Shown here piece after piece: positions 1-64,000 of a stretch of 64,000 nucleotides of DNA. Location: the NCBI GenBank assembly GCA_037783545.1, contig JBBELK010000032.1:372001-436000 (forward strand), in the 5' to 3' direction. The notes under the pieces are model-generated. The model saw only the letters and a list, made by a program, of their open reading frames with translations. It searched no databases and was not told where the DNA came from. The position numbers were made by a program, and so were the translations under genes. Every line of letters begins with the position of its first letter. Position 1 is the first letter of the stretch. The stretch is from Henricia sp. BOLD:AAB3569 (taxonomy: Eukaryota > Echinodermata > Asteroidea > Spinulosida > Echinasteridae).

Positions 1-526
1 CTATGCATGGTTTTTGTGTTGAATGAATGGTTACAGAAACTTTGTTTATTTTGTTTATTTATTTGATATTCAACAGCAGAGATCTGCCACTTGCAGGTAT
101 AATAAAGAAATTAAACAGAAATAAATATATAAATATATATTAAAAACAAACTTTTAAAAAAATTAATAAATAAATAAAAATATAATTTCTATACTTAAAT
201 TCAATTACATTATATTAAATAAAAATATTAAAGTAAATGAAATAAAAAACAAAATTAAATAAAATAAATTTAAGTAAAATAAAAACTAATCTTAAATCCT
301 TTTCTGAATTAGTAAATTTACCTATTTTTGGTGCAAGGACAAACTTGGCAATTTACCTTCACTTGGCAATTTCTCCCACAAAGTTACCATTTTACACGGG
401 AAAAAAAACCATTGCTATCAACACTTTTACCCGTGAAGTAAAATTTGTGGTCACTGCAAATAATGTAATAGGGTTTTAAAGGTGTGTGAGGCTGAAGTGT
501 TTATTTTCTGCATTTTTTTCCCTCAG
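1..526. other. SMC5 intron, AT-rich, no gene seen
   Basis: Positions 110-300 are almost pure A/T with many AAATAAA words. Nothing coding or structured is recognisable before the exon acceptor at 526. Confidence 0.6.
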
Positions 527-9161
<8,635 letters not shown>

Positions 9162-9289
9162 AACAAAAGGACCCTAGCTGGGAATTTAGGTGCAGAAGAG
9201 TCATTCCTGACAGAGAAATAGGAAAAGACAAGGCACGAAAGTAGCACATTTTGTAGTTAAGGCCATGATGAGAATGACATCACAAGTCC

Positions 9290-9295
9290 AATAAA
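9290..9295 (+). terminator. poly(A) signal of SMC5
   Basis: Canonical AATAAA about 130 bases after the SMC5 stop codon; the most likely cleavage signal for this gene. Confidence 0.6.
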
Positions 9296-9310
9296 GATAA
9301 AATTAACAAT

Positions 9311-9384
9311 CTGAGTCATTCCTTAAAAACTGAGTCATTCCTTAAAAACTGAGTCATTCCTTGAAAACTGAGTCATTCCTTGAA
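9311..9384. repeat. short tandem repeat, about 20-bp unit x4
   Basis: Four consecutive near-identical copies of CTGAGTCATTCCTTAAAAA (the third and fourth with TTGAA), immediately behind the SMC5 poly(A) signal. The unit contains the AP-1-like core TGAGTCA, but nothing else suggests regulation. Confidence 0.85.
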
Positions 9385-9669
9385 TGCTCTGTGACACTTC
9401 TAGAGTTGATTTTATTTTATAAATACTAGGCTTCAGAAAATGATTACCCTTGGCATAAAAACAGTATACACATCACTCTGTGAATCGAACAACACCGTTA
9501 CCTGATGAAATTAGCCAAAGCATGACGAGAACGATTAAGTAAACTAGCTGTACAAAAATGCAAGTGTGACATTTTGAAGCTAAATTTTGCTCGTATTGTA
9601 ATTTGAATAGACCTAAAACATAATGCGTCACATCTTGTTTACAAGGCACAATTTTATGGAGAGTCTTGG

Positions 9670-9865
9670 CAGGCGCGGATCCAGAGGGGGGGTTTTGGGG
9701 GTCAAAACCCCCCCCCCCCCCCCCTGCTCCGACACCAAAAAATATAATGTAATGCATTTTTTGCGTGTCCGCCTGTCCGAAACAAGAGGACATAAAAATC
9801 TGACGGGCAAAACCCCCCCCTGGTGGAAAAACCCCCTCCTGGAAAAATTTCTGGATCCGCCCCTG
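9670..9865. mobile_element. CAGG(G/C)GCGGATCCAG MITE, probably hAT-like
   Basis: Inverted ends CAGGCGCGGATCCAG and CTGGATCCGCCCCTG flank a non-coding interior with poly-C/poly-G runs. The direct repeat CTTGG borders both sides. A truncated relative starts near 22570. CAGGGGCGGATCCAG ends are common among hAT-type MITEs. Confidence 0.7.
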
Positions 9866-10231
9866 CTTGGGGTACGTATAGGTCCAAAGGAAAGCGCGCA
9901 TGTAAACTGTGACGTCATAGGTTTTGTAGAGTTGATAAAACCAGCAGTTACCTTTTCCAGAACGGTTGAAAAGACATGCAATGTAATCGTAAGAGTTAAA
10001 ATGTACCCGCCATGATATGTGACAGAGGGACTCCCCTGCATATCTGAATAACTGCCATTTTTTGGGGAATATTTGATACGATTAAGCACAAAATGTGAAA
10101 GTCCTCAAGGAACAAGGAAACTGCATCCTTCAGCACCCCTTTCCCTTCCAAATACCTACTTAATACCCCCATTCCAGTTCTTTAAAAATGCAGTTAGCGT
10201 TAACAACTCAATCTCTCTGTTACTTGTGTAA

Positions 10232-10608
10232 GGCGCGAGGTCAAAATAGAAACGGTCTGTATACCGGGAAACGGTACATAAACGATACAGTGAACAAGCA
10301 AACGATTCAACTCTCTGCCACTGTTGATCACGTGACCGCCCGAACAAGGGTGTTTAACTACAACACATTCATGCCCTGGGTGCGCCCGGCTGGAGGGTCG
10401 GGCGGCTCCCTTTGAAGTCGTCGGCCAGTAGCAGCTTTTTGTTCACTTCGTGCAGGCGGCTAGTTGTAAACCTGTCAATCATCGACCAACCCAGCAAGTT
10501 GGAAACGTTTCCCTTCAAACCTGTCAACAAACTAGAGAAACGATTTGAAGAGGGATTAACTCGAATCGTTTACCGGTATACAGACCGTTTCCATTTTGAC
10601 CTTGCGCC
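10232..10608. mobile_element. 377-bp inverted-repeat element
   Basis: Ends GGCGCGAGGTCAAAATAGAA-ACGGTCTGTATACCGG and, reversed, CCGGTATACAGACCGTTTCC-ATTTTGACCTTGCGCC. No coding sequence. Confidence 0.75.
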
Positions 10609-11785
10609 AAAGCATTTTAAACTTCCCCCATCCTTTGCATTTCAGATAGATATGGCATTTAGGATATGTATCCTTCACTGTTGTTTTATATTATCTTTGA
10701 TTTTTACCACGGCATTTTAGAAAAAAACAAAATGGTATAAAGTTGACTTTGGCATATTGTGAAAGTACATGTGTACATGAAGCCATTTTCATCGATTCAT
10801 GCATTTTACAATAGCGACACCGTGAGTTTGTCAAAGGGGAATTTCCTGAAATGCATTAATTTGTGGACAGTGTCAACATTGATGCATTCCTGTGTTATAA
10901 AAGCAATTCACATTTCATTCCAAAAAGTGTTTGTGTCCGTGGGCAAGACACTTAATCTCAATTGCATCGTCAACCCAAGCGATATTTGGGGAGCTGTTAG
11001 GGGGAATGCCACAATCTAACTGCTGATAGGGTTGTGCGCCTTGGCCAGGTAGCCACCTAGTTGAAGCGAAATGGTTCTAGTGATTTCCTGATGGCAGCGA
11101 TTATGTTAATGGCAACAGCGCCAGGAGTACCCTATACAAGTGTCCACCATTACATTACAAACCAGATAACCGATTTATGTTAAAGTAACGTCTATATATC
11201 GGAAGGCCAAATTCTTAAAACACAATTTGGATCCGCCTATGATGCTTTTTCCCAGGAGATTATGTGTAGCATCACGGTTTCTAAAATGCAACGAAAAAAT
11301 CTCTCGTTTTCTTTGGATATTGTTTTTCCTAGATGATTGTGCACAATGGAATGTAATTTTTGGGAGAGCAGGTAACTTTCACTGGAGTATTTTAAATAAA
11401 AATCGCATGCAAAGTTGTTATTATCAAAATCGAAATGTCACATTTTCAGTAGTGGTTTCAAAGGTAAAATCATCTGTGGGGCACCCTGGCAGTCTGTAAT
11501 AAAATAAGCTAGTTGAACATTTTAACCACGACATTTGTTTATAATACATCTGTTAATTTTTCATCATTAAATGCTGTAATGCAAGGAAAATTTTCTGCGA
11601 CTCGTATAAATATTAAAAAAGGAGGGTGAAGTACAGATGTCAATTTGCGCCATACTGCACCCACCTTTTGGCCAATCGTGCATCCCGTATGGTAACCCGC
11701 TCTCAACCCCTTTACTCTACAACATTGCCACTTTTCATCAAAAGTATGATGTACACTGGTTTCAAATTTGTAGAGATATGATTAT
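10609..11785. other. intergenic, no gene recognised
   Basis: Only short frames without domain resemblance. The word CCCTATACAAGTGTCCACCATTACATT (11129-11157) recurs near 62627-62655, so at least part is repetitive. Confidence 0.5.
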
Positions 11786-12801
11786 TTAACCATGCAGGAT
11801 TATTTCAAACATTGCTATGCTGTACGTAGGCGTTGGTTGTGTTTTTAGTTGAACTCGTGCATAAAGTATTGTGTTGATGCACTGTCGTTGTACACCCCAA
11901 TGTAGCTTTGTTATAAACTGTTTTGGCCATTTCGCTTGTTGGTAGAGTCTCGCGAATAGCAGTGTTTGGGAGCGCAGCCACCCGTCGATGGACTCCTGGA
12001 CAGCAGCTAGCTCATCTTCGGCTAATTCTATTTCGGTCTGTAGATGGTCCTCTTCTGCTGACGTCCGAAGAGCATCAAACCTTTTCATGCAGCGTCTAGC
12101 TTTTTCTGCAGTGCGGTGCGCTTGCTCTCTTGGAGCGAGCGTTGACCACGGAGCGTCCGTATAGGGTCTTGTCCAAACCCTGCAGCTTGCGGAGTGGCGG
12201 GAAATTTGGCTGGGAGGTTGATTTTAGTCTATGCGAAGCTCTCCTTCATTTCTTGGACTGCCTGTATGGTAACATCAGCTGCTTTCCCCGTGTCTGGCAT
12301 TCATTCGGCCTCTCTCAGTTCGTTGGTGGTCTTTTCTGCGGCTGCAGCGACTTTGGGCAATAGCTTTTTCGCAGCTCGCATATCCCAGTCTGTAGACTTC
12401 GAGACAAAAATATTGACCCCTAAGAAGTGCTTTAATTAGCCTCAAAACTCCCCTTTCATCGAGCCTGAACTCATCAAAACGACATAATTGTTTGGGTAGC
12501 CCTTCCTTTTTTCTCCATGGCCTCATAGTATTTGTGGAAACATAACATCAGAGGAATCTTCCCCTCGAATAAGGTTTCCTCTTGGGCAGGCTCCTCGCGA
12601 TTTCCTCGCCAGGATCGTCGGGATTATATGCTCGGTTATCGTAGTACAGTCAGCGGGATTATACGTCAGCGGGATTATCATAGTCAGAGCCTCCTGCCGT
12701 GGTACACTGGGTGTAACACTATGTATTGAAGACTGGTCTCGCGATTCAATTCCTTTGTTCTTGTAGAACGTCATGGCTTCAATGTACGGAGTTGGACCCA
12801 A
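11786..12801 (-). pseudogene. decayed minus-strand ORFs next to the capsid remnant, unrecognised
   Basis: Three minus-strand frames (12801-12523, 12526-12275, then 12088-11786 after frame changes) follow one another and look like one or two broken genes. The middle part is basic. The last part is an acidic helix-rich segment (TEIELAEDELAAVQESIDGW). I do not recognise the product. Position beside the Polinton-type capsid fragment suggests it belongs to the same dead element. Confidence 0.35.
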
Positions 12802-12882
12802 GCTGAACCCCTACTGCAGACTGTGACCCCCTTGTGGTCAAAGGCCTGTGCCACAGCGTCGTCATAAAAAAAAACCCGTCCT

Positions 12883-13573
12883 TTATTGACTAGAATCAGC
12901 AGCTGTACTGGTCAGGTTCCCCAACATCGGCGCCCATGACGTCATCGTCCCTGGGACTGTGCACTTGGCCTTCACCATCGCACTGAACTCGGACGATGCC
13001 AACTGCACTGGGCCGGGCTATCATGAAAAATACAATCCGGACCTCGGGCAACAAGGTCATGTTAATCAACGAACTCTGTTTACCATGGCTACAGCGACCT
13101 CTGAAAACCTGCGGGTGAGCGTCAGAACACCAAGTACAAGGGCATCAACACATCTGCGGGAAGAAAAAACACGAAGCTGCAGGTGGGCACTGGAAACACG
13201 ACTGTCGCAAAAGACAGTCATTGCAGATGACAGCAACCGCTTCCACATACCAATAGACTTCGAGCTGCTAGAAAGTCGTGCACTATTTTACCAGAGCATG
13301 CTTGGAGACCGTCTGGAATACGAGTTGGTGTTCAACGACCACAGCCACGTGATCCAGGCCATGGGTGACGCAGTGGCGAGCTACACCATCGAAAACACCC
13401 ATCGGAACTGGCCCTGCTGATCCGAGCTCAGTACGAGAGCCGGCTCACGATCAGCCAGGGTATGCCGGCCCACCAGCAGTGGGATAAGGCCATAGAGCTA
13501 TATTTAGAAACTAGAGAGTACTCATCACATGACCCCGTGCCCTCAAGGCTGCATGGACGCCATTTTGTTAGTG
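12883..13573 (+). pseudogene. Polinton/Maverick-type capsid-like protein, decayed
   Basis: The frame opens before 12920 with FPNIGAHDVIVPGTVHLAFT, then FHIPIDFELLES...FYQSMLGDRLEYELVFND and ASYTIEN, and after a frameshift near 13410 continues ALLIRAQYESRL. This succession is characteristic of capsid-like proteins carried by large self-synthesising (Polinton/Maverick-type) elements of animals. The copy is short of the full-length family, has a deletion in the first third and at least one frameshift, and cannot be functional. No polymerase or integrase of such an element is seen nearby, so this is a fragment. Confidence 0.6.
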
Positions 13574-13627
13574 GATAAAAAGTACGTGCTATTACTGCTA
13601 ATGTATTAACGCCATAATAAAATATTA

Positions 13628-15709
13628 ATATAGGTTTTCTCGGTCAATTTCGGCAAATGAGCAGCCAATTTAACCACTACGCTATTCTATTTCGCGCAAA
13701 ATCGAATGCTACTAAAAAGGGTCATTTGATTTCGTTTGATGACCAGTCAAATGTACTGTTGCGTCATTCGATTTAACATAATACTCATTCAATTTAACAA
13801 TTCAACAAAGCAGCATTCAAATTCGCAGGAGCTTTTTGAGGCGTGTGTTTAGTCATTCAAATTCATTTTTGGGCAGTCATTTCTGGAATTTGTGCAATCT
13901 AAAAAACGCTTTGTTAAACTTTTGTTTCCTTAAGAATGTTAAAGGCATAAATACGGTTCACTTATTGGCACTTGAGTCACTTTGCCGATGTACTTCGAAG
14001 ACGGGCTTTCGCTACAGTTTTACACGCATATTTCTAGAAATGGCAGCTCGTGGTCGCTACGCTAGAGTGGCCCAGGTAGATTGAGAAAGGTTGATTGAGG
14101 CCTTCGAGGGAAACGAGCAAGACTACCTTGAGCTTGCGGTCAATTTGAACATCAACAAGTCCACAGCAAAATCAATTGTTGCAACATATTTGATGACTGG
14201 AAGGTGAGAGACGCTGACAAGAGGGGAGCAACCCACAGCAAGATGGATGCTGACATGCGAAACCATCTGCAAGGCATCCTTGACGCTAATCCCGTCTTGA
14301 CACTTCAACAAATGAAGGCTAGTTTCAGTGAGCATCTGCCAGAGAAGCCCCAGGGCTCTACTGCCACCATAGCCAGGGCCTTGGATGGGATGATGATCAC
14401 ACTGAAACTATGGAGGACGTCCCTGATGCAAGAAATTCACCTGACGTTCTTGATCAACGCGTCCAGTATGGTGAACGGTTCCTGCAGCATGGTGTTCTGG
14501 CGCATCTAGTCTTCATTGACGAGACAGGTTACAACGTCTGGACTCGACGCTCCCAGGGTAGGCCTCCGCGAGGGATGGCTGCAAGACGAGTCGTCGACAG
14601 ACAACGAGGGAGAAATTGCAATGTCACCTTCGCTGTTTCTAGTGAAGTAGGCTTGGTGCACCACCGAATCGCATTCGAAACTGTGACGCGAGAGAGATTT
14701 GAGGAGTTTCTTGCGGACACAATTCAAGAGTGTGATGCAGTTTTCCCAGAAGACGAACCCATTTACCTCATATACGACAATGCAAGGCCTCACGTGCGAG
14801 CCCAACTCCCTGAAGGTGCCAACCCAATGATCCAGCTGAAGCGCCTCCCTCCCTACTCCCCATTCCCGAACAGCACGGATATGGCACACTCTGCATTCCA
14901 GGCAGCAGTTAAACGCACCCTTGGGTTACCTGAGTGGCAACAACGTGTGGGAGACAGACAGGCTGCCCGGCAAGCAGGAATGAACATGCAGCAGTGGAGA
15001 TGCGATCTCCTTCAACAAGCAGCCATTCAGAGCGTTGATGCCATCACCCAAGTGAAGTGCATGCAGTGGTACAACAATACCCAAACATATATGCCAAGAT
15101 GTCTGGCACGCCAACAGATTGATGGTTGAGGAAGAAACAACATAAACAATAAAAAAAACATAAAGAAACACCCTATTCAAACACAATACAAAATTAGGTC
15201 TTGGTCAGTTAACCAATAAAGATCCCCTCCCCCCCAAAAAAAAAGAAGAAAGAAGAAAACAAAGAAGAGAAAACCTCAAGGGCCCCATGTAAAGTCTACT
15301 GGAAACATAATTAAAGAAAATAAGGTTTGCCTGAATTAAAGTCAAGGTACAAAACAGTTGCCTAGTACAGTTTATCTGTATATTTGTATTTATTTAGTCG
15401 TACTTATTTGAATTCTCATTTAGCGAAATTTATTGTCTCTTTACGAAATTGAAAAAAATTAAATCACTAAAATCTCCAGTCGAACCAGCTTTGCTAAATT
15501 GAATGCTGATTTAGTGTCACGAAAAAGAATGACGATATGCTAAATTGAACACGGTGCTAAAGGAATTTGAATGCCTCAGAACACAATTAAATGGCCGAAC
15601 TCTGAATTTGAAACGCAGTAACAACTAGAGAGGCAAAATAGCTTTAATTCGAACCCACGAAAATTAAATCGGCTGCTCATTTGCCGAAATTGACCGAGAA
15701 AACCTATAT
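13628..15709 (+). mobile_element. complete Tc1/IS630-like transposon, inactive
   Basis: Terminal inverted repeats ATATAGGTTTTCTCGGTCAA...GCAAATGAGCAGCC (13628-13666) and the complement at 15671-15709 are almost perfect. The dinucleotide TA flanks both ends (13626-13627 and 15710-15711), the target duplication of Tc1/mariner/IS630 elements. Subterminal regions contain many ATTCAATTTAAC-type words. The transposase gene inside is broken. Length 2,082 bp. Confidence 0.9.
14041..15129 (+). pseudogene. IS630/Tc1-family transposase, broken
   Basis: The N-terminal helix-turn-helix region (from ATG at 14041: AARGRYARVAQV, stop, then EAFEGNEQDYLELAVNLNIN) has an in-frame TGA at 14082 and changes frame twice. 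The linker continues from 14204 (NPVLTLQQMKASF... STATIARALDGMMITLK). The catalytic DDE_3 domain is open from 14410 to 15129: first Asp in VFIDETGYNVWT, second Asp in IYDNARPH, third acidic residue Asp in PPYSPFPNSTD. The usual third Glu is thus Asp, 33 residues after the second Asp. It acts by cut-and-paste on TA targets; this copy cannot make a full-length protein. Confidence 0.88.
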
Positions 15710-15807
15710 TATCAATTGATATTTTGGGAAAATTCTTTTGAGTGTTATTTTGTTAACCTTGTAACGGTTTGAAGGTTCCAAATCGTGATTCCAAAATGTC
15801 AAAAATA

Positions 15808-15813
15808 TTTATT
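15808..15813 (-). terminator. poly(A) signal of DHDH copy A
   Basis: AATAAA on the minus strand 40 bases after the stop codon. The matching position in copy B has no AATAAA. Confidence 0.6.
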
Positions 15814-15852
15814 ATGAAATCCGTTGTTAAAACAATGCCAATCATTTTAACT

Positions 15853-15992
15853 TCACTGGCAAGGCATAGGAGTTGAACTGGGTTTCTTCGTATCAGCATC
15901 CAGCAGATATCCCACATCATGCCGTGCATCCGTGAGAATCTGTGCCACTAACAGGCTTTCCTTGTGGCTGACAGTGGGACATTCCTTAAGAC
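15853..15992 (-). CDS. DHDH: DHDH copy A terminal exon 7
   Basis: Residues 313-358 and TGA: GLKECPTVSHKESLLVAQIL, ARHDVGYLLDAD and a 13-residue tail. Acceptor GACGCAG. Confidence 0.9.
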
Positions 15993-18900
15993 CTGCGTCG
16001 TATAGAGAAAAAAAATGACACGTCTAAATAAGGTAAAACAGTGGCGGATCTGCCCTCATTAAAATACAATAAAACAATGAAATTCAGGGGGTTACAACCC
16101 CATGAAATCCATTGTATTTTTGTATCCATTGTATACCAGTCCTGTAATCTTAATGAGGCCAAATCCGCCAATGTAATAATAATTTGCACTGTATTTTCCG
16201 TTATTCAGCAAGCACTGCCTGTGGGGGGTCAGACAAGTCGACCGTTGAGACAACTCGACCGTTGAGACAACTCGACCGTATGTGCGATAAATGGAAAGAC
16301 AAGTCGATCGTTGAGACAAGTAAAAGGGGGAGGAGTGATGGTGCTTACCCATTCAGTGACACGGCCGTTCTGGTCGACTTGTTTTTATTGTTTGAAAATA
16401 AAATATGTTATTTCAATTTCAAAATTTAAATGTGTCCGCTGAGTTGTCTCGGCGGTCGACTTGTCTCGAGTCGAGTTGTCTCAACGGTCGAGTTGTCTCA
16501 ACGGTCGACTTGTCTCAAGTCGAGTTGTCTCAACGGTCGACTTGTCTGACATCCCTGCCTGTGGATCCACCCACTATGCACTCCAATGTTTAATTAATAC
16601 ATAAATGCACCAGCGATGAATAGTACCATTAGATCAATGCTACCATTTTGTAAAAAAAATATTACCCTTTGTGTGTTGCAATTGAAGGTTACTGGGTCTA
16701 CACTAAAACCAGTTAAAGAGGTAGAATTCCCCCTTGACGAAAAATCCAGCATTTGCACCTTTTTCGATAGTCCATATCCTCCAGCCGACTTATACCGCTG
16801 TTTATTTCAAATTGTCCGTTTTAAGTGGATAAATCGCAAGCAAAAGTGCAGTTTTCGAAAATGAAATTTTCGCGATTTCTGAAACGCTTATTTTAAATGA
16901 TATGCGCGTGACGCAATCCTGAGAAACACGAGTAAACACGCGGTCGACAGTTCCATACGCTTACACGCAAACAACTCCAAAAACCGTCTCTGTTCCATGG
17001 TATTTTTTGAAGAATTGTTCTGGTGCAAAAAGCCAGAGATGTGCCCAGTATAGTTGTGTGGTTGTACCCTATGCTTTATTAGACACCATGAAAATGAAAA
17101 GAGCAGAAATATTTTCTTTTTTATTACCGAGAAAGAAAAAAAGAGTCGCTCGTTCTAACTTGTACCGGCCGATGCGCATACCATGTTGTGCCAATTTATA
17201 ACACGTGGGAACTATACGGCCCGCAGGGACCGTTCCCACTGCTGTACACAGACCGCTGTGAATGCCGTTCGTTCCGTGAGAAAACCACCGGTCGCAATGC
17301 ACCATATTTACTTCAAAAGAGATTCATTGTGAGCAACAATTTCACAGTTTTTCACAAAACGGGTAATAGTAGATTGTCATATTACATCAAGTGTTTTTCA
17401 CGTTTGTATTTTGAATTACAAGGACAAAACAGGCATGATGAACATTCACTCCGTGTATTTTATATTCAATACTGCACATGCCGTTTTGTGTTCTTCTCAG
17501 GATGACGTCAAAACCCTGTTTATCAACTAACCAAGTGACCTCGAGTTTTAAAATTTCAGGTGAAGAGGGGAGAGGGGGTGAATGTGGACGGGGGATGCTA
17601 GCTGTTTAACTGTTTCCGTGCTCATCAGCAATGGAGAGACAATCGCACGACGGAAACAAAAACATTCGACAGTCGCAGGACAATCGCAGCACATTCGTAC
17701 GATTTAACTATATACGATAAAGTGCCCACGACATCGCGGCGATAAAAAATTATCATACGAACTTGGTACGATGAAAAATTACAAAAAAGAACGTAATTAA
17801 ATGTTATTTAATTTCACCTTTCGCGATGCATTGGCGAACAGCTTCAGCTTCGTACTGAAGTCCAGCACTGTTTGGGTAGACAAATCCCTCGCAGTTCTTT
17901 TCGATTGGAAACTCCAGCACTTCGTTGGTCAATTCTAGGTCAAGTGGATTCTCGCTTTTCTGAACAGATGTCGTCACGTCAAGTTTCAGAGGACACCAAA
18001 GGAACGAGGGGATCTAGGAAGAATGTACGGCGTGAACTATGGACCGTATCGAATATCCGCCATTTCGTGGGGCACGTTTTGTTACTTAAACCGTTCAACA
18101 ATGGAAGCACAATATGTGCAACCATGCATGTCCTCAAGGAACAAAATCTGCTCACGAAATGGCGGATATTTCGATACAGTATATAGTGCAGAACCCGGTA
18201 AGTCTTTAGGTCTGTGTGTGCTAGGCAATAGACCATTGGCCCTGACAGGGGGCCATGTTTTCATATTTAAAATGTGTGACAATAGATCTACAAAGTGCCT
18301 ACTCTTGAATGACACGTGGTGACAATGTAACTGCCCTCTGTCATGGCCGCCTGTGCAAATGGACTTTTGCCTACTTAGCTTAGTTAGTAATAGACCGATC
18401 CGGTAAGCTCCGCCCATTTTGGAATTGACCAATCACAGCCTCAGGTTCAGGTAACCAAAATGTTTGGTTACCCGAGTCCTCAAAATGTTGTGCACAGAGC
18501 TACGGCAAACCTAGCACGAGTGTCGCAAAAACACCATAAACATCATTTTTATCACTAGCGCAGATGACCCAAGCCGGTTTAAAACGGATTGTATAAGACT
18601 ATCCTAACCTACTTTTAATTCCTTCATCAATGTGTTTTTGTGTAAACGGGAAAAACTCACCAAAATTAGCTTGTCGTTTTGCTATGTTTTGCATTCACTG
18701 CGTTCTAGATATAGATGTGTGTCGAGATGTTTTTGTTTGATCGCGCGCGTTACGCGTAATGCAGGCGTGTTGTACGTGCACGCACACGACCGGATACTTA
18801 AAGGCCCAGTGGATCATTTGCAATGACCCCAAAAAGTAATCGACGAGTTTACAGTGGAAAAGTTCTGAAAGTCAAGATTTAATTAATAGCAACTATCCAT

Positions 18901-21900
18901 TGAAAGGTTTTCGCTCAAAATGATATAATTTTACCAGAAAATAATCCGTAAAGATGAAATTATTTAGATCGTTTGCAAACGATTTACTTATTTTTGGTTC
19001 GCATCTACGCGGCCCAAAATGCATGGGCGCTGTGTACTCCGTGTGCGTGTTCCAACGCGATGCATTTTTATAGATTGCGCGCACACGCAGTATGTGCGCC
19101 GCAGAGTGCATGAAGCAAGCCACATAGTACCCGATCAACTGAGAACGAATATTTGAAACACCCCGCCAAGACCAGGAAAACGCATATGGATTTTCATGGT
19201 TTTTTTTAAATGTGGTACATTTGACAAAGCTGAAACTTCTTCGGATGAGTTTGTTGATGTCTTTCTTTTGATTTATAATGGTTTTAGTCGCAGAATCGCT
19301 CAAAAACAGATCATCTACAGGGCCTTTAAGTGCACATTTTGCTTTCGAGCGTGCAGTTTCTGTGTGCGTGTGCGTGTTCAATACGCGCTGACCAGGGCGC
19401 TGACGCACGGCGCGGCCACGCGACTCTACTGCACACGTGCTTCACATGTGTGACATGTTGTTATGCAATTTCTAAATGGGCGGAGCCTTACTGGATCGGT
19501 CTAATTGGTATTCATGAAATATTACTAGCGTCAGTTGCTTCTTTTTATGTTTTTTTTTTCTTTTTGCAAACGACCTTGACCTATTCATTCAACACAAAAA
19601 CCATGCTTGGATTGTTAAAGGAGATGCTGATTAAGACATAATTATACATCAATCGAAAGCTTATGAACTCTGGAAACGTAAAAAAGTATCACTTCCACCT
19701 GAAATTTAGTGGTTTTTTAGTAAAAGATGAAAAACTGCTGTGCGGTTGGACTCCCCAGGTCCCGCCGCTCACATCAGATTCAAATCGACAGAATTGGGCG
19801 CCTTTTTGATGACGTAGGCGAAGGGACATAAATCACGTGACCCTGCTCGGTGCGATAGCAACGACATAGGGCGTGTTTGTTTCACGACATATCCGAATCC
19901 AGATCCCGAGTTATTTTACGAGCAGAAACAAACGTAACTGCTCTCGACTAGGAATTCAAGTCACGTGAATTGGATCTGCGCAGATCTGAATCAGGATCCG
20001 TCCGAAACAAACACGCCCATAAATACGTACAGCGGCCATTACACTTCAGCCGTTTGTTGTTAATGTTTTCATTGCGCAAATTATCACTGAGAAATGAGTC
20101 ATAAAACTCCAGAAGAGGAAGAGTTAGATGTCGAACTAGAATATGAATCCTCCTCAGACAGCTCAGAAGAAATTAGAGGTGTTTTTCCCGGCGAAGAAGA
20201 CGATGATACTGGCGTTAACAGCGCGGCTACTGCTGAGCTCGACGGCGAGGTCGCTTTTGGTTTATACGAGCCTCTTGCCCGCGATCGCGACGAGGCTACC
20301 GTTGGCGGACATGGCAGAAGTGGTGTTCGTGAAGAGGACCGACCGGACCGACTGCAATCCTCGGTTGACAGCTGGTTAGTTGGGTTTTTGTTTTACCATG
20401 AACGTAAACCTCCGGTCTCCCGGACCCGGGGCAATTCTGTCACTCGCGCTCGATCCATGTTCAGCGGTATTACCCGCAACAAGCGCCCAGGGCGAGCGCA
20501 AGCGTGATTTAGTCTAGGCCTAGCCTGTAGCCAGGCCCGCTCGGACCGGTGCGGAGCGTGTTCAATGGAGCAGTACGTTTACGGCCTATAAACGGTAAAA
20601 CTAAGAGTTGGTCAGATTTGTTTTTTTAATGACTGTCAAGTATATCGGTAGGGCCTAGCCTAGACTAAGTGCAGATTTGTTGGCTGAAAAAATAAAATAA
20701 AATAATTTGAGTGAGATTTTGTGAGGAAACAAATTTTCAGCCCGTCTCATAATTTGTTGCACACACTTCGTTCTTTTCAACTTCCGTCATGTCTGTGGTG
20801 AAAACATGAGCAAATACCGCATATGGGCCTAGGTAATTGTACTGTTGAACAGATGCAGATCCTAGTGATTAAAGGAGCGTGACCAGATACCAGATCACAT
20901 TTTTGACCCCCACATTTTTCCCATGGGTTTTAAGATTTTGATAGTTACCACATAGTCGCATTCTAAAAAAAAGCACCGGTTTGTAAACTAAAATTACGTT
21001 CCATAAAGCAGTGCATGTTCCACTAATCTTTTTCACTTCCATATCTAAATTGGAGATTGCAATTTTTCAGTTTTCTTCCCATGGATAGTATTTTAGGGAG
21101 GTATTTGATATGATTGTTACTGTTAGGTGAAAAAGAAATCAATTTTCTGGAAAAATCGGAACACGCTTGGAAGATAACAATGCCCGGCCGCCATGGCATG
21201 CCCAGTAACAACCATAGCTCTTCCTATTGGCAAATCTACCACTCGGTTGAATTTGCACAAAGCTGAAATGTATTGTGGGAAAATTTACAGGGCAGAACTT
21301 GCCCCATTTTCCTCTCCACAATATTACTATACCTCAAGGCTGGTTATTATTATCACCAAAACCAGCATGTTTACATGGTTTGCAGATCAAAGCAAGACAT
21401 CTTCATTCTTCACGTGACAATTTGATTTCCTTTTGTATTTCTTGATCTAAATCCAGGTGCAACTGCGGCCACTGCAAGAAAATGGACAGCTTCGACAATG
21501 GAGACCTTGTTTGCTGCAGGGAAATTCCCGAAGTATGTGTAGAGGCTGACCGTTTTGGATCTGCGTGCATCACAACAACACACCCCTTTGAGCCTGCAGT
21601 ACTTAATCCTGTATCTCTCTATATCGGATGGTTGGAGTATACTGAAAGATGGAGGCAGGCAGCTAAGAATTTCCAAGCACGCACCAATGAGTAAGTAAAA
21701 TTGGGTAAGAGTTGAGAAGTTGATCAGATTTTTTGCTTTAAAGGAGTGTGACCAGATCACTATTTTTTACCAATAACTCCCCGGGACTTACCTTATGGGT
21801 CATGAGATTTTTATATCATAACATCCGTTATATTTTTCTGATTACGAAACTGAAACTCCCGTGCTTCTAGGCCGCATATTTCCGAGGATATCGTTGAAAA

Positions 21901-24900
21901 TCCACCGATTATTTGTAAACTAATTTTCCAGTATCAACGTTTATCCGCTGAAAGCATACTCGATAGTTTTGTTCAATTTTTTACTGGAATTTGTGAATGT
22001 TTTTGGGTTTTGGGGACATGGGAGGTGTGTATGGGAGTTACTTGATAATATTGGTAAGTTACATCGAAAACTATTTTCCAGAAACTCTGGTCACGCTCCT
22101 TTAAATGACTCATCTAGCATCGGTATGTGGAAGTTTAAGATTTCATAAGGAAAATTTTCAGCCTGTCTCGATCATGTTTTGCACACAAGCATTATCGGCA
22201 ATCAAAATGAACATGCAGAAGACAGTGAACATTTATGTTGATTACCATCTCCAAGGTATATTTTGGTGTCTGCAAAAAATAAAGGCCAAATTAATTTACT
22301 TGACAAAATCTTTAATTTTCCTAATGTGCTTCATAGGTTTGTAAACACAGGGCCAATGGTGGTGCCTGGATATAGAAATCATTCCAAATTTTTTAGCACT
22401 AGCTTAAATGATCGATATAAAATGGCACGGATTTGAGAAAAACCGCTGTTCCAGTAGTTCAGATTATGGATGATATTGGATCTTGTATAGCACAGTAGCG
22501 TAGCACGGCCGACTATATTGAGGGCGCAATATGGACAAGTCCAAATCATGTCAATATTGCACCATCAGGGGCAGATCCAGGAATTGTTTTTTTAGGAGGG
22601 GGTTTTGCCCTCCAGATTGTTTAATTTTTATGTCAGCTTGTTTCGGACAGGTGGACAAAAAAAATGCATTTCATTATATTTGATGGTGTGACCCAACTCG
22701 ATGACAAACGTTTATCAGATCAGGATTCCCTTTTTTAGTTAAAGGGAGAGATCACTGCCTGAGACCCCATGCACACAACCTATTGGACAATTTAAAAGAA
22801 TTTAATTTTTTTTTCTCAGTAAACTATACATTTTTTTCTATTTGTGTTTTTATCAAAACCGGAAATTTCTCATGGTTCACAGCTATAAAAAGACAAATCC
22901 TCAATGTATGGTAATCTTTCCCCATTGAATCTAACAATTTGCTGATAGGTGACATGACTCGTATTGTCAATTTTTTAATCCCTTTACAGGAAGTACCGGT
23001 ACGTGGCCTACAGAAAACTGGTCAGATGGTGCTGGGGATGGTTGGGGAAAGACATCAGGGTGCAGTTGCCAGCATGTGCTCATGCCAGAATCATCGAAGA
23101 ATATCCAGACATGCGCAATCACTACAAAGGAACAATTCTTCGCCCTTTAGACACTGATGCCTGAGAACTGAAGAAAGCCGACTTTGATTTAAAATTGTTG
23201 AGTGATGTAATGTTACAAGTCTGTTAAAGTTGAGCACTATTGACCCCTTTCGAACACTTGCGAATATGCCATTTTGGGAGTCAAATAATGCTGAGTCATT
23301 GTGGAAGCAATGTGCGTGCGCAACGCGGTTTAGTTCACCAATGGGAGCCTCAGCATAGCGCGTTACGCGCGCTATGGACACACACAACGCGCACGCACAT
23401 TGCTTCCACAACGACGCGGCATTGTTTTACTCCCAAAATGACGTCATTGGCACGAGCTCAATTGTTGCATTTGTCACAAGAATGAGCAACCCTGTATCCT
23501 ATGAAAATAAAAAAAAGTGAATCCAGAACAAACGGTTGACATCAGTTTTTAAAAGAACCTAATAGACAGCCGAACAATTACAAGTTATGTCATTGTTCAC
23601 TTTGGGAACAAAAATCATATTTCAGAAAAAATAGAAATGCATGTATTTTTTAATGAATGAGAAAACCCAAGCATGGTTTCAAGTCTAGCCCGAATGAAAT
23701 GCACAGTACAATTACATAGCTGCAATTTCAATGATTTGAGCATCTAGCTGAATGAAGTCTGTTTTAGTGCCCATGGCAAATCAGTTTTCATTTAATTATC
23801 TCAAACATACATTGAGAGAAAATCCCTATTGTCTTTATAGTGGTTTGAACCCAAGACCTCTGGCCTGCAGATTACATGTACCGGTACATCCAATTTTCCA
23901 TTCTGCAATAACACTGCCAAGGATGGATTTTCAATATATGCATTGCCCACCAAGCCGACAACTGTAAGAAATACATTGGTGGGCCTATAGTTCGAATTTC
24001 TATGAAGACCATATATGATTTTACCCTCATCTCCTGCTTGAGTAATTCATTTTTACGGTGATTAATAGGCACATTACTCAGTACTGCATTCAAATATTTC
24101 AAGTTAGAGCCGACAGGCAAATATTGAAGGGAAATAAAAAGAACTGTCTCAACACTGAACCCCTCATAAAATGGCTTTCCAAGAGCTGCCCCTTGGTACA
24201 ACTGCAATGGAGGATGTCATTCAATTTTCATTGGCTGTTGGGGAGCTGGCAGTTGTTTGCACTCTCATAGGGGTGGAAAACCTACGATGCTTCTGGTATT
24301 GAGCGACTGCCGGAGCCTTATTTGGTCGCTCCACACTTGCACACATTGGCTGTGGTGCTTGGAGCTCCTGCATTTGCTCTCGAGCTGTTTTGTCCCCTGC
24401 CTGAACTAGCTGTATGACCTCAGACACAAGCCGCTTACGTATGACCTGTATCAAAAATAAAACAAACATTAGGAATAATAATTATTAAGTTGAAACTGAC
24501 AGGCACAGACGTGCAGATAAGGTATTACTAAAATGATTAGTAAATCACAATGCATCCAAAACCACATGACAACCAACTTCCTTATATTGACCCCTTACGA
24601 ACGCGTGCAAATACGCCATTTTGGGAGTCAAACAATGCCGAGTCATTGTGGAAGCGATGTGCGTGCGCGTTGTGTGTGTCTCTGGTGGGCGTAACACGGT
24701 TTAGTTCACCAATGGGGACCTCAGCATAGCGCGTTACGCGCGCTATGGACACACACAACGCGCACGCACATCGCTTCCACAACGACGCGGCATTGTTTTT
24801 TCCCCAAAATTACGTCATTGGCACGAGCTCAATATGTTGTTACTGCATCCGCTGTTTGCATCTGCTGTCGGACCACCAAGTATGCAACGATTCCCCGAAC

Positions 24901-27900
24901 GGCCCGACTGTCTTCTCTTCATCCTGCCACCACGCTGACGTTTTCAGTGCCTGCGGTGTACTTCACATGCTTCAACTCACTTGAAATCCATTCACATTGT
25001 AGCAAAATCCATCAGCATTATGAGTTTTAGACTATTACAAATGAATCCAAGGAAAATAGGAAAGTTGCAAATTAAATTCAGCACCATTAATATCGCACGT
25101 TCAGAGGTAAATTCAATCATACCCTTTTCCCAGCTTTCCCCAATATTTTTGTCATTTGGACTTGGCCAAAATATGTGAATGACATTTTTTTCTGGGAGGC
25201 ATGTACACAATAATGTCTTGATAAGCTGTAAAATAAAGTCTGAAACTCATACATGTACACTGTATGCTGATGGAATTTGCTACAATGTAAATGAATTTCG
25301 AGTGAGTTGTTGAAAAAAAGGTGTTTTTTCCTGTATACATTGAACAAATATTTGAAGAAAATTACTTCTTGGAATCAACAGATCATCCAATTCGAAGATA
25401 CTTGTCTATGTAATTTAAACTTGCACTTCTGTCGGAAATGTTGCATTTCTCAGACAAAATAATTATAAAATTACTGCAGAGAGTAATCAAGGTAATGCAC
25501 AAAATTGCGGCGGGAGAGGTTTGTGTGTAAGCGCAACAATAGAGGGCGCTGCGTGCGTGCGTGAATGGTTATTTTGTGCATAACTGAATACAATTTTTGA
25601 AGGAGAAAATGTGATTTTACTATAGGAAAAAAAAACGTTACAGCAAAAGTACATGTGGGAAATATATCTTAAATTTAGATAAATCTTTGTTCAATGTACA
25701 TTGAACGGAAGAAAAAAAACCGGAAAGAGTTTGACGTCGTAATAGTCTACCACGCTTACATTTTCAGCGCCCGCAGTGCACTCAACAAGTCACTAGAAGT
25801 CCATTCACATTGAAGCAAAATCACTATCATTTCGGCTTCCAGAAAAACTTCCGCATATTTTGGCCAAGGTCAAATGAAAAACAATATAAAAGTTCGACCG
25901 ATGCCGCAAATCGCCCTTTGGGTGTCAGACGCTTCGCCCCATTTCCAATTCGCCCCATGTCAGTTCGCTCCATACCACTTCGCCCATTGCCACCTCGCCC
26001 ATGCTATTTAGCCGGCAGTCAGTCAATAAAATAGGGAAAATAGTTGAGGTCTCATTTAAAAGTGAATGACTTTTTAACAATAGGCTTCTTCAACTGTTCC
26101 CCTGCAGGGACTCACTCCAGTTTGGAAAACTTGCCGGCTTGCTTGCAAACTAAAAAATAAAAATAAATAAATAAAAATAAAAAGTCAACTTTAATTCGGA
26201 CCTCTTTAGTTTAATTAACTGCACTCAAATTCGGCTTAAAATGAATTGAATGAAATTTGTTTGATTGGACTAAAATTATTTGTTCGTAAATTGAAGTTGT
26301 TTTTGACCTTGTTTTCTTATTTTGTTGGTTTGATCACATGGAGGAATTTTCTTCCATGGTCAGATGGTTTGATCATATTCATATGCCTAAGCAATTTCAA
26401 TGTAAATTTAAACCAGCCCTGGTGCAGTGTTAAAGTAAGTTACGTTTCTTTCTATGTTATCGACCGACTGCCGGCTAAATATTAATAGCATTGGTGGGGC
26501 AAGTGGCAATGGGGCGAAGTGGTATCCGTATGGGGCGAACTGACAAGACGAACTGACATGGGGCGAAGTGACTCCATGATAATAGCGCGGAAGGAATTAA
26601 CGCGGCGCACTTCACACATGCTTCAACAACTCGCTGGAATCCATTCACATTCTAGCAAAATCCATGACAGCATATGCGTTTCAGTCTTTTACAGCTTAAT
26701 CCAGAATTGTTTGCCTTCCAGAAAAAAACTGTCATTCATATATTTTGGCCAAATCCAAATGACAAAAATAATGGAAAAAGTTCGACCGAAGTCGCAAAAG
26801 TTTACTTACGGAAAATCGTCTGACAACATGGCGAACTCCACGCTGATACGGTGGCCTATTTCGAGCATTTGCACCCGCGCGCCATGATACAGGACACAAC
26901 AGCACTAAGCTGGATTTTATTCATGTGAAACGTCTATTAGGGCCTACAGGCTCTCTTGTATAATATCACATCAACCTTATTTTACATGAAGAACTGCTGG
27001 ACAAGATAAGACAGTACATGCACAGGTTTGTAGACAAGTTAGCGTTCCGTCTATGGAGATCACGTGACATGTGTCCCTGCGCCTACGTCACCATAAAATC
27101 CACGATCGATTGGGCTGGTTTTGGGCGCGTTTTGGGCTCCTTCAAAATTGCCACTTTTCTTGCTTTTTTTGCCTTCCGCGAAGCTTCAAAAATTCAGAAA
27201 AAAATATATTCCATTTCCAGAGTTCATAAGCTTTCGATTGATGTATAATTATGTCTTAATCAGCATCTCCTTTAAGGTTTTCTGAAGTATACATGTGGCT
27301 AAAATTCCTACATACAACTAATAGAATGAGGTATATTAACATTTTTTCTTCAGCAGTTATGTAATGCTGTTTTTGGGAATGTTTTTAAAAGTTTCATTGG
27401 CAAATTATATAATGGCCTTTAATTGCATAAAATTATAGCTCACTTTGATGCAACCCTTTGTTCCCCTGATTTCAATTTCATTTGCAAGGGTCACCGCCAC
27501 GCTGCAAGTCAGGGATGCCACTGCCTTGTTCGGGAATAACAGTGTTATGACAGTCGTTTCGTCCACTCCTGTGCACACAATAGAGTAAAGCAGGAACATT
27601 CTAAACAAAATACAAACATCATAATGTAAACTTCCGCATTGGCCTTTTAACACATTCCAGATTATTTTGTTGCCGTTTGGCACAGCTTAATTTGTTTTAT
27701 TCCAACCAATATCCGTATCGAATAGCCGCCATCTTGTGGGGCAGTTTCTTTGTTCCTTGAGGACATGCATGGTTACACATATTGTGCTTACATTGTTCAA
27801 CAGTTTAAGTAACAAAAGGTGCCCCACAAGATGGCAGCTATTCGATACGGTCTATATGCCAGATACCAAATTGTTCGGGCAAGTTAGCAACAAGAAAATT

Positions 27901-30900
27901 TTGGGAGGTAACTATGCCCCCTAAACCGACCAATCAAATATACTTAAAATGGTCTTATTAGGCCTATAAAGTGCTAACACAAAGGAGCGATGTTAAAAGG
28001 AGAGAAAAGCAAAACCTTAGAACGGCAAATTCCTGGTTTTTGGATGGGGTACTTTTCTAGAAATCTCCCAGTGAGAGGTGTCCCGTATGGTTGCGTTCAA
28101 GGGACACGGCATACCACATATATCTTTGCAAAATTTGCGATGTCGCACATCTTTGCAAATATGTGAGCCGCTCTGGAGAAAGGTAGAACAGCCGAAGTGT
28201 GACGTGCGTTGCCATGGTAATTGGCTCTAAACTATATCATGGCCGTCGGAAAAGTACCATTGCAAAAGCACAGGGACGCGGTTGAGTGAATTTTAGTTTA
28301 AAAAGTCACTCAGTTTATAAGTCGCACAGGCTAGGTCGAGTTTTTGCGACCATAAAAAGAAATCTACGGCAGATCCACGCTTATTAAAATACAAAAACAC
28401 AATGGAAATTCCCGGCGGTGCCCAGATTTCCATTGTGTTTTTGTATTTTCATTGCGACCAAGCAGTACTGCTGTTCGCCAGGAAATGTCGATAACAGGCG
28501 AGTTAAACTACCCCCAATTAACAGACGTTTAAGGATTTCATTGTTATTTGCACTCGGGTGTTTAACTTTTTGCCGCGAGTTAGAAGTGGGTAAATAAACG
28601 CATGTTTATCATCCGTTTTTGAAGGTTGCACACGATTACCTTTCGTAAATACGGGCCTTGGTGTCCACTTAACCATACTAAATTTGTGTTGCTATGTGGT
28701 GCACGTGACAGGTGTGAAGTACAGAATCATTAACGTTTTACTCGTTCTTATGCAGATGAGAAGGCGTCATGCATGAGGGGAAGCTGAAAACGTGTAAAAG
28801 CACGCAATATACTTCACGGGTTTTACGCAGCCAAAACGGACGTCCCAAATTTACTTCAAGGAGAAACAATTTGGAGTGGTTCGGGGACAGGTTACTATAC
28901 CAGTGATCGTCGTTTACATTTGGGTAAAGTATGGGCCTAACATTTGCAAACGTTTCAAGGGTAAGGTTGCGTTGACATTGATTCATGGTAAATACATGCA
29001 AGCTCATAAATACCAAGAAAAGCACTGTTTTTCGAGTACGCGCGGGTGGGCCTATCGACGAAGAACCCATCCTTTTGCAACAGTGCCCCTTTAACGCACT
29101 CCCCAACTCCTGCGTACAGTGGCCCTGTTGAAAAAGGCCCCATTTGGCGGTGGGACTAGCGACAGAAATCCTGTCGCCTCTGCTGGACCAATCAGGACGC
29201 TTGCAGTGCATTGTGTAGCACGATTGCAAGCATTCAAATGTCACGCGCGCAGATTGTAAACACCGTGCACGCATGTGATACATGTACTCGGTAATGCTGG
29301 CCGTTGTCCGCGTCGGCGATTGGCTGCTATTTAAAGCATACTGGGGAATCCGTTCCATTACATTCGTCAGCATGCATCCCCGTTATTAATTTGAAAAACT
29401 GCGGAGTAAATAAGGTACGCCGTTTGAAAGTTTGGTAGGAATGGGACAGTCATAAGGAACGGAACCCAATACAATTTCTGGAAAGTATAGAAATTGTTTC
29501 TTTTCGGCATAACATGACCGAATTGATTAAATTACATCAAAATGACTCGGGCGTGAGTTGGCTCAAGACAACAGCCGGCTCGCTCCACAGATTTGCGTGT
29601 ATTTCCTCAGGGTATTGTCACGTCGCTTTGCAGAGTGGAAATTCCCTGAGATCTCAGGATGCGAAGAACCGTGCTTCCCTCATAAGGTATACATGTATTT
29701 AATATTTTTCTTTCAGGTACATAAGGATGACAGGCGCAATAGGAAATTGTTTACGTTTGAGCTTGCGAATTAGCAATAATCAAACTTGACAACAGTATAG
29801 TGTAAACCAACATTTCCGTTAATAAGGCAATTCATAAGAACGATGACAAATGCACATCAGAAATGCTGTAACTGACAGTGGCTCGATAAACAACCTGTAA
29901 AAATATGTAAAATCACAGATTGTTTTACAGTAGATGGTACAAACACTATGAGCAACTAACAATGGAAATTGGGCACACACCATTGTTATTAACACTGGTG
30001 TGTGCCCAATTTCCATTGTTAGTTGCTCATAGTGAAATATTGTCGGATTGACGGTTAAAGGGTTAGTTAATGACAGTGTCTTGTCAGATACCTGTTTCTG
30101 CCAGGTAACCCTTGGTGGACCATGCGGCTGGAGGTTGACCGAAAATCATAAGAGTCACCTGGACGAGGTATACTCCAAGGTCCAACAGGGCACCTCCTCC
30201 ATACTCTGAAATATGGACAGTGAATGTTTGGTAACTGATAAATATGGCGTCCATTAGTTCAGTTTCTTATAACCTACGGTACAACGCATGTGAACACGTC
30301 AAAAGTAGCCTACGGTAGGCTAATTCGGTCGTTTCTTAATACATCAAGGCGCTACCAAGAGAAGTCTGTCCAGCACATTAAAAACCGGCACTGCTTGATT
30401 TTATCGTCCTATTACCCTTTCCCCATTTTGTTTCATAAATTGACTGTGGAGTTAATTTCAAACTTGTTTCGTCAGCCTTGCAGAATTCTTGTAAAGGCTG
30501 TTAAATTTACTACACTGATCAATGTGATCTGTGCTATCTTGGCAGTTTGCATTACCCAAATTTTTCAACTTTTTACCTTTGTAAGCGAATCTTTCTCCGA
30601 ACAATAGTGGTATTCCAAAGGACCCCGTAACTGACTTGATTTCCCCAATGTGGCCAGCATCAAGTAGTTCCCGTAACTTCACATTTGCTGGGAAGAATCG
30701 ATTCCACCAACCCTGTGGTAGGATAGCAGGATATAGTAAATTTTAGTAAGCACAATATATTAATAACATTAATTAAAGGAGCTTGACCAGCTCACTTTTT
30801 GACTCCCCCTCCTCACTTACATGTACCTCATTACCATTCTGAAATTTTGCGAAAACCACCGATGTTTAGTAAAATAATTTATCCGGTTCTATAAAACAGT

Positions 30901-33900
30901 GCAGTGATTGCACCATTATTTTGCTTCCACCAACATGTTTGCTTCCATATCCAAATTAGAGATTGGAAATTTGCTGTTTTCCTTCCACAGATAGTATTTT
31001 GGAGAGAGATTGTTAGGTTAGAACGAAATCCATTTTCTGGATAAATCCAACAAGATCCTTTAGGATGATGTGAAAGGGGCCAGTTACCTCCATGAAGAAG
31101 AGATTCCTTTCCTTGGCTAAATCGATAATCTCCTGGACCTCTCTCTTGTTTAGGGCGAGAGGTTTCTCGCAAAGTACGTGCTTGCCGTGACTGAGGAAGA
31201 GTTTGCACAGGGGAAGATGGGCATGGATCCAGGATCCAACATAAACTATATCTGAAAAACCAATTTTAAAACAGTAAGCAGGCTAAAGCCAATATACACG
31301 ATTTGCAAAGTAAATAAGTCAAGTTAATATGAAGTACGTCGTGTTAGTGGATTATTATTAGGTGATCGGGCCAACAGCCCGATCACCTATTACTCTCGTA
31401 CGATTTCTTTGTCTTTTTTTTGGCTTTTTCGCTTTGCAGCGAAAAAGCCTTTGTTTTCGTTTGGATTTTTTTTTTCCGTTTATTGGCTTTTTCGTTTAGG
31501 ACGAAAAAGCCTTTGTTTTCGTTTTGATTTTTTTTTTTTTTTTTTTTTTTCCGTTTATTTCTTCTTCTGATTTTTTTCCCATAGACAAAGCGCATAGGCG
31601 TTGTCGGCGCTTTTTCAGGTTGTTCCCAAACATTGATCTTAACCAAACTTGGCCACATCAAAGACATAGTATAAGAGGTGTGCACCCAAGAATGGCTTCA
31701 TTGTGACGTCATCCGTTACGTCATTATAACACTTTAAAAATGCCTAAAAAGCGGAAAATTGCCGAAATATGCACTTTTTAAAATGGTTCCCTTGCCAAAA
31801 CCACATGACCCAGGGTTTTCATATTTGGCAAACATTTAGATCAGATCATGAGCTTTAATGTTCTTAGTGTAGGCATTTTCATCTGACCCTTCCTTCCTGG
31901 GTCAATCGAAGGTCAAAGTTCAGCCAATTCAAAAATCACATTTGTTGTATTTGTTTGTACTTATGAAGCAATATTAGCTATTCAACCATGCTTGATTTTC
32001 ATAAAACTAGGTACAGGCATGGGCCCCATCACAAACGTCCACCACCATGTAGAACGTTACCATGACGTCAATGATTACGTAATTATAATAATTTTTAAAT
32101 GGCACAAAAGTGGATTTTCGTCATGAAAATGACAAAAAAAATGCATTTCGTAAAATGTTTCCCTCTATAAAACCACATGGCTCAGCGTCTTCATATTTAG
32201 CAGACATTATAGATCAGATCACGGACTACGATTTGCTTTGTGTAGGCATTTTCATCTGACCCTTCCTTCCTGGGTCAATCGAAGGTCAAAGTTCAGCCAA
32301 TTCAAAAATAACATTTGTTGTATGTTTTTGTACTTATGAAGCAATATTAGCTATTAAACAACGCTTGATCTTTATAAAACTAGGTACAGGCATGGGCCCC
32401 ATCACGAACTTCCACCACCATGTAGAACATCACCATGACATAACTGATTACGTAATTATGATAATTTAAAAATGGCACAAAAGTGGATTTTCTTCATGAA
32501 AATGACCCCAAATACATTTCGTAAAATGTTTCCCTCTATAAAACCACATGGCCCAGGGTTTTCATATTTAGCAGACATTATAGATCAGATCATGGACTAC
32601 AATGTTCTTTGTGTAGGCATTTTCATCTGACCCTTCCGTCCTGGGTCAATTGAAGGCCAAAGTTCAGCCAAGTCGCATTTTGCGTAAAACCATGCATAAG
32701 CCACCCCGCCCCAGGCCATGCACTCGCGTTTTGCTACCGTGAAAGTGATATAGCGCCCTCATAGTTATACATGTATAGCTAAAGAGAGAATGCGCAGTAC
32801 GTGTAAACATGTAGTACATGTACTTGTTGTGAGTTGCGCGAACAATGCAGTGCACGTCCCATTTAAAAACAAAAGCTTAATATAGGCCTGAAATAATTAA
32901 GTCATTGTCTGGATTTTATTGAACCATCTTTTAAAAATCTAATTACGAAATTGTCCTCCTTGGCCAAACTCTTTTCAATCTTAACTAATTATGTGCTCTG
33001 ATTTCTGCCTTTGATGACTAATATATATTATGTACATCAGTATTTCGAGTAAACATCGCGTTTCCATCCCAAATGTGAACAAAACAAACTAAAAATTAAC
33101 AGTTTAGAATTCGCAAAGGGAAATCAAACTTGCCTCTAAACTGAGTTTTCAGGATAAACTTTTTAAATAGTTAATTTATAACGCCATGTGACATTATTAC
33201 AAATAGTACTAATTTTACAGTAACTTAATTGATGTTTTTTAAAGTGCAAAAACTGAAAATTGCCATATTTTCAAATCTAAACAAATCTTTTCTCAATCGA
33301 TGAAGGTAACTGTACTGTTTACATAATGTAGATGTTATTTTGTTTTATATGAAATTTGGCCCAAGACTCTCTTAGTATAAATCCTGAACATACATGTTAT
33401 GATACTCCTCAAGGAGCTAATTAAGTAATCAAACGTTTTTACCTGCGCCATGACTTGGTATCTCACAGTTCATCAAACACTTGGAAGTGGCAGATCTGTA
33501 TAGCAGTACACTCAGGCAAACTGACACAACTCAAAAACTGTTCATCATCAGGTATAAGATTAAATGAGCATACAATTTAATGTTTTCCATATTCAAACAT
33601 TCGTAACAAATCAGCCGATTCACCTATGATCGTGATTCCTGCGCCATATACGGTAATTAACAAAGGTATTTAACTGATGATCTCATAATGACGTCATCAC
33701 GTGTCAGATTAAAGGTGATACAAATATTATAAATATGAAATATTAACAAATGCGAGCTACAACCTTGATTCCTTCCCATATACGATCACTAGCAAAGGTC
33801 GTTAACTTTTGGCTTTTCCGTTTATTTCTTCTTCTGATGTTTTCCCCATTGACATAACGCATGGGCGTTGTCGGCACTTTTTGAGGTTGTTCCCAAACTT

Positions 33901-36900
33901 GAGGTTGTTCTTAAACAAACTTGGTAACATCAAAGACATAGTAGAAGAGGTGTGCACCCAACAATGGCGTCATCATGACGTCATCAGGTGTAAGTTTAAA
34001 GGGGCATGAAATTTAATGTTTCCATATGCAAAAATTCATTAAAAATCAACCGTTTGATCTACGATCTGGATTCTTTCGGCATATACGATAATTAATAAAG
34101 GTCTTTCAGATGCCCACATGCCTTCACATATGACCTCATTCCCTATTGGTCAAACAGACTTTGCCTTGCCATTTGAAACTGGTAAGAGGTATTTGGATGG
34201 GGTCAAAGGTGTTTGAGTTCGACTAGGGTGGGGTATCCAAAAAAAATATCGCTGTGACCTTGCTCACTTCCGGTAGAAACCGGAAGGCATTTAAATGAAC
34301 CTATTTTGTAAAAGTGGTGAAAGCTGCCGAGATGCGGTTGGTAGTGTTAGTGTCTAAGGTAAATAGGGTTTCCAAAAATGTAAGTTTCTACGTCATTCCA
34401 TAAAAGGGCGCCCTCTAGCGTCAAAATTAAAAAGTCTTAAAATGACCCTTTCATAGCAGTGTTTGCGCAAATTAGCCCAATAGTGCTGCTTATTGAGTAA
34501 GTCCACCACCAAACATGTCTGTGTGGTTAAAACATTGATGACGTCATCAATCCTTTAAAGGTAACACATTAAAGGTAAACTTTTTTAAAGTTAAAAGTTG
34601 ATTTGCTGACATCTAATTTTGCAAGGTAAGCGTGCTAATTTTTTAAGTAAAAAAAATGTGAAAAAGCCCTACGCTCTGTTCATAGAACAGACGTAGCTCT
34701 AGTTTCTTCTTCTGATTTTTTTCCCATAGACAAAGCGCATAGGCGTTGTCGGCGCTTTTTCAGGTTGTTCCCAAACATTGATCTTAACCAAACTTGGTCA
34801 CATCAAAGACATAGTATAAGAGGTGTGCACCCAAGAATGGCTTCATTGTGACGTCATCCGTTACGTCATTATAACACTTTAAAAGTGCCTAAAAAGCGGA
34901 AAATTGCCGAAATATGCACTTTTAAAAATAGTTCCCTTGCCCAAACCACATGACCCAGGGTTTTCATATTTGGCAAACATTTAGATCAGATCATGAGCTT
35001 CAATGTTCTTAGTGTAGGCATTTTCATCTGACCCTTCCTTCCTGGGTCAATCGAAGGTCAAAGTTCAGCCAATTCAAAAATCACATTGTTTGTATTGTTT
35101 TGTACTTATGAAGCAATATTACCTATTAAACTACGCTTGGTAAATATTTAATTTATAACTGCATGTGACATTATGACAAATAGTACTAATTTTACAGTAA
35201 CTTAGGCCTAATCGATGTTTTTAAATGTGCAAAAACTGAAATTGCCATATTTTCAAATCTAAACATATTTTCTGAATCGATGAAGGCTTCTGTACTATTT
35301 CCATTAAATGTACATGTTATTTTGTTTTATATGAAATTTGGCTCAATACTCTCTTAGTATAAATCCTGAACCTACATGTTATGATACTCCTCAAGGAGCT
35401 AATTAAGTAATCAAAAGTTTTTACCTGCACCATAACTTGGTATCTCACAGTTCATCAAACATCTCGAAGTGGTAGATCTGTATAGCAGTACTCCCCCACC
35501 CAGGCAAACTGACACAACTCAAAAACTGTTCATCATCAGGTATCAGATTAAAGGAGCATACAATTTAATGTTTTCCATATTCAAACATTCATAACAAATC
35601 AGCCGATTGACCTATGATCGTGATTCCTGCGCCACATACGATCACTAGCAAATGTCGTTAATTGATGACGTAATGATGACGTCATCACGTGACAAATTAA
35701 AGGTGCATCAAATACAAGTATATGCAGACGCGCACATTGCTTGACCTTTGACCTCGTTTCCTAGTGGTAAAATCTTCGTCGGCTTATAATTTTAAAGTGA
35801 TAACAAACATCACGGGACTCATAGCATTTTGGTTAGGTATAGCCAAGCTTTAAAAAAATTAAAAGGGTGACCTTTGACCTCGATAACCATTAGTCAAACA
35901 GTTTTTGGCTTATAATTTAAAATTGTTCAAAAATAGATCATTTAGTTAATCATTGTATTCTGGTTAGGCGTTTTTCAAGTTTTGAAGTAAAAAAATGTGA
36001 AAAAGCCCTACGCTCTGTTCATAGAACAGACGTAGCTCTAGTTTTTTCTTTTTTTCTTTTTCCACTCAAACGTTTACAGAGCTTTTCTTCAAAACGGTTC
36101 AAGCTATCAATTTGAAACTTGGTAGGAACATCAACCCCAATGTGAAGGTGTGCATACAAGTGTGACGTCACTATGACGTCATCGGGTATCAAATTACAAC
36201 CCAAAAATGACCAAAATATGCATGTTTTAAAATGCTTCCGTCTGGAAAACCAAGTGACCCATGATCTTCGTATTTGACAGGCTTATATATCAGATCATGG
36301 CCTACAATTTTCTTCGTGTGGGCATTTTCATCTGACCCTTCCTTCTGGGGTCAATCTGAGGTCAAAGTTCAACGAAAACGAAAATCTCAATTTTTGCACT
36401 TATTGAGCAACAATGCCCATCAAACCAAGCTGAATCTTTAAGAAACTAAGCACAGGCATAGGTCCTATAGCAGACTTTCACCAGCGTGTTTAATATTATG
36501 ATGGCATCAAGCGTGACGTCATCGTGACGTCATCAAGTATCAAATTACACCTCCCAAAAAACCAAAATATGCATATTTTAAAATGCTTCCGTCTCGAAAA
36601 CCACGTGACCCAGGATCTTCGTATTTGGCAGGTTTATAGATGACATTCTGTTCTACAATTTTCTTTGTGTGGGCATTGTCATCTGACACTTCCTTCTGGG
36701 GTCAATTGGAGGTCAAAGTTCAACGAAAACGGAAATCTCAGTTTTTACACTTACCAGTAACAATGCCCATCAAATTTACCAAGCTGAATCGTTAGTAAAT
36801 TAGATACAGACATAGGCCCTACGGCAGACTTTCACCAGCATGTATAGTATCATGATGGCATCAAGTGTGACGTAATCATGACGTCATCAGGTGTCAAATT

Positions 36901-39077
36901 ACAAAAATTCAAAGGTTATTATTTTCAAAATTCATATCTCAAGAACCGTAATAGATACTTGAACAATTCTTTCACAACATGATAAGTCTAAATGAACTGA
37001 ACAAATCATACGATGTCATGACCCCTGTGTGACGCCTACTTCCGGTCCAAACCGGAAGTTGTTCGAAAATGTGAATTTTTTTAGCATTTTTAATGCAAAT
37101 AGATTCAAAGTGGTAGTGAATTTGACCATATTTCTACAGAACGAAATGTTTCCACACATGTGGACCTTTTGATTATACCATTAGTGACTTCATTACATGG
37201 ACGGTGGTTACGTAATGTGGTGTCAAATTACGCAAATTTGGAGCTCGGATGTTTTAAAATGCTGTATCTTGAAAACTACAACAGATATTGGTATGATTCC
37301 TTCGCCACATTTAAGAACATGATGTTCAACATATTGTTCAACAATTTGTGCACAAAATTGTGACGTCATGATGTCGTCACAGGTGTCACATTACAAGATT
37401 TCAAAGGTTATTATTTCAACAATTCATATCTTAAAACGGTGCAAGCTATCAACCCCCCAGCTATGGCGGATATGCAGGGAGGATATATTAGTTACCGGAA
37501 TAGTGTATACAGCAGCCGATTTCACGAAACTTTACGCAATTGCGCAAGTCCACCTACGCCATAAGTTATTGCGCAAGTAATGGCGTAAGTGGACTTGCGC
37601 AATTGCGTAAAGTTTCGTGAAATCGGCTGCTGAACTTCCATTTTTGCCATTTCACAGGTCATAACAACGTCTGAAATTTATCACAAAATGTTCATTTAGC
37701 CCGATCACCTGGCGTTTGTAACAACAAACGTCATACCTCTAGTTAATATTATTATTATTATTATTATTATTATTTCTTTCTGGTTTTCATATCAAGGATT
37801 CCTCGAAAGTGCCCACTGCACTGTCACTCGCAAGCGTGAGGAAACCCATGAAGAATTAGAAATGGCCAGAATCCCCTTGCTCTTCACGAAAAAAATGCTC
37901 TGGGATCTTTAAAGTGCGTTACCGTTACCTAACACACGGGACCAACGGCTTTACATCCCTTCCCAAGGATGGAGCAAGTGTGGTTGAGTGCCTTGCTCAA
38001 GGGCACAGGTACAGCAGCAGCGGGGGATAATGTGTAACGTACATTACATGCGCGAACTATACATTGACCGCGTCTCATATCTTGCACCAAATGACAGAAA
38101 CACCAGAGTTTTTCTCAACAATGTTTCCGATTTACTAAATACATGCAGATCTGAAACATAATGAGGTCACGAAGGATCCGATTCGCCGGGTCCAGCTGGG
38201 AGAAGCGAACCACGTGGCCGTATAGAGGCGCAGCTGGCCTCTCGGATCAAGCAGATGACCCTCCCCATCCGTGCCCTGTCGAGCACCTCCTGGTTCGAAA
38301 CGTGATCTATCCAGCGGTACCCGAAGATACGACGAATGGAAGTAGTCAGGAAGGCGTCTAGACGTTGCCTCAGCCCACTGGTCAAGGTCCACGCTTCACT
38401 TGCATAAAGCAAGACTGCGCTAGGCCTAGACGGCGAATGACTTCAACCTCGCTATAGTTGAGGAGCGGTGAACCACGCTACAGAGGTAAGTGAAGCTCTC
38501 CACGATCTCAACAGTCTCCATGGTTTCTGTAGTTTCTCAATACATCAAGACGCCACCAAGATATTTTCCTGGCACTGTTACTAAAGCGGGCCTCCCACTG
38601 TGCGATTTTTGCCACGAATTTCCAACGATTAAGTACGATTTGGTACGATTGTGTATAGAGTCTATACACAGTCTCTGGTTATCGTACCAAATTGTAGCTA
38701 ATCGTTAGAAATTCGTGGCAAAAATCGCACAGTGCGAGGCCTGCTTAATGTTACGTTCATCCACACCCTTCTCCCCATTTTGTTTTAAAAAACTGATTGC
38801 GAAACTCGTTTCGTCAACCACGCAGAATTTTGTAAAGGATGTCAATTTTAATGCACTAACAAAAAGTAACCTTACCAATGTTTTCATCTTTTGCCAGCGA
38901 TTCGTACCTTCCATAGGCCACAGGGATCTTGTGTTTCTTGGCAAAGATCTCGGCCCTCTCTTCGGATCTTGCAGCTATCGCCACAACGGCGTGATGTTCT
39001 GGTGGTAGGAGGCTCAGTGCCAGTACAAAATCATTGCTGATCTTCCCGGCAGTACAGATACCCCAGCGCAATTTCAT
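15853..39077 (-). CDS. DHDH: trans-1,2-dihydrobenzene-1,2-diol dehydrogenase-like, copy A (7 coding exons)
   Basis: Cytosolic NADP-dependent oxidoreductase of the Gfo/Idh/MocA family; mammalian DHDH oxidises dihydrodiols and D-xylose. Coding exons on the minus strand: 39077-38876, 31251-31088, 30712-30577, 30205-30092, 27568-27444, 18013-17818, 15992-15853; total 358 codons, against about 334 in mammals. The Rossmann start is KLRWGICTAGKISNDF, the catalytic Lys97 lies in CEKPLALN, His79 in IHAH, and Asp176 and Tyr180 in GGGALLDLGVY; numbering coincides with the mammalian enzyme. The start was chosen because MKLRWGI aligns with the family start, and an acceptor 21 bases upstream (39098) suggests a non-coding first exon. 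Intron 5 (9.4 kb) harbours a 7.66-kb element with its own gene; intron 1 holds Helitron-like repeats and a LINE piece. All splice sites are GT/AG and no frame break is seen, so this copy looks functional. Confidence 0.92.
16041..16175. repeat. short element with GGCGGATCTGCCCTCATTA ends
   Basis: Inverted ends GTGGCGGATCTGCCCTCATT and AATGAGGCCAAATCCGCCA enclose an inner hairpin around AATACAATAAAACAATG...CATTGTATTTTTGTAT. It is downstream of nothing coding, in DHDH copy A intron 6, and absent from the matching stretch of copy B. Confidence 0.6.
16225..16554. mobile_element. foldback element of GACAACTCGACCGTTGA arrays with 10-bp target duplication
   Basis: Both ends consist of repeated 17-bp words GACAA(C/G)TCGACCGTTGA, three to four at the left (16225-16320) and six in reverse orientation at the right (16440-16554). 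The 10-mer CTGCCTGTGG occurs directly outside both ends (16215-16224, 16555-16564). The paralogous intron 6 of DHDH copy B has one version of this site (CTGTTTGTGG, about 45391) and no insert. A target duplication of 9-11 bp is typical of Mutator-like elements. Confidence 0.8.
16600..17817. other. remaining part of DHDH copy A intron 6, no gene
   Basis: Contains the stretch TCTACACTAAAACCAGTTA shared with copy B (about 45550), then non-coding sequence without recognisable genes; short frames at 17007-17305 lack any family resemblance. Confidence 0.5.
17818..18013 (-). CDS. DHDH: DHDH copy A exon 6
   Basis: Residues 248-312: IPSFLWCPLKLDVTTSVQKS, the hydrophilic insert, EFPIEKNCEGFVYP and GLQYEAEAVRQC. 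Acceptor ATTCTTCCTAG, donor GTGAAA. It is short in predicted-frame size and easy to miss. Confidence 0.9.
18037..18186. mobile_element. 150-bp palindromic MITE (GACCGTATCGAATAGCCGCC), copy 1
   Basis: Inverted ends GGACCGTATCGAATATCCGC and its complement. Copies are at 27710-27856 and 56003-56154. Copy B of the DHDH intron 5 has the empty site (GTGAACAAGTGCAGAAC near 46468-46484), so this insertion followed the duplication or was lost in B. Confidence 0.85.
18391..19503. mobile_element. TAGACCGATCC inverted-repeat element with nested TTAA MITE
   Basis: Left end TAGACCGATCCGGTAAGCTC and right end, reversed, TAGACCGATCCAGTAAGGCT. The paralogous stretch at 56340-56365 lacks it. The interior holds MITE family 1 copy 2. 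Confidence 0.7.
18798..19329 (+). mobile_element. TTAA MITE family 1, copy 2
   Basis: Nearly identical to the copy at 2400-2929 over its full length, with TTAA on both sides. The high identity points to recent activity. Confidence 0.85.
19869..20019. repeat. 150-bp inverted-repeat element upstream of the P2X7-tail-type gene
   Basis: Ends GGGCGTGTTTGTTTC and GAAACAAACACGCCC. It lies 75 bases before the start codon at 20094 and may supply or disturb the promoter. Confidence 0.65.
20094..20374 (+). CDS. P2X7-tail-type gene, exon 1
   Basis: Acidic N-terminal part, residues 1-93 plus two bases of Trp94. The start is the first ATG of the open frame (MSHKTPEEEE). Donor GTTAGT. Confidence 0.75.
20094..23164 (+). 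CDS. stand-alone P2X7-tail-type zinc-domain protein (3 exons: 20094-20374, 21457-21690, 22990-23164)
   Basis: 229 residues. Residues 1-93 form an acidic, low-complexity N-terminus (EEEELDVELEYESSSDSSEE, EEDDD). From residue 94 it follows the cysteine pattern of the cytosolic tail (ballast) of P2X7 receptors: WCNCGHCKKM, LVCCREIPEV, CITTTHPFEP, YRYVAYRKLVRWCWGWLG, VQLPACAHARIIEEYP, HYKG. In P2X7 this domain binds two zinc ions and guanine nucleotides. No transmembrane segment or P2X ectodomain is present, so it is not an ion channel. Many invertebrate genomes have such single-domain genes; their function is unknown. Exon borders are phase 2 with donors GTTAGT and GTAAGT and acceptors ATCCAG and TTTACAG. 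One Cys usual after HPxFxxx is Val here. The gene lies inside the 7.66-kb TTAA element and on the strand opposite to DHDH, in its intron 5; DHDH copy B has no counterpart. Confidence 0.85.
20869..21180. mobile_element. TTAA MITE family 2 (AGGAGCGTGACCAG), truncated copy
   Basis: Begins TTAAAGGAGCGTGACCAGAT in intron 1 of the P2X7-tail-type gene. The right terminus is not preserved. Relatives: 21738-22104, 30773-31063 and 54634-55124. Confidence 0.65.
21457..21690 (+). CDS. P2X7-tail-type gene, exon 2 (first Cys clusters)
   Basis: Residues 94-172 with CNCGHC, CC, CITTTHP. Ends at consensus donor GTAAGT. Confidence 0.87.
21738..22104. mobile_element. TTAA MITE family 2, complete copy
   Basis: Bounded by TTAA at both ends with inverted termini AGGAGTGTGACCAGA and TCTGGTCACGCTCCT. 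In intron 2 of the P2X7-tail-type gene. Confidence 0.85.
22990..23164 (+). CDS. P2X7-tail-type gene, exon 3 (C-terminal core)
   Basis: Codes KYRYVAYRKLVRWCWGWLGK, PACAHARIIEEYPD and NHYKG, then ends in TGA at 23162. Confidence 0.87.
23229..23463. mobile_element. palindromic MITE with CGCGTTACGCGCG core, copy 1
   Basis: Ends TTGAGC...CATTTTGGGAGTCAAA and its complement. The inner arms TGTGGAAGCAATGTGCGTGC / GCACGCACATTGCTTCCACA form a long hairpin. Copy 2 is at 24583-24834. Confidence 0.8.
23506..23511 (+). terminator. poly(A) signal candidate of the P2X7-tail-type gene
   Basis: AATAAA about 340 bases after the stop; a palindromic MITE (23229-23463) separates it from the coding end. Confidence 0.45.
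24221..24445 (-). CDS. orphan terminal exon, protein unrecognised
   Basis: 74 codons plus TGA after a good acceptor (TTTATTTTTGATACAG on the minus strand). Encodes VIRKRLVSEVIQLVQAGDKT, a Gln-rich helix, then a basic Ser/Thr/Pro-rich tail (YQKHRRFSTPMRVQTTASS). No family recognised and no upstream exon found before the element's right end at 27.2 kb, where MITEs fill the space. As it lies in the 7.66-kb element and faces the P2X7-tail-type gene, it may be the last exon of the element's lost second (transposase?) gene. Confidence 0.4.
   Translation of the reverse strand, partial: VIRKRLVSEVIQLVQAGDKTAREQMQELQAPQPMCASVERPNKAPAVAQYQKHRRFSTPMRVQTTASSPTANEN
24583..24834. mobile_element. palindromic MITE with CGCGTTACGCGCG core, copy 2
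   Basis: Same structure as 23229-23463; 1.1 kb away, both inside the 7.66-kb element. A remnant of the right arm is at 46186-46220. Confidence 0.8.
24940..25320. repeat. inverted pair of GAAATCCATTCACATTGTAGC repeats
   Basis: 24975-25050 (ACTTGAAATCCATTCACATT...) is repeated in reverse at 25230-25310. Further related pieces stand at 25750-25890 and 26600-26800, each followed by CCAGAAAAA...TATTTTGGCCAA. No gene. Confidence 0.6.
25913..26571. repeat. foldback element of GGGGCGAAGTGG words
   Basis: Left block 25913-26025 repeats TTCGCCCCAT/CTTCGCCCATT; right block 26467-26571 repeats the complement GGGGCGAA(G/C)TG. Inside each block a longer pair TTAGCCGGCAGTC / GACTGCCGGCTAA matches. A miniature relative with similar words is at 44489-44604. 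Confidence 0.7.
27444..27568 (-). CDS. DHDH: DHDH copy A exon 5
   Basis: Residues 206-247: GVDETTVITLLFPNKAVASL, TCSVAVTLANEIEIRGTKGC. Acceptor GTGCACAG, donor GTGAGC. Confidence 0.92.
27710..27856. mobile_element. palindromic MITE (GACCGTATCGAATAGCCGCC), copy 2
   Basis: Inverted ends TCCGTATCGAATAGCCGCCA and the complement TGGCAGCTATTCGATACGG, in DHDH copy A intron 4. Confidence 0.8.
27857..29820. other. DHDH copy A intron 4, paralogous to copy B intron 4
   Basis: 28660-28740 matches 47755-47840 and 28790-29040 matches 52530-52800 (AAAACGTGTAAAAGCACG, AAGTATGGGCCTAACATTTG), so the intron was part of the duplicated block. A 211-codon open frame on the minus strand (29373-28738) is not conserved in the other copy and has no recognisable domain. 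28376-28466 is a short hairpin element. Confidence 0.6.
29944..30034. repeat. perfect 91-bp palindrome
   Basis: CACTATGAGCAACTAACAAT...TGGGCACACACC and its exact complement around the loop ATTGTTATTAACA. Located 58 bases downstream of DHDH copy A exon 4. Copy B lacks it at 53050-53110. Confidence 0.85.
30092..30205 (-). CDS. DHDH: DHDH copy A exon 4 (active-site loop intact)
   Basis: Residues 168-205. Contains GGGALLDLGVYLVQ with Asp176 and Tyr180, the family's catalytic pair, then MIFGQPPAAWSTKGYLAET. Donor GTATCT. Confidence 0.92.
30577..30712 (-). CDS. DHDH: DHDH copy A exon 3
   Basis: Residues 123-167: GWWNRFFPANVKLRELLDAG, HIGEIKSVTGSFGIP and ERFAYK. Acceptor CTACCACAG, donor GTAAAA. 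Confidence 0.92.
30773..31063. mobile_element. TTAA MITE family 2 in DHDH copy A intron 2
   Basis: Starts TTAAAGGAGCTTGACCAGCT. Its counterpart in copy B is 54634-55124, so the insertion predates the gene duplication. Confidence 0.75.
31088..31251 (-). CDS. DHDH: DHDH copy A exon 2
   Basis: Residues 68-122: DIVYVGSWIHAHLPLC, then GKHVLCEKPLALNKRE with the catalytic Lys of the EKP motif, and FFME. Acceptor TTTTTCAG, donor GTAACT. Confidence 0.93.
31355..37742. mobile_element. chain of Helitron-like units in DHDH copy A intron 1
   Basis: Starts at GATCGGGCCAACAGCCCGATC (31362-31382) and ends at ...CCCGATCACCTGGCGTTTG, hairpin GTTTGTAACAACAAAC and CTAG (37739-37742) followed by T. Two further units inside end in the identical hairpin CTACGCTCTGTTC-ATA-GAACAGACGTAG plus CTCTAG (34699-34702 and 36038-36041), again followed by T. 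A hairpin followed by CTRR inserted before T is the 3' hallmark of Helitrons. Repeated starts GTTTCTTCTTCTGATTTTTTTCCCA are at 31558, 33824 and 34703. Inner tandem units of about 370 bp (TTCATCTGACCCTTCCTTC at about 31878, 32250, 32622) occur. No Rep/helicase sequence is seen. Confidence 0.65.
37511..37631. repeat. near-perfect 121-bp palindrome
   Basis: AGCAGCCGATTTCACGAAAC...GGACTTGCGCAATTGCG arms pair over about 55 bp around CATAAGTTATTGCGCAAGTAA. It sits inside the last Helitron-like unit. Confidence 0.85.
37743..38012 (-). mobile_element. tRNA-derived SINE, copy 3 (head truncated)
   Basis: The (ATT)n tail, then the body shared with 4271-4630. It ends before the B box. It starts directly behind the Helitron end, so one may have targeted the other. 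Confidence 0.8.
38150..38480 (-). pseudogene. LINE reverse-transcriptase C-terminal fragment
   Basis: Minus strand: VLLYASEAWTLTSGLRQRLD, FLTTSIRRIFGYRWIDHVSN, EVLDRARM. The LLYxSEAWTL...RRIxGxxWxDHVSN pattern is the typical end of non-LTR retrotransposon reverse transcriptases. The fragment is preceded on the same strand by VESFTYL-type remains and has frame breaks on both sides. Confidence 0.75.
38584..38746. repeat. 163-bp hairpin element
   Basis: AAGCGGGCCTCCCACTGTGC...AATCGT arms with an imperfect complement GCACAGTGCGAGGCCTGCTT around GAGTCTATACACAGTC. In DHDH copy A intron 1, 130 bases from coding exon 1. Confidence 0.8.
38876..39077 (-). CDS. DHDH: DHDH copy A coding exon 1
   Basis: Residues 1-67 plus one base: nucleotide-binding start GICTAGKIS and IAARSEERAEIFAKKHKIP. 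Donor GTAAGG. The exon probably extends to the acceptor at 39098 as 5' UTR. Confidence 0.93.
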
Positions 39078-39153
39078 TTTCAGTGCAGAGCTGGAAACCT
39101 GCAAGTTTTAGTTTGGCCAAACGTTGTGCATGTGGGGGAGATTGTTTTATGAC

Positions 39154-39594
39154 ACCACGAAATCCAATTTACGGTCACACATGACTGAGCACGGAGCACT
39201 GTAATCAACCATGTCAGAACTGGTCTTGCACTAAAAAGATGTGTTCATAATGAACCATGTCTGCCCAGTGCAGGGCTTTTGTTGGGCCTCCAAATTATGC
39301 AATCCTCAGCCTGTAATTATTTCATTGCACACTCCTTAAAAGTTGGAAAGATTGTTCATTTTCTCAGACCAGCAAAATGTAGCTAATACAACTGAGCAGC
39401 GTGTGTTTGTGGTAACAGAGTGGTTGAGGACTGGAAGCCTCCAGCAAGTAGCAGATGCCTTTGGTCAGCGTTTTCCTGACCGTGCCATTGTTGGAGTTAG
39501 GCTGCGGTGAATCTGGTGCAAGACCAGTTCTGACATGGTTGATTACACTGCTCCGTGCTCAGTCATGTGTGACCGTAAATTGGATTTCTTGTGG
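39154..39594. mobile_element. 440-bp element with a transposase-type helix-turn-helix remnant
   Basis: Ends CCACGAAATCCAATTTACGG...GGTCTTGCAC and the complement (39505-39594). Between them, + strand 39409-39510 reads TEWLRTGSLQQVADAFGQRFPDR (given here as WLRTGSLQQVADAFGQRFPD in the text frame), a helix-turn-helix start like those of Tc1/IS630-type transposases, ended by TGA. A deletion derivative of an autonomous element upstream of DHDH copy A exon 1. Confidence 0.6.
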
Positions 39595-40181
39595 CATTAG
39601 AAAAAGGACATCATTAGCTAGTAATAGATGGCGGTTGCCAATTTCCAAAATATTTAGCCATCTTCACGAAATTAACAAATTAATCTCGGTTTCCTTTTTT
39701 TTTTAAACACCATATTATTTTACTGTACACTTAATGTACGCAGTACAAATGCTAGTGACTCACAGACGACCTACTAGTACTACATTTCGCTAAAATTGCA
39801 CGCAGTTCAACTGAATAAAGACACGTATCTATTGCAAAAAAGTTCTTACTGCATATTCATTTAAACACCCCCTGGTAAAAAAAATGGACGCTACCACACC
39901 GTAGAGTGCGGTGCGTGGATTACCGTAGTTGGTTTTTGCTATGGCAACAGCGTCACACACTGGAGAGCGGTAACGGGATTCCGCGCGGTAAAAAATATAG
40001 ACTACGTGGTTTTCTATTGGACCATTCACATTGAGAGCGGGAACACCGCGCGGTTGGACGGTAAACCGCGGCGTTTAGAAACCAGAGCGATTTTTTCAAC
40101 AATACCGCGCTGAGACTGTGCGTCGTGGCCAATCAGCGTTCGCGTTGGGTATGACGTCACGCACTGGCCAAGGCCAGCTGT

Positions 40182-40215
40182 AAAAAAATGGCGTCCTATA
40201 GGACGCCATTTTTTT
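40182..40215. repeat. perfect 34-bp palindrome
   Basis: AAAAAAATGGCGTCC-TA-TAGGACGCCATTTTTTT-type symmetry, immediately left of the MADF exon; could form a hairpin with a GC-rich stem. Confidence 0.85.
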
Positions 40216-40230
40216 ATACGCAAGCAACAG

Positions 40231-40358
40231 CACCGAGAGTTTGATCCTGGAAGTTCAGAAATATCCACAGTTATATGACACGATTTTGGAAGCTTACAAA
40301 GATGCTATTAAAAAACAAGACATCTGGAAGGCTGTTGGTGTGAGAGTGGACATGCCAG
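40231..40358 (+). CDS. MADF-domain exon (isolated)
   Basis: The + strand frame reads TESLILEVQKYPQLYDT, AYKDAIKKQDIWKAVG and ends at donor GTAAAAAA. LI-EV-KYPxLYD...YKD...K...W..V is the MADF (Adf-1-type) DNA-binding start. The 5' border is uncertain (acceptor CAACAG at 40230 or further left), and no next exon was found. MADF proteins are host factors or second proteins of PIF/Harbinger transposons; the surrounding GC-rich sequence has CCGCGCGG words on both sides, so this is probably a mobile-element remnant in the upstream region of DHDH copy A. Confidence 0.55.
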
Positions 40359-40831
40359 GTAAAAAATAACAAGGATTTGGGATCATTTGCAGTACCACAT
40401 CATGCCTCGCTTTGTACGTGTAGTAACGTTGCACGTGCACGGTCGTACCGTACCACATGTACATATATAGGCCTATGCCCTTTTCTGAAGGATTTCATGA
40501 ACACAAATTCTTCGCCTTTTCTTTTCTTTGGCACGTAACCTTCTCGCCAATATCAGAAGTAACAGAGCTTCGTCAACGCACCGGCGATTTTTCACGTGGG
40601 ACGCCATTGTTTCATGGGAGTAATTTGCATATACCGCACGGGTTCCGCGCTCTGTATGAACGGGTAATACCGCGCGGCAAACCGCTTTCCGTTGCCGCTT
40701 TCGGAAAAAACACGACCGTATTACCGAATTGATTTCAAGTCTAGTGTGACTATGGTGCATGTGACATATCATCAAAATACATCGGTGGAGGCTAAAAAAT
40801 ACCACCAACTCCCCGGCGTAGGCCTACTCAC

Positions 40832-41000
40832 CCTTGGGTTTGAATAAAAACTATTTTGGAGAAATTCAAGTGCATTGGAGGTGGCTGGTACGTCGGTGGA
40901 GAAACTGAGCAGTGACGCACCGAACCTACTTGAACAGTGACCTATAACGGGCCAGAGCAAGTTGAACATTCACAAAGCTGTGTTTGTGCTTTGATCTCTG
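40832..41000 (-). promoter_or_regulatory. candidate 5' non-coding exon and promoter of DHDH copy A
   Basis: A consensus donor (AACCCAAGG|GTGAGTAG read on the minus strand, exon end near 40832) has its counterpart upstream of copy B at 57429 in the same relative position. The spliced product would join the acceptor at 39098. The 5' border is a guess. Confidence 0.4.
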
Positions 41001-41145
41001 AAAGGGAGGAACTTTGAACAGCTCGATATAAATGTACATTGTACATGTACATGTTGCAGAGCTAGCCGCACGCGGATCGACGCTCGCCGAATTGCAGTAC
41101 ACACATGACCTCCCGGGTTAACGTTGACCTCAAGAGCACCACTCG

Positions 41146-41674
41146 TTAAAGGCCCTGTAGATGATCTGTTTTTGAGCGATTCTGCGAATAAAACCATTAT
41201 AAATCAAAAGAAAGACATTAACAAACTCATCCGAAGAAATTTTAGCTTTGTCAAATGTACCACGTTTAAAAAAACAATGAAAATCCATATGCATTTTCCT
41301 GGTCTTGGCGGGGTGTTTCAAATATTCGTTCTCAGTTGATCGGGTACTATGTGACTTGCGTCATGCACTCTGTGGCGCACACACTGCGTGTGCGCGCGAT
41401 CCATAAAAATGCATCGCGTTGGAACACGCACACGGAGTACACAGCGCCCATGCATTTTGGACCGCGTAGATGCAAACCAGAATAGGTAAATCGTTTGCAA
41501 ACGATCTAAATAATTTCATCTTTACGGATTATTTTCTGGTAAAATTATATCATTTTGAGCGAAAACCTTTCATTGGATAGTTGCTATTAATTCAATCTTT
41601 ACTTTCCGAACTTTTCCCCTGTAAACTCGTCGATTACTTTTTGGGGTCATTGCAAATGATCCACTGGCCTTTAA
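41146..41674 (-). mobile_element. TTAA MITE family 1, copy 3
   Basis: Reverse copy of 2400-2929, bounded by TTAA at 41146-41149 and 41671-41674. Confidence 0.85.
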
Positions 41675-41700
41675 GGGGTAGTCTTGGCCCAGGACTACTC

Positions 41701-42164
41701 GGCTGCGTTCGGGCGTGTACTCGTGTTAACACGAGTTATACTCCTGCGCGCGTGAACGGCAAGAATAACGACACTCGGGTCAGTGAGAGTATGCTCTCAC
41801 TACTCTCCAACAAATGGGGAGTGTGCTCGTACTCCTGTCAAGTGTCATGTAATTTGTACAAAAATGGTGGAATATGGGTGGGATTTTTGGTGAATTTGCT
41901 CAACGTGTCAACTCAATAACTGAAACAATATAACTCACCAAGGTTGGTTTTAGACGGCATCAAAGGTTCTTACGGCCTGTATTTCCTCAGTTTCTTGTAA
42001 GCATTGAAACGGCATTTCGTGTGCAGTGATTGCAAGAGACGTCCATCTTCACTGATTGCTATTCGCGCATGCGGACTGCGGATTTGCCGTTCGCGTGATG
42101 TGACCCGAGTGCAATGCGCACGCATTACTCCCGAGTAACGAGAACTGCATGCCCGAACGCAGCC
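41701..42164. mobile_element. GGCTGCGTTCGGGCGTG element, copy 1
   Basis: Inverted termini GGCTGCGTTCGGGCGTG and CATGCCCGAACGCAGCC; CTC on either side as a 3-bp target duplication, as in PIF/Harbinger elements. No coding sequence. Copy 2 is at 58372-58834; a right-end fragment is at 43144-43235. Confidence 0.75.
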
Positions 42165-42166
42165 CT

Positions 42167-42349
42167 CTAGTCGATATTGGTTTGTGTACGCGTTGGCCAG
42201 TCCAGTAGTGCGCCCTCTTGCAGCACTAACAGACCAGCCCTTTGCGCGACTGCCCTTTGCTCCAGTCGCGCAAAGGGCTGGTCTGTTAGTGCTGCAAGAG
42301 GGCGCACTACTGGGAACGGCCAACGCGTACACAAACCAATATCAACTAG
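42167..42349. repeat. 183-bp near-perfect palindrome
   Basis: CTAGTCGATATTGGTTTGTG...CCTCTTGCAGCACTAACAGA and its complement pair over about 85 bp around a CTTTGCT loop, with a few differences in the outer part. Confidence 0.85.
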
Positions 42350-42370
42350 AGTAGTCTTGGGCCAAGACTA

Positions 42371-45174
42371 GTTAAGGGGTTGCTGATATCATGCTGTTAT
42401 TGTTTTTTCCCGGCGTACGTGTAATATATTGGCCAGCATTATACTACACCGTTCTGCCTGCAAATATATCAAACCATAGAGGAAGAAAACACCAGAACCA
42501 GACCTGCGTTCTGAAGAATTCTGTAACCTTATAAGTTTTAAGATGACTATCGTATCTGGTGAATGTAGCGAGACCTTGAAACTTCAAGGTGTATATCATT
42601 GTCACACACGGGAATTACATTGTCATTGTACAGTGAAACTTGTATACAGGGTGTTTAAGAAAAAAGGTAATTCAATTTCGAAAGGATATTTTGACCATGC
42701 GCGAAATTATGCGATTGCTTGATTGTAACTGAAACAACAACTCACAAGGTTTGTTTTACACGACATCAAAGGTTCTCACGACTTACGGTCTGTATTTTCT
42801 TCAATTTCTTGTCACTTGTGAGCAGTGAAACGGCGTTTTTTTGTGTAGTCATGGCAAGAGACGGCCATCTTTTGTTGGTATTTGTTTCATGTCCTGTTTT
42901 TATGTTTAGTACCCTGGTCCTGTATGTTTGTCTGTCCATAGGTTAGGGTACAAAAGCTGATCGCTTCACCTTATACCTAGATGTTGTCCATTGTATTTAA
43001 ATTTCCTTGCTCAAATTACATGTACACTATTGTTACTGCTTTGTATACATTATTTTGGTTCAACACATCAATATTATGCAATATGTTTTGTTTGTATTTA
43101 TTGTGATAAATGACAACATTGAAATAAATGTTCCTGAACTATCTTGACTGATGGCCATTCGCGTAATGTGACCCGAGTACAATGCGCACGCATATACTCC
43201 GGAGTAGTGAGAACTGCACGCCCGAAGGCAGCCCTTGTGTCAAGCGCGACGATCATCACCTTATGTGTTTTTTTTCTGCGCTGGAAATCCATTAAAGGGA
43301 AAATTAGTGTGATTCTGGCGTTGTAACGGGATATTCGTTACCTTAAGATTGCTCAGGCACACAAACAGGAATCCAAATCCTAGACTGTGTCTCAAAAATT
43401 GGAATAACATGTAGGTCTGGGAGTGATTATTTAGATAACTTCCTTTAAAAGATATCTGAAAAAAATTTCAAAGCTAGCTTTGCTAAAGAATGTATCAAGA
43501 TTAAATACACACAGTTCAATTATTGTATCCACCTTTTGAACTGAACAAAAACATTGCTGACTTTAGCTCTTTTCTGCATGAATATTACAGAATAACTGTA
43601 CAGTCTCTGTAGGCTATTTGCTGGCAAAACATGGGAAAAATTAAGTTTTTTTTGTTTAACTGTCCAGCACGTTTCACAAGTTTGAATTTCCATTTAGCAT
43701 AAAATCAGTATGTGGATCAAAATGTAAAGTCTTCGTTTTGCCAAGGTGTCCAGCAAGTGGCTTCGCGTGACATTCGACGATAACGTCTTTTTGCAGCGAT
43801 TGCGGTACTACGACAGACCATGCGGAATTAGCATATTAATAGCGAAGTAGAACGTCATTGTGGACGCGATATTCGCTTTGTCCGATTCAGATGGCTGGTC
43901 TCCGTCCGCAAGGAATTTGATGAGGCGACAAAGGTTATGGGATTTTGTTGTGCCTGCTTGGGTAGTTCGCGATTAAACAAAGTAGAACGATAAGCGGTAT
44001 TTGTTGACTGACGCGTTTTGTTCCATTCTAACTGCTTGTAAGTTGTGGTTTTCCCAGCGTTGTTTTTTGCAAGTGGGCAGGAGTATTGAGGCATAGCGAT
44101 CGAGGGCGCGTTTGGGACGCACATGGACGCATTTCTGGTGGAACCCACGCGTTACAATCGTCACACTGGATCCAATTCGTCACATTTTTCCCATATACTG
44201 ACGAACATGGCCAAACTGCAGTTTCGAGTAATTCGCGTTTTTATATTTAGTTCGAATTCACTGTTTTTGAGAATAAAATCCCACTTTTGGGTTTAATAAC
44301 CTTCTTGCTTAAAGTTAGAACACATTATTGGTAATCTCAAAAATCAGAAATGTTCACAGATTTACACATAACTTACACAATATAAACATGACGGTAGTAA
44401 ACCTCCCCTGAAATGGTTTTGTCTGAAGTGCTATAGTTTTTGAGAAATGAGCAAAACAATTATTTTTCGTCTCGCGAGACGTAAATTCATTTTGCCCCAA
44501 AACCACCTCGCCCTGGACCACTTCACCCAAAGGCAATTTCGCCCCAAAATAACTTCGTGCACAGGCGAAGTGGTTCAGGGCGAAGTGGTTTGGGGGCAAA
44601 GTAACTGTAAACCAGTTTTTGGCTGTTTTCATCAAGCATACCTTCAATCACACAGCGGGATGAAACTATTTGTAACGGTTTACCAATCATGTATACTGCC
44701 TTTAATGTCTAAACTTTAATTAATTACGTATTTTCCATTGATTTGATTAATTTATGAGCAATTATAAAGCCGTGAAGAATAGTTGCAGAGTTTATCATCA
44801 AAATTAATTGGGTTGCCGACGTTGAAAACAAGATTCTCTAATTCTCATGAAGGTTTATGTACCGGGCAAAACATCGGTAATATTTTTGATTAAATTCAAA
44901 CATGTGATGTCTCTTCATTTAAAATCTTTTTGACCAGTTACTTCCTGGAAAATATATACATGTAGCTACTATTTTGCCTGTCCTAAAGTTATCACTCATC
45001 ATGTATGTTTTTTTTGTTGATATTTTAAAAAGTATTAAATATGCATATAAATTAGGAAATTTGGGAAAATTTCATTTGTGTTATTTTGTGAACCATGCAA
45101 CAGTTAAAAGGTTCAAAATGACATCTTGGTATGTTTTTTAGCCCATTGTTAAAACAATGCCCATTCTTTTCACT
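42371..45174. other. intergenic region between the two DHDH genes
   Basis: No convincing gene. 42710-42880 and 43144-43235 are fragments of the GGCTGCG element; 44300-44710 belongs to the TTAAAGGTAGT repeat group and contains a mini-foldback (44489-44604). The remaining sequence is AT-rich and featureless. Confidence 0.55.
44489..44604. repeat. mini-foldback of GGGCGAAGTGG words
   Basis: TTTTGCCCCAAAACCACCTC-GCCCTGGACCACTTC is followed, after CGTGCAC, by GCGAAGTGGTTCAGGGCGAA-GTGGTTTGGGGGCAAAG. The words resemble those of the 25913-26571 element. Confidence 0.7.
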
Positions 45175-45314
45175 TCACTGGCAAGGCATAGGAGTTGAAC
45201 TTGGTTTCTTTGTATCAGCATCCAGCAGATATCCCACATCTTGTCGTGCATCCGTGAGAATCTGTGCCACTAACAGGCTTTCCTTGTGGCTGACAGTGGG
45301 ACATTCCTTAAGAC
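45175..45314 (-). CDS. DHDH: DHDH copy B terminal exon 7
   Basis: Residues 313-358 and TGA: GLKECPTVSHKESLLVAQIL, ARQDVGYLLDAD. Nearly identical to copy A. Confidence 0.9.
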
Positions 45315-48300
45315 CTGCGTCGTATAGAAAACCAAAAATGACATAAGGTTTATAATAACAGTAGATTTTGACTTAATTAGGAAGCAGTAGCACTGTTTGT
45401 GGATCCATTTTTTTAGTAATAAGTAAAATAATAAGCGATGAACGGTTTGTCCGACCGGCCGTATATATGTCTACATCAATGCTTGCATTTTGGGCATCAG
45501 TAGAGTACCAAAGCGAAAACGTCACTCTGTGTGTGGCGCCAAGATTACGGGGTCTGCACTAAAAACCAGTTAGGCCTAGCCTAACTGTTTCCCTGCGCTT
45601 TAGCAATGGAAGTTTCAGTTTACCAGCGAATGTTCACATCCAGTTACCCTGGTAACTGACGGCACACTTTGGTGGTGTATTATGAAGCGAATGCTTCATA
45701 ATTCATTTTTCTATGAGCCTTTGTCAATGACTCTTACGCCTCGCTTACCGACCCACAGTCTGTATACGTTTCTACGTTAACTCTTTCATATACGGCGCGC
45801 CGCTCACAGCGGCTCGAGGAATGTCTATATATTTCCGGCCAGAAAGCCGCTGCCAGCGGCTCGCCTTCATACACATAAACAAATGGTGACCTTGCCCATG
45901 CAAATTCCATCTTGTACATACATGTAAGTTCATTTTTAAATTAGTCCCTTTTTGGTTTTTAATTTTTATTGGTTTAATTATTTTATTTATTTTGTTTTCA
46001 TTATTCTAATTATTTAATATTGGTTACATATTAGACAATTTATTCAGAATTTTTGTTTTTAATTTTAAACAGAAATTATTTTAGATTTGTGTATGATTTG
46101 TATATAAGTCTGGACCACAGTGTTTTAGTACACTTTTGCTTATCCTGGCCAGCTTATAATGCTTTGTTGTCTCGTTTCTCCTCTCCGCTTCCACAATGAC
46201 GCGGCATTATTTGACTCACAACAAGAACGTAATAAATGTTAATTAATTTCACCTTTCGCGATGCATTGGCGAACAGCTTCAGCTTCGTACTGAAGTCCAG
46301 CACTATTTGGGTAGACAAATCCCTCGCAGTTCTTTTCGATTGGAAACTCCAGCACTTCGTTGGTCGATTCCAGATCAAGTGGATTCTCGCTTTTCTGAAC
46401 ATATGTCGTCACGTCAAGTTTCAGAGGACACCAAAAGAACGGAGGGATCTAGGAAGAAAGTACGCCGTGAACAAGTGCAGAACTCTGCAAGTCTTTCCAG
46501 CTAGGTTTGTGGGTGCAAGGCAATGGAATCTTTGCACTGGTAGCCATGACAGGGGGCAGGTTTTCATATTGAAATGTGACAATAAATCCATAAAGGTGCC
46601 TACTCGTGCATGACGCACGGTTACAATGTGACTGCCCTCTGCCATGGCTGCCCGTGCAAACAAGCTACAATAAACTGCCACGACTGTGCTATATAGTTTA
46701 TCACCTGTGAGTTGAGCCTAAATGCAAAGTGGCAGACCATTTGCCGGCCATGTGACATCTTTGGAATTTAGATCATTATCCAACGATCTTTTAACCTGCT
46801 AATTTAGTTTAATTTGGTTTTTTTTTATTATTGATTGCTTTCCGGTGACGTCGCCCCTTCCATCCACCATTTTGGTGGGCATTTTTCATGACCCACGTGG
46901 CTCGAGTAATAACGGCAAAAAGAGCAAGAAAAGCGCATTGGTTGCACTTACCTCTGTTGCTTGAACTTGCTTTATGTTGTTGCGCCATGGCTGTTGTATC
47001 GAGAAAGATAAAAACGCATTTCTTCAAGCTAAAAATCGCGATCAAGTAAAAGCACTTTCGTTTTTACAAGCCGAGTGCATGCTCAATAATTTGAACGTAT
47101 CACAACGCCCGCGTGCGGCATCTTCGAGTGAAAATACGCTGGTGAGTATTTTTTACGCGTGTTCATGTGCGTCTATTGGCGCGCGCGTGACTGTTGACCA
47201 CCACACATTCCCGGATATTCTACGTCATCGAAAGCAATCAATTCACTCACATTACGGACACAGCCATATATTGGCCTTGGTACTATGTTCTTTGTTAATT
47301 CATGCGAATGCTGAACATAGATTAACGTATTACAAAATGTACCTGTGACACTTTGATATATCTAACATTCCGTACATAACCATTCTACCAAAAATAACAA
47401 GATTTTCCTGCTCGTTCTTGGTAAGGTTTTGTAAATTAGAACTCAATTGCCCATACTGACAATGGCCGCAGAACGAGCTTCAAACAAACTAACCTTGATG
47501 CAGCCCTTTGTTCCCCTGATTTCAAAATCATTTGTAAGGCTCAACGCCGCGCTGCAAGTCAGGGATGCCACTGCCTTGTTCGGGAATAACAGTGTTGTGA
47601 CAGTCGTTTCGTCCACTCCTGAGCACAAAATAGAGTAATGCAACATCTAAACAAAATCCAAACATCATAACGTACATTTCCGCATTGGCCTTTTGCGTGT
47701 TCGCATAAATGACGTCTGGTGTACAGACGTACTTTCTTTCACATGCACACTTAATGTCCACTTCACCAGACTAAATTTTGTTTGCTATATGTGGTGCACG
47801 TGACAGGTGTGAAGTTCAGAATCGACAACGTTTTTACCGTGGGAGAGAATGGCATGAATCAACCAGACTGTTGGATGCTTGGCAACAGCGTACACTGTAA
47901 ACAATTGTGTTGAGTCACAGGTGTTTTTCTGTTGAAAAAGTCAAAATCGAACAGTAACTGTTTTTGGAATCTGTTGTTATTGCACAGACGTTCTTTCGTC
48001 TGTGTACATTTTGAAAATATTGTTCTGCTTGATTACAGACGATTTGCCGTTAAAAAACAAGACACTTTGAATCTACGTCTGTTAAAATACAGCCATGTTA
48101 CTGTTTAGTAACAGAGGATCTTCTGTTATCCCATCGATGTTCCCTATGTGGCAGAAATTACGCGGCGTTGATAGCGAGTACCAGTACGTTGCATGCTGGG
48201 AAATCACTGCAGTATATTCAAACTGCGCAGTGCGCTTTTTGTAGATGTGCCGTTCGTACGAAATGACAGCTTTTGGTCGGCGTTATATGTCGAAATATGT

Positions 48301-51300
48301 ACTGGAGACTGTTCAGTTTAGTGCCGACTTGCTGTTCTACATGTCGTGAAAGGCAAGTCGGCATTTTCGTACATTTTTTGGTTTTTATTTGATTGTTATT
48401 TGCCGTGCAATACTATACTGCCTGCAGTGGAGACAGTGGCGATATGCGGGAGCATGTAACCTGCCTCAAAGTGCGGGAATACAATAGATTCAGGCGGAAA
48501 TTTCCCCTGAATTTATCGTATTCCTGTATTTCAATGGGTCGGGTTACATTTTTGGTATACTGTACACCCTGTTGAAACTCCACTGCACCCCGGCATGCAA
48601 ATAAAAACTAGGAAATTGAGAGAACGGTAGTAGGCCTGTTCACACTTGCACAAGTGTGAATCTTCAACACTGTAAAAAGTAAGTAGTCATTTTGCACCAA
48701 ACATTAGTCAAATTAGAAATAAAAATTAGTCTTTGAACACGTGACTAATTTTGCAATCTAAAAGACTAACTGGACATTTTTTGACTAACCAATTTCAGGA
48801 AAATACTAATCTCAGTTTATGCAAAGACTAATGCAGATTTTTGTAGGACTAATTTTTTTGAAAGACTAATTAGATCACATCCAAATTACTAATCATGTTA
48901 GTCACCCGAGTTCCGGAAGACGAATTAAATTCCAAATGACTAATTGTATGACTAATTAATTCGTGAAATACTAATTCCTTACAAAATTAGTCAGGCTTTG
49001 GAAGATTCCAAGGTTTGACGTCCCTCCCTCTGAACACTTACGTTAAATATGTCTTTCTTGAAGAAAATGAGCACGGCTCCATTGTCAGCTGGAAACTGTT
49101 TTTGTTGTATTTCAAGCCAAGAACACAATACAAATATTTTCCCTTTGTGCAGCTGCTTTAGGCTGTTTGTGCAGTATACGTGTTACTTATGTTGAGGTAG
49201 TTAGTTCGATTAGTAGAACAGCTGAGTGGCGTGATATTCTTTTTGGCGCTGAAAAACGTAACAGCGTACATATTACACGTATGTCGTACGTGTACGTATA
49301 TACACAGTACACACAGCGTTCAGCAGCGACAGATGCAGCCACGGCGACAGATCAGACTCAAAAGAGGTAGGGATTTCGTCCATAATTACCCGATTTATGT
49401 CTTTCAATCTCCGTAACTTTATGGCGTGGACTGTACTGAGAACTATAAGTCAGCGGCAACGTACGGATAATTTAGCAAACTGCAGGATTGTGCATGAATC
49501 CCGCGAGTCCAAATCGTGTAGGCTAGGCTATGTGCATAACATAGGCCTAGGCCTACGTGTAGGCTACGTTTGTACCGTATACTGTGACTACAACTTGCAT
49601 ACAATAAACCTTATCGACGTTCTCAATGCATTATGGGATTGGATGACAAAATTACCCGGCCAAATGTGCATAAACCTATGAGGCGGACACCAACTAGGCA
49701 ACTTTTTTACTCATTTTCACGAAAACCAAAAAGAGTTCAAGAATCAACCTCCCACTACTTTATCTTTGACACATATCAAACATACTGACAAACATGTCCT
49801 GAAACAGAAATGTCGCAAATGCGAGAAATCATCGGGGATTCCCTTCGTATCGGTAGTGCGAGTACCACGCTCGCAGCTCGGTATGCGCTATGCAACACAC
49901 GCCTGCGAGTCCGTCAGGCCACCCAGGCCTGACTCGCAGTGCCGATACGGCGTGCGTTGCATAGCGCATACCGAGCTGCGAGCGTGGTACTCGCACTACC
50001 GATACGAAGGGAATCCCCGATGATTTCTCGCATTTGCAACATTTCTGTTTCGGGACATGTTTGTCAGTATGTTTGATATGTGTCAAAGATAAAGTGGTGG
50101 GAGGTTGATTCTTGAACTCTTTTTGGTTTTCGTGAAAATGAGTAAAACAGTTGGCTAGTTGGTGTCCGCCTCATAGGTTTATGCACATTTGGCCGGGCAA
50201 TTTTGTCATCCAATCCCATAATGCATTGAGAACGTCGATAAGGTTTATTACAAACGTACGTACGTGGAGTGAAAATGTCTGTCTGCAGTACATGTGTTTT
50301 ACATGTATGTTGACAAACAAAGCGATCATGTTTAGTATTGTATGACGAATGTACGTTCTACATTGCAAAAAGTTTCTTCGTACGTCGATTAACATGTAAC
50401 TCGAACGTTGAATGGAATTTGCTTCACAAAATGGCTGTTACTCGTGTTAATATTTTTTCACAATTTGTTTCAAAAAAATTATTAGGCCTATTATGCGTGT
50501 ACGTACGTACGTATACTCGTTACAGTACTTTGCTTTTATTGTTCTCAGTACATGTACATAAATTACAATCCACGCTATTAAAGTTACGTTGAAAGAGGTA
50601 AATCGGGCGAAAGCCCTACCTTACGAGTCTGATCTGTCGTCATTCGGTGGAATACGCTGCTTATCGCTGGGTGTATTCCTAGCAGGAAAAATGAGGTCAA
50701 AATGTCAGACTAATTTAGGGTACAAATACTAATTAAAAGACGAATTATTTTTCGGAATTGACTAATTAAATTTGTTGAATGACTAATTATTTTTTTTGGA
50801 AGACTAATTAAATTTGGTAAATGACTAATCACCCGAAGAATTAGGCAAATTAGACCATTTTTAAGGACTAATTATTATTAGTCATTGCACACATGTAATG
50901 ACTAACCTTTCGACTGGGTGACTAAATAAAGATTAGTCAAATTATACCATGAAATGACTAATTTATTTTCGTCAATTGACTACTTAATTTTTACAGTGAA
51001 TGTTCATCTCGGGGTTGAACTCGCCCCGGGGCGAAATAAAAGCGGGTTTAGCGAAACCAGGGGTTGAACATTTGCGTTTCAACCCGGGGCGGTCGCGGGG
51101 CTCGCCCCGGGTTGAGTTTAACCCGGGTTGAAAGCTCTAGTGGGAAAAGGCCTCATATATGAAGTGTGGTACATATACAACACAAAAAAGTGAACTGTAA
51201 ATAAGGGCAACAAGAAACAGTCGTCAATGACCTGGACTGCTTCGTTCAGTTACATAGAATCGTTTCTGTACAGAAGGCTTTGTTAAAAAACAAAACCATG

Positions 51301-54300
51301 CACAAAACGAACACTTGGTCGCCTGTTGAAAAACAGAAGAATCGTCTGTAAATTTACAATTCCAAATAACAGTAGAGTCTACTGTTAGTATGCAAACAGA
51401 GAAAACAAAAAAATAGAATGTACTGTTCAAAAACAGTACGCTACGGTATGTAACGCCAATTGACATATGAATGTACTGTAAATGAACATAATTTTTGTTA
51501 ACAGTGTAGTATCACGCGACTTTGAAAACTGTACCTCCATTTAAAAGTGAAGAAATCGGGGCGCCAGCTATTATGCAAATAATTATTAAACGCAAGGCTA
51601 TAATTAGTGACTGTTTTCTTGATAATCTTTCTTTTCTTTTTTTATATAGTTGGTTTAGTATTTTAGATCATGTCTGTGAAATCACTGTACGATTTTAAGG
51701 TGTTAAATGTAAAGTTCCTACAGATGTCTGTTTTAAATGTTCGGAAGAAAGTGATCTTTTCTTACAATACAATAATGATGAAACATCACGCTTTAGTATT
51801 TTAAAACAAACCCCATATTTTCACCAAAGAATAATTGTTCTTTTCTATTGTGTAGCAGGGAGTCATTGTAGCCTATATGGGTCATTCCATGAAGTTGAGG
51901 AACAAAGTGTGACATTTCTTCATTTCCACAAAAATGGTCAATAAGAGAGCAACGAATCACGATTTATATAACGATGTTGCATGATGTGGTGGCTTACACT
52001 GTTTTGGGGTAATTTGGGTGTGATTTGGGAGTCTTCAGTGTTGACAAAGTGCTGCCATTTTGAATTATTTAACAAAGTGGTGGTTGTGGATGTAACTTAC
52101 AATACAGTTCAACTGCTTTCACTCCAACTACAATTTTTTTCATGTTGAATTTGAAATAAACACAGTTCTCAAACTAAACAGTCCTTTTTAATTAGAATTT
52201 GGAGGATTCTAGATTATATTTCTGTGTGATTCAAGAAAATCTGCTAAAAAGCAGCAAATGTCACACCTACATTTGAACAAAATTCTATTTAGTCGACATC
52301 TAAATTTAAATCCATGAGGATTTTGTTACAAGTAATGAATGTTTTAAATTTCTCTCATCCAACAGCTTGAATTTCTGAATAGTATTGATTCATGGGGTTA
52401 TCAAGGGCAAACAAAAAGTAAAAATAGTTGTGGATATAACACGGAAACCGTGTTCCTCAACTTCATGGAATGACCCATATACGCAGTACTCGTTCATATA
52501 TGCAGAGGATCAGGAGGCGTCTGCAAGAGTGGAAGCCGAAAACGTGTAAAAGCACGGACGGAATAGTACTTCACTTTTCAATGCAGCCGAAACAGACGTC
52601 CCAACTTTACTCCAAGGAGAAACGATTTGGAATGGATCTCAGGGACAGGTTAATACTGACGGTGATCGTCGTCCACATTTGGGTAAAGTATGGGCCTAAC
52701 ATTTACAAACGTTTCAAGAAAAACGTAAGGTTGCGTTCAAATTGATTCGGGGTAAATACAAGCAGATTGGGGTGTACGATAAGCACAAAGAAAACATATT
52801 TCCAAGTACGCGCGTACGCAATCGGCCTTGCGTTAAAAAACCGTGCTCCCTCGTCGTCGGGTGTATTTTATGTTTTTCCTGCAGGTACGTAAAGATGGCA
52901 TTTACGTTTGAACTTGGGAATTAGCAAGTAATCCAAGTTGACAACAGACAATGTAAACCAACAAATTCGTATAAGAACGCAATTCGTATAAGAACGCTGA
53001 CAAATGCACATCAGAAATACAGGTATTACAACGTGGCTCTATGAACAATCTGTAAAAAAATTATGTGAAATCACATATTGTTTTACAGTGTATGGTACAA
53101 ATGTTGTCCCATTGACGCCTAAAGGGTTAGTAATAATGTCTTGTCAGATACCTGTTTCTGCCAAGTAACCCCTGGTGGACCATGCGTCTGGAGGTTGACC
53201 GAAAATCATGATAGCCGAGTGGATGAGGTGTACTCCAAAGCCCAACAGGGCACCTCCTCCATACTCTGAAAATGGACAGTGAAATTTTTTGTTACTGATA
53301 AATATGGTATCTTTTATGGTATCCTTTATTTACAATTGTTTTTTGTATAGATTGAATTTATTCATTTTATCATTTTTTTTCACCCTTTCTTCCTTGTACT
53401 TTTTATTAATACCTTTTTACTATGTCTGCTTGTTATATTTTTATTCACGTTTTTTGGTGTTTGGCCTACCTTTTGCCATAAATGTTTTAATTATTATTTT
53501 TCCTTTTCTTTACCCGGAGAGCAACGTTATTTTAATCAATATTTTGCTATATTTCGTACTTTCTTTTATTTTTCTTAGTTGTAGTGTCGTGTTTTACATT
53601 TTGTCTTAATTACTTTTATCCTTTTATCCAAGGATTTTGTTTTAATATTTTTAATATCCTTTTATCTGGGGATTTTGTTTAAATCTTGTTATCCTTTTAT
53701 CCGGGGAGTGATTTTACTCGAACCTTAAGGTCTTGTTCACGACCCTTGACTTGGTCAGAAATTTAAAAATTAAAAATAAAATAAAAAACAAATGCCTGCG
53801 GTAAAACGCATTGTTGGTCGTGGTAACTCACCCACCTGTTACTTTTGTGTTCATCCATTGTTAATCAGTGAAGCATTGTATTATAGGCTGTGTAAATTCG
53901 CTGGCGCTAGTATTATTTTGAATAATCATTATATACCATAAGTAAATATCGTCTCAACTTGTCTTATTTTGTCCTGATTTCCGACAGTCGCAACCTTTGT
54001 TTACGAATTTTGGATCGGGGGTGACTGACTTCCCCAATGTGGCCAGCATCAAGTAGTTCCCGTAACTTCGCATTTGCACCGGGGAGAAATCGATTCCACC
54101 AGCCCTGTGACAAGATGAGCATGGGTAGAGTAAACGTATACCTGAGCATAACGTATTATTAAATTTATTATGTTATACCTTTATAAGCGATTCTGTCATC
54201 GGATAATTTGGCTATTCCAAAGGACCCCGTAACTGACTTGATTTCCCCAATGTGGCCAGCATCAAGTAGTTCCCGTAACTTCACATTTGCAGGGAAGAAT

Positions 54301-55811
54301 CGGTTCCACCAGCCCTGTGGTAGGATAGCTAGTAAATTTCAGTGAGCACAGTACATTATCAAATTCAATAAGGGTCATTCTATAAATTTGGGGTCCAATT
54401 TTTCTGTCCCCCGTTACATCTGACATCTTGTAAAATGTTGTATTTTGTAAATTCAGGACATATTATTTAAATACCTTCTATCTCAAAGAGTGATTACATA
54501 AAGTACAATTCATAAAAATATGTTTTGAAGGCATTTTTAATGATACTTGTAAAAAAAAATAGCAGTATGTCAGGTGTAACGGGGACAGAAAAATGTCACA
54601 TGCACGTTGGACCCCAAATTTATAGAATGATCCATAAAGGAACTTGACCAGCTAACGTTTTTGACTCCCCCAGACCCCCGCCCCCACCCCAACCCCCACT
54701 TACATCATTGGGTGATGAGGTTTTGACACCGTATCATGTCATACTCTTCTCATAAACTAATATAGGCCTATCCGGTTCCATAAAACCCGCCGCACACCTT
54801 TGCGATTTACCGGCCCATCGGACACCGGACCATCGGATCCGGAAAAATCAAACAAGTTTGATTTGCTCCGGTCTATGGTGTACGGTCAGACCGGCCCGAA
54901 TTGTTTCAGCGCACACCTTTCCGGTAAGTGATCCGATGGTCCGGTAAATCGCAAAGGTGTGCGGCGGGCTTAAAGCAGTGATTACACCATGCTTCCACAT
55001 CCAAATTGGAGATTGGAAATTTCCTATTTTCTTCCCATGGATAGTATTTTGGGGAGGTATTTTATATGATCGTTAGGTTAGAACGAAATCCATTTTCTGG
55101 AAAAATCTAAACAAGCTCCTTTAAGTGTACTTTATAGGATGATGTGAATGGGGTCAGTTACCTCCATTAGGAAGAGATTCCTTTCCTTGGCTAAATCGAT
55201 AATCTCCTGGGACTCTCTCTTGTTGAGGCCGAGAGGTTTCTCACAAAGTACGTGCTTGCCGTGATTGAGGAAGAGTTTGCACAGCGGAAGATGGGCATGA
55301 TTGTAGGATCCAACATAAACTATATCTGAAAAACAGTAAGTACCAAACAGGGGTACCAAATAGCATAGGGTCGTAGGAAACCATGTATGTAAACAAACCG
55401 TAACGCCATTATGTTCAGGTATTTAATTCGGTTGTTTTGCAATAATTTTGCATCAAAGGATTCTGTCCGGCACTATAATATTGCGTTCATCTTTTACACC
55501 TCTCTCCCCATTTTGTTTTAAAAAAAACCGATTGTGAAGTTTAAACTTCGTCAGCCACGCAAAATTTTGTAAAGGATGTTAATTTCAATACACTGAAAAT
55601 TAACCTTACCAATATTTTCATCTTTTGCCAGCGATTCGTACCCTTCATAGGCCACAGGGATCTTGTGTTTCTTGGCAAAGATCTCGGCCCTCTCTTCGGA
55701 TCTTGCAGCTACCGCCACCACGGCGTGATGTTCTGGTGGTAGGAGGCTCAGTGCCAGTACAAAATCATTGCTGATCTTCCCGGCAGTACAGATACCCCAG
55801 CGCAATTTCAT
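45175..55811 (-). CDS. DHDH: dihydrodiol dehydrogenase-like, copy B, catalytic residues lost (7 coding exons)
   Basis: Coding exons: 55811-55610, 55325-55162, 54314-54179, 53265-53152, 47618-47494, 46448-46253, 45314-45175. Each exon has exactly the length of its copy A counterpart; 358 codons, open throughout, all GT/AG. Rossmann start, His79 and Lys97 (CEKPLGLN) are kept. In exon 4 the motif GGGALLDLGVY of copy A reads GGGALLGFGVHLIHS: Asp176 has become Gly and Tyr180 His. His at 180 exists in other Gfo/Idh/MocA enzymes, but loss of the Asp should abolish ordinary dehydrogenase chemistry. Exon 3 also diverges (FGIAKLSDDR for FGIPLLFGER). Introns 1-4 and the upstream flank resemble those of copy A, whereas intron 5 is only 1.0 kb and has no inserted gene. 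Exon 3 has a damaged duplicate at 54104-54034. No AATAAA follows the stop closely. Confidence 0.9.
46253..46448 (-). CDS. DHDH: DHDH copy B exon 6
   Basis: Residues 248-312: IPPFFWCPLKLDVTTYVQKS, EFPIEKNCEGFVYPNSAGLQ, YEAEAVRQCIAK. Acceptor CTTTCTTCCTAG, donor GTGAAA. Confidence 0.9.
47494..47618 (-). CDS. DHDH: DHDH copy B exon 5
   Basis: Residues 206-247: GVDETTVTTLLFPNKAVASL, TCSAALSLTNDFEIRGTKGC. Acceptor TGTGCTCAG, donor GTTAGT. Confidence 0.92.
48668..50998. mobile_element. middle element of the nest (GACTAATT arrays)
   Basis: Ends CACTGTAAAAAGTAAGTAGT and, reversed, CACTGTAAAAATTAAGTAGT; AA outside both ends (48666-48667, 50999-51000). GACTAATT or its complement occurs more than 20 times in 48690-49000 and 50700-50995, roughly every 15-25 bases. 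The interior 49010-50690 lacks the word and holds the inner foldback. Confidence 0.8.
49603..50249. mobile_element. inner foldback element, nearly perfect 647-bp palindrome, copy 1
   Basis: The arms AATAAACCTTATCGACGTTC...TGTCCTGAAACAGAAATGT... are complementary over about 310 bp with few mismatches, meeting near 49925 (GGCCACCCAGGCC). AC lies outside both ends (49601-49602, 50250-50251). The two 85-codon frames on opposite strands are mirror images of the palindrome and not genes. Confidence 0.85.
51879..52476. mobile_element. 600-bp element GGGTCATTCCATGAAGTTGA
   Basis: Perfect inverted ends of about 27 bp (GGGTCATTCCATGAAGTTGA-GGAACA) inside TATAT/ATATA. The interior is AT-rich and non-coding. 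DHDH copy B intron 4. Confidence 0.85.
53152..53265 (-). CDS. DHDH: DHDH copy B exon 4 (Asp176Gly, Tyr180His)
   Basis: Residues 168-205: YGGGALLGFGVHLIHSAIMI, then FGQPPDAWSTRGYLAET. The acidic residue and Tyr of the catalytic loop are replaced. Confidence 0.9.
53289..53800. other. T-rich spacer in DHDH copy B intron 3
   Basis: Very T-rich stretch (TTTTATCCTTTTATC repeats at 53610-53705). An open 106-codon frame is only hydrophobic low-complexity and is not regarded as a gene. Confidence 0.5.
54034..54104 (-). pseudogene. damaged duplicate of DHDH exon 3
   Basis: 70 bases downstream of exon 3, behind its own acceptor (TTGTCACAG), the frame GWWNRFLPGANAKLRELLDA-GHIGEV repeats the first half of exon 3 and then leaves the homology (SHPRSKIRK). 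No matching donor is seen, so splicing to exon 4 in frame is unlikely. It is missing from copy A. Confidence 0.75.
54179..54314 (-). CDS. DHDH: DHDH copy B exon 3
   Basis: Residues 123-167: GWWNRFFPANVKLRELLDAG, HIGEIKSVTGSFGIAKLSDD, RIAYK. Donor GTATAA. The last third differs from copy A. Confidence 0.9.
54363..54634. mobile_element. MITE GGGTCATTCTATAAATTTGG
   Basis: Inverted ends GGGTCATTCTATAAATTTGG-GGTCCAA and complement. A left-half relative is at 7775-7930. It is absent from copy A intron 2, so the insertion came after the DHDH duplication. Confidence 0.8.
54634..55124. mobile_element. TTAA MITE family 2 in DHDH copy B intron 2, with an inserted hairpin
   Basis: Counterpart of 30773-31063. 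At 54788-54969 a long hairpin (CCCGCCGCACACCTTTGCGA...TCGCAAAGGTGTGCGGCGGG) has been inserted; copy A has the uninterrupted site AAAACAGTGCAGTGATT. Confidence 0.8.
54788..54969. mobile_element. 182-bp hairpin insertion (CCCGCCGCACACC)
   Basis: Ends are perfect inverted repeats of about 22 bp. The inner part is rich in CCGGACCATCGGATCCGG-type words. Copy A shows the empty site. Confidence 0.8.
55162..55325 (-). CDS. DHDH: DHDH copy B exon 2
   Basis: Residues 68-122: DIVYVGSYNHAHLPLCKLF and HVLCEKPLGLNKRESQEIID; His79 and Lys97 present. Donor GTAACT. Confidence 0.92.
55610..55811 (-). CDS. DHDH: DHDH copy B coding exon 1
   Basis: Residues 1-67: MKLRWGICTAGKISNDFVLA and VAARSEERAEIFAKKHKIPV. 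Differs from copy A at few residues (VAYEGYES for VAYGRYES). Acceptor for the upstream non-coding exon at 55832. Confidence 0.92.
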
Positions 55812-56002
55812 TTTGAGTGCAGAGCTGGAAACCTGCAAGTTTTAGTTTGTCCACACGTGTTAACACGTACGAGTGCACGCCTGCACGGCCGAACGCGATT
55901 GTATGGTGAATGGGCCCAAATACAATACGAACGAACACAATTATGGTCTAGCCATGGAGCTATAGCTAGCTCCATGGTCTAGCACAGCACAGTGACAAGC
56001 GT

Positions 56003-56154
56003 CTATAGACCGTATCGAATAGCCGCCATTTCGTGTGCACCTTTTGTTACTATTAAATCGTTCAACAATGGAAGCACAATATGTGCAACCATGATGTCCT
56101 CAAGGAACAAAGAAACTGCCCCACGAAATGGCGGCTATTAGATACGGTCTATAG
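56003..56154. mobile_element. palindromic MITE (GACCGTATCGAATAGCCGCC), copy 3
   Basis: Full-length copy with TATAGACCGTATCGAATAGC ends. A lone arm follows at 56404-56430. Confidence 0.8.
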
Positions 56155-56405
56155 TGCAGAACCCTGTACGTCTTTCTTGGTTTGTGGGTGCTAGGTAGAC
56201 CCCCTTTACCCTGTTCGGCCCTGACATCGACAGGGGGCAGGTTTTCATATTTAAAATGATGTGACAATAGATCCACAAAGTGCCTACTCGTATGACACGT
56301 GGTGACAATGTAACTGCCCTCTGCCATGACCGCCCGTGCAAATGGACTTTTGCCTCCTAAGCAAACGACCTTGACCTATTCATTCAACACAAAAACCATG
56401 CTTGG
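56155..56405. repeat. third copy of DHDH intron 5 sequence
   Basis: GTGCAGAACCCTGTACGTCT... through GCAAACGACCTTGACCTATT matches 18187-18365 plus 19565-19612 in copy A and 46470-46670 in copy B, but exon 6 is missing beside it. Confidence 0.7.
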
Positions 56406-56674
56406 AAATGGCGGCTATTCGATACGGTTAATAAGCCGTGCAGTTTATGCTAGTTAATTGTGCACATGCATGCGTCGGAGCAGTAGTTATGCATAATGGC
56501 TCGACCCATTACTTTCTCACCCACAGTATACGTCCGACCATGGAGCTACAAAAATAATAGCTCCATAAAAAAAATAGCTCCATGGTCCGACACACTATAT
56601 ATTCACTAGCTGCGTTGGGGCGGTTGGGTTGACCAGCTTCGCCTAGCCTCCACGTAGTCGTTCTTTCGGCCACA

Positions 56675-57316
56675 AATAAACCTTATCGACGTTCTCAATG
56701 CATTATGGGATTGGATGACAAAATTGCCTGGCCAAATGTGCATAAACCTATGAGGCGGACACCAACTCGGCAACTTTTTTAACTCATTTTCACGAAAACC
56801 AAAAAGAGTTCAAGAATCAACCTCCGACCACTTTATCTTTGACACATATCAAACATTCTGACAAACATGTCCCGAAACAGAAATGTTGCAAATGCGAGAA
56901 ATCTTTGGGGATTTCCTTCGTATCGGTAGAGTCCGAGTACCACGCCAGCAGCTCGGTATGCGCTATGCAACTCACGCCGTATCGGCACGGCGCTGGACGG
57001 ATCGAGTGTGCTGCACTGCAAGTCCGTGAGTGCGGACTCCCCTGGTAAAACTGTTGAGTTTCACAACACATTCCTGCCGTTTCTAAAATAGCGCATCTTG
57101 AATGAAAAACATCCTCTAAAATATCACAACATTGTGCAATTCAAACCTTTTAAATAGGAACTGAAAATAAAGCATCATTTCTGACGATATGCATTTTTTA
57201 AAACGATTTTTAAAAATTTATATTGGTGGGGGAGTCCGTGTAGGTTTATGCACATTTGGCCGGGCAATTTTGTCATCCAATCCCATTATGCATTGAGAAC
57301 GTCGATAAGGTTTATT
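56675..57316. mobile_element. foldback family of 49603-50249, copy 2 (asymmetric)
   Basis: The left arm 56675-56990 matches copy 1; at the right only about 90 bp (57225-57316) are kept, ending AACGTCGATAAGGTTTATT. CA lies outside both ends, again a 2-bp duplication. Upstream of DHDH copy B, in its first intron. Confidence 0.8.
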
Positions 57317-57428
57317 CATAAAACCAACATTTTTTTAACTACATGTATTCGTACAAAAACTGGTATAAAATTGATTCAACAAAGGTTGAATGCTTAGGAA
57401 AAAAACACCAACGCCCCGGCGTACTCAC

Positions 57429-57500
57429 CTTGGGTTTGCATAAAAAATAATTATAATTTCAGGTAGCTGTCCCTAGTGAAGCAACTGAGAAGGCAGTGGC
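57429..57500 (-). promoter_or_regulatory. candidate 5' non-coding exon of DHDH copy B
   Basis: Consensus donor AACCCAAG|GTGAGTAC on the minus strand; same sequence context as 40832 upstream of copy A (GCCCCGGCGTA...). The transcription start is unknown. Confidence 0.4.
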
Positions 57501-58139
57501 GCACACTATAGATACAGCGAAACGTAACAGGGGTCAAATGAAGTATGCAATAGCATGCAGTTGGCTATACGAGGATTCAAGCCATATGCGCCGGCCGCCA
57601 GTGTACCCCACGAACAATGCTTGGCCTATAGACTGCTCTCCGGTCCATGCGATCGCTTGCATTCCACTTAACACATGTAGACCACGATGTAGACTAGTGA
57701 AGACAGTATGACCAGTCTAGGCAATGCATTTGGTGGGGTACAATGGCGGACGGTGGCTTCAATTTTAGACGTCGTTTCTTCATATGTATATATATCGATG
57801 GGTCAAACTCAGTTGAACATTCACAATAAAGCTGCGTTGGTAAATGGATCGATGCTTCTCTGAAAGGGGAAACTTTGGTGCACATGTATAGACTACTAAA
57901 GTGTGCCGGCAGTTGCCATGGTAATTGGGTCTAAACATTCGCTGGTAATCTGAAACGTCCATTGCTAAAGCGCATGAAAACAGTTGACTGGTTTTAGTGT
58001 AGACCCAAAAACCATGGCAACACACAAAGGGTGACGTTTTCACTTTAGTGCTCTTTTGTGCAGATGTACACACATGACCTCTCGGACGGACCGTTGACCT
58101 CTATTAAATGTATCACGAATCCAGTTTGGTAATACCCTC

Positions 58140-59930
58140 CAAAGGAATGAATGCATCAATGAATTATTATATATAAGCTTAATTGTTATCAAGATGGTAA
58201 TGGTAGTAATCCTACTGTGAAATTATTTCGTCTGAAACGTTCCCCCATTGATGAGAAAAATGTCAAAACGGGAAAAAAGTACATGTATACCATTCTATAG
58301 CCAGCGCCGCGCCAGTTCAGACTGCTATATACTAACTTATCTACGGAGCATGACACACATAGGCTGCGTTCGGGCGTGTACTCGTGTTAACACGAGTTAT
58401 ACTCCTGCGCGCGTGAACGGCAAGAATAACGACACTCGGGTCAGTGAGAGTATGCTCTCACTATACTCCCCAACAAATGGGGAGTGTGCTCGTACTCCTG
58501 TCAAGTGTCATGTGACTTGTACGAAGATGGTAGAATATGGGTGGGATTTTTGGTGAATTTGCTCAACGTGTCAACTCAATAACTGAAACAATAACTCACT
58601 AAGGTTTGTTTTAGACGGCATCGAAGGTTCTCACGACAATACGGCCTGTATTTCCTCAGTTTCTTGTGAGCAATAAAACGGCATTTTTTTGTGCAGTGAT
58701 GGCAAGAGACGTCCATCTTCACTGATTGCCATTCGCGCACGCGGACTGCCGATTTGCCGTTCGCGTTATGTGACCCGAGTGCAATGCGCACGCATTACTC
58801 CCGAGTAACGAGAACTGCACGCCCGAACGCAGCCAAAGTGTTTTCAAAAGAAAACTTTTCTCAATGCTAAATTCATGTTTCCTTACTAAATTTACACTTT
58901 CTGGGGCATTATCATGTCATATTAGGAAGAATTTGTGGCGAAGGTGTATGGTATACCGTCAAAACTAGTTGAATCTCCAAAGATCCCTGTAGGCGATTTT
59001 GGCCGGGAGCCATTCATTCATGCACAAAACCATGCTTTGATTTTTTAGGTTTTCTGAAGTATTACTGCATGTATGTGGCTGAAATTTCTACAAGGTAGTT
59101 TTCTCGACATATGCTTTCAATGGAAATAACAGTGGAAATAACGCCCTTTTAACAGTTTACCAATCATGTACTCTACCTTTAAGGTAGCTAGATTCACAAG
59201 CTGCAATATTGAGGGCGCACTCCGGGATATACAAATTTGTGCATGCAAATTGTCACCAGTTTTAAACCTATAGGCATATTTATTTTATTGGGAGACAAAA
59301 ACAGTATCAAGAAATGTTTCATATCGAACAATTCATCAATAAAGGGATACTTCATTTATAAACAAATATTAACAAATTAACTTAATTATCAGTATGAGTA
59401 AATGCCAAGTGTTGTTTTAGAGGACCTCAAAAGTTAAAGTACGCGCCCCCTTCGAGCTTCGCGTACACAATCCTAAAACAAGAGAAATTGAATTATAAAA
59501 GGCTCGTTTTTGTAAATAGACCTATCTAAGGAATTAACGATTCTTTTATTTCCTCGAAATAGTTAAATGTAATTTTTTGAAATAAAATATCAATTTGTTT
59601 GGGAAATATCACCTTGTCTCATCTCTAGTCTGTTTCCAATTATACTAGTTAACGGTAAACTTTACAAAATGAAGCAAATTACCAACGATACAAAATAATT
59701 TACAGAAAAATAATGATGAACTTATGTTTAAATGTAGGTCCTATATAAATGTACAATTAAGTCGGGTTTGGATTAAATTTTTACAAAATGGGAGATATTT
59801 ACCTGTAAACATATGAAGACGAAACAAAGGGGTTGGGTCTTCAAGAAAGATGAATTGCAGACCAGCGCGTCACTGCGCGCGAACAAGCATAGAGGCCGCT
59901 GTACTAATTTGCGTAGTATTCGCGGGAACA
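58140..59930. other. intergenic; repeats and AT-rich sequence
   Basis: 58140-58260 and 58970-59180 are TTAAAGGTAGT-type repeat pieces; 58372-58834 is the second GGCTGCGTTCGGGCG element; 59200-59930 has no recognisable content. Confidence 0.6.
58372..58834. mobile_element. GGCTGCGTTCGGGCGTG element, copy 2
   Basis: Same termini and about the same length as 41701-42164. Confidence 0.75.
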
Positions 59931-59934
59931 AACA

Positions 59935-60345
59935 GCTCTACTAATTCCAAAATTACATAAAGGTACTTACCTGCAATATAATTGGAATTATATAAGCCAA
60001 TGAAGGATAGATTCACACTCCCTCCCTATCTATTCTACAGGTGTTTAGCATCCCTCCCAGAGTCATTTGCAGATGCCTCCGCCAGTGGATGTTTACCTTT
60101 ACAGCTTCTAACAGACGTCTCCACAGCGATGCACATAACTTTTAAACCAAGCGGCTTTGTGAGAAATTTGCATGCTAATGAGAGCTTTCAAGGGTGGATC
60201 GGGTTGTGTCACAAGGGACAAATCTACAGGGTGAGTCTATCCTACATTGGCTTATATAATTCCAATTATATTGCATTTAAGTACTTTATGTAATTTAGGA
60301 ATTATATTACGCCAATTCCGGATAGACTCACCCTGTAGACTTAAA
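59935..60345. repeat. terminal repeats of a DIRS-like element
   Basis: ATTACATAAAGGTACTTACC...AATTGGAATTATATAAGCCA-ATGAAGGATAGATTCACACT (59950-60022) recurs in inverted form at 60232-60300 (GGGTGAGTCTATCCTACATT...), and a further partial copy follows to 60340. Such split, inverted ends beside a tyrosine recombinase gene fit DIRS elements. Confidence 0.5.
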
Positions 60346-60825
60346 AGCACTTGTTGAGGAAGTAGACATCGATTGTCTGTGGTAGAAATTGGCGAAGGTG
60401 GTAGCTGAAGACAAGTCAGCTGTTTTTAAGATGTCATTGGTAGAGACACCAGCAACTGCAGCAGCAGAGGCTGAGGCACTTTTTGTAGAATGTGCTTTGA
60501 AGATAGATGTGTCTATTCCTGACTGAAATATAACATCCTTCAACCATCTGGAAATTGTAGATGGGACCACTGGATAGTAGGGTTTGGTGCGTGAAAGTAG
60601 AAGTTGTGACATTCTAGAATGGCCACTGCCTCTGTTAGGTTCCGTCCTTTCTAAGTATTCCTCCAGGGTGCGTGCTGCACATAATGTTCTTGAACTATGG
60701 AAACGCGGAATTTCTATTTCATGGAAAGGTTTGGCAACAGAGACTCTCTTCGATGGTTTTGTCAACCAGAATATATATTTCCCATCTGAACATCTTGTCA
60801 TTTGCGAGACGTCAATAGCCGTCAA
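60328..60825 (-). pseudogene. DIRS-type tyrosine recombinase, C-terminal fragment
   Basis: 165 codons: LTAIDVSQMTRCSDGKYIFW, ...ARTLEEYLERTE, ...VVPSTISRWLKDVIFQSGID, FKAHSTKSASASAAAVAG, ILKTADLSSATTFANFYHR. The helix with A-H-S-T-(R/K) and the final tyrosine in NFYHR fit tyrosine recombinases of DIRS retrotransposons, which integrate circular cDNA. The second catalytic Arg of HxxR is Lys here. The N-terminal part with the first Arg and the reverse transcriptase are missing, so it is a remnant. Confidence 0.7.
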
Positions 60826-61200
60826 AGAGGAACATCTTCCTATGCGCTACTGGCTTGGTGTGCACTTTCCGATACGATTAACCTCCGCCGAGTTGTACGC
60901 TCGTACACGCGTACCATCTGCCACAACCACTCTGCTGAGAAGTCGTCTTCGCTTTGGTCATCCATGGCGGAGACCCTATACCTCTCGCCATATTCTTGAA
61001 CCCACACAACCAACCATCAGAACCCTTTCGACGTGGCGGAAGCTTGGGCCGCACTTACATTTCACAGATCGTAGTCGATCTCAACGCCATCGGCCTTAAT
61101 CACGATTATGCTGTCCGTGCTGAACGGGATCGGGCAGGATGGCTGAGACAAATTTCGAGAATTTAAGCCATTGGCCAAAATGGGCTCGAGTAGCGTCAAC
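60826..61200. other. GC-rich stretch beside the recombinase, unassigned
   Basis: Overlapping short open frames on both strands (e.g. + 60954-61166, minus MDDQSEDDFSAEWLWQMVRV). None is recognisable; it may belong to the same retroelement. Confidence 0.3.
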
Positions 61201-61222
61201 TATATATATGTAAACAATGAGC

Positions 61223-61465
61223 CGGGGCCAATTTCATAAAGCTGTTTAGCAGAAAAATTTGCTTAATCCAAAATATGTTTGCTCTATAAAAATGGGTGAA
61301 TAGTCAAAATTGTATGTCAACTTGTGTTTTTAGCAAGAACAGCAGAACACCAGTCAATTGTAATGCACATCACATAAAAATTTGACTGCTACCCATTGTT
61401 ATAAAGCAAACACATTTTTGATTAAGCAAATGTTTTTGCTAAACAGCTTTATGAAATTGGCCCCT
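61223..61465. mobile_element. CAGGGGCCAATTTCATAAAG MITE, copy 2
   Basis: Same length and inverted ends as 7364-7608, with the end GGGGCCAATTTCATAAAGCT. Confidence 0.8.
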
Positions 61466-61815
61466 GGTGTGTTCCTTTAGCCTAAGCAGCACAAATATAA
61501 ATCTCTGACATAGTTGTGAACGAGTCAGTAAAAATATGGGGCTTTCGTTCATGAATATTAGATATACGGTGTATAGATCAAGGCTAAAAAATACAGGAAC
61601 ACAACGGAAAAGCAGGAGTCTGACTCATAAGTTCCTTTGTATAAAATGTACTTAAATGAGGCTGGATTATGCATAACACAACAGCCCTTCTTGTTACGTT
61701 TTACAGTTTGATTTCAATCGAGTAATGGCGGACTGGCTGAAAACTCTGACCTCGGGGAGTTTCCTCTTTAACACGTCTTACCATAGCAAGCACAGGAAAA
61801 TCTCTGTCACCAACC

Positions 61816-61918
61816 ATGGCGAATACTCCTCGTGGTTCTCGTGCACTGAGAACGTTGGCCTATACTGGATATGTTAAATTGTTGCCCCTGCTGCATGGTA
61901 GCATATCCGATCTACCAG
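61816..61918 (+). CDS. candidate first coding exon, unassigned
   Basis: ATG in good context (CCAACCATGG) opens a 34-codon frame MANTPRGSRALRTLAYTGYV... that runs into a perfect donor CAG|GTAAGT. No family recognised. A second ATG frame (from 61726) overlaps it. The next exon is not seen. Confidence 0.35.
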
Positions 61919-63322
61919 GTAAGTTAATTGTCTGCACTTTCCAACAATTCCAAAGAATAGAATGTATAATAATGTAACTTTTATGATATGATACTTACAT
62001 TAAAGAAGTGATATTGTTTTTAAATTGGGGTTGTCTACGGCCTTGCTGACAAAAATTAGTTCGTTGAAACAAAATTGGGGGAGGGGGTGGGGGAGTTCTA
62101 CTAAAAAAAGGACAAAATGGTGCACCAAAACGCTTTCGGGTTGGCCCCTAGCGAACACCAGGGATTTCTGGTGCCGCGATCGAAAGCAACCCCACCTTGG
62201 ACGTCGGGACGTTCATTTATCTGTGAATTGCATGCTGAATTTTGATACAGATGTAGGCCTATACTTGTTTTTCATGCTTTTGGAATTTTCAATTACTATT
62301 TTGCATGCTAATTCTGGCCGCGCTTTTTGAAGCTTTCTGCTGATAACTGTAATGTTTTAATTGCCCTTTTTCTTGTTACTAATTGTCAATTTTTTAATAC
62401 AAACTTTAAATGTATTTCGTTGCATATTTTGGTTTTATCGTGGCCAACTGTTGCCATAAGTTAAGTTATTTTTTAAAACCAAAATAAATAATCGAATAAA
62501 ACAAAACAAATCAAAAGAATAAACACGTGTTTCGTTTCCCTCTTGTGAACTTGACGGTGCCGCAGTAGTAGTTTCGGGGTGCGACCATGTTCTTTCTCAA
62601 GGAGTATACCCTATACGTAGACATATGCGCTATACAAGTGTCCACCATTACATTTAGTATAGTTGCTTATAACAGTGATGCTAATCAATTTTAGTATAAA
62701 TATCATTGCACTTTCCTTCAGTCATATTTGTAAAAAAAAGATGTAAATTAAAAAATACCCAGAATGTACCAGAAAGCACGACACTAATTGCTGTCCAATC
62801 CATTTGAGTATAACCTCTAGTGTTCGTGTGCAAATTACTGTTGTCACAGTGGGTGGTACATGCAGTTATATCCAACTGCAATACGTTCGTTGTATAGGAG
62901 AATTGAGGAGAGTAATTTTTTTTTTTCAATTTTGAAGCTTAAATCACAATTTCTAACTTTTTATTCTGTTTCAAATTACTGCACCCAAAATTAGCCCTAC
63001 AAACCGGTACAAAAGGTGCACATGTAAACAAATTGTGACGTCATTATTTCTTAGGTTCATTATCTTGAAAAGAGTCATCCTTAATAACATTTTATTTCAA
63101 AGTCTCAATGGATCGGATGACATTATTGTAGCTCCGTAGTTGGCAAATACTTGTCAAAACGAAAAACTGCAAACAAATCGGAAATGTCAATTACAAAGTC
63201 CAGCGGTGGGGTTTCAAGCTGTATCACCGCTGACATAGTGTTCACGTGAAAAGTACACTGGGCTAAATTTTAACACGTGAGCTATACTTCCAGCCTTAGA
63301 TTTGCAATCCTGAAAAACAGTC
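61919..63322. other. intron or intergenic, no gene recognised
   Basis: AT-rich sequence; 62627-62655 shares a word with 11129-11157. Frames at 62025-62330 and 62681-62929 have no domain resemblance. Confidence 0.5.
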
Positions 63323-63458
63323 ATGAGTGCGTTGACAAATCTACGGGTCGAATACGAAGACGACAGAGATGTGTTCTTTCCGGGTGACGTTGTTAGGGGG
63401 CGATTGATTCTGGAGGTAGAGGCTGATAGATACCAAAGAGGACTGACCCATTTGAAAG
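63323..63458 (+). CDS. arrestin-domain-containing protein, first coding exon
   Basis: From ATG 63323: MSALTNLRVEYEDDRDVFFP, GDVVRGRLILEVEADRYQRG, LTHLK, then donor GTAGGG in phase 1. The pattern V-(F/Y)-x-PGD-x-V-x-G-x-(L/V)-x-L-E is the start of the arrestin N domain in ARRDC/alpha-arrestin proteins, which link membrane cargo to ubiquitin ligases. In ARRDC genes the first exon often ends at this place. The rest lies beyond the window. Confidence 0.65.
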
Positions 63459-63635
63459 GTAGGGCGTATTTGAATTCCACACTCGATCCCAAAATGTAAG
63501 CCTTTTACACACGTTGTATGGGAAGGGTCATAGTTCACTTACTGTACACAATGTGAAGAAAAGCCATCAGCTCAAGTGCCTATTTGAGTGTTTGGCAGTT
63601 GTGATTTGCGATTCGAACTGTGAAATACATGGATG

Positions 63636-63936
63636 TTACTGTTTGTTGTCGCCATCAGCTACTCCGCACTAAACCGACTAACCCAACATTTTCATATTTG
63701 TTGGGCCCAGGGTGTGTCCAAACAGTCAACTAAAACCGATTTCCATTGCAAACATTCATAATTCACATGCAGGTACAAATAATTTCACAATCACTTAAAT
63801 TAAATATTACATATAGGCCAACAGACACAAACTCGAGGAAGATACAACACCTGCAACATCAACTTGAATCGTCAACCTGTTACAATTTTGATGAGTAGTT
63901 GATGTGCGAAGTAGCTGATGGCGACAACAAACAGTA
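63636..63936. mobile_element. 300-bp MITE TTACTGTTTGTTGTCGCCAT
   Basis: Inverted ends TTACTGTTTGTTGTCGCCAT-CAGCTACT and complement (63905-63936), directly downstream of the arrestin-type exon. Confidence 0.8.
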
Positions 63937-64000
63937 AAATCCTAAACTGAACAATCATTAAAATGTCAAACACAAATTCACAGCACGGAATAAATGTGAC

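Follow-up and report, generated by a model that had tools for sequence, protein, structure and literature searches.

A transposase-defective Kolobok-type element with an intact P2X7-ballast gene in the genome of Henricia sp.

Introduction

P2X7-tail genes have been proposed to be genes of Kolobok transposons (Kojima & Bao 2022, PMC9587614). According to the portion of that paper drawn on here, Kolobok elements duplicate TTAA and carry 5'-RR...YY-3' ends inside it, and their autonomous members encode a DDD/E transposase with a C/DxxH motif; piggyBac ends are unlike RR...YY. The Kol0 lineage combines a DDD/E transposase with the protein KolX, and the hosts named for it in the same portion are vertebrates, annelids, cnidarians and sponges, with echinoderms not among them. 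KolobokP, whose termini carry long direct repeats (about 450 or 660 bp), is reported from echinoderms too (PMC9587614). Among the open-licence PubMed Central papers that our searches retrieved, a transposon origin of the P2X7 tail is stated in one, PMC9587614; in a Xenopus Kolobok study the terms KolX and P2X7 do not occur (PMC6004289).

The element that we describe lies in a window of 64,000 nucleotides, the whole stretch of DNA analysed. It resembles Kol0, as characterised in the passages cited above, in its TTAA duplication, its RR...YY ends and a KolX with the P2X7 ballast cysteines, and a related unit (C478) pairs a THAP-DDE transposase with KolX. It differs in that the transposase core is missing from the window copy and from the sister copies with both ends, and its own family is marked by a perfect end of 62 bp and a KolX of three exons. 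KolobokP belongs to the same superfamily (PMC9587614, in the part used) but has long terminal direct repeats, of which none was found among the 14 repeat families listed. The tail of the P2X7 receptor (the cytoplasmic ballast) and zebrafish Nanor, as described in part of PMC7016195, share the ballast domain with its cysteines, whereas the window KolX stands by itself as a gene of the transposon, with no channel attached. PiggyBac shares the TTAA target, but the ends and gene content of the window element do not fit it. The exact end sequences of piggyBac are taken here as general background.

Results

The window element is, almost beyond doubt, a Kolobok-type DNA transposon (Table 1). Inside the TTAA its termini read AG...CT, and TTAA is present on each side, as the initial annotation had recorded, but only once in the counterpart locus. 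The inverted ends match perfectly, also as first described, over 62 bp rather than about 58 bp. To judge from block ends that resemble an inverted pair, the block of about 149 bp in the left arm is probably a small nested insertion. The facing TTAAAGGAG sites of KolX intron 2, which C159 and C366 share, probably mark a second nested element, small and of the TTAA kind.

Table 1. Features of the element, in window coordinates
Feature	Position	Strand	Remarks
Whole element	19615..27275	+	7661 bp including TTAA at both ends; Kolobok-type, transposase-defective, carries KolX
Left inverted end	19615..19676	+	62 bp, TTAA then AG; 62/62 bp match to right end
Left subterminal inverted repeat	19803..19840	+	Partner 27060-27097, 84%
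Extra block of about 149 bp	19869..20017	.	Missing from C159, C366 and C556 (blastn block borders)
KolX exon 1	20094..20374	+	Acidic N-terminus
KolX exon 2	21457..21690	+	Holds six of the conserved cysteines
Facing TTAAAGGAG ends	21738..22104	.	367 bp apart, within KolX intron 2
KolX exon 3	22990..23164	+	Includes stop codon
THAP exon scrap	23904..23981	+	78 bp; inverted relative to transposase remnant; 90% to THAP exon of C921 copy
Last transposase-gene exon	24221..24436	-	Convergent to KolX
Right arm	24838..27275	-	97.6% identical to DNA preceding THAP exon of C921 copy
Right subterminal inverted repeat	27060..27097	-	Partner 19803-19840, 84%
Right inverted end	27214..27275	-	62 bp, CT then TTAA at its end

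The insertion lies in an intron of the first of two copies of a gene, presumably DHDH as initially labelled, between the fifth exon (about 27.4-27.7 kb) and the sixth (about 17.8-18.0 kb) common to both copies, on the minus strand. The second copy has about 1 kb at this place, in keeping with the statement that its intron 5 holds nothing comparable. Contig C285 (L050) has the corresponding locus in full but with no element in it, and TTAA is present there once: one side is 94.1% identical to window 27271-28842, and the other is 79.8% identical over the 119 bp adjoining the site and then 92.8% identical to window 16979-18391. Two repeat copies within the window had been put forward as the restored target. 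The alignment of these copies (3891-3972 and 59012-59092) does run through the junction of the two flanks and contains the four-base site a single time, but the site reads TTCA and TTTA, not TTAA; two genomic copies of the flanking repeat outside the window (L053, L055) have TTAA, once.

The gene inside the element was first described as a stand-alone P2X7-tail-type gene of three exons, and both the exons and the reading frame hold: the borders are GT/AG and the 229-aa product has no internal stop. The protein matches Pfam P2RX7_C (E=1.7e-15), and eight of its cysteines are conserved in 14 of 14 homologues, the ninth not, so that the ballast fold and seven conserved cysteines of the Kol0 protein are represented. 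Its sequence identifies the gene as KolX, which encodes the P2X7-ballast protein in the Kol0 lineage. A structure predicted for a sea-urchin KolX with the help of 13 relatives was of low quality, at a mean pLDDT of 43.5.

A search of the genome with the element ends, which the initial annotation had suggested, found three further two-ended copies, each around an intact P2X7-tail gene. Thus all four facing pairs of 62-bp ends in the genome (the window copy, C32, with C159, C366 and C556) enclose an intact KolX. C159 and C366 are about 99.5% identical to the window copy in shared blocks, with different flanks. Single-ended remnants of the family occur at C377, C56, C231, C242 and C921. Each of the nine loci with a 62-bp end at 94% identity or more contains transposase exons or KolX, whole or as remnants, and no gene-less MITE is among them.

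As to the second question raised at the outset, whether a transposase appears in longer copies, no THAP or catalytic exon was found in the four two-ended copies and no complete transposase gene in any copy with 62-bp ends; the C921 copy retains THAP and catalytic exons, and in the related C478 unit (363268-374078; 10.8 kb, bounded by TTAA, with AG...CT ends) the THAP and DDE exons of a transposase lie convergent to KolX. The window element keeps only the last transposase exon and the inverted THAP scrap, and about 950 bp of C159 are absent from it at 24436/24437. The match to the last exon in C556 is split in two, which is what a frameshift would produce. This exon, chosen by eye from the list of open reading frames, was recognised through the sister copies and a related transposase gene at C254; a protein-database search with it alone returned nothing at E<=0.1, and Pfam returned nothing for the two last exons together. 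Six-frame Pfam scans of the element found no transposase, a result that is uninformative because Pfam also misses the related spliced transposase. An alignment of 11 proteins places GD.R.DSPGH, DRH, D.WH and E..H of the C254 gene at invariant columns, some of whose residues would be catalytic. The putative assignment of the C254/C478 enzyme to Kolobok is based on these motifs, the THAP domain, the TTAA ends and the KolX partner.

Across the host genome we counted 37 KolX loci, a number that includes fragments and possible haplotype duplicates. A transposase piece lies no more than 15 kb away at 18 of them, convergent in all 18 cases, against 0.07 expected by chance. Together with the four end pairs that each enclose one, this supports, for this genome, the earlier proposal that P2X7-tail genes may be genes of a TTAA transposon family.

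Counts of unpaired loci were also made. At 19 of the 37 KolX loci no transposase piece was detected within 15 kb, an observation that runs counter to reading them as transposon genes, and 28 of 46 transposase loci are without KolX.

Discussion

We consider it very likely that the window element is a transposase-defective, Kol0-type Kolobok copy that still carries an intact KolX gene. The link between P2X7 tails and transposons is already published, and this genome supports it. The novelty is modest and consists of elements that moved recently and keep an intact KolX although their transposase is defective, and of the many KolX loci that a single genome contains. One whole genome gives independent, quantitative support for the transposon origin of the P2X7 tail, with KolX and transposase genes neighbours far beyond chance and always convergent where paired.

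A THAP-DDE transposase made elsewhere, the putative source of activity, would recognise the element ends, excise the element and reinsert it at TTAA. The initial annotation had suggested that P2X7-tail genes may serve in transposition or in escape from host control. As a zinc-ballast protein whose N-terminus is acidic, KolX would most likely assist in the assembly or control of the transposition complex, a lead to which we give even chances. It is rather unlikely, in our estimate, that KolX works in cis or favours the DNA that encodes it, such that transposase-less elements could move only with a KolX of their own. If true, this would explain why the nine loci with the 62-bp end all have genes or remnants and no gene-less MITE is among them, why KolX persists longer than the transposase, and why genomes accumulate free P2X7-tail genes; in that case P2X7 would have taken over a part that evolved for a DNA-bound transposition complex. 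Transposase-defective copies with an intact KolX are a natural point of departure for work on the function of KolX.

Alternatively, KolX in the defective copies may be a bystander that is not needed for movement, open merely through the youth of the copies and due to decay like the transposase. We hold this to be somewhat short of an even bet. C32, C159 and C366 are only about 0.5% apart in shared blocks, and mismatches between C32 and C159 number 0/690 in coding and 21/4829 in non-coding positions (p=0.099). Between C32 and C556 they number 6/690 and 63/3299 (p=0.055), and the KolX changes (2 silent, 4 replacement; pN/pS 0.54) do not suffice to show selection. The KolX of C377 has decayed, and that of C231 contains a stop. 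Against the bystander reading, C32 and C556 differ by no indel in 690 coding positions but by 25 indels in the 3299 non-coding ones (p=0.015), whereas the last transposase exon matches in C556 only in two pieces.

The initial annotation had left the choice between piggyBac and Kolobok; the ends are of Kolobok type, and membership of piggyBac, the other TTAA superfamily, is highly improbable. It shares the target, and KolX-like proteins are mentioned for a small number of piggyBac families, but those proteins are without most of the seven cysteines (PMC9587614, in the part used), all of which the window protein has. The AG...CT ends, as stated for Kolobok, and remnants that match a THAP-DDE transposase contradict piggyBac.

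Least probable of all is a host gene that came to lie by chance between two TTAA insertions of independent origin, or that was taken up once as passenger cargo: the single-ended remnants are the sole observation in its favour, KolX is at the same place in all four two-ended copies, a related TTAA family has the identical layout of KolX and transposase, 18 of the 37 KolX loci adjoin a transposase piece, and KolX is a listed Kol0 gene (PMC9587614, same part), so that a layout common to independent families refutes it.

The earlier statement that many invertebrates have such genes in large numbers finds no support in section 11 of PMC7016195, which gives fewer than ten per species; in the Henricia genome 37 loci were counted, with fragments and possible haplotype duplicates among them.

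Structure, identity and insertion site of the element

The initial annotation proposed that P2X7-tail-type genes may belong to, or be cargo of, a TTAA transposon family. This central idea is right but already in print, because the element has both Kolobok hallmarks, TTAA duplication and RR...YY ends, and its gene is KolX. Passages of Kojima and Bao (PMC9587614) give these hallmarks and describe KolX, the second protein encoded by Kol0 Kolobok transposons, as bearing the P2X7 ballast domain; a fusion with KolX is their proposed origin of P2X7. The element is an additional case of this published type; new are the convergent layout, the copies with intact KolX and defective transposase, and the finding of 37 KolX loci in a single genome.

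The perfect inverted ends with TTAA on both sides are confirmed, exact over 62 bp, with AG...CT directly inside TTAA. The element lies between exons five and six of the first of two similar minus-strand genes, which we, like the initial annotation, provisionally take to be DHDH; as annotated, the corresponding intron of the second gene, about 1 kb, holds nothing comparable. The flanks are part of a repeat with further window copies at 3891-3972 and 59012-59092. These had been offered as uninterrupted sites, and the four-base site is indeed single there, but it reads TTCA and TTTA rather than TTAA. A better empty site is host-genome contig C285, which spans the insertion point without the element and has TTAA once. 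Insertion occurred at TTAA. C285 matches window 27271-28842 on one side at 94.1% identity and, on the other, at 79.8% across the 119 bp adjoining the site, followed by 92.8% across 16979-18391; the locus represents the other haplotype or, alternatively, a close duplicate. About 1.1 kb beside the element (18392-19501) is also missing there, perhaps as a second TTAA insertion, since facing TTAAAGGCCC ends lie within it at 18798 and 19329.

Features of the window and two-ended copies elsewhere in the host genome
Feature	Position	Strand	Length	Remark
Whole element	19615-27275		7661 bp	last 62 bases exact inverse of first 62; terminal TTAA included at each end
KolX exon 1	20094-20374			GT/AG borders
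KolX exon 2	21457-21690			GT/AG borders
KolX exon 3	22990-23164			GT/AG borders
Repeats	23238-23467 and 24585-24839		about 250 bp	partly palindromic, 84% alike
THAP exon scrap	23904-23981		78 bp	inverted
Last transposase exon kept	24221-24436			
Two-ended copy	C159:1481391-1489859		8469 bp	
Two-ended copy	C366:535221-558417		23,197 bp	
Two-ended copy	C556:513939-520358		6420 bp	
Open frame	14332-15129	+	265 aa	
Open frame	60328-60846	-	172 aa	
Open frames	464-895 and 5940-6335	+		

KolX and sister copies of the element

Joined, the three exons encode a 229-aa protein in an unbroken frame, matching P2RX7_C in Pfam at 1.7e-15 and P2X7 chain tails in the PDB at about 1e-5. A protein-database search returned 16 proteins; all 13 with a named source are echinoderm (52-67% identity over the aligned part), and the top-scoring comes from Strongylocentrotus purpuratus (61%). 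Eight of the nine cysteines are shared by all 14 aligned homologues; the description of the ballast fold in PMC9587614 gives seven. KolX keeps 56 of 61 columns invariant among these homologues, one of the five exceptions being merely the start methionine, and two unspliced database entries (P0015, P0016) break where its intron 2 lies.

In the host genome (740.7 Mb, 2104 contigs), the 62-bp end has 19 matches, eight of which form four facing pairs with differing flanks: the window element (C32) and copies in C159, C366 and C556. All four enclose three open KolX exons with intact GT/AG, which answers affirmatively whether other full copies contain a P2X7-tail gene. Over 690 bp, KolX shows no difference among C32, C159 and C366; the C556 copy carries 6 mismatches. 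In the blocks shared with C32, identity is about 99.5% for both C159 and C366, so elements of this structure moved recently. KolX stayed open. Five unpaired ends match at 94% or more (C377, C56, C231, C242, C921) and the other six matches at 78-90%. C377 and C56 carry decayed KolX and, because they have the same flank, are probably a single insertion seen twice. C231 and C242 retain no KolX exon but the first, which in C231 has a stop codon; C921 has transposase exons and no KolX within the 29 kb examined. The C366 copy (L011-L013) contains extra DNA, about 12 kb in a single block plus smaller additions of about 0.9, 0.8 and 2 kb in three further positions. At C783:904872-930429 (L020-L023), five left-subterminal-region matches (78-83%) in about 26 kb form a cluster of related elements.

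Transposase remnants and a related family

The initial annotation also asked whether longer copies contain a transposase: when the four two-ended copies were searched at the protein level with four transposases (E<=0.1), last exons alone turned up, and no THAP or catalytic exon. In C159, two consecutive exons with splice sites lie on the strand opposite KolX and point toward it; about 950 bp across this pair are missing from the window copy, which retains the last exon. Its THAP scrap lies inside blocks common to C159, C366 and C556, and its right arm (24838-27275) shares 97.6% identity with DNA preceding the THAP exon in C921. The repeats flanking the transposase-remnant stretch may have helped rearrange it.

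A genome search with the two C159 exons led to C254 and C478, which represent a related family. The gene there has a THAP exon (Pfam 7.4e-7) and at least seven further exons, running toward KolX. For its spliced 579-aa part, taken without the THAP exon, the database contains 522 relatives at E<=0.001. Those listed, 120 in number, span echinoderms, bivalves, amphioxus, fish, corals, sponges and other groups, and THAP or PF20700 domains are frequent among them. GD.R.DSPGH, DRH, D.WH and E..H occupy columns that are invariant in 11 aligned proteins and can be read, from the motifs, as a putative DDD/E plus C/DxxH signature; no transposase relative among the matches listed bears the name Kolobok. 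The C478 unit has 19-bp inverted TTAA ends at 363268 and 374078, also AG...CT.

Pairing of KolX with transposase

All 101 KolX candidates were scored, giving 56 exon matches at 37 loci; transposase matches (17 from the two-exon search and 77 with 75 of 228 candidates scored) fall at no fewer than 46 loci. Among the transposase matches scored, a transposase piece lies within 15 kb of 18 KolX loci out of 37 and is convergent in all 18, against 0.07 expected under uniform chance. These 18, four two-ended copies included, are not independent events, because some loci look like mutual copies or haplotypes (C254/C478; C62, C195 and C258; C192/C388). Among the matches scored, no transposase piece was detected within 15 kb of 19 of the 37 KolX loci, nor KolX near 28 of 46 transposase loci. 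The relevant passage of PMC7016195 gives fewer than 10 P2X7-tail genes per species, whereas this one genome has 37 KolX loci, counting fragments and possible duplicates.

In sea urchins, KolX and transposase matches have close NCBI gene numbers in three cases, which would suggest neighbouring genes: LOC129278314 and LOC129278312; LOC121423189 and LOC121423188 (both entries on a contig of 36,689,291 bases); and LOC121430960 and LOC121430959 (entries with different longest contigs). Four S. purpuratus proteins are 94-97% identical to a fifth, and the contigs that carry these five have four different lengths, a pattern that a mobile gene would give.

No working transposase gene was found in the element, and a transposase from elsewhere would act on its ends. 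KolX may aid or regulate this action, a role suggested by its pairing with transposase and its survival of transposase loss. Such survival can only weakly be told apart from mere youth of the copies. Between C32 and C556, coding and non-coding DNA have 0/690 versus 25/3299 indels (p=0.015) and 6/690 versus 63/3299 mismatches (p=0.055); between C32 and C159, mismatches are 0/690 versus 21/4829 (p=0.099). These tests leave out the right part of the element, where C556 has 38/1345 mismatches and 23 indels, and C159 3/1741 and 2. For C32/C556, KolX pN/pS is 0.54, from only 2 silent and 4 replacement changes.

Elsewhere in the window, the 265-aa open frame resembles a Tc1/mariner-type transposase, the 172-aa frame a DIRS or Crypton tyrosine recombinase, and the remaining two exons of an SMC5-type gene.
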